A DNA stretch of 42,097 bases. Source: Candidatus Cloacimonadota bacterium (GTDB lineage: Bacteria; Cloacimonadota; Cloacimonadia; Cloacimonadales; Cloacimonadaceae). The position numbers were made by a program, and so were the translations under genes. Position 1 is the first letter of the stretch, and every line of letters starts with the position of its first letter. Location of the stretch: positions 1 through 42,097 of the forward strand of contig JAAYWB010000104.1 of NCBI GenBank assembly GCA_012516855.1, given 5' to 3'. Positions 1 to 42,097 of this stretch are shown here, in pieces. The notes under the pieces were generated by a model that was not told where the DNA came from, made no database searches, and worked only from the letters and a program-made list of their open reading frames with translations.

Positions 1-864
1 GGTGATCGGAGTTTGCGCACCGCCGAGCGTGACGGCCGCCGTGCCGACCGTTGCCGCCGCTGCCGTGAAGCTGCCGCCGAGCACGTTGCTCAGGACGAAA
101 TAGCCCGTGTTGGTGCCGGAGGTCACATCGCCTGACGTGAGTATCCAGCGTTCGACAATGGCGGTGACCGCCCCTTGGGTGAGCGTGTCGCCCTCGTTGA
201 TGTTGGCCTTCAGATCGGTGAAGTCGATCTTGCTGCCAAGATCGACCTTGACCCATCCGGCCGGGGTGCTCCGGTAGATTTCTCCGGCCGTGCCGGCGGC
301 GTTGTCCCGGAAGCCGAACGCCTGATCCTTGAAGTAGAGCACGCCGCGGATCGGGCCTGACCCGGGGACCGGCTGGATGTCGGCCCGGTAGATGTTGGCC
401 GCGTATGCCTTGATGATCGCGTTGTCCCTGATCGACAGTTGGCTGTGGATCGCCGTCGCCTGCCCGATCGTGCCGCCGCCGATGTCGATCGGACCCGGAA
501 CGAACGCGCTGTTGAACGTGGTGGTAGTCTTGGTCAGCGCGACATATTTGCCGAAGGGATCAACGTAGCAAACCGTGCCTTGGATGTTGCCGAAACTGCC
601 CGCCGAACCGATTGGCGGGATGGGTTCGCCCGGGTTCATCGTCACGTCGATGGCAACGAAGCTGGCCCGACTCGGCGCCGGCCGACCGTCGAGGCGCTCG
701 TAGCCCGGGATGCGGTAGTAGCCGCCCTGCGAACGGCAGGCGAAATTGACGCAATCCCGCAAGGCTCCCGGCGCCAGATTGTAGGCTGACGTGATCTGGT
801 CGAAGCCACCCTGAAGCGGGGTGACTTCGTACTGTACTGGCGGAAGCCCTTGGACGTTCAGCAT
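1..864 (-). CDS. Putative tail nozzle/hub structural protein (3' end outside window)
   Basis: An open frame of 288 codons starts at ATG 864 and runs off the left edge. The start overlaps the stop of the upstream adaptor gene by 7 bases, suggesting translational coupling. The N-terminal region reads LAPGALRDCVNF, then GGYYRIPGYERLDGRPAPS, a pattern I associate with podovirus neck/tail hub proteins that follow the portal adaptor (nozzle-like, as P22 gp10 or SU10 nozzle). The remainder is beta-rich with many Gly, Thr and Ile residues and no transmembrane segment. It probably forms part of the short tail below the adaptor ring. The family assignment is from memory of sequence style and gene order. 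The coding frame itself is secure. Confidence 0.6.
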   Translation of the reverse strand, partial: MLNVQGLPPVQYEVTPLQGGFDQITSAYNLAPGALRDCVNFACRSQGGYYRIPGYERLDGRPAPSRASFVAIDVTMNPGEPIPPIGSAGSFGNIQGTVCYVDPFGKYVALTKTTTTFNSAFVPGPIDIGGGTIGQATAIHSQLSIRDNAIIKAYAANIYRADIQPVPGSGPIRGVLYFKDQAFGFRDNAAGTAGEIYRSTPAGWVKVDLGSKIDFTDLKANINEGDTLTQGAVTAIVERWILTSGDVTSGTNTGYFVLSNVLGGSFTAAAATVGTAAVTLGGAQTPIT

Positions 865-1532
865 AACGGTGCGCCACCGACGATCTGCGGGGATTGGTCG
901 AGGGTCATGCGCAGCACGATCTCGTTGTAGGCGTCGTTTGCACGCATGACCACTTCGGGAGCGGACTCGAACATGCCGTAGTGACGCAGCGCGCGCCACA
1001 CGATCACCATCTGCCAGCGTAACGGGATGACCGGGACATCGGTGTCGTTCAGCAGGTCCGGCGGGGCGGCGATGTACTGCATGGTCAGCCAGTAGGGAAC
1101 AGCGGGCACGGGGCCGATTTCCAGATTGGTATCCTGATTGACGCTGCAATTCAGCGGCCGGGATGCGGTTGTGCGCCGGGTGCTGAAGCGCCAGTAATCC
1201 CGGAAGGCGGGCCAGCGCATGTTGATCAGGAAGGTCTCGTCGCTGCGGTCCTCGTTGATCGAGACCCGCATACTATCCACGTCCCACTGGACAAGATCGT
1301 CGAGCGCCAGATCGGCGGCGCTGTAGGTGCCTTGGTTCGGCGTCAGTTGGACATGGACTTCCTTGCGGATGAAACCGAAAGTGAATTGGTCGCTGTTCAG
1401 GATTTCACGGTAGGCGGATTTCGACCACTCAACCACCCTTAACGCCTCGCCAGTCTGGTTCTGCGTCGAGGTAATCTCACCAGAAATACCGCCCTCCCGC
1501 ACGACGGCTTGACAAATTTGCAAGAAATTCAT
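858..1532 (-). CDS. Phage head-tail adaptor protein (SU10-adaptor-like)
   Basis: A 224-residue protein beginning MNFLQICQAVVREGGISG, followed by QTGEALRVVEWSKSAYREI. This is the characteristic start of the podovirus adaptor family typified by the SU10 adaptor, which forms the ring joining the portal to the nozzle. The C-terminal third (WRALRHYGMFESAPEVV) is helical, as in the family, and the length is typical. The start overlaps the upstream HNH endonuclease stop as ATGA, and the stop overlaps the next gene. Adaptor and nozzle are therefore translated together downstream of the inserted endonuclease. Function is inferred from family resemblance and position. Confidence 0.7.
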   Translation of the reverse strand: MNFLQICQAVVREGGISGEITSTQNQTGEALRVVEWSKSAYREILNSDQFTFGFIRKEVHVQLTPNQGTYSAADLALDDLVQWDVDSMRVSINEDRSDETFLINMRWPAFRDYWRFSTRRTTASRPLNCSVNQDTNLEIGPVPAVPYWLTMQYIAAPPDLLNDTDVPVIPLRWQMVIVWRALRHYGMFESAPEVVMRANDAYNEIVLRMTLDQSPQIVGGAPLC

Positions 1533-2251
1533 CTAGGTGCAATCTCCATTGTTGGATGGCCGGCGCGAAGCTGTTGATAAAGCGCCTTGTATGTTACACC
1601 GCGATTCAAAGCCAAGGCTTTTATATCGAGATGCTCATTGACTATAAAACCATTTGGCAGGACTTCGACAACCACTCGCGCGCTACCTTTTGTTCTGCCA
1701 CTTCTTTCCTTGTTCATTTTAGTCATGTGCTCACGCACCGCGGTCTTGTCGCGAGTTTCCCAACGCTTTCTTGCTCTCGAACTTTCTTTTGCTTTGAACT
1801 CGGGTGTTGAAGCGGTGATCTTACGACTGGCCACCCTCTTTGCTATTACCTCTGGTGACTTGAGTTTTTCGAGAGCCACCTTAAAACACGGATCGCCTGC
1901 TGCGTGGCGGGTGAGAAAAGCGGCTCTCCGTTTCGCAAGAATCTCCGGTGAATTGCAATGGACGCTGTGCGCCTCACGCAACCAACTGTACAAACGATTC
2001 GTCACACGCTTACCGTGCGGATCACGACACATTGCCATGACGGCAAAGATCAGATTCCCAACCCCCGGATACATCTTGACCAGAAGTTGATGAGCAACAA
2101 AATGCTCGCGTGCCGTAAGGCGAACCAAGTTCTCACGGTCATCTGTGCCACCCATGCAACGCGGGAGAACGTGGTGCTTCTCGCTGTAACCAGAGACCTC
2201 CCGATTACGAGCGTGATTGATCAAACGGGAGTAGTGCTCTGAGTAATTCAT
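1529..2251 (-). CDS. HNH homing endonuclease
   Basis: A 240-residue protein starting MNYSEHYSRLINHARNRE. Residues about 20-60 carry an HNH core (EKHHVLPRCMGG, then NLVRLTAREHFVAHQLL) typical of free-standing phage homing endonucleases. The C-terminus ends in a helix-turn-helix-like tail (LDIKALALNRGVTYKALYQQLR). ATG 2251 is chosen over the in-frame upstream codons because homology to the paralogue at 36475-37212 starts there (MNYENIHNNL, ERHHVVPRCLGG). The gene is more AT-rich than its neighbours and separates the 161-residue virion-region gene from the adaptor. It is likely a mobile intruder rather than a structural gene. Confidence 0.85.
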   Translation of the reverse strand: MNYSEHYSRLINHARNREVSGYSEKHHVLPRCMGGTDDRENLVRLTAREHFVAHQLLVKMYPGVGNLIFAVMAMCRDPHGKRVTNRLYSWLREAHSVHCNSPEILAKRRAAFLTRHAAGDPCFKVALEKLKSPEVIAKRVASRKITASTPEFKAKESSRARKRWETRDKTAVREHMTKMNKERSGRTKGSARVVVEVLPNGFIVNEHLDIKALALNRGVTYKALYQQLRAGHPTMEIAPR

Positions 2252-2272
2252 GCGCGCTATTGTACCTGAATG

Positions 2273-2297
2273 AAAACCGGCCGCACAAGGCGGCCGG
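2273..2297 (-). terminator. Rho-independent terminator
   Basis: Read on the minus strand, an 8-bp perfect stem CCGGCCGC/GCGGCCGG with a 5-base loop is followed by TTTT. It lies 36 bases after the stop of the gene at 2333-2818 and before the HNH endonuclease start, so it would end transcripts of that gene or partially attenuate adaptor expression. Confidence 0.7.
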
Positions 2298-2332
2298 GAA
2301 AGCAAGGGAAACAGGAGGAAGCCCCTGCTTTA

Positions 2333-2818
2333 TTAGGTTGAGGATTGCAGCAGGCTGCGGAGCCAGTCGGCACCCTTCTTGCCTGCCGGGTCGTGGATGA
2401 CGCTGAAGGGATACTTCAGTGACGAACTGCGTTCGATGCGCATGGCGCGGGCACCGTCGGGCTGGGTGTATTCGACCGTCTTGATCGCGTGCTCCTTGCA
2501 CGAGGCAAGGATGGCGACAAACTTGCGGCGAACCTTCTGCGGCTGGCCGCGCAGGAAGTATTGGGTGACCCCGTTGCAAGCGGTGAAGACCGGATTCTCG
2601 GCCTTTTCATCGGTGCTTTCATGCACCATCACTTCGACCATCTGCTCGTTGAACCTCAGTTCTTCGAGATATTGCTTGTCGCCGGCACCGGTGGAGGGCG
2701 CAGGCATGACATCAATTTCGACGGCCGGGGCGCCCTTGAGGAACTCTTCCTCGAAGTCGCTGCTTTTCGGTTGCTGGATTTCGACTTCACTCGCGTCGAA
2801 GGTTTTCTTGGTGACCAT
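2333..2818 (-). CDS. Conserved phage protein of unknown function
   Basis: A 161-residue acidic protein. The N-terminal half is probably disordered and rich in Glu, Asp and Pro. The central part NPVFTACNGVTQYFLRGQ, followed by PQKVRRKFVAIL, resembles a widespread family of lytic-phage hypothetical proteins. No catalytic motif is visible. It has its own promoter at 2847-2874 and is followed by a terminator, so it is a monocistronic unit between lysis and neck genes. Expression as an independent, strongly transcribed unit suggests a stoichiometric virion or host-interaction role, but this is inference. Confidence 0.7.
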   Translation of the reverse strand: MVTKKTFDASEVEIQQPKSSDFEEEFLKGAPAVEIDVMPAPSTGAGDKQYLEELRFNEQMVEVMVHESTDEKAENPVFTACNGVTQYFLRGQPQKVRRKFVAILASCKEHAIKTVEYTQPDGARAMRIERSSSLKYPFSVIHDPAGKKGADWLRSLLQSST

Positions 2819-2846
2819 CAGGTGCTCCTGTTGAAAAGTCGGTGAG

Positions 2847-2874
2847 ACGATAGCCTACATCAATTGGTTGTCAA
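2847..2874 (-). promoter_or_regulatory. Sigma70 promoter for gene 2333-2818
   Basis: On the minus strand, TTGACA (2874-2869), a 16-bp spacer and TATCGT (2852-2847) precede an AGGAG ribosome site. The -35 is perfect. The same -10 TATCGT is used before the coat gene. Confidence 0.65.
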
Positions 2875-3188
2875 GATGCAACCTTCTTCAGCTTCTGTTC
2901 AATGAGGCGTTCGAGAATGAATAGCAGTCGGGCGGCCATGTGACCACCGATGCCGGCGCCGGCGGCACACAGGCTGGGAGGTTGTCCGAATCCGTCGAGC
3001 GTCATAAAAACACCGATACCGACGAATCCGGAAGTGACCATCTCACCGATTAACTCCAAGAGGTTGAAGGCTCTCGTGTGAGAAACCTTCACCTTGGCGT
3101 ACCAATTGACAAAGCCACCACCCATAGCCATAGCCAAGGCGAGCGCCCATGTGGCAAGGTGCCATGATGTTGGGTCTTTTTCTGGCAT
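2871..3188 (-). CDS. LydA-type holin (phage holin family)
   Basis: A 105-residue protein starting MPEKDPTSWHLATWALALAM. It has a first hydrophobic stretch at about 8-24 (ending GGGFVNWY), a second at about 48-62 (SGFVGIGVFMTLDGF) and a third around CAAGAGIGGHMAARLLF, then a basic tail EQKLKK. This three-segment layout with the final GHMAAR resembles LydA/phage-holin superfamily III proteins, small inner-membrane proteins that permit endolysin action. ATG 3188 is chosen because it overlaps the upstream stop as TAATG. Upstream in-frame residues lack hydrophobic or family character. It is the last gene of the lysis cassette. Confidence 0.75.
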   Translation of the reverse strand: MPEKDPTSWHLATWALALAMAMGGGFVNWYAKVKVSHTRAFNLLELIGEMVTSGFVGIGVFMTLDGFGQPPSLCAAGAGIGGHMAARLLFILERLIEQKLKKVAS

Positions 3189-3445
3189 TATTTCTTGAAC
3201 AGCCCGGTCGAGTTTGCCAGAGAGACCACGGCACCGATAGCGGATTGAAGAGCGGGCCACAGCTTCTCGAACGACAACGTGGCGTCGGCCACCGTGTTGT
3301 AGGCAGCCTCGATAATTGAGCGGAGAGCCGCCAGTTTGGCTGCACCTTGGCCGGCGACGGGGAATGCGCCTTCCAACACCTTTACGGCTTCGACGACGGC
3401 CGGGAGAAGGGCCAACACGGCGCGGATGATGATGAGATACTGCAT
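3188..3445 (-). CDS. Small hydrophobic lysis-cassette protein
   Basis: An 85-residue protein with a good ribosome site (TTAGGAG) before ATG 3445. The N-terminus is hydrophobic (MQYLIIIRAVLALLPAVVEA) and the rest amphipathic, with a C-terminal hydrophobic helix (LQSAIGAVVSLANSTG). It is coupled to the LydA-type holin through TAATG. It may be a holin partner or antiholin. No family is recognised with certainty. Confidence 0.6.
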   Translation of the reverse strand: MQYLIIIRAVLALLPAVVEAVKVLEGAFPVAGQGAAKLAALRSIIEAAYNTVADATLSFEKLWPALQSAIGAVVSLANSTGLFKK

Positions 3446-3455
3446 TAGGTTTCTC

Positions 3456-3719
3456 CTAAAATCGGCAACTAGCCGAGACTCCGGTTGTGAAATAGGTCTG
3501 GTTCGATAGGTTTTGGATCGACAGGCTGGGGAGCACTTGCTCTTTCAACAGGGATGGGTAAGTCGGCAGAGGTTGGTTCAGCAACAGGCTTTCCCCTTCC
3601 TGTGTCAGTCCCAACAGGGGGAAGACCGCGCATACCAATTTTTGTTGTTGAGACAACTGTTGCGGTGCCATTGAGCATCCCGACAAGGACAGCGATACCG
3701 CCAGCAACAGTGAGCGCAT
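3456..3719 (-). CDS. Nested Rz1-like outer-membrane lipoprotein (o-spanin candidate)
   Basis: An alternative frame inside the holin-like gene at 3469-3885 encodes 87 residues starting MRSLLLAVSLSLSGCSMAP. This is a short charged n-region, a hydrophobic stretch and a clear lipobox LSGC with cysteine at residue 15. The mature part is Gln- and Pro-containing (PLPTYPSLL) and would be about 73 residues. The frame ends 13 bases beyond the host gene and just before the next start. Nested, out-of-frame lipoproteins are the hallmark of Rz1 spanins in lysis cassettes. Against it, the ATG has no clear Shine-Dalgarno site, and no long coiled-coil i-spanin partner is visible. Confidence 0.55.
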   Translation of the reverse strand: MRSLLLAVSLSLSGCSMAPQQLSQQQKLVCAVFPLLGLTQEGESLLLNQPLPTYPSLLKEQVLPSLSIQNLSNQTYFTTGVSASCRF

Positions 3720-3885
3720 CTTGCGTGGTGACTTGTGGGAAGTATCCGAAGGCGTTGGCGATTGCAAGCAGTGCGCCGAGCAATATTGCGAGCTTTGAGC
3801 CGACGAGTTGGGTGTTTTTCCAAGTGGCAGCATTTGCCAACTCCTTACCAGCGCTGAAAGCCTGAAAGAAATCCTTGATCAACAT
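3469..3885 (-). CDS. Holin-like inner-membrane protein
   Basis: A 138-residue protein with start ATG 3885, eight bases after a strong AGGAGG. Residues about 1-25 (MLIKDFFQAFSAGKELANAA, then TWKNTQL) are followed by two transmembrane segments (SKLAILLGALLAIANAFGYF and ALTVAGGIAVLVGMLNG). A Pro-rich, probably disordered tail follows. This two-helix form starting with a KEL...TWK motif is common next to phage endolysins. It may be the principal holin or a pinholin-type partner of the LydA-like protein. It hosts a nested lipoprotein frame in its 3' half. Confidence 0.7.
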   Translation of the reverse strand: MLIKDFFQAFSAGKELANAATWKNTQLVGSKLAILLGALLAIANAFGYFPQVTTQDALTVAGGIAVLVGMLNGTATVVSTTKIGMRGLPPVGTDTGRGKPVAEPTSADLPIPVERASAPQPVDPKPIEPDLFHNRSLG

Positions 3886-4004
3886 TGACCGCACCTCCTA
3901 TCTTCCACTTCATGTTCGTTCAACCAGGGGCCGAGAGTTGTGACCCAGCCGTAAATCGCGACAGAGAAGATCACGACGAAGATTACAGCAACCAGCCAGC
4001 GCAC
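3879..4004 (-). CDS. 41-residue single-pass membrane protein in lysis cassette
   Basis: A GTG start at 4004 follows GGAGG by seven bases. The product begins MRWLVAVIFVVIFSVAIYG, one transmembrane helix, followed by a short hydrophilic tail WLNEHEVEDRRCGQC. Its stop overlaps the start of the holin-like gene (ATGTTGA), and it begins directly after the endolysin stop, so it fills the only gap in the cassette. It could be a minimal inner-membrane spanin-like or antiholin peptide. This is inferred only from topology and position. Confidence 0.5.
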   Translation of the reverse strand: MRWLVAVIFVVIFSVAIYGWVTTLGPWLNEHEVEDRRCGQC

Positions 4005-4005
4005 C

Positions 4006-4449
4006 TCACACCCTCCACTTTGCAACCGCTTGAGCCAGACTCAGACCTTCGCGAAACTGGCAATGGGCTGTCTCCCGAAGACTTCCTGTCCAGCGCCCGG
4101 CCCATTCAAGATCGAGCGATTCCGCAATCTTACCACAGGTTTCATAGAGACCCTTGTCACTCCACGCAGCTTTTCCGCCAACAAGGGGTACGAAGTCAAA
4201 CGCCGCCCGGAAATTGTGCCAACTCTGGCCGCCGCGGGCATTGGTCACGATGTCGCCCATCGGCTTCGACCGACGTGGATTTGGGCCAGTCGTCGTGCGC
4301 CCCTGCGCGTAAAGAACCTCCTGCTCCTTCTCGGAGCGATAGGTGCAATAGATCAGAACCTCGATGCCGAACGTCGCACACTTGGCGACGAACATCTCCG
4401 CGCGCTTGCGGGTTTCCGGGTTCAGGTCAAGCAGGCTTCTGGACGCCAT
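4006..4449 (-). CDS. Endolysin, L-alanyl-D-glutamate peptidase (M15C, VanY-like)
   Basis: A 147-residue protein with the zinc peptidase signature of the M15 family. SWHNFRAAFDF carries the first His and the Asp ligand, EWAGRWTGS lies before the catalytic region, and AHCQF carries the second His. The N-terminal part (LDLNPETRKRAEMFV, then CTYRSEKEQEVLYAQGRT) is typical of T5-like endolysins, and the length is close to theirs. The enzyme should cleave the L-Ala-D-Glu bond of peptidoglycan stem peptides. No signal peptide is present, so release to the periplasm would depend on the downstream holin-type proteins. Confidence 0.88.
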   Translation of the reverse strand: MASRSLLDLNPETRKRAEMFVAKCATFGIEVLIYCTYRSEKEQEVLYAQGRTTTGPNPRRSKPMGDIVTNARGGQSWHNFRAAFDFVPLVGGKAAWSDKGLYETCGKIAESLDLEWAGRWTGSLRETAHCQFREGLSLAQAVAKWRV

Positions 4450-4469
4450 GCGTATCTCTCAGGTCAAGA

Positions 4470-5252
4470 TCAGGTCGGAAATTCAGCAATGGTGCCGAAC
4501 TTCGACATCTGGTAATGGATGTCGAACTCGAAGAAGCGGGCGTTTGTCGCATAGGTGTCGGCGACTGCCGCCGGATTGCGCCGAACCTGCCAGGCAATAA
4601 TCGTTGATTCCTTTTTGCCGGTCATCGTGAGTTCGGGGAACTTGGAGATGGCGTGTTTTCCCGCCGTGTCAGAATTCGGCACACCCTCCGTTGCAGGAAG
4701 CCAGGCAGAATAAGCAGGAAGGACCTCACCAGCACCAGCTATGGCATAGCACCACTCCCACTCCACGCCGCCGGCAGCCGAAGTTGTCTTGGCCCAATGG
4801 AGGTGGGGTCTGATTGCTGAACCGGCAAACCAAGCGTGAGGCATTTGTGCAATACCCGCGATCAGATTGACCGCACTGCCGGAAAAGAGAAGCGTTCCTG
4901 GAACAACGCTCTTATCGACGGTCGGTGCATCTGTCGCACCAGCCGGATTGATTCCTTGGGCCGGAAAACGCAGGTCGTCCCACCCAAGGTAAGGAGTATC
5001 CACCGAATCCTTGGTGGCGAAACCGGCGATCTGAGAAGACCCGTCGAGCGCGTAGCGAACAATCTCAATGGTTTCCCCACCTTGAGTCAGGCTGGTGACT
5101 TTCCCAACCTCGTCACGCACAACGATCGCGGCATCAGAAATTTCCAGCGGAGTACCATCAACGATCAGATTGGTTGGGGTGCCGTTGCTGGCACGTTCAA
5201 TTCTGACCACATCCAGGGCATTCAGCCCTGCGTCCAGTTCGCCGAAGTTCAT
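4470..5252 (-). CDS. Putative virion decoration or fibre protein
   Basis: A 260-residue protein. ATG 5252 follows TTAGGAGT. Residues about 1-85 (LNALDVVRIERA, then DGTPLEISDAAIV) look like a small beta domain. The C-terminal part contains WDDLRFPAQGINPAGAT, then QMPHAW and IRPHLHWAKTTSA. That block recurs in many phage structural proteins of unknown exact role and is beta-rich. Position between the coat accessory genes and the endolysin fits a head decoration or tail fibre component. No enzymatic motif is seen. Confidence 0.6.
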   Translation of the reverse strand: MNFGELDAGLNALDVVRIERASNGTPTNLIVDGTPLEISDAAIVVRDEVGKVTSLTQGGETIEIVRYALDGSSQIAGFATKDSVDTPYLGWDDLRFPAQGINPAGATDAPTVDKSVVPGTLLFSGSAVNLIAGIAQMPHAWFAGSAIRPHLHWAKTTSAAGGVEWEWCYAIAGAGEVLPAYSAWLPATEGVPNSDTAGKHAISKFPELTMTGKKESTIIAWQVRRNPAAVADTYATNARFFEFDIHYQMSKFGTIAEFPT

Positions 5253-5334
5253 CGCTTGACTCCTAAGAAAAAAAAGGTTGTGGTGGCCTGCATCATACCT
5301 TAGACCATCCAAATACCCCAGATTTCACGTGAGG

Positions 5335-6204
5335 CTAATTATATGTTGCAGGTACGGCCATGATTGGAAGCTCAACTGACCAATCATTATTACCTTTCTC
5401 TCCGACCACCACACCAAGATCATTGATACCATAAAAATACGCCGAATCAAGACCGAATGTCCCTGCGTCTATGGCGGTTCCGTCAGCTAACCAAATTGCC
5501 GCATGATCTACACCGGCAACCGTTACATATCCAACCACCACACCTGAACTATTTATGCCGTTTATTGCTCCTTCTGTTCCTCCTACGGGTAAATCAAGAA
5601 AAGTTGGTGTTCCATCAGCGGACCACTTACAGGGTTGATAGGCACCGGCAACATCTACATATCCAGCCACCACACCTGAACTATTTATGCCGTTTATTGC
5701 TCCTTCTGTTCCTCCTACGGGTAAATCAAGAAAAGTTGGTGTTCCATCAGCGGACCACTTGCACGGCTGATTGACGTCGGTAACCTTTGCGTATCCAGCC
5801 ATCACACCTGAACTATTTATGGAGGTTGCAGCGCCTTCTGTTGCTTCTGCGGGCAGGGCAAGGACGGTTGGTGTTCCATCGACAGACCACTTGCACGGCT
5901 GATAGACGTCGGTAACCTTTGCGTATCCAGCCATCACACCTGAACTATTTATGGCCTGTAGCGAACCTTCTGTTCCTCCTGCGGGCAGGGCAAGGACGGT
6001 TGGTGTTCCATCGGCGGACCATTTGCATGGCTGATAGATACCTGTAACCGTTACATATCCACCCATCACACCTGAACTATTTATGGAGTTTGCAGCGCCT
6101 ATTGTTCCCCCTGCGGGTAGTGTAAGATCGACTTGGACCAGGCCAGTAGCAAACGCGCTACGAACAGCAGCCCCGATCTTTCCAAACGAGTTCAGGCAAA
6201 ACAT
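5335..6204 (-). CDS. HAF-repeat protein, putative surface/receptor-interacting virion protein
   Basis: A 289-residue protein built mostly from 44-residue repeats. Six copies of an INSSGVxxGY-type motif alternate with QPCKWSADGTPTxLxLP. The pattern (GINxxGxVVG) is that of HAF repeats, which occur in extracellular bacterial proteins and are thought to form beta-propeller-like blades. The last unit diverges (GINDLGVVVGEKG). The N-terminus (MFCLNSFGKIGAAVRSAF) could be an anchoring segment. There is no signal peptide. Location among coat and decoration genes suggests a head or tail fibre-like surface protein. Two adjacent repeats are nearly identical, suggesting recent duplication. Confidence 0.65.
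   Translation of the reverse strand: MFCLNSFGKIGAAVRSAFATGLVQVDLTLPAGGTIGAANSINSSGVMGGYVTVTGIYQPCKWSADGTPTVLALPAGGTEGSLQAINSSGVMAGYAKVTDVYQPCKWSVDGTPTVLALPAEATEGAATSINSSGVMAGYAKVTDVNQPCKWSADGTPTFLDLPVGGTEGAINGINSSGVVAGYVDVAGAYQPCKWSADGTPTFLDLPVGGTEGAINGINSSGVVVGYVTVAGVDHAAIWLADGTAIDAGTFGLDSAYFYGINDLGVVVGEKGNNDWSVELPIMAVPATYN
5541..6078 (-). repeat. 132-bp tandem repeat array inside HAF-repeat gene
   Basis: The word CACCTGAACT recurs at 5541, 5673, 5805, 5937 and 6069, exactly 132 bp apart (44 codons). The units around 5541-5673 share almost all bases, while outer units have diverged. An in-frame period allows copy-number change by slippage or recombination without breaking the gene. Confidence 0.95.
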
Positions 6205-6207
6205 GGG

Positions 6208-6510
6208 TTAGGCACCCTGGATTGCAGCGACCTTCATGCCACCGGTGACGGCGAAATATTCAACCGAACCGCTTGGCATATAGAGCGTGCTCACCGTCGC
6301 TGTTGGATTTGCTCCGAAGGCGAGATTGACCGGGGTGTCGGTAGCGATGCGAACGAACCTGGTGCTCGCGTTGAAGGCTGCTGATTGTGCGGAAGCACCT
6401 GCAACACTCACCGTCTGTTCAGCCAGCGGCGGCACGGCTGCCACCTCAATACCGGCCCCTGATTCTGCTGCACCTTTGTTGGCTAACTCGGTGATGTAAA
6501 TTTTTGCCAC
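6208..6510 (-). CDS. Small conserved virion-associated protein
   Basis: A 100-residue protein with a GTG start at 6510, preceded by TTAGGAG. It contains FVRIATDTPVNLAFG and YMPSGSVEYFAVTGG, motifs found in small phage structural/decoration proteins encoded beside the coat gene. It is beta-rich with no transmembrane segment. It follows the coat gene's terminator, so it is expressed by read-through or from an unrecognised promoter. A head stabilisation role is inferred from position. Confidence 0.6.
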   Translation of the reverse strand: MAKIYITELANKGAAESGAGIEVAAVPPLAEQTVSVAGASAQSAAFNASTRFVRIATDTPVNLAFGANPTATVSTLYMPSGSVEYFAVTGGMKVAAIQGA

Positions 6511-6524
6511 GGTGTTTCTCCTAA

Positions 6525-6554
6525 GAAAAAAGGGGGTGAGTTGAACTCACCCCC
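6525..6554 (-). terminator. Rho-independent terminator after the coat gene
   Basis: On the minus strand, a 9-bp perfect stem GGGGGTGAG/CTCACCCCC with loop TTCAA is followed by TTTTTT. It begins 25 bases after the coat gene stop and would limit transcription into the decoration genes. Confidence 0.9.
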
Positions 6555-6578
6555 TTGATCATACACCTGCCTTGCGGC

Positions 6579-7673
6579 TTAGGCCAGATCACCTGCGCCG
6601 ACAAAGGCAACAGCCATCCACTGCTGGTTCAGCAGGACGGAGGCAGCGTAGAACTTGGCGCCGACGTAGCCCCGCTGGGCAAGGGGGTCAGCGGAGTCAC
6701 GGTTGCCGACGGGGATCACGCCCAAGTCGAAGGACTTGGAGCCACGCAGGGCGACCGTACCGTAACCGCTTTGGGCGGTCATGATGATCGGATACACGTC
6801 GATCGCCGTGCCGCCGGTGCTCAGGCAGCCAGTCGAGCCGACAGCCGCGCCACCGTTGGCGAAGGCAACCAGTTCCGGAGAACCGACGAAGCGGAAGTTC
6901 TCGAAGGAACCCAACTCGTTCTCGTGGATCGGACGACGCGAGCCGTAGGAAGCCACCGGGGTGTAGCCCGGGAAGGCGGTCACGTCACGGAGGTCGGCGT
7001 CGAGGTCGGTCGAGAGGAAGACGAGGAACGCGGCTTCGATCGGCTTGGTGCCGATGTTCGGGGTCGGAGCCAGAATGCTCGTCGGCTTGCGGCCGTGGTT
7101 GGCCATCAGCGAACGGGCGACCTTCCGCAACATCTTGGCCGTAATCTTGCCATTGACCGTCGCGATCGTGGTGCCGGTGCCGCCGAAGAAGCGGTTGGTC
7201 GAGGCGCGGAGCTTGGAGTACAACTCCATTTCACGGACGAAGGCCATGCGCTCGGCGACTTGCGTCTTCAGCGCGTCGCTGATGTCGTCTTCGTACAGGT
7301 CATCGACCACATCGGTGAAGCTGTACAGGCAGCCATACTGCTTCAGGACGACCGGAATGTCCTGAGCAACCAGCGAGTCGGGAGTCGGGGTGACGCCTTC
7401 GGCGATCAGGTTGTTCGTGACGATCGTGCTGACGCTGTTCGACGCTTCGGTTTCGACCGTGGCGCCGGCAGCCGGGAAAAAGATGTTCGGGTTCTGGACG
7501 ATGGCGTTGTAGGGCACCCAGCGACGGTAGATGACCGTATCCGAAACATTGCGCGGCATCATCTTGTGATCACCGGCGAGTTGAAGCACTTCGCAGGGGA
7601 TGGCACGGGCAAGGATTTCACCTTTCCATTTGCCGATCCGGGGTGCTTGCGTTGCGTAAAGTTGGCCTGACAT
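6579..7673 (-). CDS. Major capsid protein (N4-gp56 family)
   Basis: A 364-residue protein with the hallmarks of the N4-gp56-like coat family. The N-terminal MSGQLYATQAPRIGKWKGEI is followed by RNVSDTVIYRRWVPYNA, an insertion-rich middle with TNNLIAEGVTPT, the helix ISDALKTQVAERM, and a C-terminal HK97-fold portion (YGTVALRGSKS, then GYVGAKFYAASVLLNQQWM). It has a dedicated promoter upstream and a strong terminator downstream, consistent with very high expression. A secreted-protein gene and the scaffold gene lie immediately upstream. Confidence 0.88.
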   Translation of the reverse strand: MSGQLYATQAPRIGKWKGEILARAIPCEVLQLAGDHKMMPRNVSDTVIYRRWVPYNAIVQNPNIFFPAAGATVETEASNSVSTIVTNNLIAEGVTPTPDSLVAQDIPVVLKQYGCLYSFTDVVDDLYEDDISDALKTQVAERMAFVREMELYSKLRASTNRFFGGTGTTIATVNGKITAKMLRKVARSLMANHGRKPTSILAPTPNIGTKPIEAAFLVFLSTDLDADLRDVTAFPGYTPVASYGSRRPIHENELGSFENFRFVGSPELVAFANGGAAVGSTGCLSTGGTAIDVYPIIMTAQSGYGTVALRGSKSFDLGVIPVGNRDSADPLAQRGYVGAKFYAASVLLNQQWMAVAFVGAGDLA

Positions 7674-7777
7674 GGCGTATTGCTCCTTGATGGTTTTGCT
7701 ACGAGGTTTGTTTGGTTAGTCACTCGGCCATCAAGGTCGGATGTTTTTGCTGGCGTCACTCGGGCGCCAATGCACGA

Positions 7778-7806
7778 ACGATAGTCAATCACTATCGAGT
7801 TGTCAA
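7778..7806 (-). promoter_or_regulatory. Sigma70 promoter for the major capsid gene
   Basis: On the minus strand, TTGACA (7806-7801), a 17-bp spacer and TATCGT (7783-7778) lie about 105 bases before the coat start. It sits directly after the terminator of the preceding gene, isolating the coat gene as its own unit. Confidence 0.75.
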
Positions 7807-7815
7807 GCAAGCGAC

Positions 7816-7842
7816 AAAAAAAACCCCGGCTCATGGCCGGGG
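7816..7842 (-). terminator. Rho-independent terminator after secreted-protein gene
   Basis: On the minus strand, CCCCGGC, a 5-base loop and GCCGGGG are followed by eight T residues, 25 bases after the stop of the gene at 7867-8622. Confidence 0.92.
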
Positions 7843-7866
7843 CTGGTTATCACCGAATGGTGCGCG

Positions 7867-8622
7867 TTAGTTGGGGCAGACCGTGGTGCGGATGCCGCGA
7901 CCGTCGATCTCGGTCTTGCAAGCCTTGGGTGCCGGAGCGGCAGCCGGAGTGGCGGGCAGGACTTCAACCGTGCCGCCGGCGGCCAGCTTCTTGCAGCTAG
8001 GCGTGGTCTTGGCGTACTTGCTTTCGCACAGGGCGGCTACAGCGTCACCATAGAGGTTCAGCGCCGTGAAGCTGCGGGCGGTCTCGCGATAGCCGCAGTC
8101 GTCGTCCTGAACAGTACCGCCACCGGCCGCGCCTGCCAGATTGCCGAGGACGCCCGAGATGCCGAGTGACCAACTACCGAGACAGGGAGCCGTCGGATAG
8201 GTGTTCGGAGCAACGATAGCAGCAGGCATACGCACGGTGTAGTCGTTCTGGCGAATTTCCTGATAGGTCGCCACCGGGATTGCGGCCTCATTGACCGTGA
8301 TGACTTGGGTGTTGCCTTGGCTGTTGTTCGCCTGAGCACCGGATGCCGAACCCGAGAAGGCGCCTGCGGCAGCGCCGGCCGTGTTGCGGTTGGAGTTACG
8401 GTTGGACGACAACTGCGCTTGACCTTGGCCCTGAGCCTGACCCTGAAGCTGGGCTTGACCTTGAGCTTGGCCCTGAGCCTGACCCTGATCCTGCCGCGGG
8501 GCGTTGGTGTTGATGTTGGTGCCGCCGCCGCTCGGCGGATTGTCGTTGCCTAAACCGATGGCGAAGGCTTGCGAAGTGGCCAGCGCGAGGATGGCGAGAG
8601 CGGAGAAAAGGGTGCGTTTCAT
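7867..8622 (-). CDS. Secreted, Gln-rich repeat protein of unknown function
   Basis: A 251-residue protein. ATG 8622 follows AGGAG and begins a classical signal peptide MKRTLFSALAILALATSQ with an AFA cleavage site near residue 21. The mature N-terminal region is low complexity, with QGQAQ-type repeats at about residues 46-76 and then an Asn/Ser/Ala-rich linker. The C-terminal 130 residues contain several cysteines (APCLGSW, DDDCGYRE, ALCESKY, SCKKLA, ACKTEI, TTVCPN), suggesting disulfides in the periplasm. Own promoter and terminator flank it. A secreted protein inside the head module is unusual. Roles in host envelope modification or superinfection exclusion are possible but unproven. Confidence 0.75.
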   Translation of the reverse strand: MKRTLFSALAILALATSQAFAIGLGNDNPPSGGGTNINTNAPRQDQGQAQGQAQGQAQLQGQAQGQGQAQLSSNRNSNRNTAGAAAGAFSGSASGAQANNSQGNTQVITVNEAAIPVATYQEIRQNDYTVRMPAAIVAPNTYPTAPCLGSWSLGISGVLGNLAGAAGGGTVQDDDCGYRETARSFTALNLYGDAVAALCESKYAKTTPSCKKLAAGGTVEVLPATPAAAPAPKACKTEIDGRGIRTTVCPN

Positions 8623-8670
8623 TGGTGATGCTCCTGTGTGATGAGAGGTTGTTGAATCAACTGCAAACCG

Positions 8671-8699
8671 ATGATAACACATCGGAAGAAAAAAAGCAA
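8671..8699 (-). promoter_or_regulatory. Promoter for the secreted Gln-rich protein gene
   Basis: On the minus strand, TTGCTT (8699-8694), a 17-bp spacer ending TGTGT and TATCAT (8676-8671) lie about 50 bases before the start. The -35 matches four of six consensus bases. Confidence 0.6.
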
Positions 8700-8702
8700 G
8701 CG

Positions 8703-9635
8703 TTAATAACCGGTTTTGTTGCGCTCTGCCGCAAAACCTGCGGCAAACGCATCTTCCTCGCTCACCGCACCGGTCGGGGGCGGTGTCGGCGTGGTCGGCA
8801 GAACGGCCGCACGCAGGCGCTGCTGGGCGGATTGACGCGGCGCCGGGGCGGCGGCGGCGGCCTGAGCCGGGGCAACGGTGGTTGCCTTGACCCAATCCTT
8901 GAACTCGGTCAGCTTGCGCGAAATGAACTGCGCGCTTTCGGATTCCATCAGCGCCTGACCGTCTTGGATCACGTTGTCGCGCCACAACGCGAACTGTGGG
9001 GTGCGGATGACCTGCTCCCAATCGGGATGGACCGAGCCGAGCGCACGCACTTCCATGCCGCGTTCCTGCTGCTGCTGGAAGCTGGTCAGCTTCTCGGTGA
9101 CGATGCGATCCACGTCTTCGGCGGTGAAGCTGGGGGCGGCGGCAACCAGCGCGGCAGGTTCGCCGGAGCCGATGCCCTTCAGGTCTTCCTGCAAAAGTTC
9201 GGCCAACTCGGGGAAGGCTTCGCTGAGTCTGGTCAGCTTGACGTTGAGCGAACGCTGGTCAGCCGGTGTGCGGGACACGCTCTTCAGTTGCTCGATCTGC
9301 TGGATCAAGTGGCCGATGCGACCGCCCAGCTTGTCGATGGTGGCCTGCTGCTGTGACGAGCGGGCCAGCGCGGCGGCAACCTGCTCTTCGGTCAGGCCGG
9401 CCAGTACCGGCTTGGTGTCCGCGGTCAGCACCGCCTTGGGGTCCGTGGTGGCAGCGGCGGCTGGCGCCGGTTCAGCGGCGGGCGCCGGCGCCTGCTCTTC
9501 TTCGACAACGGCGGCCGGCTCTTCGGCAGAAGTGCCGCGCTCACTGTGGAAAGCGGCAGCAAAGTCCGCTTCTTCAGCGGCGACTTCTTGCGGGGTCTGC
9601 TTGACGGTCAGGTCAAGATCGAGTTCATCAGCCAT
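8703..9635 (-). CDS. Scaffolding protein
   Basis: A 310-residue, strongly acidic, helical protein. Ala/Pro/Glu-rich disordered ends flank a coiled-coil-prone centre (ATIDKLGGRIGHLIQQIEQL). Further on it has HPDWEQVIRTPQFALWRD, a pattern found in P22/N4-like scaffold proteins, and a short C-terminal AFAAGFAAERNKTGY. It sits between portal-linked genes and the coat gene, the usual place for a scaffold that templates procapsid assembly. AGGAG precedes ATG 9635. Confidence 0.8.
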   Translation of the reverse strand: MADELDLDLTVKQTPQEVAAEEADFAAAFHSERGTSAEEPAAVVEEEQAPAPAAEPAPAAAATTDPKAVLTADTKPVLAGLTEEQVAAALARSSQQQATIDKLGGRIGHLIQQIEQLKSVSRTPADQRSLNVKLTRLSEAFPELAELLQEDLKGIGSGEPAALVAAAPSFTAEDVDRIVTEKLTSFQQQQERGMEVRALGSVHPDWEQVIRTPQFALWRDNVIQDGQALMESESAQFISRKLTEFKDWVKATTVAPAQAAAAAPAPRQSAQQRLRAAVLPTTPTPPPTGAVSEEDAFAAGFAAERNKTGY

Positions 9636-9831
9636 TGGTTTCCAACTCCTGTTCTTGGGTTTCGAGGTCCAGCAATTGTTTCAGTTCGCGGATGGATGCC
9701 CGCGTCTTGAGGGTGTCGTCGTGCGAAAGCTCACTTTCGAGGCGGGCACGAAGAATGAGAAGGCGTTCGGCCGCATGGGCTTTGACCACCACCCAGCCGG
9801 CGCTGTGAATTTGTTCCGGGGTCAGCTTCAT
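9628..9831 (-). CDS. Small helical protein of unknown function
   Basis: A 67-residue, charged, helical protein (LILRARLESELSHDD, then IRELKQLLDLETQEQE). It overlaps the scaffold start by 8 bases and the upstream stop by 4, so it is translationally coupled within the head operon. No family is recognised. An assembly cofactor role is possible from position only. Confidence 0.6.
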   Translation of the reverse strand: MKLTPEQIHSAGWVVVKAHAAERLLILRARLESELSHDDTLKTRASIRELKQLLDLETQEQELETNG

Positions 9832-10160
9832 GTCGTCAAACGGTCAAGTTTGTAGATCGTACTCAGGAACCCGGCGGCCACGTTGTCGAAGAGGTTCTCG
9901 GCCGCGGTGTCGCCGTCGCAGATCGGCCGCATGGCGACGACCTCGGCGTAGCGTTCCTTGAGGTAGGCAGAAATATCCGGCTCGGGTTCTTCGACATCGT
10001 TGCCCATGCCGATGAGGGCTTCGGCCAGCGTGTCCGTGTTGTCGCGCAACGAGTCGTAGAAGTCGCCCAGCGCCATGTGCTTGGCGTAGCTGCGGGTTGC
10101 CAGATGCTGCCGGTGGGCCGTGTCGGCAATCTCAAGCAGCAGGTCGATCAGTTCTTCCAT
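9828..10160 (-). CDS. DUF5856-like ferritin-type helical protein
   Basis: A 110-residue acidic helical protein. Residues about 8-50 (IADTAHRQHLATRSYAKHM, then LGDFYDSLRDNTDTLAEAL) resemble the His/Tyr-containing helices of DUF5856 proteins, a ferritin/Dps-like family seen in phages. Metal-binding residues are not complete enough to claim iron storage. The gene overlaps its neighbours at both ends in the portal-scaffold interval. Confidence 0.5.
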   Translation of the reverse strand: MEELIDLLLEIADTAHRQHLATRSYAKHMALGDFYDSLRDNTDTLAEALIGMGNDVEEPEPDISAYLKERYAEVVAMRPICDGDTAAENLFDNVAAGFLSTIYKLDRLTT

Positions 10161-10558
10161 TCGAGTTTCCTCAGTTGGGCGAGCGCCTCTTCGGCACTGA
10201 AGGCCACGAGCATAACATACCCGAGACCGGCGATGTGGGGGTGGATGACCCTCTGCTCCGGAGACACCCGACCGCCTTCGGCTTTCATCTCGATGAACAC
10301 CGTGAATGGTCCGGGGGCGAGGATGATCAGGTCGGGCATCCCGGCCAGTACGCCTTGGGTGCGGAGATTACAGGCTTCTTTAGGGTCACGCCCACCCCCG
10401 TTGGGGACGTGAAACACGATCGGCCGGTCAAGCGGATGCAGAAAGCCCCACGTGCGGCGCAAGGCAGCCACAAGGCGGGCTTGCTGTTTCGCCTCGGGCT
10501 TCTTGATCGGGATGGTGTCCAGCGCCTGAAGCTCGTAGTCTTCCGGAATAGGTATCAT
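10148..10558 (-). CDS. VRR-NUC domain nuclease
   Basis: A 136-residue protein with the VRR-NUC (PD-(D/E)XK) signature. VFHVPNGGGR leads to GVLAGMPDLIILAP with the catalytic Asp, then FIEMKAEGGRVSPEQ with the E-x-K pair, and a helix (EALAQLRKLEW). Stand-alone phage VRR-NUC proteins of this size are thought to process branched DNA. Here it lies between portal and scaffold genes rather than with replication genes, suggesting a late role such as resolving branched DNA before packaging. The start ATG 10558 has CAGGAG upstream. Confidence 0.85.
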   Translation of the reverse strand: MIPIPEDYELQALDTIPIKKPEAKQQARLVAALRRTWGFLHPLDRPIVFHVPNGGGRDPKEACNLRTQGVLAGMPDLIILAPGPFTVFIEMKAEGGRVSPEQRVIHPHIAGLGYVMLVAFSAEEALAQLRKLEWKN

Positions 10559-10590
10559 GGTTTCAAGGTCTCCTGTTGTTGATACCCTGA

Positions 10591-13020
10591 TTATGCCACA
10601 AACTGTTTTCCATCGGGTGCTTTTCCGGGAGGCTCAACCGTCGGGGTGAGAACCTGACCCTGTGCCGGTTGCTCCACATCCTCGGGAGTGATGCGACCCA
10701 TGACCGAGAGTTCGCGTTGCAGGTCCATCTTCGCGCCGTCGATGGCCAGCTTGGCCTTGATCTGTTCGATCGTGAGTTGGTGCTTGTTGGCGAATTCGAG
10801 CATGGCCAGTTCGCGGCGCAGTGCGAGTTCGGCCATCTTGGTGCTGGACGTAACCTGCGTGCGCTCGTTCTCGGCCATGACGTAGGCGGTGTCGCGGTCG
10901 GTATCCCGTTCGATCCGTGCCAGATCGGTGCGCGCCTGAATCTTCTCGGCTTCGAGGCGGGCCTCGGCGTTGATCTGAGCAACCTGAACGCGGGGTTCGG
11001 GCGGCTGGCCTTGCGCCATGAGGGCGGCCATCTCGGCCTTGCTGAACTGGATGTCGGCAGCGTCGAGACCGTTGAGCTTGGCAAGCTCTTGGAAGTAACG
11101 GGTCGGGTCGATACCGAATCCGGGGTTCGCGAGGAACTGCGGCACGGCCGACATCAGGAAGGTGGCGCGCATGTCCTTGGCCACCAGTGCGCTGGCGCCG
11201 CGCGGGATGATCTCGAAATCGCCCTTGATCGACTCGTCCTCGCCGAACTCCATCATCCACCGGTAGTAGGCGGTGACGTGCGGCTTGGTGATCGAGTCAT
11301 CGAAGATGCGGGCCATGCGGCGCAGCAGGCTCGAAGCGTTGGCCACGAGAATCTGCATCCCGCCGACGGTCTCCGGAACACCGGACGGGCCTTGCTGACC
11401 TTGCAGCAGGATCGGCAGCCCGGTGACGTTCTCGGCCATCTTCAGCGCGAACTCGACAGCCATCAGCAGTTCCTGCTGGTTGCTCGGGATCAGGACGGCA
11501 TTGAACGCCTTATTGACATCCGGGATGTCGGCGTCGGGCTTGAGCACCCAAATCTTCCGCGGGGTGATCTCCCATTTCCCGTCGGCCGGCATGATGGCGC
11601 CGCGACCAAGGATGATCTGCGGGCCGCTGGACAGGCCGGCGTTCTCCATCATCGAACGCACGGTGGCGTTCAGGATGGCTTGGCAGGCGCGAATCTGACG
11701 GGCGATGCCGATACCCCACGGCGAGCCGGCGGTGCGCTGCCAGCACATGAAGTCGTAGGGGAAGCGGCCGGAACTCATCGGGTTCAGGTGGGCCTTGACC
11801 GGGGTGTCGTTGATCATGGTGACGACCGCGGGCACACCGCCCTCGATCTCGCCGCATTCGCAGCCCATTGCCACCACGTCGTCGGCGGACAGGATGCCGT
11901 AGTAGTACCAGACATCGAAGCGTTTGGCGCTGGTGTCGAGTGACAGATGGGGTGGCATGAGGCCCATGATCGCGGTCGAGCGCGACGGACCTTCGGCGAT
12001 GACCTTCTCGATCGCTTCCGGCACGTAGCCCGGCAGCAAGGTCAGGTCACGCACCTGCTTCTCGACCATCATGTCGTGTTCGATGAAGAACTGACCGTTG
12101 TGGATGTCGTCGCCGCAGGCCGGGTCCGGATAGGCGCCCCACACGCTGATGCTCTTGGATTGGGGGAGAATCTCTTCGACAACAATGTAGCCGTCCTCGC
12201 TCGTCCTGCGGGACGTGAGAACGACCGGCAGCGGGCCGCGCATGATGCCGGTGCCCAGCCGGGCAGACTGATCCACCAGACCGCGCAGTTCGGAGTTGTA
12301 GCCGCACTGCTGCAACGAGTTGTCGATCCATGTCTCGGCACCCTTGGCCGCCTGACGGACCAGTTCCATCTTGGCTTCGTAGTCGTTCTCGGTGCCGACC
12401 TCGCCCGGGGTGGCAGGCTGGCCCGCCTGATTGATCATGGTGGCGCCTTGTTCCGGCATCGCCGGGGCGCCAGCTTCCTGAAGCATCCCGGGCGGCTGGG
12501 GCTGCGCCGCCTCGCCGGCCATCGGTGCAACCGGTAGCGGCGGGATGGCCATGCCTTCGATCACTTCACCTTGGAGCATGGCGAACGGGATGGGGCGGGG
12601 CTTCACGCTGAAGGCCCGGTCGTCGAGCGGGGACAGAACCTCGATCACCTTGGATGCGGCGGTCTCGACATAGGGGCGCGTGATGTTCAGGAAGACCTTG
12701 GACTTGAAGGCGCTGGACTTGTCCGGCTTGGCGATCATGGGCGAGTCCATCGTCAAGCCCTTGTAGTAGAGGCTGCGCCCGGTCTCGTCCTCGCCTTCGT
12801 AGTAGGCTTGGTCTTCGGCCCATTGGCGCTCGATCCCGGATGCGACCCGGAACTTGACCGCATCGTCGCGGCGCTTGACCAGCACCTGACCCAGCTTTTC
12901 GCGCAACTCGAAGTTCTTCTGCTCGACCTTGGCTACTTCGTCGGCAAGTGCGGCAACCGCGTCCGCCTGCTCTTCAGTCAGGCTTTCGCCACCGATCATG
13001 TCCATGATGTCTTCGTTCAT
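10591..13020 (-). CDS. Portal protein (P22-like large portal)
   Basis: An 809-residue protein. The N-terminal region (KRRDDAVKFRVASGIERQW, then AEDQAYYEG) leads to the portal core (WGIGIARQIRACQAILNATV, then RSMMENAGLSSGPQIIL). A long C-terminal helical barrel rich in Gln, Glu and Ala (ARLEAEKIQARTDLARIE) follows. The size and the barrel match P22-type and SU10-type podovirus portals. It forms the dodecameric DNA gateway that binds terminase during packaging and the adaptor afterwards. Its start overlaps the upstream gene as ATGA. Confidence 0.9.
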   Translation of the reverse strand: MNEDIMDMIGGESLTEEQADAVAALADEVAKVEQKNFELREKLGQVLVKRRDDAVKFRVASGIERQWAEDQAYYEGEDETGRSLYYKGLTMDSPMIAKPDKSSAFKSKVFLNITRPYVETAASKVIEVLSPLDDRAFSVKPRPIPFAMLQGEVIEGMAIPPLPVAPMAGEAAQPQPPGMLQEAGAPAMPEQGATMINQAGQPATPGEVGTENDYEAKMELVRQAAKGAETWIDNSLQQCGYNSELRGLVDQSARLGTGIMRGPLPVVLTSRRTSEDGYIVVEEILPQSKSISVWGAYPDPACGDDIHNGQFFIEHDMMVEKQVRDLTLLPGYVPEAIEKVIAEGPSRSTAIMGLMPPHLSLDTSAKRFDVWYYYGILSADDVVAMGCECGEIEGGVPAVVTMINDTPVKAHLNPMSSGRFPYDFMCWQRTAGSPWGIGIARQIRACQAILNATVRSMMENAGLSSGPQIILGRGAIMPADGKWEITPRKIWVLKPDADIPDVNKAFNAVLIPSNQQELLMAVEFALKMAENVTGLPILLQGQQGPSGVPETVGGMQILVANASSLLRRMARIFDDSITKPHVTAYYRWMMEFGEDESIKGDFEIIPRGASALVAKDMRATFLMSAVPQFLANPGFGIDPTRYFQELAKLNGLDAADIQFSKAEMAALMAQGQPPEPRVQVAQINAEARLEAEKIQARTDLARIERDTDRDTAYVMAENERTQVTSSTKMAELALRRELAMLEFANKHQLTIEQIKAKLAIDGAKMDLQRELSVMGRITPEDVEQPAQGQVLTPTVEPPGKAPDGKQFVA

Positions 13021-14126
13021 TTTATCTGCCCGCTCAATACCCGGGCGAGGATGCCCGATTCTGAAATGTTTTTCTGTTGATCCCGCTCGGCAAAAACACT
13101 GGTGCCTGAGGATAGCTGATTGACCAGACCTGTCTTGGCCGGCATGTTGTGCGCCGCCGCCAGATTGGCGCCGGGCTGGTCGAGTGTCGGACTCTTGAGT
13201 TCGTCTTCTTCGCGCAAGGACAGCGTGTTGAACTTCGGCTGTTCCGGCATTGCTTCCGCGGCGGGTGGTTTTTCATTCCATTCGGCGATCCGCATCGGTT
13301 GAGAAACCGCCGCCCACGCCCCACCACCCTTGCTTTCATAACGAGTGGCTGTACCGTCGTTGTTGCGTAACCAATAAGATTGCGTTCCATTAGCGAATCC
13401 AGCTATTGGCGGCCTCGGGGTCGGGAGTCCGCTTAGTAAAAAACCAGCATCCTTGGCGAACCCGCGATCATCGGTATTGACGTACTTCAGGTCACCCGCT
13501 TCATTGTTCTGGCCGGTGATCATGGCAAACTGCCCGACCGGTTTTTTCCAATCGGCCAGTAGCTGCTTGCCTTCTTCGCTGTCCGCGGCAACATAGCTTG
13601 GCGTTGGACGCGGCGGCGCATCGGGGTCGTTGCTGGAATTCACTTCGGCCAAGCTAATGTTCGGATCGGCCGGTTTTGGTATCTCGACCCCGCCGACGTT
13701 GATGATTTCCTGCGGGGGGACCACATACTGCGGTGCCAAGGATAAGTCAGTTCCACCGCTTTGCAGATACTCCGTGTTGAGTTGCTGCTGTTGCTGCATC
13801 ACATACCTGTGGTAGTCTAATTCGAGCTTCCGGTCTTCCTCACTGAACGGCTTCTGGATTTGCCCATTGACAATCATGTCTTCGGCTTTGGCGTTTTCAT
13901 TCGGATCGTATCCGCCGAACATATTGCCCAATCCAATGTCGGCGACAGCGTACTCCTGCCCGGCTTTGACCCGCTCCATGAACGCATTGAAGTCAGCCGC
14001 CTTGGCGTTATAGGCATCGATGTTGGCTTTGTTCTTGGCATTGTAGGCGTCGATCGCCTGACCGTACTTGCTGACTTTCTTCTCGTTTTCTTCGAGGTAC
14101 TGCTGGATGATTGAGCGGCGCGGCAT
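13017..14126 (-). CDS. Hypothetical protein between terminase and portal
   Basis: A 369-residue hydrophilic protein starting MPRRSIIQQYLEENEKKVSK. The first 60 residues are helical with the imperfect repeat AYNAKNKANIDAYNAKAADF. The middle is Pro/Gln-rich, and a segment around GTQSYWLRNNDGTATRYES resembles small beta repeats. No catalytic motif is visible. A gene of this size between terminase and portal is common in related podoviruses, but I know of no demonstrated function. Its stop overlaps the portal start. Confidence 0.65.
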   Translation of the reverse strand: MPRRSIIQQYLEENEKKVSKYGQAIDAYNAKNKANIDAYNAKAADFNAFMERVKAGQEYAVADIGLGNMFGGYDPNENAKAEDMIVNGQIQKPFSEEDRKLELDYHRYVMQQQQQLNTEYLQSGGTDLSLAPQYVVPPQEIINVGGVEIPKPADPNISLAEVNSSNDPDAPPRPTPSYVAADSEEGKQLLADWKKPVGQFAMITGQNNEAGDLKYVNTDDRGFAKDAGFLLSGLPTPRPPIAGFANGTQSYWLRNNDGTATRYESKGGGAWAAVSQPMRIAEWNEKPPAAEAMPEQPKFNTLSLREEDELKSPTLDQPGANLAAAHNMPAKTGLVNQLSSGTSVFAERDQQKNISESGILARVLSGQIK

Positions 14127-14165
14127 TGGTCTGGCTACCCGAAGGGATGGATTCCCGGCATGGTA

Positions 14166-14546
14166 TCAGAAAATTTCGCCATCTGCTTCCCACGGCGCCA
14201 CAAGGATTTCGTCGTCACCGGCATCCATGTTTCCGAAGGTGAGGTCGGCCATCGCGCCGCCGCTGGACTGCGCCTTCTTCATCCCGACAGCGAGTCCCTG
14301 AAAGGCGTCGCTGAAGTTGGAGTTACTCACCAACAGCCCGTTTGCCAGATAGCAATGATGGTTTTCTACGGTCAGGTCGAACACCAACGGGCTTTCCTTG
14401 CTTGCGTCGAAGCGCCGCACGCTTGCAACTGTCGTCGCATGTTTTCTTTCTCGTAGGGAAAGGAGTACGAAACGGGCGCCCACACTCTTGGCATATAACT
14501 TCAACCCATTCAAGATTTGCCCAAACCGCTCTTCCATTCTGCTCAT
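14166..14546 (-). CDS. Intein C-half fused to C-terminal terminase segment (split TerL, part 2)
   Basis: The frame encodes about 75 residues of intein C-half followed by 51 residues of terminase. The intein part ends VFDLTVENHH, then CYLANGLLVSN, matching intein blocks F and G. The penultimate position is Ser instead of the usual His, and Asn is last (codon 14322-14324). The flank begins SNFSDAFQGLAVGM, the final nuclease motif of large terminases with its conserved Asp. ATG 14546 is chosen because GGAAGGAAG lies seven bases or fewer upstream and no later Met precedes the intein core. The frame differs from that of the upstream terminase cistron and of the GIY-YIG gene that overlaps it. Trans-splicing to the 15092-16642 product is inferred. 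Confidence 0.75.
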   Translation of the reverse strand: MSRMEERFGQILNGLKLYAKSVGARFVLLSLRERKHATTVASVRRFDASKESPLVFDLTVENHHCYLANGLLVSNSNFSDAFQGLAVGMKKAQSSGGAMADLTFGNMDAGDDEILVAPWEADGEIF

Positions 14547-15433
14547 GCCACTTCCTTCCTTCCTCGGATGAATGCCAAGCCTTCGCGGCTTCTCGTGCGA
14601 CCTGTAGGGCCGCGTGGGTTTGTTCGAGTCGTTCGCCTGTTTGCTTCTTGCCTTTGTGAGCAAGGCTTAAAGCCGCACCGACGTGGGGCGGGCGCTTCAC
14701 ACCGCGACGTAGCTCGGTCATCCGAGCTACGTTCTCCATCATTGCCGGATTCGTTTCCCAATTCTTGCGCATGGTCTCGGCAGCAATTCTGCGCCGCTCT
14801 TCCGAGACCGGGAGCTTCTTGTTCCGATACTCATCGAACGCGACCCGCGTCTTCTCAGTGATCGGGCGCCCGCTTGATCCCTCACCGCCGGCCGTCATGT
14901 TGGCAAGCTCAGGATGGTCAGCGATCATCTTCTGTTCAAGCGCGAACGCCGCGTCCTCGTCTTCACAAGGATGGGTCGTCACGATGATGTTCTCCGGACC
15001 ATGCTTCTTGATGATCGAGCGATGATGCGGGTTGCGACCGTGGGTGAAGTTCCACGCGCGCCGTCCCCGACCCTTACCCACATAGAACACGCTACCGTCC
15101 GGCCGCGAGTGCGTGTAAGCGTAGAAAGATTTGCTTTGCGCCATTTCTGAACAACCTCCAAATTGGTGATTTACCTTCAAGGATGGTATCACCAATCTTC
15201 AGGCTATGCAACTCAATGAGTCCGTCAAGTGTGAATACTTTGTGCTCCGGTGTGCCAGTCAATGTGCGCCCGTCGCCAAGGGTTACCGTGATCAGTTCGG
15301 TCGCGCGTTTCACAGGTCCGGCAAAACTCACCAGCGCGCGCCCGGCCGGGGTTACAACCCAATCCCCCTCACGCACTTGCTCGATCGGGACCGTGGCATG
15401 TGTGAGTTTGACCATCGTCCCGGCCACCAAACA
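14322..15433 (-). other. Split-intein/homing endonuclease element interrupting terminase
   Basis: The element runs from the intein Cys1 codon (15431-15433) to the terminal Asn codon (14322-14324), 1,112 bp, so its length itself breaks the reading frame. It contains the intein N-half in frame with terminase, a GIY-YIG gene with its own Shine-Dalgarno site, and the intein C-half in a third frame. Removing it joins TPLHDKN to SNFSDAF and restores a terminase motif of normal spacing. Confidence 0.8.
14323..15144 (-). CDS. Free-standing GIY-YIG homing endonuclease within split terminase
   Basis: A 273-residue protein starting MAQSKSFYAYTHSRPDGS. The GIY-YIG core is FYAYTH, then VFYVGKGRGRRAW. Next come NUMOD3-like segments (SGRPITEKTRVAF and ALSLAHKGKKQTGERLE) and a zinc-finger tail with CQECGRPF and TCDDSC. 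ATG 15144 follows TGGAGGTT by about ten bases. Upstream it overlaps the end of the intein N-half cistron by 53 bases. Downstream its last ~75 codons overlap the intein C-half in another frame, with its stop on the intein's final Asn codon. It is probably the homing enzyme that spreads the split-intein element. Confidence 0.85.
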   Translation of the reverse strand: MAQSKSFYAYTHSRPDGSVFYVGKGRGRRAWNFTHGRNPHHRSIIKKHGPENIIVTTHPCEDEDAAFALEQKMIADHPELANMTAGGEGSSGRPITEKTRVAFDEYRNKKLPVSEERRRIAAETMRKNWETNPAMMENVARMTELRRGVKRPPHVGAALSLAHKGKKQTGERLEQTHAALQVAREAAKAWHSSEEGRKWHEQNGRAVWANLEWVEVICQECGRPFRTPFPTRKKTCDDSCKRAALRRKQGKPVGVRPDRRKPSLLSGKRAVGE

Positions 15434-16642
15434 GTTCTTGTCGTGCAGGGGTGTCAGGCTGAAGCACTGGCGCTTCTTGTCATAGACGAACTGATACCCC
15501 CGCAGCGCGCGCAAGCCCTCGGCGCACTTCTCGTTGTCGAACCAGCATCTCGCCAGCAGCATCCGGGCGGCGTCGATCTGATCCGACTTGGCGAGCTTGG
15601 GCACGATCTTGATGTTCCGCATCCCCAATGATCTGAGGGTTTGCAGCCGGCTGACCCCGGTGCCCAACTCCCGCACATTCGTGTCGTGCGGCATCAGGTG
15701 CGGGCCGAAGTATTTCGCGTAGTCCAGCTTCCTGAGCCAATCGACAAAGTGGCTCAAGGGTTGGCCCGACTCTTCGTAGGCGTCGAGCAAATGCACTTCT
15801 TTCCCCACGGTCTGCGCCGTCCAGATGCTCGTGGTGTCCGACATCCCCAAGTCCCAAGCCGTGATGACCGGGCCGCCGTCGGGTTGCCACGGCACTTTCG
15901 TGATCTGCTTCTGGACAAGGTAGGGCAGCAGGATGCGGCCGGTGACCGTGGCGTTAGGGTCACACAAAAATTCAGCCGCGTAGGCTTCTTCAGTCATGCC
16001 GCGCTTCAGGTCTTCCAATTCTTCAGGCGGCAGGATGCCCGTCTTATCTACGGGGAGAAGTTCGCTGAACCAACCGCTGCCCGGCACGGATGCCTTCTGG
16101 TGCAACTCCCACAGCGGATTGTCGAAACTTTTGACTGTACCTGAGAAGACCGCAAAACCCTGCCTGTCGGCCAATGCCGGACGGATGATTGCGTCCCAAA
16201 CGTATGGTGCGATGTCCTGAAATTCATCGAGCACAACCCCGTCAAGGAACAGGCCACGCAGCTTCTCGGCGTTTTCCGCACCAAGCAGCATGATCGTGCT
16301 GCCCGTCCGATTCACGTTCTTCGGATCAGGTAGGGTAACCGTCAGATTCTGCTCGCTGATCTTGTACCCCGGACACTTGCTCAGAAAGTTCGTGTAGTCT
16401 TTGGCCATTTGCCAAAGAACCGATCTGGCCTGCACTTGGAATGGGCACATAATTGCAAACTGCTGGCGTAACCCGTCGGGCCTTGGATGCAGCGCCCGGA
16501 TGATCAACTCGTTCAGAAGCGCTGTCGATTTACCCAGCCTCCGGTGCGCGATGATCACGGCCCACCGCTCTTTTCTGTTGTGGAACGGAACCATCACATC
16601 GCGCGGCTGATAGGTATATTTGAGTGCTTCCTGCGCGCTCAC
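15092..16642 (-). CDS. Terminase large subunit N-part fused to intein N-half (split TerL, part 1)
   Basis: Residues 1-403 form the terminase ATPase and most of the nuclease. The Walker A variant is AHRRLGKST (32-40), Walker B is VVLDEF (136-141, Asp139/Glu140), and the coupling motif is FSGT. The first nuclease Asp is in AWDLGMSD (near 263). From Cys404 an intein N-half begins: CLVAGTMVKL is block A, and GTPEHKVF is block B with the T-x-x-H. It ends about 113 residues later after LKIGDTILEGK. GTG 16642 is chosen because it overlaps the upstream stop as GTGA, with AGGAAGG ten bases before. The last catalytic motif is missing here and lies in the cistron at 14166-14546. Confidence 0.85.
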   Translation of the reverse strand: MSAQEALKYTYQPRDVMVPFHNRKERWAVIIAHRRLGKSTALLNELIIRALHPRPDGLRQQFAIMCPFQVQARSVLWQMAKDYTNFLSKCPGYKISEQNLTVTLPDPKNVNRTGSTIMLLGAENAEKLRGLFLDGVVLDEFQDIAPYVWDAIIRPALADRQGFAVFSGTVKSFDNPLWELHQKASVPGSGWFSELLPVDKTGILPPEELEDLKRGMTEEAYAAEFLCDPNATVTGRILLPYLVQKQITKVPWQPDGGPVITAWDLGMSDTTSIWTAQTVGKEVHLLDAYEESGQPLSHFVDWLRKLDYAKYFGPHLMPHDTNVRELGTGVSRLQTLRSLGMRNIKIVPKLAKSDQIDAARMLLARCWFDNEKCAEGLRALRGYQFVYDKKRQCFSLTPLHDKNCLVAGTMVKLTHATVPIEQVREGDWVVTPAGRALVSFAGPVKRATELITVTLGDGRTLTGTPEHKVFTLDGLIELHSLKIGDTILEGKSPIWRLFRNGAKQIFLRLHALAAGR

Positions 16643-17544
16643 AGCTTGCACCCCTTCCTGTTCGCAATCTCTTCAGCGCCAACGCCACCTTTTCTGATGT
16701 AGCGATTTACTGTTGCACTGCTGACGCCAAATTTGTCACCAACTTCTTTCAGACTCAAGCCGGAACGCCAAAGTGCGATGGCCAGATCAACATCAAACCT
16801 CGCCCGCCGCGCCTCGTTAGCAGCGTCTTTTGTTGATACCTGCGCGCGCTTCGTCGCACCTTTCGCGGCAACATAGGAAACCCCGGCGCATACTGCTGCG
16901 GCTGATACCGTCATCCCCGAGCGAACAAGGCTCAGGACGGTCGCCTCTTGATCGTCGGTGAGAACACGTCGAGACTTTGCGCCCGCACTCATGCGTTCCT
17001 CTTTGGTGACTCCCAGCGCCCCGAGATGGTCGCCGACCACGGTTGGGTGACAACCAAAATGTCTGGCTATTGCTTGCAGGCGGTGGCCGGCATTGAACAT
17101 CTCCAACATTTCCTTCTTCGCCAAGTCGTCGTAGCGTGAGTTTGCCCCTCCCGCACCGGCCGGGATTCTCATATTGTACTCAGGCTCGGCGATCGCAATA
17201 AAAGCACCTTCTGCCGAAACCAACTCTTCCACCGTGACACGTTCGACCAACACTTCAACTCGCATCCCCGCCCATCCATGCTTGCGTAAAGCGGGATAGA
17301 TCAAGGATGCGTGGTTGCGGTTGCGGTGAGGGTGCATGGCCGCCGACAAGTGTTCGGCTAACCGGGCAACCAACGGGCGCCGGGTCGATCCGATGTAGCG
17401 TTTGCCGTTGGCGAGCGTGAGTTGATAGACCACCATCCGTAGCATAGCTGACGGGTTGTTGTGCATTATCTCAGCCGCAACCAAACAGCCATCCCACTCT
17501 GCGCTACCCAACCGCTTTGCTTTCGATGCAAGGGACTCAGCCAT
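16639..17544 (-). CDS. GIY-YIG homing endonuclease with helix-turn-helix repeats
   Basis: A 301-residue protein. A 36-residue leader (MAESLASKAKRLGSAEWDG) precedes the GIY-YIG core VVYQLTLANGKRYIGSTRRP at about 38-57. The second half holds three helix-turn-helix segments (LQAIARHFGCHPTVVGDHL, VSAAAVCAGVSYVAAKG, and SLKEVGDKFGVSSATVNRYI), a common DNA-binding layout for phage GIY-YIG enzymes. ATG 17544 overlaps the upstream stop. A later Met (17436) begins exactly at the catalytic domain but has no ribosome site. The leader might be a remnant of an older gene fused to the endonuclease. It lies directly before terminase. Confidence 0.8.
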   Translation of the reverse strand: MAESLASKAKRLGSAEWDGCLVAAEIMHNNPSAMLRMVVYQLTLANGKRYIGSTRRPLVARLAEHLSAAMHPHRNRNHASLIYPALRKHGWAGMRVEVLVERVTVEELVSAEGAFIAIAEPEYNMRIPAGAGGANSRYDDLAKKEMLEMFNAGHRLQAIARHFGCHPTVVGDHLGALGVTKEERMSAGAKSRRVLTDDQEATVLSLVRSGMTVSAAAVCAGVSYVAAKGATKRAQVSTKDAANEARRARFDVDLAIALWRSGLSLKEVGDKFGVSSATVNRYIRKGGVGAEEIANRKGCKL

Positions 17545-17875
17545 TGCGCCTCGCGAGACCCAGCGCCACCTGCCTCGCCTGCGTCTGGCTGATGCTGAAC
17601 ATCGCGGCAATGTCCTTGAACTTGACGCCCAACTCGCGCAGTCCCCTGATCTCGATCACCTGCGCGGTGGTCAGCTTGGATAACCCATGCCTCTCGCCCG
17701 ATGCCCGCCCGGGTTGCGACAGCGGCCCGGCCACGTTGGCCCGGGTATCGCCGCGGATGATCTTGCTGATGTTGGTCTGCCTGCATTGGTACAGCTTCGC
17801 AAGCTCGGCCTGCGTGACACCGGAGGCGTAAGCCTCGCGGATTTCAATCACACTTTGGTCACTGATCGTTGTCAT
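17537..17875 (-). CDS. Small protein with two helix-turn-helix motifs
   Basis: A 112-residue protein containing two similar HTH units: VTQAELAKLYQCRQTNISKI and KFKDIAAMFSISQTQARQVA. The linker GERHGLSKLTTAQVIEIR resembles the DNA-binding tail of HNH homing endonucleases, but no nuclease domain is present. Its position just upstream of terminase could suggest a small terminase or a regulator. An HNH-tail derivative is equally plausible. GAGG lies seven bases before ATG 17875. Confidence 0.65.
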   Translation of the reverse strand: MTTISDQSVIEIREAYASGVTQAELAKLYQCRQTNISKIIRGDTRANVAGPLSQPGRASGERHGLSKLTTAQVIEIRGLRELGVKFKDIAAMFSISQTQARQVALGLARRNG

Positions 17876-17884
17876 GGTGTTGCC

Positions 17885-18733
17885 TCACCCTTCGGGTCCA
17901 TAATTTCCACTCTGCCGATCGTACCACATTTCGGCTGCTATGCGCAAAGTGCTCATATGGATTTCGAGGGTATCGTTGTAGTCCTCGGCATATCCGCCCG
18001 CCAGAGTGATGACCGTCGGCACCCCGAGGTTGAGCACCGCCCGATCCCGCTCCATCAACTGCTCCTTGGTGTATGGCCCCATCCCGAGGGGGTCATGCTC
18101 CCAAGCATCGGCGCCGGCCTGATAGATGATCACGTGCGGGTCGAAATCGAACACTTCGGCCTGCAACAGTTCGCCGAACTTCCACACCGGCAGGACGTGC
18201 CGCTGGAAATACCGGACGTTCTTCATCAGGTCGGGCTTCCGGTCCATGATGTCCAGACATCCGTTGCCGGTGTGCGCATCCCCATCGACAATCAGATACC
18301 GCATTTCGGGATTGAGGGCTGGCGCCAACATCAGGAAGTTGAACGTGCAGAACCCGCCGCCGTGGGCATAGCACGCATGGTGCGCCCCGGATGTCAGGCT
18401 GACGGTGATGGCCTCCCTCGCCAGCGCATCATCCGCGGCATCCAGAAAGTTGCCCGCGGTGAGCAGCAGCGCCCGGGCCTGCTCGGGTGTGCTGTGCTTG
18501 CCGAAGCCGTTCGGGGTGACGCCGTTCAGGACATCCATCACATACAGCGGGTCATGGATCATGCTCAACACCCCGGGCAAGACGGCCTCTGGCGTGACCA
18601 CTTCGGTATTCGGGATTGGTTCGTTCTTCAGGCGCTCGAACAGATAGCTCGGCTTCACCGGGCTTTTGCTGTAGCTCTTCGGATCGAAGCACTGCTCGGG
18701 GTGGTAGTAGATGTTCAGGTTGGTGGTGATCAC
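17885..18733 (-). CDS. Histone deacetylase / acetylpolyamine amidohydrolase superfamily protein
   Basis: A 282-residue protein with the full set of deacetylase-fold landmarks. SGAHHACYAHGGGFCTFN carries the tandem active-site His118-His119, and VDGDAHTGNG gives zinc ligands Asp152 and His154. GADAWEHDPLG supplies Asp209 and the family DPLG, and LAGGYAED carries the transition-state Tyr248. In HDACs the ligand motif is D-x-H-H-G, and here the second His is Thr. Members hydrolyse acetyl groups from lysine, polyamines or other amides. The substrate is unknown. GTG 18733 follows AAGGAG. It has its own sigma70 promoter. The length is somewhat short for the family but the core appears complete. Confidence 0.85.
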   Translation of the reverse strand: MITTNLNIYYHPEQCFDPKSYSKSPVKPSYLFERLKNEPIPNTEVVTPEAVLPGVLSMIHDPLYVMDVLNGVTPNGFGKHSTPEQARALLLTAGNFLDAADDALAREAITVSLTSGAHHACYAHGGGFCTFNFLMLAPALNPEMRYLIVDGDAHTGNGCLDIMDRKPDLMKNVRYFQRHVLPVWKFGELLQAEVFDFDPHVIIYQAGADAWEHDPLGMGPYTKEQLMERDRAVLNLGVPTVITLAGGYAEDYNDTLEIHMSTLRIAAEMWYDRQSGNYGPEG

Positions 18734-18761
18734 GGTGAAGGTCTCCTTGAGTTGATGAGTG

Positions 18762-18790
18762 ATAATAACACAACTTCAACCCACTGTCAA
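18762..18790 (-). promoter_or_regulatory. Sigma70 promoter for the deacetylase-like gene
   Basis: On the minus strand, TTGACA (18790-18785), 17 bp ending TGTGT, and TATTAT (18767-18762), 28 bases before the GTG start. It overlaps the last codons of the upstream HNH gene. Confidence 0.85.
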
Positions 18791-19479
18791 GGATGGTGTT
18801 TTTTCCACAATTTCCAACGAGCGTCCGAGGTTATCCTCAGACGATAGTCGCCATGAAACTCCCACCAAAACTGGTATTTGCCGCTGAGAATGTCCTGCTC
18901 GGCAGCAGCAAGGTTGGCGGCCCGACCCTCTTCGGTGTGAATGTAGCGGGGAGTGTATGGTTTGCGCGGCTTCTTCTCTTTTGGTTTTGGCGGCGCCGGC
19001 ATTTCCAAACCGAGTTCCCACGGTTCGCGCGGCTCAGGCTTAATGCGCCGCTTCAACTGTTTTTGTGCCCATATCAAGGTGCGGGAAACCCCATAATGCT
19101 CCGTCAGGGTTTTAACCTTAACACCAAGTGACTGAGCGTAGAGGATGTCCGATACGTCCTGATCGCTTAGCACCATGCTCGAACGCGCAATGCGCCCTTT
19201 CATCGCAGCATCCTGCATGTTCATACGGGCATCTCCGACGAACAAGTGGGCCGGGTTACAGCACGCCGGATTGTCACAATAGTGGAGCACCCATTTGTCC
19301 GGATCGGCCGGGTGAATTCGTGGGATCATCCCGGCAAGGAACGCCGCAACCCTGTGCGCGCTGCGCGCCTTGTTCTCGTGATTGAAGCGACCATACCCCC
19401 TGCTGCACTTATACCCTAGCCACGGCCAACAGGCGTCGGGTCCGCCTGAGCGATCCACCTTGTCGTGAAAGTTTTTCAT
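18787..19479 (-). CDS. HNH homing endonuclease
   Basis: A 230-residue protein. The first 100 residues carry the typical HNH_3-like layout. ACWPWLGYKCSRGYGRF is followed by SAHRVAAFLAG, then VLHYCDNPACCNPAHLFVG and MNMQDAAMKGRIARS, with paired Cys for zinc. An HTH-like segment (VKTLTEHYGVSRTLIWAQ) and a basic Pro/Lys-rich tail follow. It is the first gene of the leftward arm, with a close sigma70 promoter. It is probably a mobile endonuclease placed at the edge of the divergent region. Confidence 0.85.
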   Translation of the reverse strand: MKNFHDKVDRSGGPDACWPWLGYKCSRGYGRFNHENKARSAHRVAAFLAGMIPRIHPADPDKWVLHYCDNPACCNPAHLFVGDARMNMQDAAMKGRIARSSMVLSDQDVSDILYAQSLGVKVKTLTEHYGVSRTLIWAQKQLKRRIKPEPREPWELGLEMPAPPKPKEKKPRKPYTPRYIHTEEGRAANLAAAEQDILSGKYQFWWEFHGDYRLRITSDARWKLWKKHHP

Positions 19480-19512
19480 ACCACTTTTCCTAAATCGGTT
19501 TTGAAAAAATTT

Positions 19513-19541
19513 AATGTATCACTTTTGAATTTTTCTGTCAA
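19513..19541 (-). promoter_or_regulatory. Sigma70 promoter at the head of the leftward arm
   Basis: On the minus strand, TTGACA (19541-19536), 17 bp ending TGA, and TACATT (19518-19513), giving an extended -10. It directs transcription of the HNH gene at 18787-19479. Confidence 0.75.
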
Positions 19542-19810
19542 GCGTGCCCATATCCTAAAACCAGTTCAGGTCCATGTGAGTATGCCCATGAAATATTAGG
19601 CCGACCGCACGCGGGGTGTATGGCAGTCCCGAACCGCGTCAAGCAAAAAGCCCAGCGGGTCCGAACCGAGCAACCTAACCAGCACACATCACAACACATA
19701 AGACCACAAGGCAAGGTGCACAATCAGCACAACACATAGTAATAGAGGCTGGGCATGGCTGGGTCAGGCCGGCATTGCGGGTGGCGTGCATACTGTTTCA
19801 GGCATTGCGG

Positions 19811-19944
19811 CTGCGCCGCTGTCGAGCGTCGAGCGTCGAGCGTCAGGCTGCGCCGCTGTCGAGCGTCGAGCGTCGAGCGTCGAGCGTCAGGCAGGGATTG
19901 AATGGGCTGCGCCGCTGTCAGGCAGGGATTGAATGGGCTGCGCC
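19811..19944. repeat. GTCGAGC heptamer array and associated direct repeats
   Basis: Three GTCGAGC heptamers plus GTCAGGC at 19821-19848 and four plus GTCAGGC at 19858-19892 are each preceded by CTGCGCCGCT. They are followed by two copies of AGGCAGGGATTGAATGGGCT (first copies at about 19889 and 19920). Confidence 0.9.
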
Positions 19945-20153
19945 CCGACCTCAGAAGGCAAACCGAGGTTGAGGGGAGGCAAACTAGGGTCGAGGATACC
20001 CAAGTTGCCGTAAATCGCCGTAATGAGGCAAGTTAAGGGTGGCACGGTTTCCCTCGTGCGCACGTAACACATTAAATAATAATGGTATTATATTTATATA
20101 TATATCGACGGGGTCATCCGTGATAGGTCAAGCCCGCGTGCGGGTGCCATACC

Positions 20154-20250
20154 CTCGGTTTGGGTAAATGGGTGATTTGGGTAGGGTAAGTCTTTGATTC
20201 TAAAGCAATACCCAAACCAGACCGACCTCGGTTTGGGTCTCGGTTTGGGT
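20154..20250. repeat. CTCGGTTTGGGT repeats
   Basis: The 12-mer CTCGGTTTGGGT occurs at 20154, 20227 and 20239 (the last two in tandem), and the inverted 9-mer ACCCAAACC occurs at 20210-20218. A partial CTCGGTTT follows at about 20259. Iteron or operator function is possible. Confidence 0.85.
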
Positions 20251-20269
20251 CTGAGGTTCTCGGTTTCCC

Positions 20270-20298
20270 TTGCGCCCGGACACCATCAGTGTTATAAT
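20270..20298 (+). promoter_or_regulatory. First rightward early promoter
   Basis: TTGCGC (20270-20275), a 17-bp spacer ending TGT, and a perfect TATAAT (20293-20298) with an extended -10, 31 bases before the first rightward gene. Confidence 0.8.
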
Positions 20299-20328
20299 GC
20301 GTGTTCATCAACCTGTGGAGTCAATCGC

Positions 20329-20589
20329 ATGTCACACTTCAAAACCGTAGCGCACAACTTCAACCTTGCGGTCGATAGGATGCACCACAACCTGCACAAG
20401 CATGGCGGATCAGTTACTATCACCTGCGCCATAGAAAGCCGCGAATTCAGCGAGCTTGGCAGTTTGCTGGCGCGGCGCAAGCGCCCCGGCGAGACTGCGT
20501 TAGTCGATGCCTTGCTTAAAGTCAATGGTTTCGCCATCCTGCGCACTCCCGGCGTCAAGGGCTGGAAAATCCATTCACTACGCTTCTGA
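20329..20589 (+). CDS. Early protein of unknown function
   Basis: An 86-residue basic protein starting MSHFKTVAHNFNLAVDRMHH. ATG 20329 is the first Met after the promoter at 20270-20298, with GTGGAG upstream. The middle (LARRKRPGETALVDALLKVN) is helical and the end (GWKIHSLRF) basic. As the first gene of the early arm it may target host functions, but nothing in the sequence identifies it. Confidence 0.6.
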   Translation: MSHFKTVAHNFNLAVDRMHHNLHKHGGSVTITCAIESREFSELGSLLARRKRPGETALVDALLKVNGFAILRTPGVKGWKIHSLRF

Positions 20590-20598
20590 AAATAATAC

Positions 20599-20626
20599 TT
20601 GACAAATCCTTGCAATGGGCTATTAT
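20599..20626 (+). promoter_or_regulatory. Early promoter P1
   Basis: TTGACA (20599-20604), a 16-bp spacer and TATTAT (20621-20626), followed by GCAATCTC. Arms TTGCA (20610) and TGCAA (20626) flank the -10. Confidence 0.85.
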
Positions 20627-20657
20627 GCAATCTCTACCACCCAACCGGAGACCTACC

Positions 20658-20831
20658 ATGACCCCGCAGCAAAACCAGCAGCAACGCATTATTCCCTTGC
20701 TTGACCTTGACCTTGACGAACGTCGCTGGGAAGTTGCCAGCGACGAGGACATCATCCGGCATTGCCGCAATGCCGGCCTGCTTTCCACTGAAACAGACGG
20801 CGGCCGCTTCTTCTCTTTCTCCAACCACTAG
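20658..20831 (+). CDS. Small acidic early protein
   Basis: A 57-residue protein (MTPQQNQQQRIIPLLDLDLD) with the likely HTH-free helical segment SDEDIIRHCRNAGLL. The start ATG 20658 has GGAG upstream and lies just downstream of P1. No family is recognised. Confidence 0.55.
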   Translation: MTPQQNQQQRIIPLLDLDLDERRWEVASDEDIIRHCRNAGLLSTETDGGRFFSFSNH

Positions 20832-20841
20832 GACAACTATC

Positions 20842-21471
20842 ATGACCACTATCAAAACCTTTGCCTGCGAACTGAACATCGGCCTTGCACCTTCTGCCAA
20901 CTTCCCGGATGCACCGGCGACAATCACGGCCGACGTCATCCTTGCCACTATCGGCCGCGCTTGCCGCGTGCTTGATTTCCGGATTGTCACGCTGGAATAC
21001 AAGCAATTCCTGAGCACTACCGAGCCGACCTTGGCCGTCAAGTTGAAGGTCGAAACCTACGGGCCGTTCGGTTTGCGCGACCTCGTTGAGATTGTCGCCG
21101 ATCATACCTGTCAGGATGCCATCGCCGTGCTGCACTGTGACCCCGTTGAGCACGCCGCGCGCTACCGTGCTGGCGAGCTTGACGGCGAGCTTATCGGCAC
21201 CTTCGCCGCAAGCTGGGGCACCTTCAATCCGGAGTATTTCGAGCGTTTCGCTGGCGTGCCTTGCCGCGCCACTGGCGGACATCTGCCGGGGTCGGGTGTG
21301 CAGGCACATTCTGCCGATCCGTACTATGCCCGCCACGGCCTCGTAATGATCTGCCATGAAGCGCGCGGCCGTAGGCTTTGGGAAGCACTGGCGCATGGCC
21401 ATCATGTCATCACCGGGGCCAAGCATGACGCCGTGCGTGCTGCGGCCGTCGGCCTTCTCACTGGCGCATAG
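20842..21471 (+). CDS. Early protein of unknown function
   Basis: A 209-residue protein. ATG 20842 has AGGA upstream. It has an N-terminal mixed domain (LDFRIVTLEYKQFLSTTEP) and a His- and Cys-containing C-terminal part (MICHEARGRRLWEALAHGHH). No catalytic pattern or family is recognised. It is co-transcribed from P1 with the small gene upstream. Confidence 0.65.
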   Translation: MTTIKTFACELNIGLAPSANFPDAPATITADVILATIGRACRVLDFRIVTLEYKQFLSTTEPTLAVKLKVETYGPFGLRDLVEIVADHTCQDAIAVLHCDPVEHAARYRAGELDGELIGTFAASWGTFNPEYFERFAGVPCRATGGHLPGSGVQAHSADPYYARHGLVMICHEARGRRLWEALAHGHHVITGAKHDAVRAAAVGLLTGA

Positions 21472-21546
21472 GTTCCAGCTTCAAAGGGCTTGGCCATCCA
21501 AGCCCTTTGGGGATGTACCCTAACCTGCCATTGAAAGGAAAATGAA

Positions 21547-21840
21547 ATGCCCGTCATCATCACCCCAGCGCACATTAACAACGCACTCGAAACCATCCGC
21601 GACAATCCGGACGGCTATCGTTCCGCACGGCCGCTCCCGACCACCGCCAAGCGCCACGATCAACGCCTGCTCGCTGACGGCCGCAACGCAATCGCCACCG
21701 TGCTGTTTGCGCATGTTCCCAACGTTAGGTGGCACAATCTCACGGCCGCAATTCGTCGCGGTCATCAAGGCGACGCAACTGATTTCGCCGCAATCAATCG
21801 GGCCGGAGCCGTCGCGCTTGGCTACACCTTTTCCAACTGA
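21547..21840 (+). CDS. Small early protein of unknown function
   Basis: A 97-residue protein (MPVIITPAHINNALETIRDN) with a helical middle (LLADGRNAIATVLFAHVP). AAAGGAAAATGA precedes ATG 21547. The preceding 75-bp gap contains the inverted word AAAGGGCTTGG...CCAAGCCCTTT (about 21485-21510), a hairpin that may act as a weak terminator. No family is recognised. Confidence 0.6.
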   Translation: MPVIITPAHINNALETIRDNPDGYRSARPLPTTAKRHDQRLLADGRNAIATVLFAHVPNVRWHNLTAAIRRGHQGDATDFAAINRAGAVALGYTFSN

Positions 21841-21852
21841 GAGGACATCGCA

Positions 21853-22071
21853 ATGAGCAATGCCACTTACGCTGAATTCCTGCGGGGCCAAGGTTTCACG
21901 CCCGAGCGAATCGCCACCATGCTGCACTGCCCTCTGATCGAAACCCAAGGGCTTTTTGCCTTCCGTTGGGTCCATCCGGACACGCATCAAACCGGAGCAT
22001 GGCGCCGCAGCAAGGCGGAAGCACTGCTTGACTGGCACGGCCGCAAGGTCACGGCCTTGATGCACACTTGA
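21853..22071 (+). CDS. Small early protein of unknown function
   Basis: A 72-residue protein starting MSNATYAEFLRGQGFTPERI, with an HTH-like beginning (FTPERIATMLHCPLIETQG) suggestive of DNA binding. GAGGA precedes ATG 21853. Its stop overlaps the -35 of promoter P2. Confidence 0.6.
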   Translation: MSNATYAEFLRGQGFTPERIATMLHCPLIETQGLFAFRWVHPDTHQTGAWRRSKAEALLDWHGRKVTALMHT

Positions 22072-22096
22072 CAATAGACGGCGGATGTGGTAGTAT
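22068..22096 (+). promoter_or_regulatory. Early promoter P2
   Basis: TTGACA (22068-22073), 17 bp ending TGTGG, and TAGTAT (22091-22096). A perfect 7-bp inverted repeat GGCGGAT (22080-22086)/ATCCGCC (22095-22101) brackets the extended -10. Confidence 0.9.
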
Positions 22097-22131
22097 CCGC
22101 CTTGTTTCATCTGCTTAAAAGGATTCTGAAT

Positions 22132-22266
22132 ATGACCACCCCCACCATCCCGCACTGGAAATTCAACAAGCAATGCGACGTGCCGCAAGAATGGGCCGAC
22201 GAGTATGCCCGCAAGATCGCCACCGGCGAGCATGTCCCGGTCAATGGCTGCCATTGCCGCAACTGA
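22132..22266 (+). CDS. 44-residue early protein
   Basis: A short frame MTTPTIPHWKFNKQCDVPQE ending NGCHCRN, with AAAGGA before ATG 22132, first gene after P2. A Cys-x-His-Cys end and one earlier Cys might bind metal. Function unknown. Confidence 0.55.
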   Translation: MTTPTIPHWKFNKQCDVPQEWADEYARKIATGEHVPVNGCHCRN

Positions 22267-22279
22267 AAGGGGAATGACC

Positions 22280-22591
22280 ATGCCTCACCTGACTGCCAAC
22301 GAAACCACCGCCGCGCTGTCCATCGCGCGGATCAAGCTGGGCGCCGCCGTCCGCGACCTTGAGTGCATCCTGCGCGAGCACGTGCTGGCCATTGCACAAC
22401 AAGCTGTATCGGATGGCGCGACCTATGAGAAATTCCTCGCCGCCTGCGTCGCCAATGCGCGCAACGCCCGTGCCGAAGCCTCTGGCGGCGCCGGCGATGT
22501 AGGCAACATCGTGGATGCCGTGACCCGCGCCGCTTGGCTGGATGCTGGCGCCGATCTTCAAATGAAATTTCTCTTCCTGAAAGGAGAATGA
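22280..22591 (+). CDS. Small helical early protein
   Basis: A 103-residue protein starting MPHLTANETTAALSIARIKL, largely helical and Ala-rich. ATG 22280 is preferred over 22274 because GAAAGGGG lies at the right distance. The last codons GGA GAA TGA double as the ribosome site of the next gene. No family is recognised. Confidence 0.6.
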   Translation: MPHLTANETTAALSIARIKLGAAVRDLECILREHVLAIAQQAVSDGATYEKFLAACVANARNARAEASGGAGDVGNIVDAVTRAAWLDAGADLQMKFLFLKGE

Positions 22592-22593
22592 CA

Positions 22594-23007
22594 ATGCCCA
22601 CAATAGATGGCGGTTTCCGCACCGGCGACAAGGTTACGCCCGAAGACTTCAATACCTCCGCGCCGCAAGGCGTGGTCTGCACGGTCGTGGTCGAAGACGG
22701 TCGCCACACCATGAAGGTTGAATTCCCGGACGGCCGGCAAGAATGGGTGCATCCGTACCGCTGGAAGCGCGCCCCGGTCGTTGCCGCGCCGCCAGCAATC
22801 ACCGAAGGCGAGCGTTCCCTGTATCGCTGGCAGTATCGCCAGACCTCGGGCTTCGAGGCGCCGCTTTGGCAGTGCATCAGCACGGCCGACTCGGCCAACC
22901 TCGACGCCCTCGCCAAGGGCTTTCCGGAGCACGTCACCGCCTATCGCCGCTATGCCAGCGAAGGTGGTTACTGGAACAACCTGCGCAACCTGATCGAAGG
23001 AGAATGA
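22594..23007 (+). CDS. Early protein of unknown function
   Basis: A 137-residue protein. The N-terminal half (RTGDKVTPEDFN, then GVVCTVVVEDG and MKVEFPDGRQEWVHPY) looks like a small SH3-like beta barrel. The C-terminal half is helical (DSANLDALAKGFPEHVTAY). ATG 22594 follows AAAGGAG. Its own terminal GGA GAA TGA forms the next gene's ribosome site. Function unknown. Confidence 0.6.
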   Translation: MPTIDGGFRTGDKVTPEDFNTSAPQGVVCTVVVEDGRHTMKVEFPDGRQEWVHPYRWKRAPVVAAPPAITEGERSLYRWQYRQTSGFEAPLWQCISTADSANLDALAKGFPEHVTAYRRYASEGGYWNNLRNLIEGE

Positions 23008-23009
23008 CC

Positions 23010-23174
23010 ATGCGTGTCACACCCTATTGCTACACCCCAGCCAAGCCCCGGCCGCGCCTCGCCATCCCGCATCAGCAGGAACCGAGCCACTACATCGCCA
23101 GCTTCGACCGGCTGAACCATCTCAAGCCGGGAGTCGCCTACATCATCGGCGGGACGAGGTATCCCAATGTCTGA
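23010..23174 (+). CDS. 54-residue early protein
   Basis: A short basic protein (MRVTPYCYTPAKPRPRLAIP) ending GVAYIIGGTRYPNV. GAAGGAGAATGACC precedes ATG 23010. Its 3' end overlaps the next gene by 8 bases. No family is recognised. Confidence 0.5.
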   Translation: MRVTPYCYTPAKPRPRLAIPHQQEPSHYIASFDRLNHLKPGVAYIIGGTRYPNV

Positions 23175-24081
23175 AAGAAAACCGGCCGGATATTGGGACG
23201 ATGACGCCAACGTGCTCGCCGAAGGGCGCAAGTATGCAAGCCGCAAGGAGTTTTATCGCGGTAACAGCCAAGCCTATAAAGTCGCTTGCCGACGCAACCT
23301 GCTTGACCAACTGTATCCGAGCTTACGCGCTGACTGGTCTGATAACGCCAACGTGCTCGCCGAAGGGCGCAAGTATGTGAGCCGCGCAGAGTTCAAGCGT
23401 GAAAGCGCAACCGCCTATGGAGTCGCTCGCCAACGCAAGCTGCTTGACCAACTGTATCCTAGCAAAAACGCCTTGCGCGCCGACTGGTCGGATGACGCCA
23501 ACGTGCTCGCCGAAGGGCGCAAGTATTCCAGTCGCAAAGAGTTTTATCGCGGCAACAATGGCGCCTATGATGCCGCTCGAAAGCGCAACCTGCTTGACCA
23601 ACTGTATCCGAGCTTGCGCGCTGACTGGTCGGATGACGCTTCCGTGCTCGCTGAAGGGTGTAAGTATGTAAGCCGCGCAGAGTTCAAGCGTGAAAGCGGT
23701 AGTGCTTATCAAGTCGCTTGGCAACGCAATCTGCTTGACTTGATCGACTGGCCCGAAGAAAACGCGCCTAGTGACAATGACGCAATCTACATCTGGCGCG
23801 CTGTCGGCGAATACTTCAACGGCCATCCGGTCTATAAAATTGGCGTGACAAGCGCACGCCTTGGCACGGCACGCATTGAAAAAGTCGGCCGTGCCGCCGG
23901 CTTTGAAGTTGATCTGATCTGCTGCGAACCCGTGCAGTGCAAGGCGACCGACCTTGAAGCCAAGCTGCACATCCTTGGCGAAAATCCGGGCTATACCGGC
24001 TTCGACGGCTGCACGGAGTTCCGCGCGCTGTCGCCTGCTTCTCTGGATTCCGCCATTACCATCATCCGCCAATCTGTCTGA
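23167..24081 (+). CDS. GIY-YIG-like (T5orf172/MUG113-type) protein with four N-terminal repeats
   Basis: A 304-residue protein. Residues 1-190 consist of four ~47-residue repeats with the pattern DANVLAEGRKYxSRxEFxR, then AYxxAxxRxLLDQLYP. These resemble the small DNA-binding repeats found in many phage endonucleases. The C-terminal domain (IYIWRAVGEYF, then VYKIGVTSARLGTARIEKVG and EAKLHILGENPG) fits the T5orf172/MUG113 branch of the GIY-YIG superfamily. Probably a DNA-targeting nuclease of the homing type. Its 5' end overlaps the preceding small gene. Confidence 0.75.
   Translation: MSERKPAGYWDDDANVLAEGRKYASRKEFYRGNSQAYKVACRRNLLDQLYPSLRADWSDNANVLAEGRKYVSRAEFKRESATAYGVARQRKLLDQLYPSKNALRADWSDDANVLAEGRKYSSRKEFYRGNNGAYDAARKRNLLDQLYPSLRADWSDDASVLAEGCKYVSRAEFKRESGSAYQVAWQRNLLDLIDWPEENAPSDNDAIYIWRAVGEYFNGHPVYKIGVTSARLGTARIEKVGRAAGFEVDLICCEPVQCKATDLEAKLHILGENPGYTGFDGCTEFRALSPASLDSAITIIRQSV
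23200..23700 (+). repeat. Four in-frame ~141-bp repeats in the GIY-YIG-like gene
   Basis: Copies start near 23200, 23341, 23491 and 23632 (spacing 141, 150 and 141 bp, all multiples of three). The core GACGCCAACGTGCTCGCC is nearly identical in the first three copies. Confidence 0.9.
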
Positions 24082-24094
24082 AAGGAGAATGAAC

Positions 24095-24601
24095 ATGACC
24101 GAGACCCATATCCCAATGCGCCAGCGCAGCGCCAAGGCCCAAGCCGAAGCGGGTGTGCTTATGCCTTATTTCCTGCCCGACACCGAAAAGGCAATGTCCG
24201 GCCCGTTGAACTACCATCTGACGATGGTTAAGTTCCCGGTCAATGTTCTCGAACGGCTGGTCGTCGCCGCCCGTGTGGATGCCGCCAGCAAGGAGCACCT
24301 GCGCAATCCGCTGGATAACCGGAGGGGACTGCGCTATCCCGCCATGCCACGCGAGACCGTGAATTTCCTGCGGCACACCTGCCTCAACCGCTCAAGCGAG
24401 AAGCAGGCGCACATCCCGACGGGCTACACGAACAGCTACGACAACATCATCAACAAGATCGAGCGCAAAGGCGTCGATGTCGCCGAGCGCATCCTCAACT
24501 TCAAGGTGAGCGTGCTGCGCCTCATCGCCGCGACTTATCCTGAATTGTCCCTAGAAGTAGATGAGCAAGTTTTTCAATCCATCCACAACCACAAGGAGTA
24601 A
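24095..24601 (+). CDS. Early protein of unknown function
   Basis: A 168-residue basic protein. ATG 24095 follows AAAGGAG by seven bases. It contains LNYHLTMVKFPVNVLERLVV and a long C-terminal helix region (YDNIINKIERKGVDVAERIL). No catalytic motif or family is recognised. Confidence 0.6.
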   Translation: MTETHIPMRQRSAKAQAEAGVLMPYFLPDTEKAMSGPLNYHLTMVKFPVNVLERLVVAARVDAASKEHLRNPLDNRRGLRYPAMPRETVNFLRHTCLNRSSEKQAHIPTGYTNSYDNIINKIERKGVDVAERILNFKVSVLRLIAATYPELSLEVDEQVFQSIHNHKE

Positions 24602-24607
24602 CTAGCC

Positions 24608-25006
24608 ATGAACATCAAACCCGCCCGCCGCCGCGTCACCGCCCCGCCGTCCGCAGAGTTCGACCTTTGGAACGGCGACCCTTTCAAGGACGAGCGCGAA
24701 CTGCGCCTGCTCGACAAGTTCGTTGCCGCAGTCATCATCCTCATGGTCTGCCTCGGCCTGCTGGCATACTGCACACCGGCCTCGGCCGCCGACTGCTGGG
24801 ATCGCTACTCGTGTGATCAAGAACGCCAACGCGAGGAAAGCCGGCGCGACACCGACCGCTGGTCGGCCGAGACATCCCGCCGCGTGCAAGAATCTGTCCG
24901 CGACCTCGAAGCGGGTTTCGAGCGCCAGCGTGCCGAAGCGCGGCATCAGGAACTGATCGACAGCATCGACGCCAACACCCTCGCGACGCGCCGCCGCCGT
25001 TACTGA
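24608..25006 (+). CDS. Membrane-anchored coiled-coil protein
   Basis: A 132-residue protein. After a 36-residue basic/acidic leader, one hydrophobic segment (FVAAVIILMVCLGLLAYC) ends with a possible cleavage site ASAAD. A highly charged helix follows (ESRRDTDRWSAETSRRVQES, then FERQRAEARHQEL) with two Cys just after the membrane segment. The topology is that of a periplasmic coiled coil, similar in form to an i-spanin, but it is placed in the early arm. AAGGAG precedes ATG 24608, and a terminator follows. Confidence 0.65.
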   Translation: MNIKPARRRVTAPPSAEFDLWNGDPFKDERELRLLDKFVAAVIILMVCLGLLAYCTPASAADCWDRYSCDQERQREESRRDTDRWSAETSRRVQESVRDLEAGFERQRAEARHQELIDSIDANTLATRRRRY

Positions 25007-25027
25007 CCCGACCCGCCGCATCACCCC

Positions 25028-25051
25028 AACCCAGCCGCGTGCTGGGTTTTT
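25028..25051 (+). terminator. Rho-independent terminator
   Basis: AACCCAGC, loop CGCGT and GCTGGGTT, followed by T residues to 25051. It ends the P2 transcription unit after the coiled-coil gene. Confidence 0.85.
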
Positions 25052-25075
25052 GGCTATCAACAGGAGGAAATGCAA

Positions 25076-25447
25076 ATGAGTTGGCGCGACTATGCTGAAC
25101 CGGGACCGTGGGATGATGACGAGCATGATGCCAGCGTCACCTGCAATCGCTGCGGGAAGACCGACCTTGAGTGGCGGCCTCACCCGCAGGGCTGGCGCCT
25201 CGTCGATGCCGAGGGCCATCCCCACCACTGCAAGCGCAGTCCGGCCGACGCCTTTGGCCCCACCTGCACCTACAAGAAGGGCAAGGCCGACGGCTTCGGC
25301 ACAGAATGGAAAACCGCTTGCGGCCACGATGTTTATTGCGGCACCCCGATGGAAGTCGGCTTCAGTCCTGCGCCGCTCCCCAACGAGGTCGGCAGGTTCT
25401 GTTCCTACTGTGGCAGGCTGATTAGCTTAGATGCAAAAACCACTTGA
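25076..25447 (+). CDS. Zinc-finger-like protein of unknown function
   Basis: A 123-residue protein. ATG 25076 lies eight bases after AGGAGG. Cysteine/histidine pairs (TCNRCGKT, GHPHHCKR, TACGHDVYCG, FCSYCGRL) suggest two or more structural zinc sites. No known enzyme family is recognised. It follows a terminator and has no obvious promoter in the 24-bp gap, so it depends on read-through. Confidence 0.6.
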   Translation: MSWRDYAEPGPWDDDEHDASVTCNRCGKTDLEWRPHPQGWRLVDAEGHPHHCKRSPADAFGPTCTYKKGKADGFGTEWKTACGHDVYCGTPMEVGFSPAPLPNEVGRFCSYCGRLISLDAKTT

Positions 25448-25472
25448 CAAACACCACGACTTGTGGTAATAT
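25444..25472 (+). promoter_or_regulatory. Early promoter P3
   Basis: TTGACA (25444-25449), 17 bp ending TTGTGG, and TAATAT (25467-25472), followed by GCAATCTC as in P1. The -35 overlaps the stop of the zinc-finger gene. Confidence 0.9.
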
Positions 25473-25503
25473 GCAATCTCACACTGACGAAAGGAGCAAT
25501 ATC

Positions 25504-26295
25504 ATGTCCCTCTGCCTCCACGCTGGCGCCAAGGCCATCAACCGCGATGCACTCGCCGCTCTCCCGCTGCCGGCTCCGCTCGGCAAAAGACACGCAATCC
25601 GGCCCTTCATTGAAGATGTGGAACTGATCGACGGCTTCCTCCGCAACGAGGGTTACATCATCGCCGACGAGGCGTTCGGTGTGCGCAACGACAAGAACGA
25701 CATGCCGGCCGACTTCTTCGGCGTGCTGACCGTGGCTCCGGCACGTGAGGGTGAGTACATCCCGGCTGGCACGGCCGACTTCAGCCTGCAAATCGGCGTC
25801 CGTGGCAGCTACGCTCAGACCATGACCCGAGCCATTTGCGTCGGCAACACCGTGTTCTGCTGCGACAACATGGCCTTCTCTTCGGAGATCGTCGTCGGCA
25901 CGAAGCAGACCACGAACTGCGCCAACCGCCTGCCGCAACTGCTGGCCGATGCCGTTGCCCGCATCCCGGCCTTCGCCGAGCACCAGATCGCTCGCTTCGA
26001 CGCCTACAAGGGTCGCCCGATGCAGCAGCGCAGCGGTGACGCCCTGCTCATCGAATGCGTTCGTCGCGGCATCCTGAACCCGAGCCAGATCGGCAAGGCG
26101 CTGGAATATTGGGATGCACCCGAGCACGCCGAGCACCTTGAGCGCGGCCAGCGCACCGCCTTCACGCTCTACAACAGCGTGACCGAGGCGCTCAAGCAGC
26201 CGAGCGGCAAGCCCAACGTCCTGCCCCTGTGGGAGCGCACCCTGCCTCTGACCGCGCTGTTCGATGAGGGTGTCGGTCTGGCCATGTTCCACTGA
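25504..26295 (+). CDS. DUF932-like protein
   Basis: A 263-residue protein. The middle (GVRNDKNDM, then FSLQIGVRGSYAQTMTRAIC and VGNTVFCCDNMAFSSE) matches the style of DUF932/phage-plasmid-like proteins common in phages and conjugative plasmids. Their function is not established. It is expressed alone from P3 and closed by a terminator, which implies high, independent expression early in infection. AAAGGAG precedes ATG 25504. Confidence 0.7.
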   Translation: MSLCLHAGAKAINRDALAALPLPAPLGKRHAIRPFIEDVELIDGFLRNEGYIIADEAFGVRNDKNDMPADFFGVLTVAPAREGEYIPAGTADFSLQIGVRGSYAQTMTRAICVGNTVFCCDNMAFSSEIVVGTKQTTNCANRLPQLLADAVARIPAFAEHQIARFDAYKGRPMQQRSGDALLIECVRRGILNPSQIGKALEYWDAPEHAEHLERGQRTAFTLYNSVTEALKQPSGKPNVLPLWERTLPLTALFDEGVGLAMFH

Positions 26296-26312
26296 TCCAC
26301 CCCCACCCCACC

Positions 26313-26336
26313 AACCCGGCCGAGCGCCGGGTTTTT
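26313..26336 (+). terminator. Rho-independent terminator
   Basis: AACCCGGC, loop CGAGC and GCCGGGTT plus T residues to 26336, 18 bases after the DUF932-like gene. It is a close relative of the terminator at 25028-25051. Confidence 0.9.
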
Positions 26337-26348
26337 GGGTATCAACAC

Positions 26349-26377
26349 CTGTTTGGACCTTTCTTTTGCGGCATAAT
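26349..26377 (+). promoter_or_regulatory. Weak promoter for the HNH-type gene at 26384
   Basis: CATAAT (26372-26377) preceded by TTGCGG. The -35 (CTGTTT at 17-bp spacing) is poor. Six bases separate the -10 from ATG 26384, so the transcript would be leaderless, as at 36475. Confidence 0.4.
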
Positions 26378-26383
26378 AAATAA

Positions 26384-26938
26384 ATGAAAAATATCAACAA
26401 AGTACAAACAAGATCAGCCTTTTTGCGTGAGCATTGCCGTGGTGATGTGCGTGCCGATGGGAAAACCTTCAACTGCTATCGGTTTGAAGGTGAAAAGGTA
26501 TATGAACAGTGGTGCTCGCCTGAACAACTGGCAAAGGAAAAGGCCGGTTCCAGCCGCGCTGCCGCCGCTTGGGCCAAGCGGCCTGAGAACAGGCAGCGAG
26601 TGGTGGAATATGCTAAAAAATCCAACGCCATTCGGAGAAAAATCCACCCTCAAAAATTTATGCTGGCTGCCGCTAAAAAAAGAGCGAAGGACGCCGGCTT
26701 ACCATTCAACATCTGTGAGGATGATATTGTCGTTCCTTCCACCTGCCCGGTCCTTGGGATAGCGATTGAAACGGCGGTTGGCAGGATGCAGGACAACTCA
26801 CCGTCGCTCGACAGGATCATCCCCGAACTCGGCTACGTAAAAGGTAATGTAAGTGTTATATCTTGGCGTGCAAATAAGATCAAAGGTGACGCCACGCCTG
26901 ATGAACTGGAAATGGTTCTGAAGTATGTCCGCCAATAA
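26384..26938 (+). CDS. HNH/endonuclease VII-like homing endonuclease
   Basis: A 184-residue basic protein. The C-terminal part (FMLAAAKKRAKDAGLPFNI, then CPVLGIAIE and SPSLDRIIPELGYVKGNV, then VISWRANKIKGDAT) is a well-known phage endonuclease signature, with SLDRI and N/H positions of an HNH fold. The N-terminal half is positively charged. It is more AT-rich than its neighbours and sits directly after a terminator. No Shine-Dalgarno site is seen. The start coincides with the predicted transcription start. Confidence 0.8.
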   Translation: MKNINKVQTRSAFLREHCRGDVRADGKTFNCYRFEGEKVYEQWCSPEQLAKEKAGSSRAAAAWAKRPENRQRVVEYAKKSNAIRRKIHPQKFMLAAAKKRAKDAGLPFNICEDDIVVPSTCPVLGIAIETAVGRMQDNSPSLDRIIPELGYVKGNVSVISWRANKIKGDATPDELEMVLKYVRQ

Positions 26939-27050
26939 TTTTGAGGCCATCAAGCCCCGCGACAACGGGCGCCGCGCCAACATCCCCGGCGCGTGGAACC
27001 GCGGCCTGCCGCTGATCGCCTACCTCGACGCGGGTACTGGCGTTCAGTAA
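26925..27050 (+). CDS. Possible 41-residue protein
   Basis: A frame MSANNFEAIKPRDNGRRANI ending YLDAGTGVQ overlaps the end of the HNH gene. It has no ribosome site and no homologue I recognise. It could be coupled to the upstream gene or be chance. Confidence 0.25.
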   Translation: MSANNFEAIKPRDNGRRANIPGAWNRGLPLIAYLDAGTGVQ

Positions 27051-27058
27051 TTCTCACC

Positions 27059-27080
27059 GCCCGGGGCTTCGGTCCCGGGC
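27059..27080. other. Stable hairpin with CTTCGG loop
   Basis: GCCCGGGG, CTTCGG-type tetraloop context, TCCCGGGC gives a 7-8 bp GC stem. It is not followed by a T-run, so it is more likely an RNA-structure element than an intrinsic terminator. Confidence 0.6.
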
Positions 27081-27134
27081 ACAGCAGCGCAGCGCACCGC
27101 ACTTCAAGGCAAGGCAAAGTACAGCAAGGCACTT

Positions 27135-27501
27135 CAACGCGGCCAGCCACTTCTCACGAGGCGGCTGTCCGAGTCGAAGACTCAATAGCAGAGCACTGCA
27201 TTTCAGCGCAGGGCATTGCACCGCATAGAAAAGCAAGACAACGCGGCCAGCCGCTTCTCACGAGGCGGTTGTCCGAGTCGAAAGGCTCGACAGCAGGGCA
27301 TTGCATTTCAAAGCACCGTTCCGTAATGCACGTCATTGCAGCGCAGGGCAATTCAACGCGGCCAGCCGCTTCTCACGAGGCGGTTGTCCGAGTCGAAGAC
27401 TCAAAGGCAACGCAATACAAGGCATCGAACCTCACGGCAAGGCATTGCACTTCAACGCGGCCAGCCGCTTCTCACGAGGCGGCTGGCCGAGTCGAAGACT
27501 C
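27135..27501. repeat. Four copies of a 49-bp double-hairpin element
   Basis: Copies lie at 27135-27183, 27239-27288, 27354-27402 and 27453-27501. Each starts CAACGCGGCCAGCC, has loop TTCTCACGAG, then a GGCGG arm, and ends with the palindrome GAGTCGAAGACTC (altered in copy 2). In copy 4 the first hairpin is a perfect 11-bp stem CGGCCAGCCGC/GCGGCTGGCCG. Other copies keep most pairs, with a G-T wobble. Confidence 0.9.
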
Positions 27502-27604
27502 AATTGCAGAGCACAGTACCGCAAGGTATAGCGTTGCAGCGAAGCGCATCGCATTTCAAAGCGCCCGTAAGGGCAACACTTTTCAATCAACAGGAGCCAA
27601 CGCA

Positions 27605-28201
27605 ATGTCAATCCAGCAAGCACTCGTCGCCATCACCGGCATCGGTAGTCTGCTTCAGAACAATCCGCAAACGGTTGATCCATTCAATCACTTCAGCCGC
27701 CTCAAGAAGCCGCTGACCAGCAAGATGAAGAAGACCGACGAAGACCTCATCGAACTTGGCAACATCGACACCGAGTCGAAACTTTACTTCGATCCTGAGA
27801 TCGGGGTTTATGTCCCGACCCGCTGGCTGACCGAACAGGTTGTGACCAGCGCCTTCGGCACCATCAAGGTCGGCAAGGCCAAGATGCGTGGCGGGGTGTT
27901 CGCCACCGAGGACAAGGCGAAGCTGATCTACGCCGGGATCGGCAAGGTCAAGGCCATCGCGGATGTCATCAATAACCCGGATTTCCGCCACCGCATGATC
28001 CTGCCGCAGAAGGACATCCGCATCGCCAAGGACTTCCCGATCTTCCGCGACTGGTCGTTCTCGACCGTGCTGGAATTCGATGACACCGTAGTCGATCTGG
28101 CCGGCCTCACCGCCATCATCAAGCGCAGCGCGATGTATGTCGGCTTCGGCGACTTCCGCCCGACGTTCGGCCGCGCAACCGCCGAGGTCACCAGTGTCTA
28201 A
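27605..28201 (+). CDS. Conserved phage protein of unknown function
   Basis: A 198-residue protein, ATG 27605 after CAACAGGAG. Features include YFDPEIGVYVPTRWLTEQVV near the middle and a C-terminal segment (SAMYVGFGDFRPTFGRATAE) of a type seen in many phage hypotheticals. It is translationally coupled to the next gene (GTGTCTAA overlap), and the pair probably work together. No enzymatic motif is seen. Confidence 0.65.
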   Translation: MSIQQALVAITGIGSLLQNNPQTVDPFNHFSRLKKPLTSKMKKTDEDLIELGNIDTESKLYFDPEIGVYVPTRWLTEQVVTSAFGTIKVGKAKMRGGVFATEDKAKLIYAGIGKVKAIADVINNPDFRHRMILPQKDIRIAKDFPIFRDWSFSTVLEFDDTVVDLAGLTAIIKRSAMYVGFGDFRPTFGRATAEVTSV

Positions 28202-28625
28202 GGCGCTGCTCGAAACGCTGGTGGCCCTCGAACTGACTGTGTTCGGCGCCCATATCCCGGGACAGGTGGTGCGTGACGCATTGCAGATTACCTTTCCGGA
28301 GGTCGGGACCAAGGCCGAATTCGACAAGCTGGCCTTGGCCGAGTTGTCAGGGATCGACTACGTGCGGAACCACTTGCTGAACGAAGGCAAGTATCTGCGT
28401 GCCGCGACCGAGGGCTATCGCATCCTTCTGCCGTCCGAAAACATCGGGCAGGTCGAAGCCTACATGAGCAACGCCGACCAGAAGTTGCGCCGCGCCATGA
28501 AACTGCTTCGCAACACGCCGAAGGAACACGCCCCGGACAACAGCAATCAGGTCGAAGCGCGTATCCAGATCAAACGGACCAGCGCACGCCACGTCCCGGG
28601 CACCAGCAGGAAGAAGAAGCCTTGA
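28194..28625 (+). CDS. Conserved phage protein of unknown function
   Basis: A 143-residue protein with a GTG start at 28194 overlapping the previous stop, with GAGGT six bases upstream. The helical N-terminal region (LLETLVALELTVFGAHIPG, then YVRNHLLNEGKYLRAATEGY) looks like a winged-helix or other small helical fold. The C-terminus is basic (TSRKKKP). Its stop lies on the -35 of P4. Confidence 0.65.
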   Translation: MSKALLETLVALELTVFGAHIPGQVVRDALQITFPEVGTKAEFDKLALAELSGIDYVRNHLLNEGKYLRAATEGYRILLPSENIGQVEAYMSNADQKLRRAMKLLRNTPKEHAPDNSNQVEARIQIKRTSARHVPGTSRKKKP

Positions 28626-28650
28626 CAAAGGGGGCGGATTGTGGTAGCAT
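28622..28650 (+). promoter_or_regulatory. Early promoter P4 (primase/helicase)
   Basis: TTGACA (28622-28627), 17 bp ending TTGTGG, and TAGCAT (28645-28650). A 9-bp perfect inverted repeat GGGGCGGAT (28631-28639)/ATCCGCCCC (28649-28657) brackets the extended -10 and shares its core with P2. Confidence 0.9.
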
Positions 28651-28665
28651 CCGCCCCTGCATTGG

Positions 28666-28752
28666 CCTCCGACTCAATGCCGCTGCCGCCATCGGGCCTG
28701 ATCTCCCGATGGCGGCAGCACCCCTTCCTCTTCGTCGGAGTTGCCTCGGAGG
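28666..28752 (+). promoter_or_regulatory. Structured 5' leader with alternative pairing to the ribosome site
   Basis: CCTCCGA (28666-28672) is perfectly complementary to TCGGAGG (28746-28752), the ribosome site of the primase/helicase. Shifted one base, CTCCGAC (28667-28673) is also complementary to GTCGGAG (28734-28740). Between them lies a perfect 15-bp hairpin (28682-28696/28705-28719). The two pairings are mutually exclusive and could switch translation. Confidence 0.65.
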
Positions 28753-28758
28753 CTACGT

Positions 28759-31440
28759 GTGATCAAGATCAGTTACGCTGAAAGTCTGAACTCCCCTCTG
28801 AAACTCCTTGAGTTCGCGGACCTTCAGGCCATGTCCTGCTGGCTCGCCGCCCAACCGGCTGTATCGGACAAGATGGACTCGGCGATCATCGTCCCCGGCG
28901 TCTTCAAGAATTACCCCGTCGCGGCCACCGCGCGCACCATCGACAATCTGCTTTACACCACCGGCGCCATCCTCGACTTCGACAAGGGCGACGTGACGCC
29001 CGAGGATGCAAGCACCGAGCTTGAAGGCAACGGCCTTGAGTTCCTGACCCGCACATCCTTCTCGCACACCGAAGACCATCCCCGCTTCGCCACCTTCGTG
29101 CCGTGGTCAGAGCCATGCCCGCCGGAGAAGCACGCCGCGGCCATCGAGAAATACATCAAGCCGGGACTCAACGGTCATGGCACTTTTGCGCCTGAATCGC
29201 TGGTCTCGTCGCAGGCCCGCTTCATCTCGCCGCGAGCCGGCGCCAAGCCGCTGATCTACCTGCCCGAGGGTGAGGCATGGCAGTTCGCCCCGGCACGCAT
29301 CATTCCTGACGAACTGGACGCCGCGAGCGCCGAGCGCCAGACCTATGACGCCTTCGCCTTCATCGAGACCGACCCGGAGGCACGACAACTCTTCAGGCTG
29401 GCGCTGAACTACATCGATGCCGACTCCGATCGCCGGGTGTGGGTGTCCGTGCTTGGGTGCGGCCTGCGGATGTTCGGCATCACCCCGACCGCTCTGCGTG
29501 GCAAGCAACTGAGCACGGACCAGTGGTCGCTCATCGCCGACCTCGAAGCGTTCTCTTCGAGAGGCTCGCAGAACAAGTATCGTGAGCCGGAGAACGGTCG
29601 CGGCATCAACCACTGCACGGCCACTCGCCTCAACGCCGACGGCGAGTGGGTGCCCAGCATGGTCATGCAGTATGGCGGCAAGACAATCTCCGGCAGCCAC
29701 ATGATCACCCTGACGGGCGTGGTCAAGCGCACCAACTTCCCGGAGTTCCAAGACTACCTTGCTGCCAACTTCCCTGAGTTGCTGACGCAGGCCCGCCAAC
29801 GGTACGGCCTGCCGGATACCGAAGAGCCGGTGCTGCCCAGCGAAGAAGAGATAGCGGTCGCTGCTGCCGCCGGCGAGGTCCGTGTGCGCGAGACCGTGGC
29901 CGAGCAGGACAGCTACCGTGAGCGCATCAACACCGCCATCCTGCGGATGCCCGATGGCCGTGCCAAACGCCTCGCCAACATCATTGCCACCTTGGGTGAC
30001 AGCCGCGCCGGCGAGTGGCGCATGAACCCCGCGGCATCCGTGATCCTCGCCTGCCAGACCATCAACATTGTGACGGCGCATCGCGCCTTCTCGAAGCATG
30101 GGGGACTCCCGCCGCTGGCAGGCAACCTCTACGGCATGTACTTTGAGACCTCTGGCGCCGGCAAGAGCGCGGCAGTCGATTACGTGAAGAACATCCTGAC
30201 ACGCGCTGGCTACGCCCGCGCCACATCTAGCAGCAAGGTGTTCTCCATATCGAGCATGGCCAACCTGCTCGTGAGTGTCGGCCCGGTCATGTTCTACACC
30301 GGCGACGAGATCAAGACGTGGCTGTCCGGGGGGATCGGCAAGAAGGAAGCCAATCAGGTGTCGCTCGACAGCAGTTATCTCGGACTGTGGCTGGCAAGCT
30401 GTCACGGCAAGTGGTTCGAGCCGCCGACGCTGGCCGCCGACCGCCCTCGGCCGAATCAGGAACCCCCCGAAGCCATGCGTATCAACCAGCCGAACTTCAG
30501 TTGCTTCTTCGTCGGCGTGCCCAGCGACATCAACCTGCTCGCCGAAGAGATGTACTCCGACGGCGCGCTGGCCCGCACCCTCTGCTTCCTGCCTGAAGAG
30601 CGCAAGAACAATCGCGTGGATGCGTGGGTGGATGCACAGGACCGGCTGTACCGCAACACCGACGCCACCCTGAACAACCTCGAAACCAACGAGGCGGCAG
30701 GGATGCTGCTTGCCTACGATAAGGAACTGGAACGCCAAGGTCTCGGACCTGCACTGGCAACAGCGACTGCGGGCAACGGCTTTATGAACGAAGGCGAAGC
30801 GGTTGTGCCGTTCTCCTTCAGGACTTTCGCTCGTGCCCGGGCTGACATGGCCGAAGAGGATGTGCGCATCATCACTGCCACCATCGAGACCGACACGGCG
30901 GTGTCGAACATCGTCCGGCGCATGGTGCATCGCTACGTGAAGAGCGCCGACAAGTTGGAATCCTTCATGCTGCGCCTGCGCGAGATCACCTATCGCATCG
31001 CCCTGAACCTGACCCTGTTCGACAACCCGACCGCCACGCATTTCAACCACGAGCACACGATCTATGCCGCCGAGTTGCTTGAACTGATCGAGGAACCGTG
31101 GTTCAACCGCATCGCTGCGCACGAGGACAGCGTGGTCTTCGTCGGCTCCTACACAAACATTGTGCCGGCGATCAAGAAGCTGCTCGACAAGACCGGCAAG
31201 CTGTACCTCACCCCGGGCGGGGTGACCATGACCGAGATCATGGAGCAATCCGAGTTCCGCCCCCTGCGCACCGTGCTGCGCGGCCTGAAGGCAAACTCCG
31301 ATGGTGTCCGCAAGGATGCCCAGCGCACGCTCGATCTGCTCGGTATCGCTGTCATGAGCAAGCCCAAGACGAAGGGCATGTTCGTGTTCCACCCCGACCA
31401 CGCACCGCAATCAACTGCTGAGGATGACGGCAATGAGTGA
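28759..31440 (+). CDS. Primase/helicase (DUF3987-type replicative protein)
   Basis: An 893-residue protein. GTG 28759 is chosen because CGGAGG lies six bases upstream. The N-terminal region has primase-polymerase-like motifs (ILDFDKGDV at 71-79, SFSHTEDHPRFATFVP at 100-115, then SQARFISPRAG). The C-terminal half is an ATPase of the DUF3987/RepA-like kind with Walker A ETSGAGKSA near residue 465, then VGPVMFYTGDEIKTWL as Walker B and PNFSCFFVGVPSD downstream. It is likely the phage replication primase-helicase. Its stop overlaps the next start (ATGAGTGA). It is preceded by P4 and a structured leader. Confidence 0.8.
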   Translation: MIKISYAESLNSPLKLLEFADLQAMSCWLAAQPAVSDKMDSAIIVPGVFKNYPVAATARTIDNLLYTTGAILDFDKGDVTPEDASTELEGNGLEFLTRTSFSHTEDHPRFATFVPWSEPCPPEKHAAAIEKYIKPGLNGHGTFAPESLVSSQARFISPRAGAKPLIYLPEGEAWQFAPARIIPDELDAASAERQTYDAFAFIETDPEARQLFRLALNYIDADSDRRVWVSVLGCGLRMFGITPTALRGKQLSTDQWSLIADLEAFSSRGSQNKYREPENGRGINHCTATRLNADGEWVPSMVMQYGGKTISGSHMITLTGVVKRTNFPEFQDYLAANFPELLTQARQRYGLPDTEEPVLPSEEEIAVAAAAGEVRVRETVAEQDSYRERINTAILRMPDGRAKRLANIIATLGDSRAGEWRMNPAASVILACQTINIVTAHRAFSKHGGLPPLAGNLYGMYFETSGAGKSAAVDYVKNILTRAGYARATSSSKVFSISSMANLLVSVGPVMFYTGDEIKTWLSGGIGKKEANQVSLDSSYLGLWLASCHGKWFEPPTLAADRPRPNQEPPEAMRINQPNFSCFFVGVPSDINLLAEEMYSDGALARTLCFLPEERKNNRVDAWVDAQDRLYRNTDATLNNLETNEAAGMLLAYDKELERQGLGPALATATAGNGFMNEGEAVVPFSFRTFARARADMAEEDVRIITATIETDTAVSNIVRRMVHRYVKSADKLESFMLRLREITYRIALNLTLFDNPTATHFNHEHTIYAAELLELIEEPWFNRIAAHEDSVVFVGSYTNIVPAIKKLLDKTGKLYLTPGGVTMTEIMEQSEFRPLRTVLRGLKANSDGVRKDAQRTLDLLGIAVMSKPKTKGMFVFHPDHAPQSTAEDDGNE

Positions 31441-31966
31441 ATCTTTTGATGCCATATACCTGCAACCCGACCTCGACGCCAAGGAGGCCCGCGAGTTGCG
31501 TGAAGAGCAGATGCTGCTGTTGTCGCCGCAGGCCGAAGAGTTCTGCCGCCAGATCGTCCAGCTAGGGAAGCTGCCCAGCGTCGCCTACGAGATCGCCTTC
31601 GCCGTGCAGGATGCAGACACAAACGAGTGGGTGAAGCCCGACCACGCCCTCTACCAAGCCGGCAGGCTTCTGCGTGTCGCCGATGTGGTCGAGAAGATCA
31701 AGGCGCTGCGGCAAGAGGTCGTCAAGTTCGGCACGATCGAGCGGGTCGAACTGATCCAGACCTTGAAGAGCATCGCTCTTGACCCCGAAACCAAGACCTC
31801 CGACCGCATCGCTGCTGCCGCCCAACTCACCAGAATGGAGGGTTTCAGTAAGGAGGCCGAGGTCGCCGCCGGCGGGACACTGGTCATTCAGTTGCCGTTC
31901 GCCCCCAACCAGTTGCTGACCGCGCCGCCGATGAAGCTGGTTGAAGGAATAGTGCTTGACAATTGA
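31433..31966 (+). CDS. Terminase small subunit-like protein
   Basis: A 177-residue protein. The layout FCRQIVQLGKLPSVAYEIAF, then ALYQAGRLLRVADVVEKI and IERVELIQTLKSIALDP, resembles Terminase_2-type small subunits: helix-turn-helix, then a helical oligomerisation segment. The C-terminus (TLVIQLPFAPNQL) matches the usual beta tail. It is coupled to the primase/helicase, far from the large subunit gene at 14-16.6 kb. A different HTH protein next to the large subunit is the alternative small terminase. Confidence 0.6.
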   Translation: MSESFDAIYLQPDLDAKEARELREEQMLLLSPQAEEFCRQIVQLGKLPSVAYEIAFAVQDADTNEWVKPDHALYQAGRLLRVADVVEKIKALRQEVVKFGTIERVELIQTLKSIALDPETKTSDRIAAAAQLTRMEGFSKEAEVAAGGTLVIQLPFAPNQLLTAPPMKLVEGIVLDN

Positions 31967-31984
31967 ACAGACTTGTGGTATAGT
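31956..31984 (+). promoter_or_regulatory. Early promoter P5
   Basis: TTGACA (31956-31961), 17 bp ending TTGTGG, and TATAGT (31979-31984), followed by GTGTTCTC. Near-palindromic arms GAACAGA/TGTGTTC flank the -10. The -35 lies in the last codons of the terminase-like gene. Confidence 0.92.
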
Positions 31985-32013
31985 GTGTTCTCAATTCAAC
32001 AGGAGGAAGTGAA

Positions 32014-32226
32014 ATGCGCGACACAATTGAACTGTGGAATGAAGGTATCTCCCACATCAAGACCATCTCAACGTCGATGATCCCGCCCAAGGGTTCCGTG
32101 CTCTACATCGACGGCCGTTGCTGGCGGGTCACAGGGCACCCCGAGTTCGTCATGTTTCGGGACGCGGTCGTCGCCAAGATACCCGTCGAAGTCAAGCCCC
32201 TGCCTTGGGAAAAGGAGGAAGCGTGA
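32014..32226 (+). CDS. Small early protein of unknown function
   Basis: A 70-residue protein (MRDTIELWNEGISHIKTIST), beta-rich in the middle (VLYIDGRCWRVTG). TTCAACAGGAGG precedes ATG 32014. First gene of the P5 unit. No family is recognised. Confidence 0.6.
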   Translation: MRDTIELWNEGISHIKTISTSMIPPKGSVLYIDGRCWRVTGHPEFVMFRDAVVAKIPVEVKPLPWEKEEA

Positions 32227-32399
32227 TGTTCGCAATCGGATTTGCTTCGATACTGTTGTCCCTGATCTTCGGGATCATGTGGGGCAACCCCGGCCGGGCC
32301 TTCAATTGGGCCGACCGTGTGGCCCAAGCCGGCGTCTTCATCGGCGCCGCTCTCTGCGCCGCTTCGCTGGTGATTTGGCTTTCGAGGGTGCTGCCATGA
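32226..32399 (+). CDS. Two-helix membrane protein
   Basis: A 57-residue protein with hydrophobic segments FAIGFASILLSLIFGIMWG and AGVFIGAALCAASLVIWL. ATG 32226 overlaps the preceding stop (TGATG), and its stop overlaps the next start (ATGA). A small inner-membrane protein of unknown role. Confidence 0.6.
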   Translation: MFAIGFASILLSLIFGIMWGNPGRAFNWADRVAQAGVFIGAALCAASLVIWLSRVLP

Positions 32400-32626
32400 G
32401 CCAAGGTGCGCACTGGACCTACCCCAAGATCAGGGATGTGCTGAAGGGCAGGGTGATGACCACGACGGCCATCGCTGAAGCCACTGGCCGCACGCCGCGC
32501 TCGGTCCATGCCCAACTCGGGCAGTTCCTTGCACGGGGCATTGTCGAGCGGGCTGGCATCGACTCGGACATCGACAATCGTGGCCGCGGTCGGCCGGCTG
32601 TCATGTGGAAGTGGGTGGCCAAATGA
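32396..32626 (+). CDS. Winged-helix DNA-binding protein
   Basis: A 76-residue protein. It has a clear HTH/winged-helix pattern (VMTTTAIAEATGRTPRSVHA, then LGQFLARGIVERAG) and ends GRGRPAVMWKWVAK. The same layout and end recur in the gene at 33512-33859. Likely a transcription regulator. Confidence 0.7.
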   Translation: MSQGAHWTYPKIRDVLKGRVMTTTAIAEATGRTPRSVHAQLGQFLARGIVERAGIDSDIDNRGRGRPAVMWKWVAK

Positions 32627-32832
32627 TCACTGACGAACAGATCACCGCGATCCACAAGTGGGCGACCGGTCAGATTCTCGATCCAATAAACATGGGTCGG
32701 GCGAAGGCGTTCATCGCTCGGTTGTTCGACGTGTTGGAACCGGCCGGTTACATCGACAGCGACGGCACGCTCCATGCCGAGGCGTGGTCGGCTTCCAACC
32801 CTTACCCCATCTACAGGAACCCGATGCTGTGA
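32623..32832 (+). CDS. Small early protein of unknown function
   Basis: A 69-residue protein (MITDEQITAIHKWATGQILD), helical N-terminus. The start overlaps the preceding stop as ATGA. No family is recognised. Confidence 0.5.
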   Translation: MITDEQITAIHKWATGQILDPINMGRAKAFIARLFDVLEPAGYIDSDGTLHAEAWSASNPYPIYRNPML

Positions 32833-33149
32833 TCGACCCTAGAAAACACGCTGAAATGTGCGAAGCCGCGTTTTCCGCTGGTCGCGCCAGCCGCGAAGCA
32901 GAGATTGCTGCACTGCGCCAGCAACTCACTGAAGCACTGGATGAAAATCTTCGCCTTCAAGTAGTGGCAGATGACGTTCGTAGTGCGTATGCAAAGGCAC
33001 TGCGTGATACTGAAAATGAACTGCGCCAGCAACTCGCCGCCAAGCAAGCCGAGGTCGATGCGCTGATGCTGGAATACTGCCCGTCGGAAATGTCGCAGGA
33101 GCAGCTTGACACTTGGGCAGCACACCAGCGGCCGGCGAAGGAGAACTGA
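32829..33149 (+). CDS. Coiled-coil protein
   Basis: A 106-residue protein starting at GTG 32829, overlapping the preceding stop (GTGA), with AGGA further upstream. An in-frame ATG at 32856 is an alternative. Most of the length is a charged coiled coil (ASREAEIAALRQQLTEALDE, then RDTENELRQQLAAKQAEV). Function unknown. Confidence 0.55.
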   Translation: MIDPRKHAEMCEAAFSAGRASREAEIAALRQQLTEALDENLRLQVVADDVRSAYAKALRDTENELRQQLAAKQAEVDALMLEYCPSEMSQEQLDTWAAHQRPAKEN

Positions 33150-33150
33150 A

Positions 33151-33339
33151 ATGCCGCTCGACCTGCGCTACGACTTCAACGACATCTCTGAGCACGAACG
33201 CCTCCTGCACGAGATGATCGCGCAACTGCAAGCCGAGTACGCCAAAGCCGCACAGCCGTACATCGACCGGCTGGCAATGATCAGAAGCCTCAGAACCCCG
33301 ACGTTGATTGCCACCCTACCTCCGGAGCAAGGGAAATGA
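33151..33339 (+). CDS. Small helical protein
   Basis: A 62-residue protein (MPLDLRYDFNDISEHERLLH) with a helix EMIAQLQAEYAKAAQPYIDR. AAGGAG precedes ATG 33151. No family is recognised. Confidence 0.55.
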   Translation: MPLDLRYDFNDISEHERLLHEMIAQLQAEYAKAAQPYIDRLAMIRSLRTPTLIATLPPEQGK

Positions 33340-33515
33340 AAACCCGCATCGGCTGCACCAGCCCTTACTATCGCCCGCAGCAATACGCTCGCCGCGACCC
33401 GCACCGGCAACTGCCGTTCGCGGAAGAGATCGTCCGGCCCGGATGTGCCGTGGCGCTGGCCGGCCTAGCCGTGCTGGTGATCTGTATCTTCGTCGCGCTC
33501 GGGGTGTCGGCATGA
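33336..33515 (+). CDS. Small single-pass membrane protein
   Basis: A 59-residue protein with a basic N-terminal half (YYRPQQYARRDPHRQ) and a C-terminal transmembrane helix (VALAGLAVLVICIFVALG). It overlaps both neighbours by 4 bases. The tail-anchored form suggests an inner-membrane protein with a cytoplasmic N-terminus. Confidence 0.55.
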   Translation: MKTRIGCTSPYYRPQQYARRDPHRQLPFAEEIVRPGCAVALAGLAVLVICIFVALGVSA

Positions 33516-33859
33516 TGGAAGCCTTTGAAGAAAGAATCTGGAACGAGGCGCACCGCTCCCGCGGCGTGCTCGCGACCTGCATCTCGACCGTGCTGTCGAT
33601 GGCTCCTGCCGAAGAAGCAGAGGAAACCGCGGCCGGCACGTGGAAGAGGAAGGCCGACGAATACTGGTCGGTGATCTTTGCCGAGCTTGGCGGCGCCGCC
33701 ACCACGCCGCAGATCGCACGCTACACCAAGCGCAGCAAGGTGTCGGTCCGTAGCATGATGAACAAGCTGGTCCATTACCAACTCATCGAACGTGACGGCT
33801 CGGTCCTTGGCCCCCGAGGCGGTCGGCCGCAGGCTTTGTGGAAGTGGGTGGGCAAATGA
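33512..33859 (+). CDS. Winged-helix DNA-binding protein, paralogue of 32396-32626
   Basis: A 115-residue protein. The N-terminal half is helical (FEERIWNEAHRSRGVLATCI). The C-terminal winged helix (TTPQIARYTKRSKVSVRSMM, then NKLVHYQLIERDG) ends PRGGRPQALWKWVGK, nearly the same tail as in the gene at 32396-32626. Likely a regulator derived by duplication. ATG 33512 overlaps the preceding stop, and ATG 33515 is an alternative. Confidence 0.7.
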   Translation: MMEAFEERIWNEAHRSRGVLATCISTVLSMAPAEEAEETAAGTWKRKADEYWSVIFAELGGAATTPQIARYTKRSKVSVRSMMNKLVHYQLIERDGSVLGPRGGRPQALWKWVGK

Positions 33860-34041
33860 GCAAAACCTTTCTGCGCTGGGTGGCGGTCTGGTTCTCCTTC
33901 GTCTGGACGTGGGTGATCTTCGCCTTCGTCCTCAATGAGACAAACCCGTTTGCTTGGAATGCGATGCAGCGCCTCGCTTTCTTGTTCCTTGGGAGTGTTT
34001 GGGCAGGCATCACCCACAACCATACGCGGCCAGAAGAATGA
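33856..34041 (+). CDS. Two-helix membrane protein
   Basis: A 61-residue Trp- and Phe-rich protein (MSKTFLRWVAVWFSFVWTWV) with a second hydrophobic stretch (MQRLAFLFLGSVWAGI). It overlaps both neighbours by 4 bases. Unknown role. Confidence 0.55.
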   Translation: MSKTFLRWVAVWFSFVWTWVIFAFVLNETNPFAWNAMQRLAFLFLGSVWAGITHNHTRPEE

Positions 34042-34373
34042 TCGCCGCCGGCCAATACCACACCCTGCTGCACGGCCTCAAGATCGAGGGCGAGCGGTGC
34101 TACCTGCACGCCACTGTGCTGCCCAGCGGCGAGCGCGTGAGGCTACGCATGTTCAACAGCCAGATCGCGGCCCTGACGATCGCCATGATGCACCACACGT
34201 GGCTGCCCAAGAACATGAAGGGCGGACAGGTGCGGCTTGAGATCGACATCCATCCGATCTACGGCAACCGCCTGAAGAAGATCATCCCGGTTGCCAAGGC
34301 TGATCTGCTGCCGGTCGAGTCCGACGTGGATATTGATCGGCCTGTTCAATACTGTGAGTTCGAGGGACTATGA
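34038..34373 (+). CDS. Small early protein of unknown function
   Basis: A 111-residue protein (MIAAGQYHTLLHGLKIEGER) with a predicted beta-rich fold (LHATVLPSGERVRLRMF, VRLEIDIHPIYGNRLKKI). Coupled at both ends (ATGA overlaps). No family is recognised. Confidence 0.55.
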   Translation: MIAAGQYHTLLHGLKIEGERCYLHATVLPSGERVRLRMFNSQIAALTIAMMHHTWLPKNMKGGQVRLEIDIHPIYGNRLKKIIPVAKADLLPVESDVDIDRPVQYCEFEGL

Positions 34374-34873
34374 CGCTGACGATTGAAAAATTGAAAACCT
34401 TGTTGGACTACAACCCTGACACCGGCGGTTTTACTTGGCTTGTTCCGGGCAAGGGCAGGAGAAAAAACACCGTAGGTTACGTTCGCAAGGACGGTTATCG
34501 GGTCATTAACATTTTGGGCGTTCCGAGATACGCGCACCGCATTGCTTGGGCTTTGACCCACGGTGATTGGCCGGACAACACCATCGACCACATCAACGGT
34601 GATCGTAGCGACAACCGAATTTCAAATCTGCGCGACGCCACCTGTCAGGAAAATATACAGAACATCGGGGGTCCAAATAGCAACAACAAATCCGGCTTGC
34701 TGGGTGCATATTGGAATGCTTCCATCGGTCGTTGGTATTCAACAATAGGTCATGGACATAGAACAAAGTACCTTGGTTTGTTTAGTTCTCCTTCCGCGGC
34801 CAACACCGCTTACCTAAAAGCCAAGGACGAACTTCACCCGACACATAGGAGGCTACGCGATGCTCAAACTTAG
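34370..34873 (+). CDS. HNH-AP2 homing endonuclease
   Basis: A 167-residue protein. The HNH part carries YRVINILGVPRYAHRIAWAL, then DHINGDRSDNRISNLRDAT, with the paired His and Asn of the fold. The C-terminal AP2-like DNA-binding domain reads GLLGAYWNASIGRWYSTIG, then YLGLFSSPSAANTAYLKA. Composition is more AT-rich than flanking genes. It is inserted between the small gene at 34038 and the helicase, overlapping the helicase start by 14 bases. Confidence 0.9.
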   Translation: MTLTIEKLKTLLDYNPDTGGFTWLVPGKGRRKNTVGYVRKDGYRVINILGVPRYAHRIAWALTHGDWPDNTIDHINGDRSDNRISNLRDATCQENIQNIGGPNSNNKSGLLGAYWNASIGRWYSTIGHGHRTKYLGLFSSPSAANTAYLKAKDELHPTHRRLRDAQT

Positions 34874-36443
34874 GTCATACCAGCAGCGCGTCATCGACTT
34901 GGCGCTCTCTCATATCGACAACTACCCGGACTCGGCACCAACCATTGTGGTGCCGACGGGTGGTGGCAAGTCTCTGATCTCAGCGGCGCTGGCTACTCAT
35001 TACGCCAAAGTCGGCAACGTGCTGATTGTCACGTTTCGCAAGGAGTTGGTCGCTCAGACCGCCGAGGAAATGCCCCACCATTTGAACGTGTCGGTGTTCA
35101 GCGCCGGCATCGGGCGCAAGGAAACCAAAGGTCCGATCATCGTGGCTGGCATACAATCGGTACGCAAGCACTGGCACAAGCTGCCGCGCATCCACACCCT
35201 CATCATTGACGAAATCCATTGGGGCAATGCTGCCTACAAGGAGTTCATCGACAATGTGCGCAAACACTCCCCTGCAATGCGGGTGATGGGGATGACAGCA
35301 AGTCCTTTCGATGGTCGCGGGGTGCATTTGCACATGCTCAGGGAACCGATCACTACTGGTGTTTGCGCTGAAGTGTCGATGGGTGAGTTGTTGCGTGACG
35401 GATTTCTGTGCAACGTGGTCAGCTACCAAGCGCCAACTCGTTTGGATGTAAGCGGTGTCGGGATTGACTCGAAGACCGGAGACTACAAGCAAAACGAGTT
35501 GCAAGCGGCGGTCGATACCGAAGACCAAAACCAGAAGGTTGCCGCCGACATCCTGCGCATCTTCGCCGAGCGCAAGAGCGTGCTTGTGTTCGCGTCCGGG
35601 GTTGAGCACGCGCAACATCTGGCGGCCTTGCTGCCCAGCAGCAAGGTTATCGTCGGCACAACACCAAAGGTCGAGCGCGACACAATCGTTGAACAGTTCC
35701 GTGCCGGAAAGATTCGCTGGTTGGTGGCGGTCGATACTTTGCTGGTGGGATTTAACGCGCCCCGTGCCGACGGGCTTGCGTTATGCCGTCCGACGAAATC
35801 CCCGCTCATCTACGTGCAGGCGATCGGCCGCGTTATGCGCACTCACCCGACCAAAGCTGATGCCTTGTTGTGTGACTTTGTGGGGGCGGTTGAAGAGCAT
35901 GGCCCTGTCGATGAAGTGGTTGGTCATCCGCCTCGCGTTGGTGGCGGCGACGCACCGACCAAGTTTTGCGAGGCTTGTTTCCACATCTGCTTGGTTGGCG
36001 TGCGCAAATGCCCCAACTGCGGACAGGAGTTCCCGCCACCCGTTCCGGGCGAACGGGTATATGACCCGCGCACCGGGCAGATCGTTATCTCCGGAGTGAT
36101 CATCGGCGATGACGGCTCGCGGACCTATCCGGTCGAGCGTGTCGAGTACCGCACGGCAGTCACCCGGGCCGGCGACAATGCGCTGGTTGCCGACTACTAT
36201 GCGCCGAACCGCCCGAACCCGGTGGCGTCTTCTTATTTTAACTTATGGCATCGCAAGCAGAGCGTGGTTAGTAAAGACGCCGCCACATGGTTACGCCGGC
36301 TCACCCTTCCCGGCGGCGTGCCAACGAACGTCAATGAGGCGTTGATGCGGGCCAACTTCGGCGCGCTGAAGGTGCCGAGCACAGTCACTGTTCAACCCGG
36401 ATCGGCGTATCCCGTGAGATTTGGTCCAGCAAAACCGACTTGA
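34860..36443 (+). CDS. SF2 DEAD/DEAH-box helicase, RadD-like
   Basis: A 527-residue protein. Q-motif region LRSYQQRVID, Walker A PTGGGKS (32-38), DEIH box (117-120), TAS motif III (146-148), and motif VI QAIGRVMRTHP. After the helicase core a zinc ribbon (CEACFHICLVGVRKCPNCG) appears, as in RadD/YejH-type helicases. The remaining C-terminus is beta-rich. A role in DNA recombination or repair during replication is likely. The start lies inside the preceding HNH gene, and the stop overlaps promoter P6. Confidence 0.85.
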   Translation: MLKLRSYQQRVIDLALSHIDNYPDSAPTIVVPTGGGKSLISAALATHYAKVGNVLIVTFRKELVAQTAEEMPHHLNVSVFSAGIGRKETKGPIIVAGIQSVRKHWHKLPRIHTLIIDEIHWGNAAYKEFIDNVRKHSPAMRVMGMTASPFDGRGVHLHMLREPITTGVCAEVSMGELLRDGFLCNVVSYQAPTRLDVSGVGIDSKTGDYKQNELQAAVDTEDQNQKVAADILRIFAERKSVLVFASGVEHAQHLAALLPSSKVIVGTTPKVERDTIVEQFRAGKIRWLVAVDTLLVGFNAPRADGLALCRPTKSPLIYVQAIGRVMRTHPTKADALLCDFVGAVEEHGPVDEVVGHPPRVGGGDAPTKFCEACFHICLVGVRKCPNCGQEFPPPVPGERVYDPRTGQIVISGVIIGDDGSRTYPVERVEYRTAVTRAGDNALVADYYAPNRPNPVASSYFNLWHRKQSVVSKDAATWLRRLTLPGGVPTNVNEALMRANFGALKVPSTVTVQPGSAYPVRFGPAKPT

Positions 36444-36468
36444 CAAAGCCTTGTTGATGTGGTATTAT
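36440..36468 (+). promoter_or_regulatory. Early promoter P6, leaderless
   Basis: TTGACA (36440-36445), 17 bp ending ATGTGG, and TATTAT (36463-36468). ATG of the next gene is only six bases downstream, so transcription should begin at or within a base or two of the start codon. Confidence 0.9.
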
Positions 36469-36474
36469 GAAAAC

Positions 36475-37212
36475 ATGAACTATGAAAACATCCACAACAA
36501 CCTCATCAAAAGAGCTAGGGTTCGACACACCCACACGTCTGTCTTTTATGAGCGTCATCATGTAGTGCCAAGGTGTTTGGGCGGCGACGACAGTACCTCA
36601 AATATCGTCAAGCTAACGCCAAAAGAGCATCGCCTTGCGCACAAACTTTTAACCAAACTGCATCCGGGCCACCTTGGCCTTATTTTTGCAGCAAACATGA
36701 TGTACGTCGGACGAAGCGGCGTATCACCAAATTGGTTGCGAGCTAAGGTTTCGGAGCAACTAAGACGAGTGTGGTCAAACCCTGACACGCGGCGTCTTCG
36801 TATGGATTCAATCTACAAGTCTTGGGAAAGCCAAGAAAGAAGGGTGGCGAATGGAAAACGTATGCGCGACCATTGGTCCAACCCGGATAACAGAAAAAAC
36901 CATAGCGTTATTCTGAAGAACGCAACGAGTGATAGTGAATTTAGGGCAGCGCGATCGGCTGTTTCCAAACTGGCACACAATCGTCCGGAGGTTGTTGAGA
37001 AGCATCGTGAAAACACAAGCGGATATTGGAAAAATAACCCGTTAGCAAATGCTAGGCGCCAAGCTCTTAAAGACCGCCTCACTAAACTCAGTGAAGTTCA
37101 AGTGGCTGAGATCGTTCGTTTGTATAAAATCGAAGGTTGGACACAACAACAACTTGCCGATAAATTCAACGTGAGCAGGAGTTGTATTCAGACCAAAGTA
37201 AAAAGTTCTTGA
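36475..37212 (+). CDS. HNH homing endonuclease, paralogue of 1529-2251
   Basis: A 245-residue protein starting MNYENIHNNLIKRARVRH. The HNH core ERHHVVPRCLGGDDS, then NIVKLTPKEHRLAHKLLTK, and LIFAANMMYVG parallels the protein at 1529-2251. The C-terminus has an HTH (WTQQQLADKFNVSRSCIQTK). No Shine-Dalgarno site is present, and the start codon falls where transcription from P6 should begin, so the mRNA is probably leaderless. AT-rich relative to its neighbours. Confidence 0.85.
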   Translation: MNYENIHNNLIKRARVRHTHTSVFYERHHVVPRCLGGDDSTSNIVKLTPKEHRLAHKLLTKLHPGHLGLIFAANMMYVGRSGVSPNWLRAKVSEQLRRVWSNPDTRRLRMDSIYKSWESQERRVANGKRMRDHWSNPDNRKNHSVILKNATSDSEFRAARSAVSKLAHNRPEVVEKHRENTSGYWKNNPLANARRQALKDRLTKLSEVQVAEIVRLYKIEGWTQQQLADKFNVSRSCIQTKVKSS

Positions 37213-37237
37213 CAAAGCTCATTAACTGTGGTATAGT
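37209..37237 (+). promoter_or_regulatory. Early promoter P7
   Basis: TTGACA (37209-37214), 17 bp ending CTGTGG, and TATAGT (37232-37237). Near-palindromic arms AAAGCTCA (37214)/TGTGCTTT (37237) flank the -10. Confidence 0.92.
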
Positions 37238-37286
37238 GTGCTTTCTAAATCAGTGATCAGTCCCCACTCTCAACAGGAGAAATCGT

Positions 37287-37712
37287 ATGACCCGTAGCCA
37301 AGCCAAGCGCATCGAAGAGATCGTCCGCACCCAAGACGTGCGCGATCCGCGTCTGACCCTCGATGCCATCGCAGCGATCCTCGCCGAAAATCCGAGCATC
37401 AAGCCGGAGCCCAGCGATTTCGAGAAGCTGATGGCCGCAATGATGGCATCGACCGAAGAGTCGGATGATGAAATCCCGCATCTGGTTCCGGATGATCCGG
37501 AGAACGAGTTCGGCAACCCGGTCGCCGTGATCCGCATCTACAACACGAAGCCTGTCCCGGGCAATTTGAATGTCGGCGTCGTTATCGAAGCCTGCGACAA
37601 CCACATCGAGCCGCGCCACTTTAGCGCGGTCAAGCTGGCGATTCAGGCGTTCGATGCCAAGAAAGCCGAAGAGCTTGCTCAGACTGTGGCCGCACAGGCG
37701 AAACAAGAATGA
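37287..37712 (+). CDS. Early protein of unknown function
   Basis: A 141-residue acidic protein. Helical N-terminus (MTRSQAKRIEEIVRTQD), acidic linker (ESDDEIPHLVPDDPENEF) and a C-terminal beta/helix part (VVIEACDNHIEPRHFSAV). CAACAGGAG precedes ATG 37287, first gene of the P7 unit. No family is recognised. Confidence 0.6.
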   Translation: MTRSQAKRIEEIVRTQDVRDPRLTLDAIAAILAENPSIKPEPSDFEKLMAAMMASTEESDDEIPHLVPDDPENEFGNPVAVIRIYNTKPVPGNLNVGVVIEACDNHIEPRHFSAVKLAIQAFDAKKAEELAQTVAAQAKQE

Positions 37713-38041
37713 GCGAAGTCATCGAAACCAACGAGCACGGCGTCGAGCAGGCGAAGCCGAAGAAGGAGTTCTACGCCTATGCTGATGAGTCCGGCATTGT
37801 CGAGATTCGTCACAGCAACGACGTGGAATTCACCGTGCAGGTTGTCGTCGGCATCGCCAACTTCATCCGCGGCAATCTGCGTGACGCCCTGACCGGCAAG
37901 CCGCCGACCCTCCCGGAGTTCTTCCGTGACCTCGCGGATATTTCCGAGCGTGCGGCGGCCGCGGTCGCTGCGCAGAAGGAATCAAGCGGCGAAGCGGTTG
38001 TCGAACCTGAATTCACAATCCCCAAGGAGCAACTGCAATGA
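37709..38041 (+). CDS. Early protein of unknown function
   Basis: A 110-residue acidic protein (EFYAYADESGIVEIRHSND). Overlaps both neighbours by 4 bases. The C-terminal helix is Ala-rich (FRDLADISERAAAAVAA). No family is recognised. Confidence 0.6.
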   Translation: MSEVIETNEHGVEQAKPKKEFYAYADESGIVEIRHSNDVEFTVQVVVGIANFIRGNLRDALTGKPPTLPEFFRDLADISERAAAAVAAQKESSGEAVVEPEFTIPKEQLQ

Positions 38042-38283
38042 ACGGCCATTTCCAGCAAGACACGCTGTACCCGCTTTCCACCGAGCCTGCTGAGGGCTAC
38101 GGTGCTGATCCACTCACTCGTACCGGCGAGGCCATCATCGTCCATGCCGCGGCCCGCAAGTTCGTCAGCATCATCCCCGGCGGCCTGCAACTGGTGAGTG
38201 ATCGTAAGGATGCGACACGCTTCAAGGACTACAGTGCCGCCAGCATCAAGGCCGGCGAACTGAAGGAAGCCGCCCGCGCCTAA
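38038..38283 (+). CDS. Small early protein of unknown function
   Basis: An 81-residue protein (MNGHFQQDTLYPLSTEPAEG) with a basic middle (ARKFVSIIPGGLQLVSDR). The start overlaps the preceding stop. No family is recognised. Confidence 0.55.
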   Translation: MNGHFQQDTLYPLSTEPAEGYGADPLTRTGEAIIVHAAARKFVSIIPGGLQLVSDRKDATRFKDYSAASIKAGELKEAARA

Positions 38284-38346
38284 GACGCTTCCCGGGTGAG
38301 CGTACTCAATCACCCGGACCAATTCATTCAACAGGAGAAATACCCC

Positions 38347-39024
38347 ATGAAACTCAAGCTCGTTGTCAATGAGAGCACCACCAATTCCGAACTGATCCAT
38401 CTCGGAAACTTCTTCACCGCCCTCGGTCTGAACCGTGGCGCCTACGTTGTCTCTGCGCCTGCCGACCCGGCCGAACTGGATGAGCCGGAAGTCACCGTGA
38501 TCGACACTGAGACCGCACATATCGACTTCACCAAGTCGGCCGCCACCGGGGAAATCAACATCCTCACCGGCAAGCCGGAACCCAAGCGCCGCCGGCGGAC
38601 CAAGGCCGAGATCGACGCTGCCGCTGACGCTGCCGCCCATGCTGCTGAGGCTGAAGCCCATGCTGCTGCTGCTGCTGCCGCTGCTGCTGCTGCTGAAGCG
38701 GAAGAGCGCGGCCAACACGCCTACGATCATGCTCGCAACCAACCCGATCCCGAGCCGGAAGTGGGAAAAGACCAGCCTGCACCTACCCCGCCTGTCGAGC
38801 CGCAGGATACGCCCCCGTCGGAGACTGCATCCACCGAGCCTGCATCGGAATCCCCTTCTAGCGTGCCGACGCCGGCCGAGTTGAACACCAAGGCCGCCGC
38901 CGTCGCCAAGAAGATCGGGCCGGAGAAAATCCGCGATCACATCCGCGAGTTAGGCGGCACGCTGATTTCCACCCTGAGTCCGGACGCGCTGGTTGCGTTC
39001 AACGACTGGCTGGACCAGCAATGA
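38347..39024 (+). CDS. Ala/Pro-rich linker protein
   Basis: A 225-residue protein. An N-terminal beta domain (KLKLVVNESTTNSELIHLGN) is followed by a basic stretch (PKRRRRTKAEIDAAADA). A run of about 30 Ala/Glu/His residues encoded by GCTGCT-type repeats comes next, then a Pro/Glu/Ser-rich disordered stretch. It ends in a C-terminal helix (KIRDHIRELGGTLISTL). CAACAGGAG precedes ATG 38347. The architecture suggests a flexible adaptor between two folded ends. Function unknown. Confidence 0.6.
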   Translation: MKLKLVVNESTTNSELIHLGNFFTALGLNRGAYVVSAPADPAELDEPEVTVIDTETAHIDFTKSAATGEINILTGKPEPKRRRRTKAEIDAAADAAAHAAEAEAHAAAAAAAAAAAEAEERGQHAYDHARNQPDPEPEVGKDQPAPTPPVEPQDTPPSETASTEPASESPSSVPTPAELNTKAAAVAKKIGPEKIRDHIRELGGTLISTLSPDALVAFNDWLDQQ

Positions 39025-39587
39025 GCGATACCGGCATCCTTGGCCACGCGGAGATCGCGGGGCTGTTGGATGCTGGTGTTGTGGAGGGCGGGGAATACAT
39101 CAACATCAACCCCGCCAGCCTCAACGTCACGCTGTCCGACACCTTCCTCGCGGAGATGCGTCACCCGCACAATCACGCGGGCTTCCATCACATCTGCGAC
39201 TTCAGCCGGCGCAACGAGCACGGCATGACGCCGCAGTTCAACGAGTTCCGTGGTGGGATCGTCCTCGATCCCGGCGCCTTCTGCCTCGCCAGCATCAAGG
39301 AAAAGCTGAACCTGCCGAACGACATCTGCTGCGACGTGATGCTGCGCTCGTCGGCGGCCCGCATGGGCATCCAACACCTGCTGGCAGGGTGGGGTGATCC
39401 AAAATATAGCGGCCACTTGACGCTCGAACTGCGCAACGTCCTGCGCTATCACGCCATCAACCTGCGTGCCGGCGACTGCATCGTCCAGCTTCGCTTCCAC
39501 CGCATCAAACCGTTGGCCGAAGAGCACGGCTACGATGCTAAGTCCGGCAAGTACAGCGGCGACGTTGGTCCGCAGGGAGCACGGTGA
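39021..39587 (+). CDS. dCTP deaminase / dUTPase-fold protein
   Basis: A 188-residue protein. The trimeric deaminase fold is recognisable by NINPASLNVTLSDTFL near the start, LDPGAFCLASIKEKLNLP in the middle, and RSSAARMGIQHLLAG with YSGHLTLELRN, containing the catalytic-type Glu. It ends SGKYSGDVGPQGAR, as in dCTP deaminases. The enzyme would supply dUMP/dTTP precursors. It is coupled to the upstream gene by ATGA and to the next by TGATG. Confidence 0.85.
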   Translation: MSDTGILGHAEIAGLLDAGVVEGGEYININPASLNVTLSDTFLAEMRHPHNHAGFHHICDFSRRNEHGMTPQFNEFRGGIVLDPGAFCLASIKEKLNLPNDICCDVMLRSSAARMGIQHLLAGWGDPKYSGHLTLELRNVLRYHAINLRAGDCIVQLRFHRIKPLAEEHGYDAKSGKYSGDVGPQGAR

Positions 39588-40726
39588 TGAGCGAGCACGC
39601 CCGCCTTTCCCCGTCCGCCAGCGATCGCTGGCTGGTCTGCGGCGCCGCCCCCGAACGTGAGGCTACCGTCCCTGACCGCGCCAGCGATGCGGCTGCCGAG
39701 GGCACTGCCGCGCACGCCTTGGCAGCGCACTGCCTGACCCACGAGATCAGCGCGGTCGATGCTCCTTCGCACCCTGACTGGATGCGCTGGGACACCGCCG
39801 ACTTCCGCGCGCATGTCGAGACATACCTCAAGTTCGTCCGCTCGAAGATGAACGGGAACTCGCACCTGTTCGTGGAGCAGACGTTGCAGATTTTCCCGTT
39901 GCACGGGGTATGGGGCACGGCCGATGCGGTCATCGTTGAAGGCCACACGATGCGGATCATCGACCTCAAGTTCGGTCTCGGCATTCTCGTGGATGCCGAT
40001 GGCAACTCGCAGCTTAACCTCTACGGGTGGGGTGGCTATGACACCTTGGAATGGCTGGCGAGTTGTCCGGTCGAGTTCGTCGAGGTCATCATCGTCCAGC
40101 CCCGGCGCGACAGCATCGTCAGCAAGACCTTCACCGTCGATGAACTGAAGGCGTGGGTTGCCGAAGTCCGGCCGAAGGTCGAGGCGGCCTATGCCGGCGG
40201 CGCCCCGGCGGTCCCGGGCGAGCACTGCCGCTGGTGTCGGGTGCGCGCCACCTGCGCCGAGCGCCGCGAGTTCATTCAGTCGAGCGCCGCAATGGTCTTC
40301 GCCGACGGATGCAAGCCTGAAGTGGATACCATGAACGAGGCGGTCATCGTACAGGTGTTCAAGCACATCCCGCTGATCGAGCAATACCTCAAGGACATCG
40401 AGACTTGGGTTGCCGACCAGTCGCACGAGCGCGGTCACGCTCTTCCGGGCCTGAAATTTGTAGAAGGACGGGCAACCCGCACCATCGTGGATGAGGCCGG
40501 CGCTGCCAAGGCGCTTGCCGAACTCGGCATCGACGCCTACGCCCCCGCGAAGCTGCTCGGCGTGGGCGAGATCACGAAGCAACTCAGGCTCGTCGGTTGG
40601 AAGTTCGATGACTTTCTGAAACCGTTCGTCAAAATGCGGGTGTCACCGCCGATACTCGTTGCCGAAGAAGACAAGCGGCAGGCTTACGATCCTGTCGCTG
40701 GTGCAAAAGAGGCATTCGCCTCTTGA
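39587..40726 (+). CDS. DUF2800 PD-(D/E)XK nuclease
   Basis: A 379-residue protein starting MSEHARLSPSASDRWLVCGA, a hallmark of DUF2800. The RecB-like nuclease motifs are VEQTLQI, GTADAVIVEG (Asp113) and IIDLKFG (Asp126, Lys128). A cysteine cluster (HCRWCRVRATCAE) near residue 210 resembles the iron-sulfur cysteines of Cas4/AddB-type nucleases. DUF2800 and DUF2815 genes are commonly adjacent in phage replication modules, as here. The start overlaps the preceding stop. Confidence 0.85.
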   Translation: MSEHARLSPSASDRWLVCGAAPEREATVPDRASDAAAEGTAAHALAAHCLTHEISAVDAPSHPDWMRWDTADFRAHVETYLKFVRSKMNGNSHLFVEQTLQIFPLHGVWGTADAVIVEGHTMRIIDLKFGLGILVDADGNSQLNLYGWGGYDTLEWLASCPVEFVEVIIVQPRRDSIVSKTFTVDELKAWVAEVRPKVEAAYAGGAPAVPGEHCRWCRVRATCAERREFIQSSAAMVFADGCKPEVDTMNEAVIVQVFKHIPLIEQYLKDIETWVADQSHERGHALPGLKFVEGRATRTIVDEAGAAKALAELGIDAYAPAKLLGVGEITKQLRLVGWKFDDFLKPFVKMRVSPPILVAEEDKRQAYDPVAGAKEAFAS

Positions 40727-40751
40727 CAATCCTGTCGCATTGTGGTATAGT
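40723..40751 (+). promoter_or_regulatory. Early promoter P8
   Basis: TTGACA (40723-40728), 17 bp ending TTGTGG, and TATAGT (40746-40751), followed by GCGATCTC. Arms TCGCA (40735)/TGCGA (40751) flank the -10. Confidence 0.92.
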
Positions 40752-40800
40752 GCGATCTCTTAATCAGTAAATCAGTCCAACTCTCTAAGGAGAAATCAGT

Positions 40801-41316
40801 ATGAGCACTCAGATTGTCACCGGTAAAGTGAGGTTTTCTTTCGCCTTCCTCGCCAAGCCCCGCAAGAACGATCGCGACGAGGACAAGTTCTCGGTCACCG
40901 TCCTGCTGCCCAAGTCGGACACGGCCACCATCAAGGCCATCCGTGAAGCGGAAAAGGAAGCTGCCCACAAGAAGTTCCCGGGCAAGCCTGCCACCTTCTA
41001 CAGCGCCATCAAGAGCGTGATCCACGACGGTGACGGCCTGCGTCCCGCCGGCGAAGCCTTCGGCCCGGAATGCAAGGGCTGCTGGGTCTTCACCGCCAGC
41101 ACGGGAGACCGTCCGGGCGTGGTGGATGAGAACCTTCAGCCGCTGCTGGAACCCATCAAGTCGGGTGACTACGGCCGCGTCGATGTGAATTTCTACGGCT
41201 TTGACACCGCGGGCAATCGCGGTGTGGCCGCCGGCCTGAACAACGTCCAGTTGCTCGAACGTGGCGAAAGCCTCGGCGGGCGCCGGGATGCTGCCACGGC
41301 ATTCGGCGGGTTTTGA
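40801..41316 (+). CDS. DUF2815 single-stranded DNA-binding protein
   Basis: A 171-residue protein starting MSTQIVTGKVRFSFAFLAKP, with DKFSVTVLLPKSD, then GRVDVNFYGFDTAGNRGVAA and a low-complexity C-terminus ending AFGGF. This is the DUF2815 family, which adopts a T7 gp2.5-like OB fold and coats single-stranded DNA during replication. Expression from its own strong promoter P8 with AAGGAG fits a protein needed in large amounts. Confidence 0.85.
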   Translation: MSTQIVTGKVRFSFAFLAKPRKNDRDEDKFSVTVLLPKSDTATIKAIREAEKEAAHKKFPGKPATFYSAIKSVIHDGDGLRPAGEAFGPECKGCWVFTASTGDRPGVVDENLQPLLEPIKSGDYGRVDVNFYGFDTAGNRGVAAGLNNVQLLERGESLGGRRDAATAFGGF

Positions 41317-41328
41317 ATCCTGACCCGT

Positions 41329-41352
41329 GATGCCGGGAAACACGCCGGCATC
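41329..41352. other. Hairpin in intergenic DNA
   Basis: GATGCCGG, an 8-base loop and CCGGCATC form a perfect 8-bp stem 13 bases after the DUF2815 stop. No T-run follows, so attenuation or RNA processing is more likely than intrinsic termination. Confidence 0.5.
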
Positions 41353-41440
41353 CTGTGATGGATTGGCGAGAACCGAAGCCTCTGCGGTGACTTTGCTGGT
41401 GGGAAAGAAATCAGCACCAATTCATCAACAGGAGAAAGTG

Positions 41441-41665
41441 ATGGACCCCAACAATGACCATTGGGACGCTGGCTTCAAAGCTGGTGCCGCGTCTAAGGCA
41501 TGGCGCATTGCCGATCTCGAAGCCAAGCTCAAGCAATACGAGACTGGTCAAACTGTCCCGCTTGTCGATTACCAATGCGTAACCAAGCAGATTGTTATGT
41601 TGCGCGCCACCATCACCACACAGGCAGATGCCATCGTGCGTCTTGTCGCCATGAGGAACAAATGA
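41441..41665 (+). CDS. Small coiled-coil protein
   Basis: A 74-residue protein (MDPNNDHWDAGFKAGAASKA) with a helix IADLEAKLKQYETG. TCAACAGGAG precedes ATG 41441. Its stop overlaps the next start (ATGA). No family is recognised. Confidence 0.55.
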   Translation: MDPNNDHWDAGFKAGAASKAWRIADLEAKLKQYETGQTVPLVDYQCVTKQIVMLRATITTQADAIVRLVAMRNK

Positions 41666-42084
41666 GACACATCGAACTGGCTACCGCTTTCGCCCAAGGC
41701 AAGAGCCTGAGCGCGGAAGACATCAGCGCGGCCGTCGCTTGCAACGTGCTGTTCAACGACACGGCGCTCGGCAACTACTCGCTGACCGAGTACGGCCGCA
41801 CGATCCTTCAGGATGGCGTGCGGGCGCGGTTGTATGAGGACGCCCAAGACGAAATCAACCGCCGCGCCAGAAGCGCCCTCGACACTCAGGTGGCAGGCAA
41901 TCATTACCGCAACTTCGCCATCCAGCCAGTCGAGTTCATCGAGAAGAACGGCATCCCCTTCTTGGAGGGGTCGGTCATCAAGCGCATGTGCCGCCACGGC
42001 AACAAGGCCAAAGCCGAAGACTTGCGCAAGGCGATCCACGAGATCACCCTGCTGCTTGAACTGCGATACGGGGAGAAGCCTTGA
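41662..42084 (+). CDS. DUF3310 protein
   Basis: A 140-residue protein. The C-terminal half reads VAGNHYRNFAIQPVEFIEKN, then EGSVIKRMCRHGNKAKAEDL and RKAIHEITLLLELRYGE, the DUF3310 signature. That family is widespread in phage replication/nucleotide modules (often named nucleotide kinase without proof). The N-terminal part (LATAFAQGKSLSAEDISAAV) is an extra helical region. Confidence 0.8.
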   Translation: MRHIELATAFAQGKSLSAEDISAAVACNVLFNDTALGNYSLTEYGRTILQDGVRARLYEDAQDEINRRARSALDTQVAGNHYRNFAIQPVEFIEKNGIPFLEGSVIKRMCRHGNKAKAEDLRKAIHEITLLLELRYGEKP

Positions 42085-42097
42085 TCACCACCAAGGA
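42081..42097 (+). CDS. Possible start of next gene (partial)
   Basis: TTG 42081 overlaps the preceding stop as TTGA and lies five bases after GGGGAG. Only five codons are inside the window, so its identity cannot be judged. Confidence 0.3.

What the first reader, a model, noticed from the sequence alone, without database searches (positions are those of the whole stretch)
14166..16642. Large terminase gene fractured by a split intein with a free-standing GIY-YIG gene between the halves
Seen: the terminase cistron (15092-16642) changes at codon 404 into an intein N-half (CLVAGTMVKL, then GTPEHKVF) and stops. A second cistron in another frame carries intein blocks F/G (VFDLTVENHH, LLVSN) followed by SNFSDAFQGLAVG. 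Joining TPLHDKN to SNFSDAF restores the last nuclease motif of terminase with exact spacing. A GIY-YIG gene with its own ribosome site lies between. Known: fractured phage genes with split inteins and intervening endonuclease genes have been described for other phage proteins. Inference: the two products are spliced in trans to make functional terminase, and the GIY-YIG enzyme spreads the element.
Basis: partly seen in the sequence, partly recalled or inferred. Interest (0 to 1): 0.92.

Follow-up and report, generated by a model that had tools for sequence, protein, structure and literature searches.

The report
Terminase gene split by overlapping intein-nuclease
A phage's DNA-packaging motor gene is broken into two pieces that probably rejoin as protein through a split intein, with a DNA-cutting 'homing' gene overlapping both breaks in a third reading frame; the same layout recurs in a second phage and appears to derive from a large group of unbroken terminase inteins that hide their nuclease gene in an overlapping frame.

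Summary
On the minus strand terL runs to codon 403, becomes a class-1-type intein N-half (15433-15095) and stops. A GIY-YIG/zinc-finger ORF (15144-14323) follows, then an intein C-half (14546-14322) joined to the last terminase nuclease motif. In-silico joining restores intein-free relatives exactly. The three frames overlap: the nuclease shares 53 nt with IntN and covers all of IntC. An independent 59.8-kb viral contig (L192) has the same architecture, frame offsets, IntN stop and IntC start at about 50-60% protein identity, so sequencing error is very unlikely. Of about 160 related phage inteins, nearly all terminase, almost all are unbroken, and 117 of 120 unique ones hide a long ORF, typically an HNH nuclease, in the same alternative frame. 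The window nuclease keeps their zinc-finger tail but has GIY-YIG in place of HNH, and the intein frame is broken. Best reading: a trans-splicing split terminase intein with a GIY-YIG homing endonuclease, derived from an overprinted cis intein. Split TerL inteins (AceL-TerL) and a GIY-YIG-fractured gene (AceL NrdHF) are known, so this is a new variant of a known kind. The overprinted family, which I did not find described, is the larger result. Splicing and homing are inferred, not shown.

The parts
15434..16642 (-). terL 5' part: N-extein of the large terminase (403 residues from GTG 16642), ending ..TPLHDKN
   Evidence: phrog_2 terminase 8.4e-28, phrog_2472 4.1e-30; about 73-75% identity in the best segments to TerL of L001 and L002
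15092..15433 (-). Intein N-half (IntN, 113 residues plus stop): Cys1, block B TPEH; its last 17 codons overlap the nuclease gene
   Evidence: HMM of relatives E 2.6e-21; TIGR01445 and Intein_splicing weak hits; 53% identical, same length and same stop in L192
15155..15159 (-). Shine-Dalgarno GGAGG of the GIY-YIG gene
   Evidence: anti-SD duplex -10.0 kcal/mol, best 0.5% of ATGs in the window
14323..15144 (-). GIY-YIG / zinc-finger putative homing endonuclease (273 residues); [quoted passage not shown]
   Evidence: phrog_314 homing endonuclease 1.5e-13; PDB GIY-YIG chains 9u75/9u7u E 0.0014/0.012; 62% identical in L192
14840..15126 (-). GIY-YIG catalytic region: FYAYTH, FYVGKG, R, E and N of the family conserved
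   Evidence: alignment with L116 and L192
14420..14580 (-). WHxSEEG + CxxC..CxxxC zinc-finger module, shared with HNH enzymes hidden in cis terminase inteins
   Evidence: HMM E 1.4e-24; residues 191-290 of the ORF are 52-54% identical to L112-L115
14551..14565 (-). Purine-rich Shine-Dalgarno of the IntC cistron (GAGGAAGGAAGGAAG)
   Evidence: anti-SD duplex -7.9 kcal/mol, best 2.2% of ATGs (which placed the start one base off); the same sequence element precedes the ATG in L192
14322..14546 (-). Intein C-half (IntC, 75 residues from ATG 14546): blocks F and G, terminal Asn
   Evidence: TIGR01443 4.1e-6; HMM E 3.7e-14; same length and start in L192
14166..14321 (-). C-extein: SNFSDAF.., last nuclease motif of terminase (51 residues plus stop)
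   Evidence: aligns without gap at the junction to L001, L002 and L023

Best explanation
This is a fractured terL. One transcript carries three overlapping cistrons. The first makes terminase residues 1-403 fused to IntN. The second, in the +1 frame with its own ribosome site, makes a GIY-YIG/zinc-finger homing endonuclease. The third, one further frame on and with its own ribosome site inside the nuclease gene, makes IntC fused to the last 51 residues of terminase. IntN and IntC associate into a HINT domain and splice in trans, giving a 454-residue terminase whose last nuclease motif (SDAF) is restored. The GIY-YIG enzyme probably cuts intein-free terL and drives copying of the whole cassette. 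The element descends from a cis-splicing terminase intein in which an HNH homing endonuclease was overprinted in the -1 frame of the intein linker. Exchange of HNH for a GIY-YIG module filled the linker with stops in the intein frame and left a split intein, while the zinc-finger tail still overlaps IntC in the ancestral relative frame. Shown by sequence: the architecture, its conservation, the empty site, and the family relationships. Inferred: a shared transcript, translation of all three cistrons, trans-splicing, cleavage and homing, and the direction and order of events.
For: Three frames and junctions. In-silico splice product matches L001, L002 and L023 without a gap at the junction. Profile hits to both halves and to the zinc-finger tail, with nothing else in the window above noise. 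Independent contig L192 (IMGVR_UViG_3300020045_013036) has the same architecture, offsets, IntN length (113), IntC length (75), stop and start, at 53% (IntN), 62% (GIY) and 48% (IntC) identity; substitutions in the non-overlapping nuclease are concentrated at third positions (45/44/109), as under purifying selection, and IntC-core changes follow the IntC frame (7/9/15). Strong Shine-Dalgarno sites for GIY and IntC. No second terL match in the genome bin. Cis relatives: 117 of 120 unique inteins carry their longest alternative ORF in the +2 relative frame, median 192 codons, versus 33 in the other frame. In nine close pairs the overlap changes mostly at intein position 2, which is nested position 3 (158/389/211), but IntN at intein position 3 (68/56/169). 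The window and L192 pair (support 0.985) inside a cis-intein clade (0.77-0.86). AlphaFold2 of a cis relative gives a confident HINT fold at the two ends around a disordered overprinted linker; best PDB match gp41-1 intein, E 1.4e-7. GIY+zinc-finger genes also stand immediately upstream of terL genes (L208, L210), a plausible source. Biochemically active split TerL inteins and a GIY-YIG-fractured NrdHF split intein are published (PMC11766414, PMC7891396).
Against: No experiment shows splicing or cleavage. The openness of the IntC frame under the nuclease is not in itself significant (P 0.2-0.5 under synonymous shuffling). Pfam does not recognise the GIY-YIG domain, and its AlphaFold model is low-confidence and matches nothing. 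The window insertion point is three codons upstream of that in L192, an unexplained shift. The placement of the window and L192 within the cis clade has only moderate support, and an ML bootstrap tree timed out.
Confidence: 0.85

Rival explanations
1. Sequencing or assembly error: the real gene is one frame, a cis intein with an in-frame or out-of-frame nuclease.
For: Metagenome-assembled contig; reads were not available.
Against: The IntC frame has several stops between 15180 and 14666 and the IntN frame many after 15092, so one or two indels cannot open it. L192 has the same offsets, stop and start at about 50-60% identity. Long ORFs in the rest of the window are intact.
Confidence: 0.02
2. 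A decayed, non-splicing intein in a dead or dying phage genome.
For: The intein frame is broken; such decay is expected occasionally (e.g. stops in the linker of L185/L186).
Against: IntN, IntC, nuclease and both exteins are all intact and conserved in two diverged phages; portal, major head, primase and helicase ORFs are intact; decay would not preserve start, stop and ribosome sites.
Confidence: 0.05
3. Gene in pieces: the two terminase polypeptides work as a non-covalent heterodimer without splicing, as in phage Aeh1 NrdA.
For: Precedent of a homing endonuclease that splits a nucleotide reductase into two working chains, as cited in PMC10448857.
Against: Complete conserved splicing motifs on both halves (Cys1, TPEH, block F, Asn, +1 Ser) would have no reason to persist; intein core identities of 53-63%.
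Confidence: 0.06
4. Programmed frameshifting gives a single polyprotein in which the nuclease sits inside a cis intein.
For: Frames are adjacent and overlap.
Against: It needs two +1 shifts per product; each downstream ORF has its own start and strong Shine-Dalgarno site, also in L192. A systematic slippery-site search was not made.
Confidence: 0.02

Closest known systems
Fractured genes with split inteins (Dassa et al. 2009, NAR 37:2560; full text not held, known from citations and memory)
   Same: A phage gene broken into two ORFs, each with an intein half, and a homing-endonuclease ORF between.
   Different: Here the nuclease overlaps both halves in a third frame, is GIY-YIG with a zinc-finger tail, and has relatives in which the intein is still unbroken.
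AceL NrdHF split intein (PMC7891396)
   Same: Gene fractured by a split intein with an intervening GIY-YIG putative homing endonuclease; 98-residue IntN and 48-residue IntC; trans-splicing shown.
   Different: Class 3 mechanism (Ala1) in a ribonucleotide reductase; here Cys1 (class 1 type) in terminase. Whether its genes overlap in frames was not examined.
AceL-TerL, GOS-TerL and Cat-TerL split inteins (PMC11766414)
   Same: Natural split inteins in the large terminase, with demonstrated trans-splicing.
   Different: Atypical split with an IntN of 25-37 residues; here IntN is 113 residues, split where homing endonucleases usually sit.
ShiLan domain, hidden HNH in a phage methylase (PMC11855218)
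   Same: Homing nuclease in an alternative frame of an insertion that reads through in the host frame; its stop lies in the last four bases (TAAC), as here.
   Different: The authors found no splicing domain there; the terminase elements are clear inteins, and the window form is split with GIY-YIG.
Cis terminase inteins with an overprinted HNH gene (e.g. Rhodobacteraceae phage LS06-2018-MD07, Tetrasphaera phage TJE1, Acinetobacter phage Highwayman; L112-L115)
   Same: Same region of terminase, same zinc-finger tail, same relative frame of nuclease and IntC.
   Different: Unbroken intein frame, HNH instead of GIY-YIG.

Membership tests
Fractured gene with split intein | Host gene in two ORFs, one ending in IntN, one starting with IntC | tested here: met
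Fractured gene with split intein | Homing-endonuclease ORF located between the intein halves | tested here: met
   GIY-YIG ORF 15144-14323, but overlapping both halves
Fractured gene with split intein | Exteins joined give an intact protein matching relatives with an empty site | tested here: met
Fractured gene with split intein | Protein trans-splicing | not testable with these tools
   needs expression of both halves
Class 1 intein | Cys or Ser at position 1, TxxH in block B, C-terminal Asn, Cys/Ser/Thr at +1 | tested here: met
   Cys1, TPEH, LLVSN|S; profile and fold of relatives
GIY-YIG homing endonuclease | GIY-YIG motifs with Arg, Glu, Asn and profile similarity | tested here: met
   phrog_314 1.5e-13, PDB 9u75 0.0014, motif alignment; but Pfam PF01541 not hit
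GIY-YIG homing endonuclease | GIY-YIG fold | tested here: inconclusive
   AlphaFold2 pLDDT 50.6, no significant Foldseek match
GIY-YIG homing endonuclease | Site-specific cleavage of the intein-free allele | not testable with these tools
   needs a cleavage assay
Cis terminase intein with overprinted nuclease | Intein frame open throughout, nuclease nested in the +2 relative frame | tested here: not met
   stops in the middle; only the zinc-finger/IntC part keeps the +2 relation
AceL-TerL type atypical split intein | Very short IntN (25-37 residues) | tested here: not met
   IntN 113 residues

The most novel reading that the evidence does not exclude
Phage terminase inteins form a large, undescribed class that overprints its homing endonuclease in the -1 frame of the intein linker, so the nuclease evolves while the intein frame only has to stay free of stops. 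When the nuclease module is exchanged (HNH to GIY-YIG here) the intein frame is lost and a split intein with three overlapping genes results. This would be a concrete evolutionary route from cis to split inteins, with intact, intermediate and split states all extant.
Probability: 0.6. Interest if true: 0.78.

Novelty: new variant of a known kind. Interest (0 to 1): 0.64.

Why it matters
The origin of split inteins is an open question. Here unbroken inteins with an out-of-frame nuclease, a form with the same frames but stops in the linker (L185/L186), HNH splits (L137, L191) and GIY-YIG splits (window, L192) can be compared directly. It also offers new canonical-length split inteins for protein engineering, and shows that in-frame intein annotation misses a hidden nuclease in most terminase inteins of this type.

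Tried and rejected
A viral-contig search with the nuclease alone found no relative; alignment queries found L192. No close DNA relative among isolated phages. No nuclease relative among plasmids or in the host order genomes. AlphaFold2/Foldseek of the nuclease was uninformative. The test that openness of the IntC frame alone proves coding was not significant, so the argument rests on conservation. An IQ-TREE run failed once and then timed out; FastTree was used. Programmed frameshifting and sequencing error were considered and rejected as above. Dassa et al. 2009 is not held in the library.

Full report
WHAT IS THERE. On the minus strand terL starts best at GTG 16642 and runs to ..TPLHDKN (15434). 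Codon 404 (15433) is Cys1 of an intein N-half that ends at the stop 15094-15092. A second ORF with a strong ribosome site (GGAGG, best 0.5% of ATGs) starts at ATG 15144 and ends at 14323. A third ORF has ATG 14546 behind GAGGAAGGAAGGAAG; it encodes 75 residues ending ..VFDLTVENHHCYLANGLLVSN (14322), then SNFSDAFQGLAVG.. to 14166. Relative frames are 0, +1 and +2. The middle ORF overlaps IntN by 53 nt and covers all of IntC; [quoted passage not shown]

IDENTITY OF THE PARTS. The first ORF is a large terminase (phrog_2 8.4e-28). NCBIfam intein_Cterm hits IntC at 4.1e-6, and intein_Nterm hits IntN weakly. Profiles I built from relatives hit IntN at 2.6e-21, IntC at 3.7e-14 and the zinc-finger tail at 1.4e-24, with no other segment in the window better than 0.3. 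The middle ORF matches phrog_314 homing endonuclease (1.5e-13) and a PDB GIY-YIG protein (0.0014); FYAYTH, FYVGKG, R, E and N motifs align with other GIY-YIG enzymes. Pfam missed it and its AlphaFold model was poor.

EMPTY SITE. Joining the exteins in silico gives a product that aligns without a gap at the junction to three terminases with no intein at this site: TPLHDKN|SNFSDAF against TPLHDRS|SNFADAY (L001), TPLHDKW|SNASDSF (L002) and TPKHDAH|SNFSDAF (L023). Only one terL match exists in the whole genome bin.

INDEPENDENT COPY. Contig IMGVR_UViG_3300020045_013036 (L192) repeats the layout: TerL-IntN 1365-3047, GIY/zinc finger 2956-3825, IntC cistron from ATG 3599, with the same frame offsets. 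IntN is 113 codons and IntC 75 codons in both, without indels. Identities are 54% for the terminase N-extein, 53% IntN, 62% nuclease, 48% IntC. Nuclease changes outside the overlap are 45/44/109 by codon position; in the IntC core they are 7/9/15 in the IntC frame. The same ribosome-site sequence precedes the IntC ATG. The window insertion point is three codons upstream of that in L192; I cannot explain this shift.

RELATIVES. A search with intein alignments returned 80 viral and 8 genome loci, and a search with the nuclease alignment 80 more. In 141 loci (120 unique proteins) both ends are in one open frame, and 16 more were confirmed by eye. These include named phages (L006, L015, L016). In 117 of the 120 the longest alternative ORF is in the +2 frame (median 192 codons, versus 33 in the other); motif scans show it is typically an HNH/zinc-finger nuclease. 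The exceptions are two mini-inteins and L131 (+1). With synonymous codons shuffled the intein frame would stay open with median probability 0.007 per locus (the loci are related, so these are not independent). In nine close pairs the overlap changes mostly at intein position 2, which is nested position 3 (158/389/211), whereas IntN changes at its own third position (68/56/169). So the nested nuclease is the constrained product there, and the intein linker mainly has to avoid stops. AlphaFold2 of the L113 cis intein agrees: confident HINT ends and a disordered linker; best PDB match gp41-1 intein.

SPLIT FORMS. L137 and L191 have TerL-IntN, a free HNH gene and IntC-TerL(C) in separate ORFs. L185/L186 keep IntN and IntC in one frame but with stops in the linker. 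These group with L131 (0.968), apart from the window/L192 pair (0.985), which lies within the cis clade of L112-L114, L119, L121, L123, L130 and L125 (0.77-0.81). Splitting therefore probably occurred at least twice. The last 95 residues of the window nuclease are 52-54% identical to the HNH enzymes of L112-L115, with the same relative frame to IntC. GIY/zinc-finger genes also stand directly upstream of terL genes (L208, L210), a possible source of the GIY-YIG module.

MECHANISM. The most likely reading is three overlapping cistrons, protein trans-splicing to a 454-residue terminase, and homing driven by the GIY-YIG enzyme. Architecture, conservation and relationships are shown; translation, splicing, cleavage and direction of evolution are inferred.

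LITERATURE. Split terminase inteins AceL-TerL, GOS-TerL and Cat-TerL splice in trans but have short IntN fragments (PMC11766414). AceL NrdHF is fractured by a GIY-YIG gene (PMC7891396). An out-of-frame HNH in a methylase insertion without a splicing domain is the ShiLan domain (PMC11855218). I found no paper describing inteins with overprinted nucleases, but the library lacks most subscription papers.

Noticed in passing
L024-L191, e.g. L006:3467-4279 with nested 3736-4218: Large family of unbroken phage (mostly terminase) inteins with an HNH/zinc-finger nuclease overprinted in the -1 (+2) frame; 117 of 120 unique cases share the frame.
   Followed up: yes
window 16639-17610 (-): Second GIY-YIG nuclease with helix-turn-helix domains directly upstream of terL (Pfam GIY-YIG 4.4e-5, HTH_23 1.3e-10).
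   Followed up: partly
window 18787-19479 (-): Free-standing HNH homing endonuclease (zf-His_Me_endon 4.5e-7), so the phage carries at least three homing-type nucleases.
   Followed up: no
window 17885-18733 (-): Histone-deacetylase-domain protein (PF00850 1.7e-25) in the phage genome; similar ORFs lie beside terL in L001 and L002.
   Followed up: no
L002:903-3383: Terminase with an in-frame intein at the Walker A site (HRRAGKR|LALDTEVP..THN|STALI) lacking an N-terminal Cys; looks like a class 3 intein.
   Followed up: no
L137:238-3601: Terminase with two inteins: a cis intein at Walker A (GGNR|C..HHN|TGKT) and a split one at the last nuclease motif with an HNH gene between.
   Followed up: partly
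L131:1158-3452: Only cis intein found with the nested HNH in the +1 frame; it groups with the split forms L137, L185 and L191.
   Followed up: partly
window 15434/14321 versus L192 (IntN from 2706, IntC from 3599): Insertion point differs by three codons between two otherwise homologous cassettes (HDKN|SNFSDAF versus HDQFSNG|SDAF); unexplained.
   Followed up: no
L112-L115 and window intein ends: Nested nuclease stop lies in the last bases of the insertion (TAAC in the window), as reported for the ShiLan methylase insertion; possible common origin.
   Followed up: no
L208:2832-3461, L210:3974-4654: GIY-YIG/zinc-finger nuclease genes immediately upstream of, and overlapping, terL genes.
   Followed up: partly
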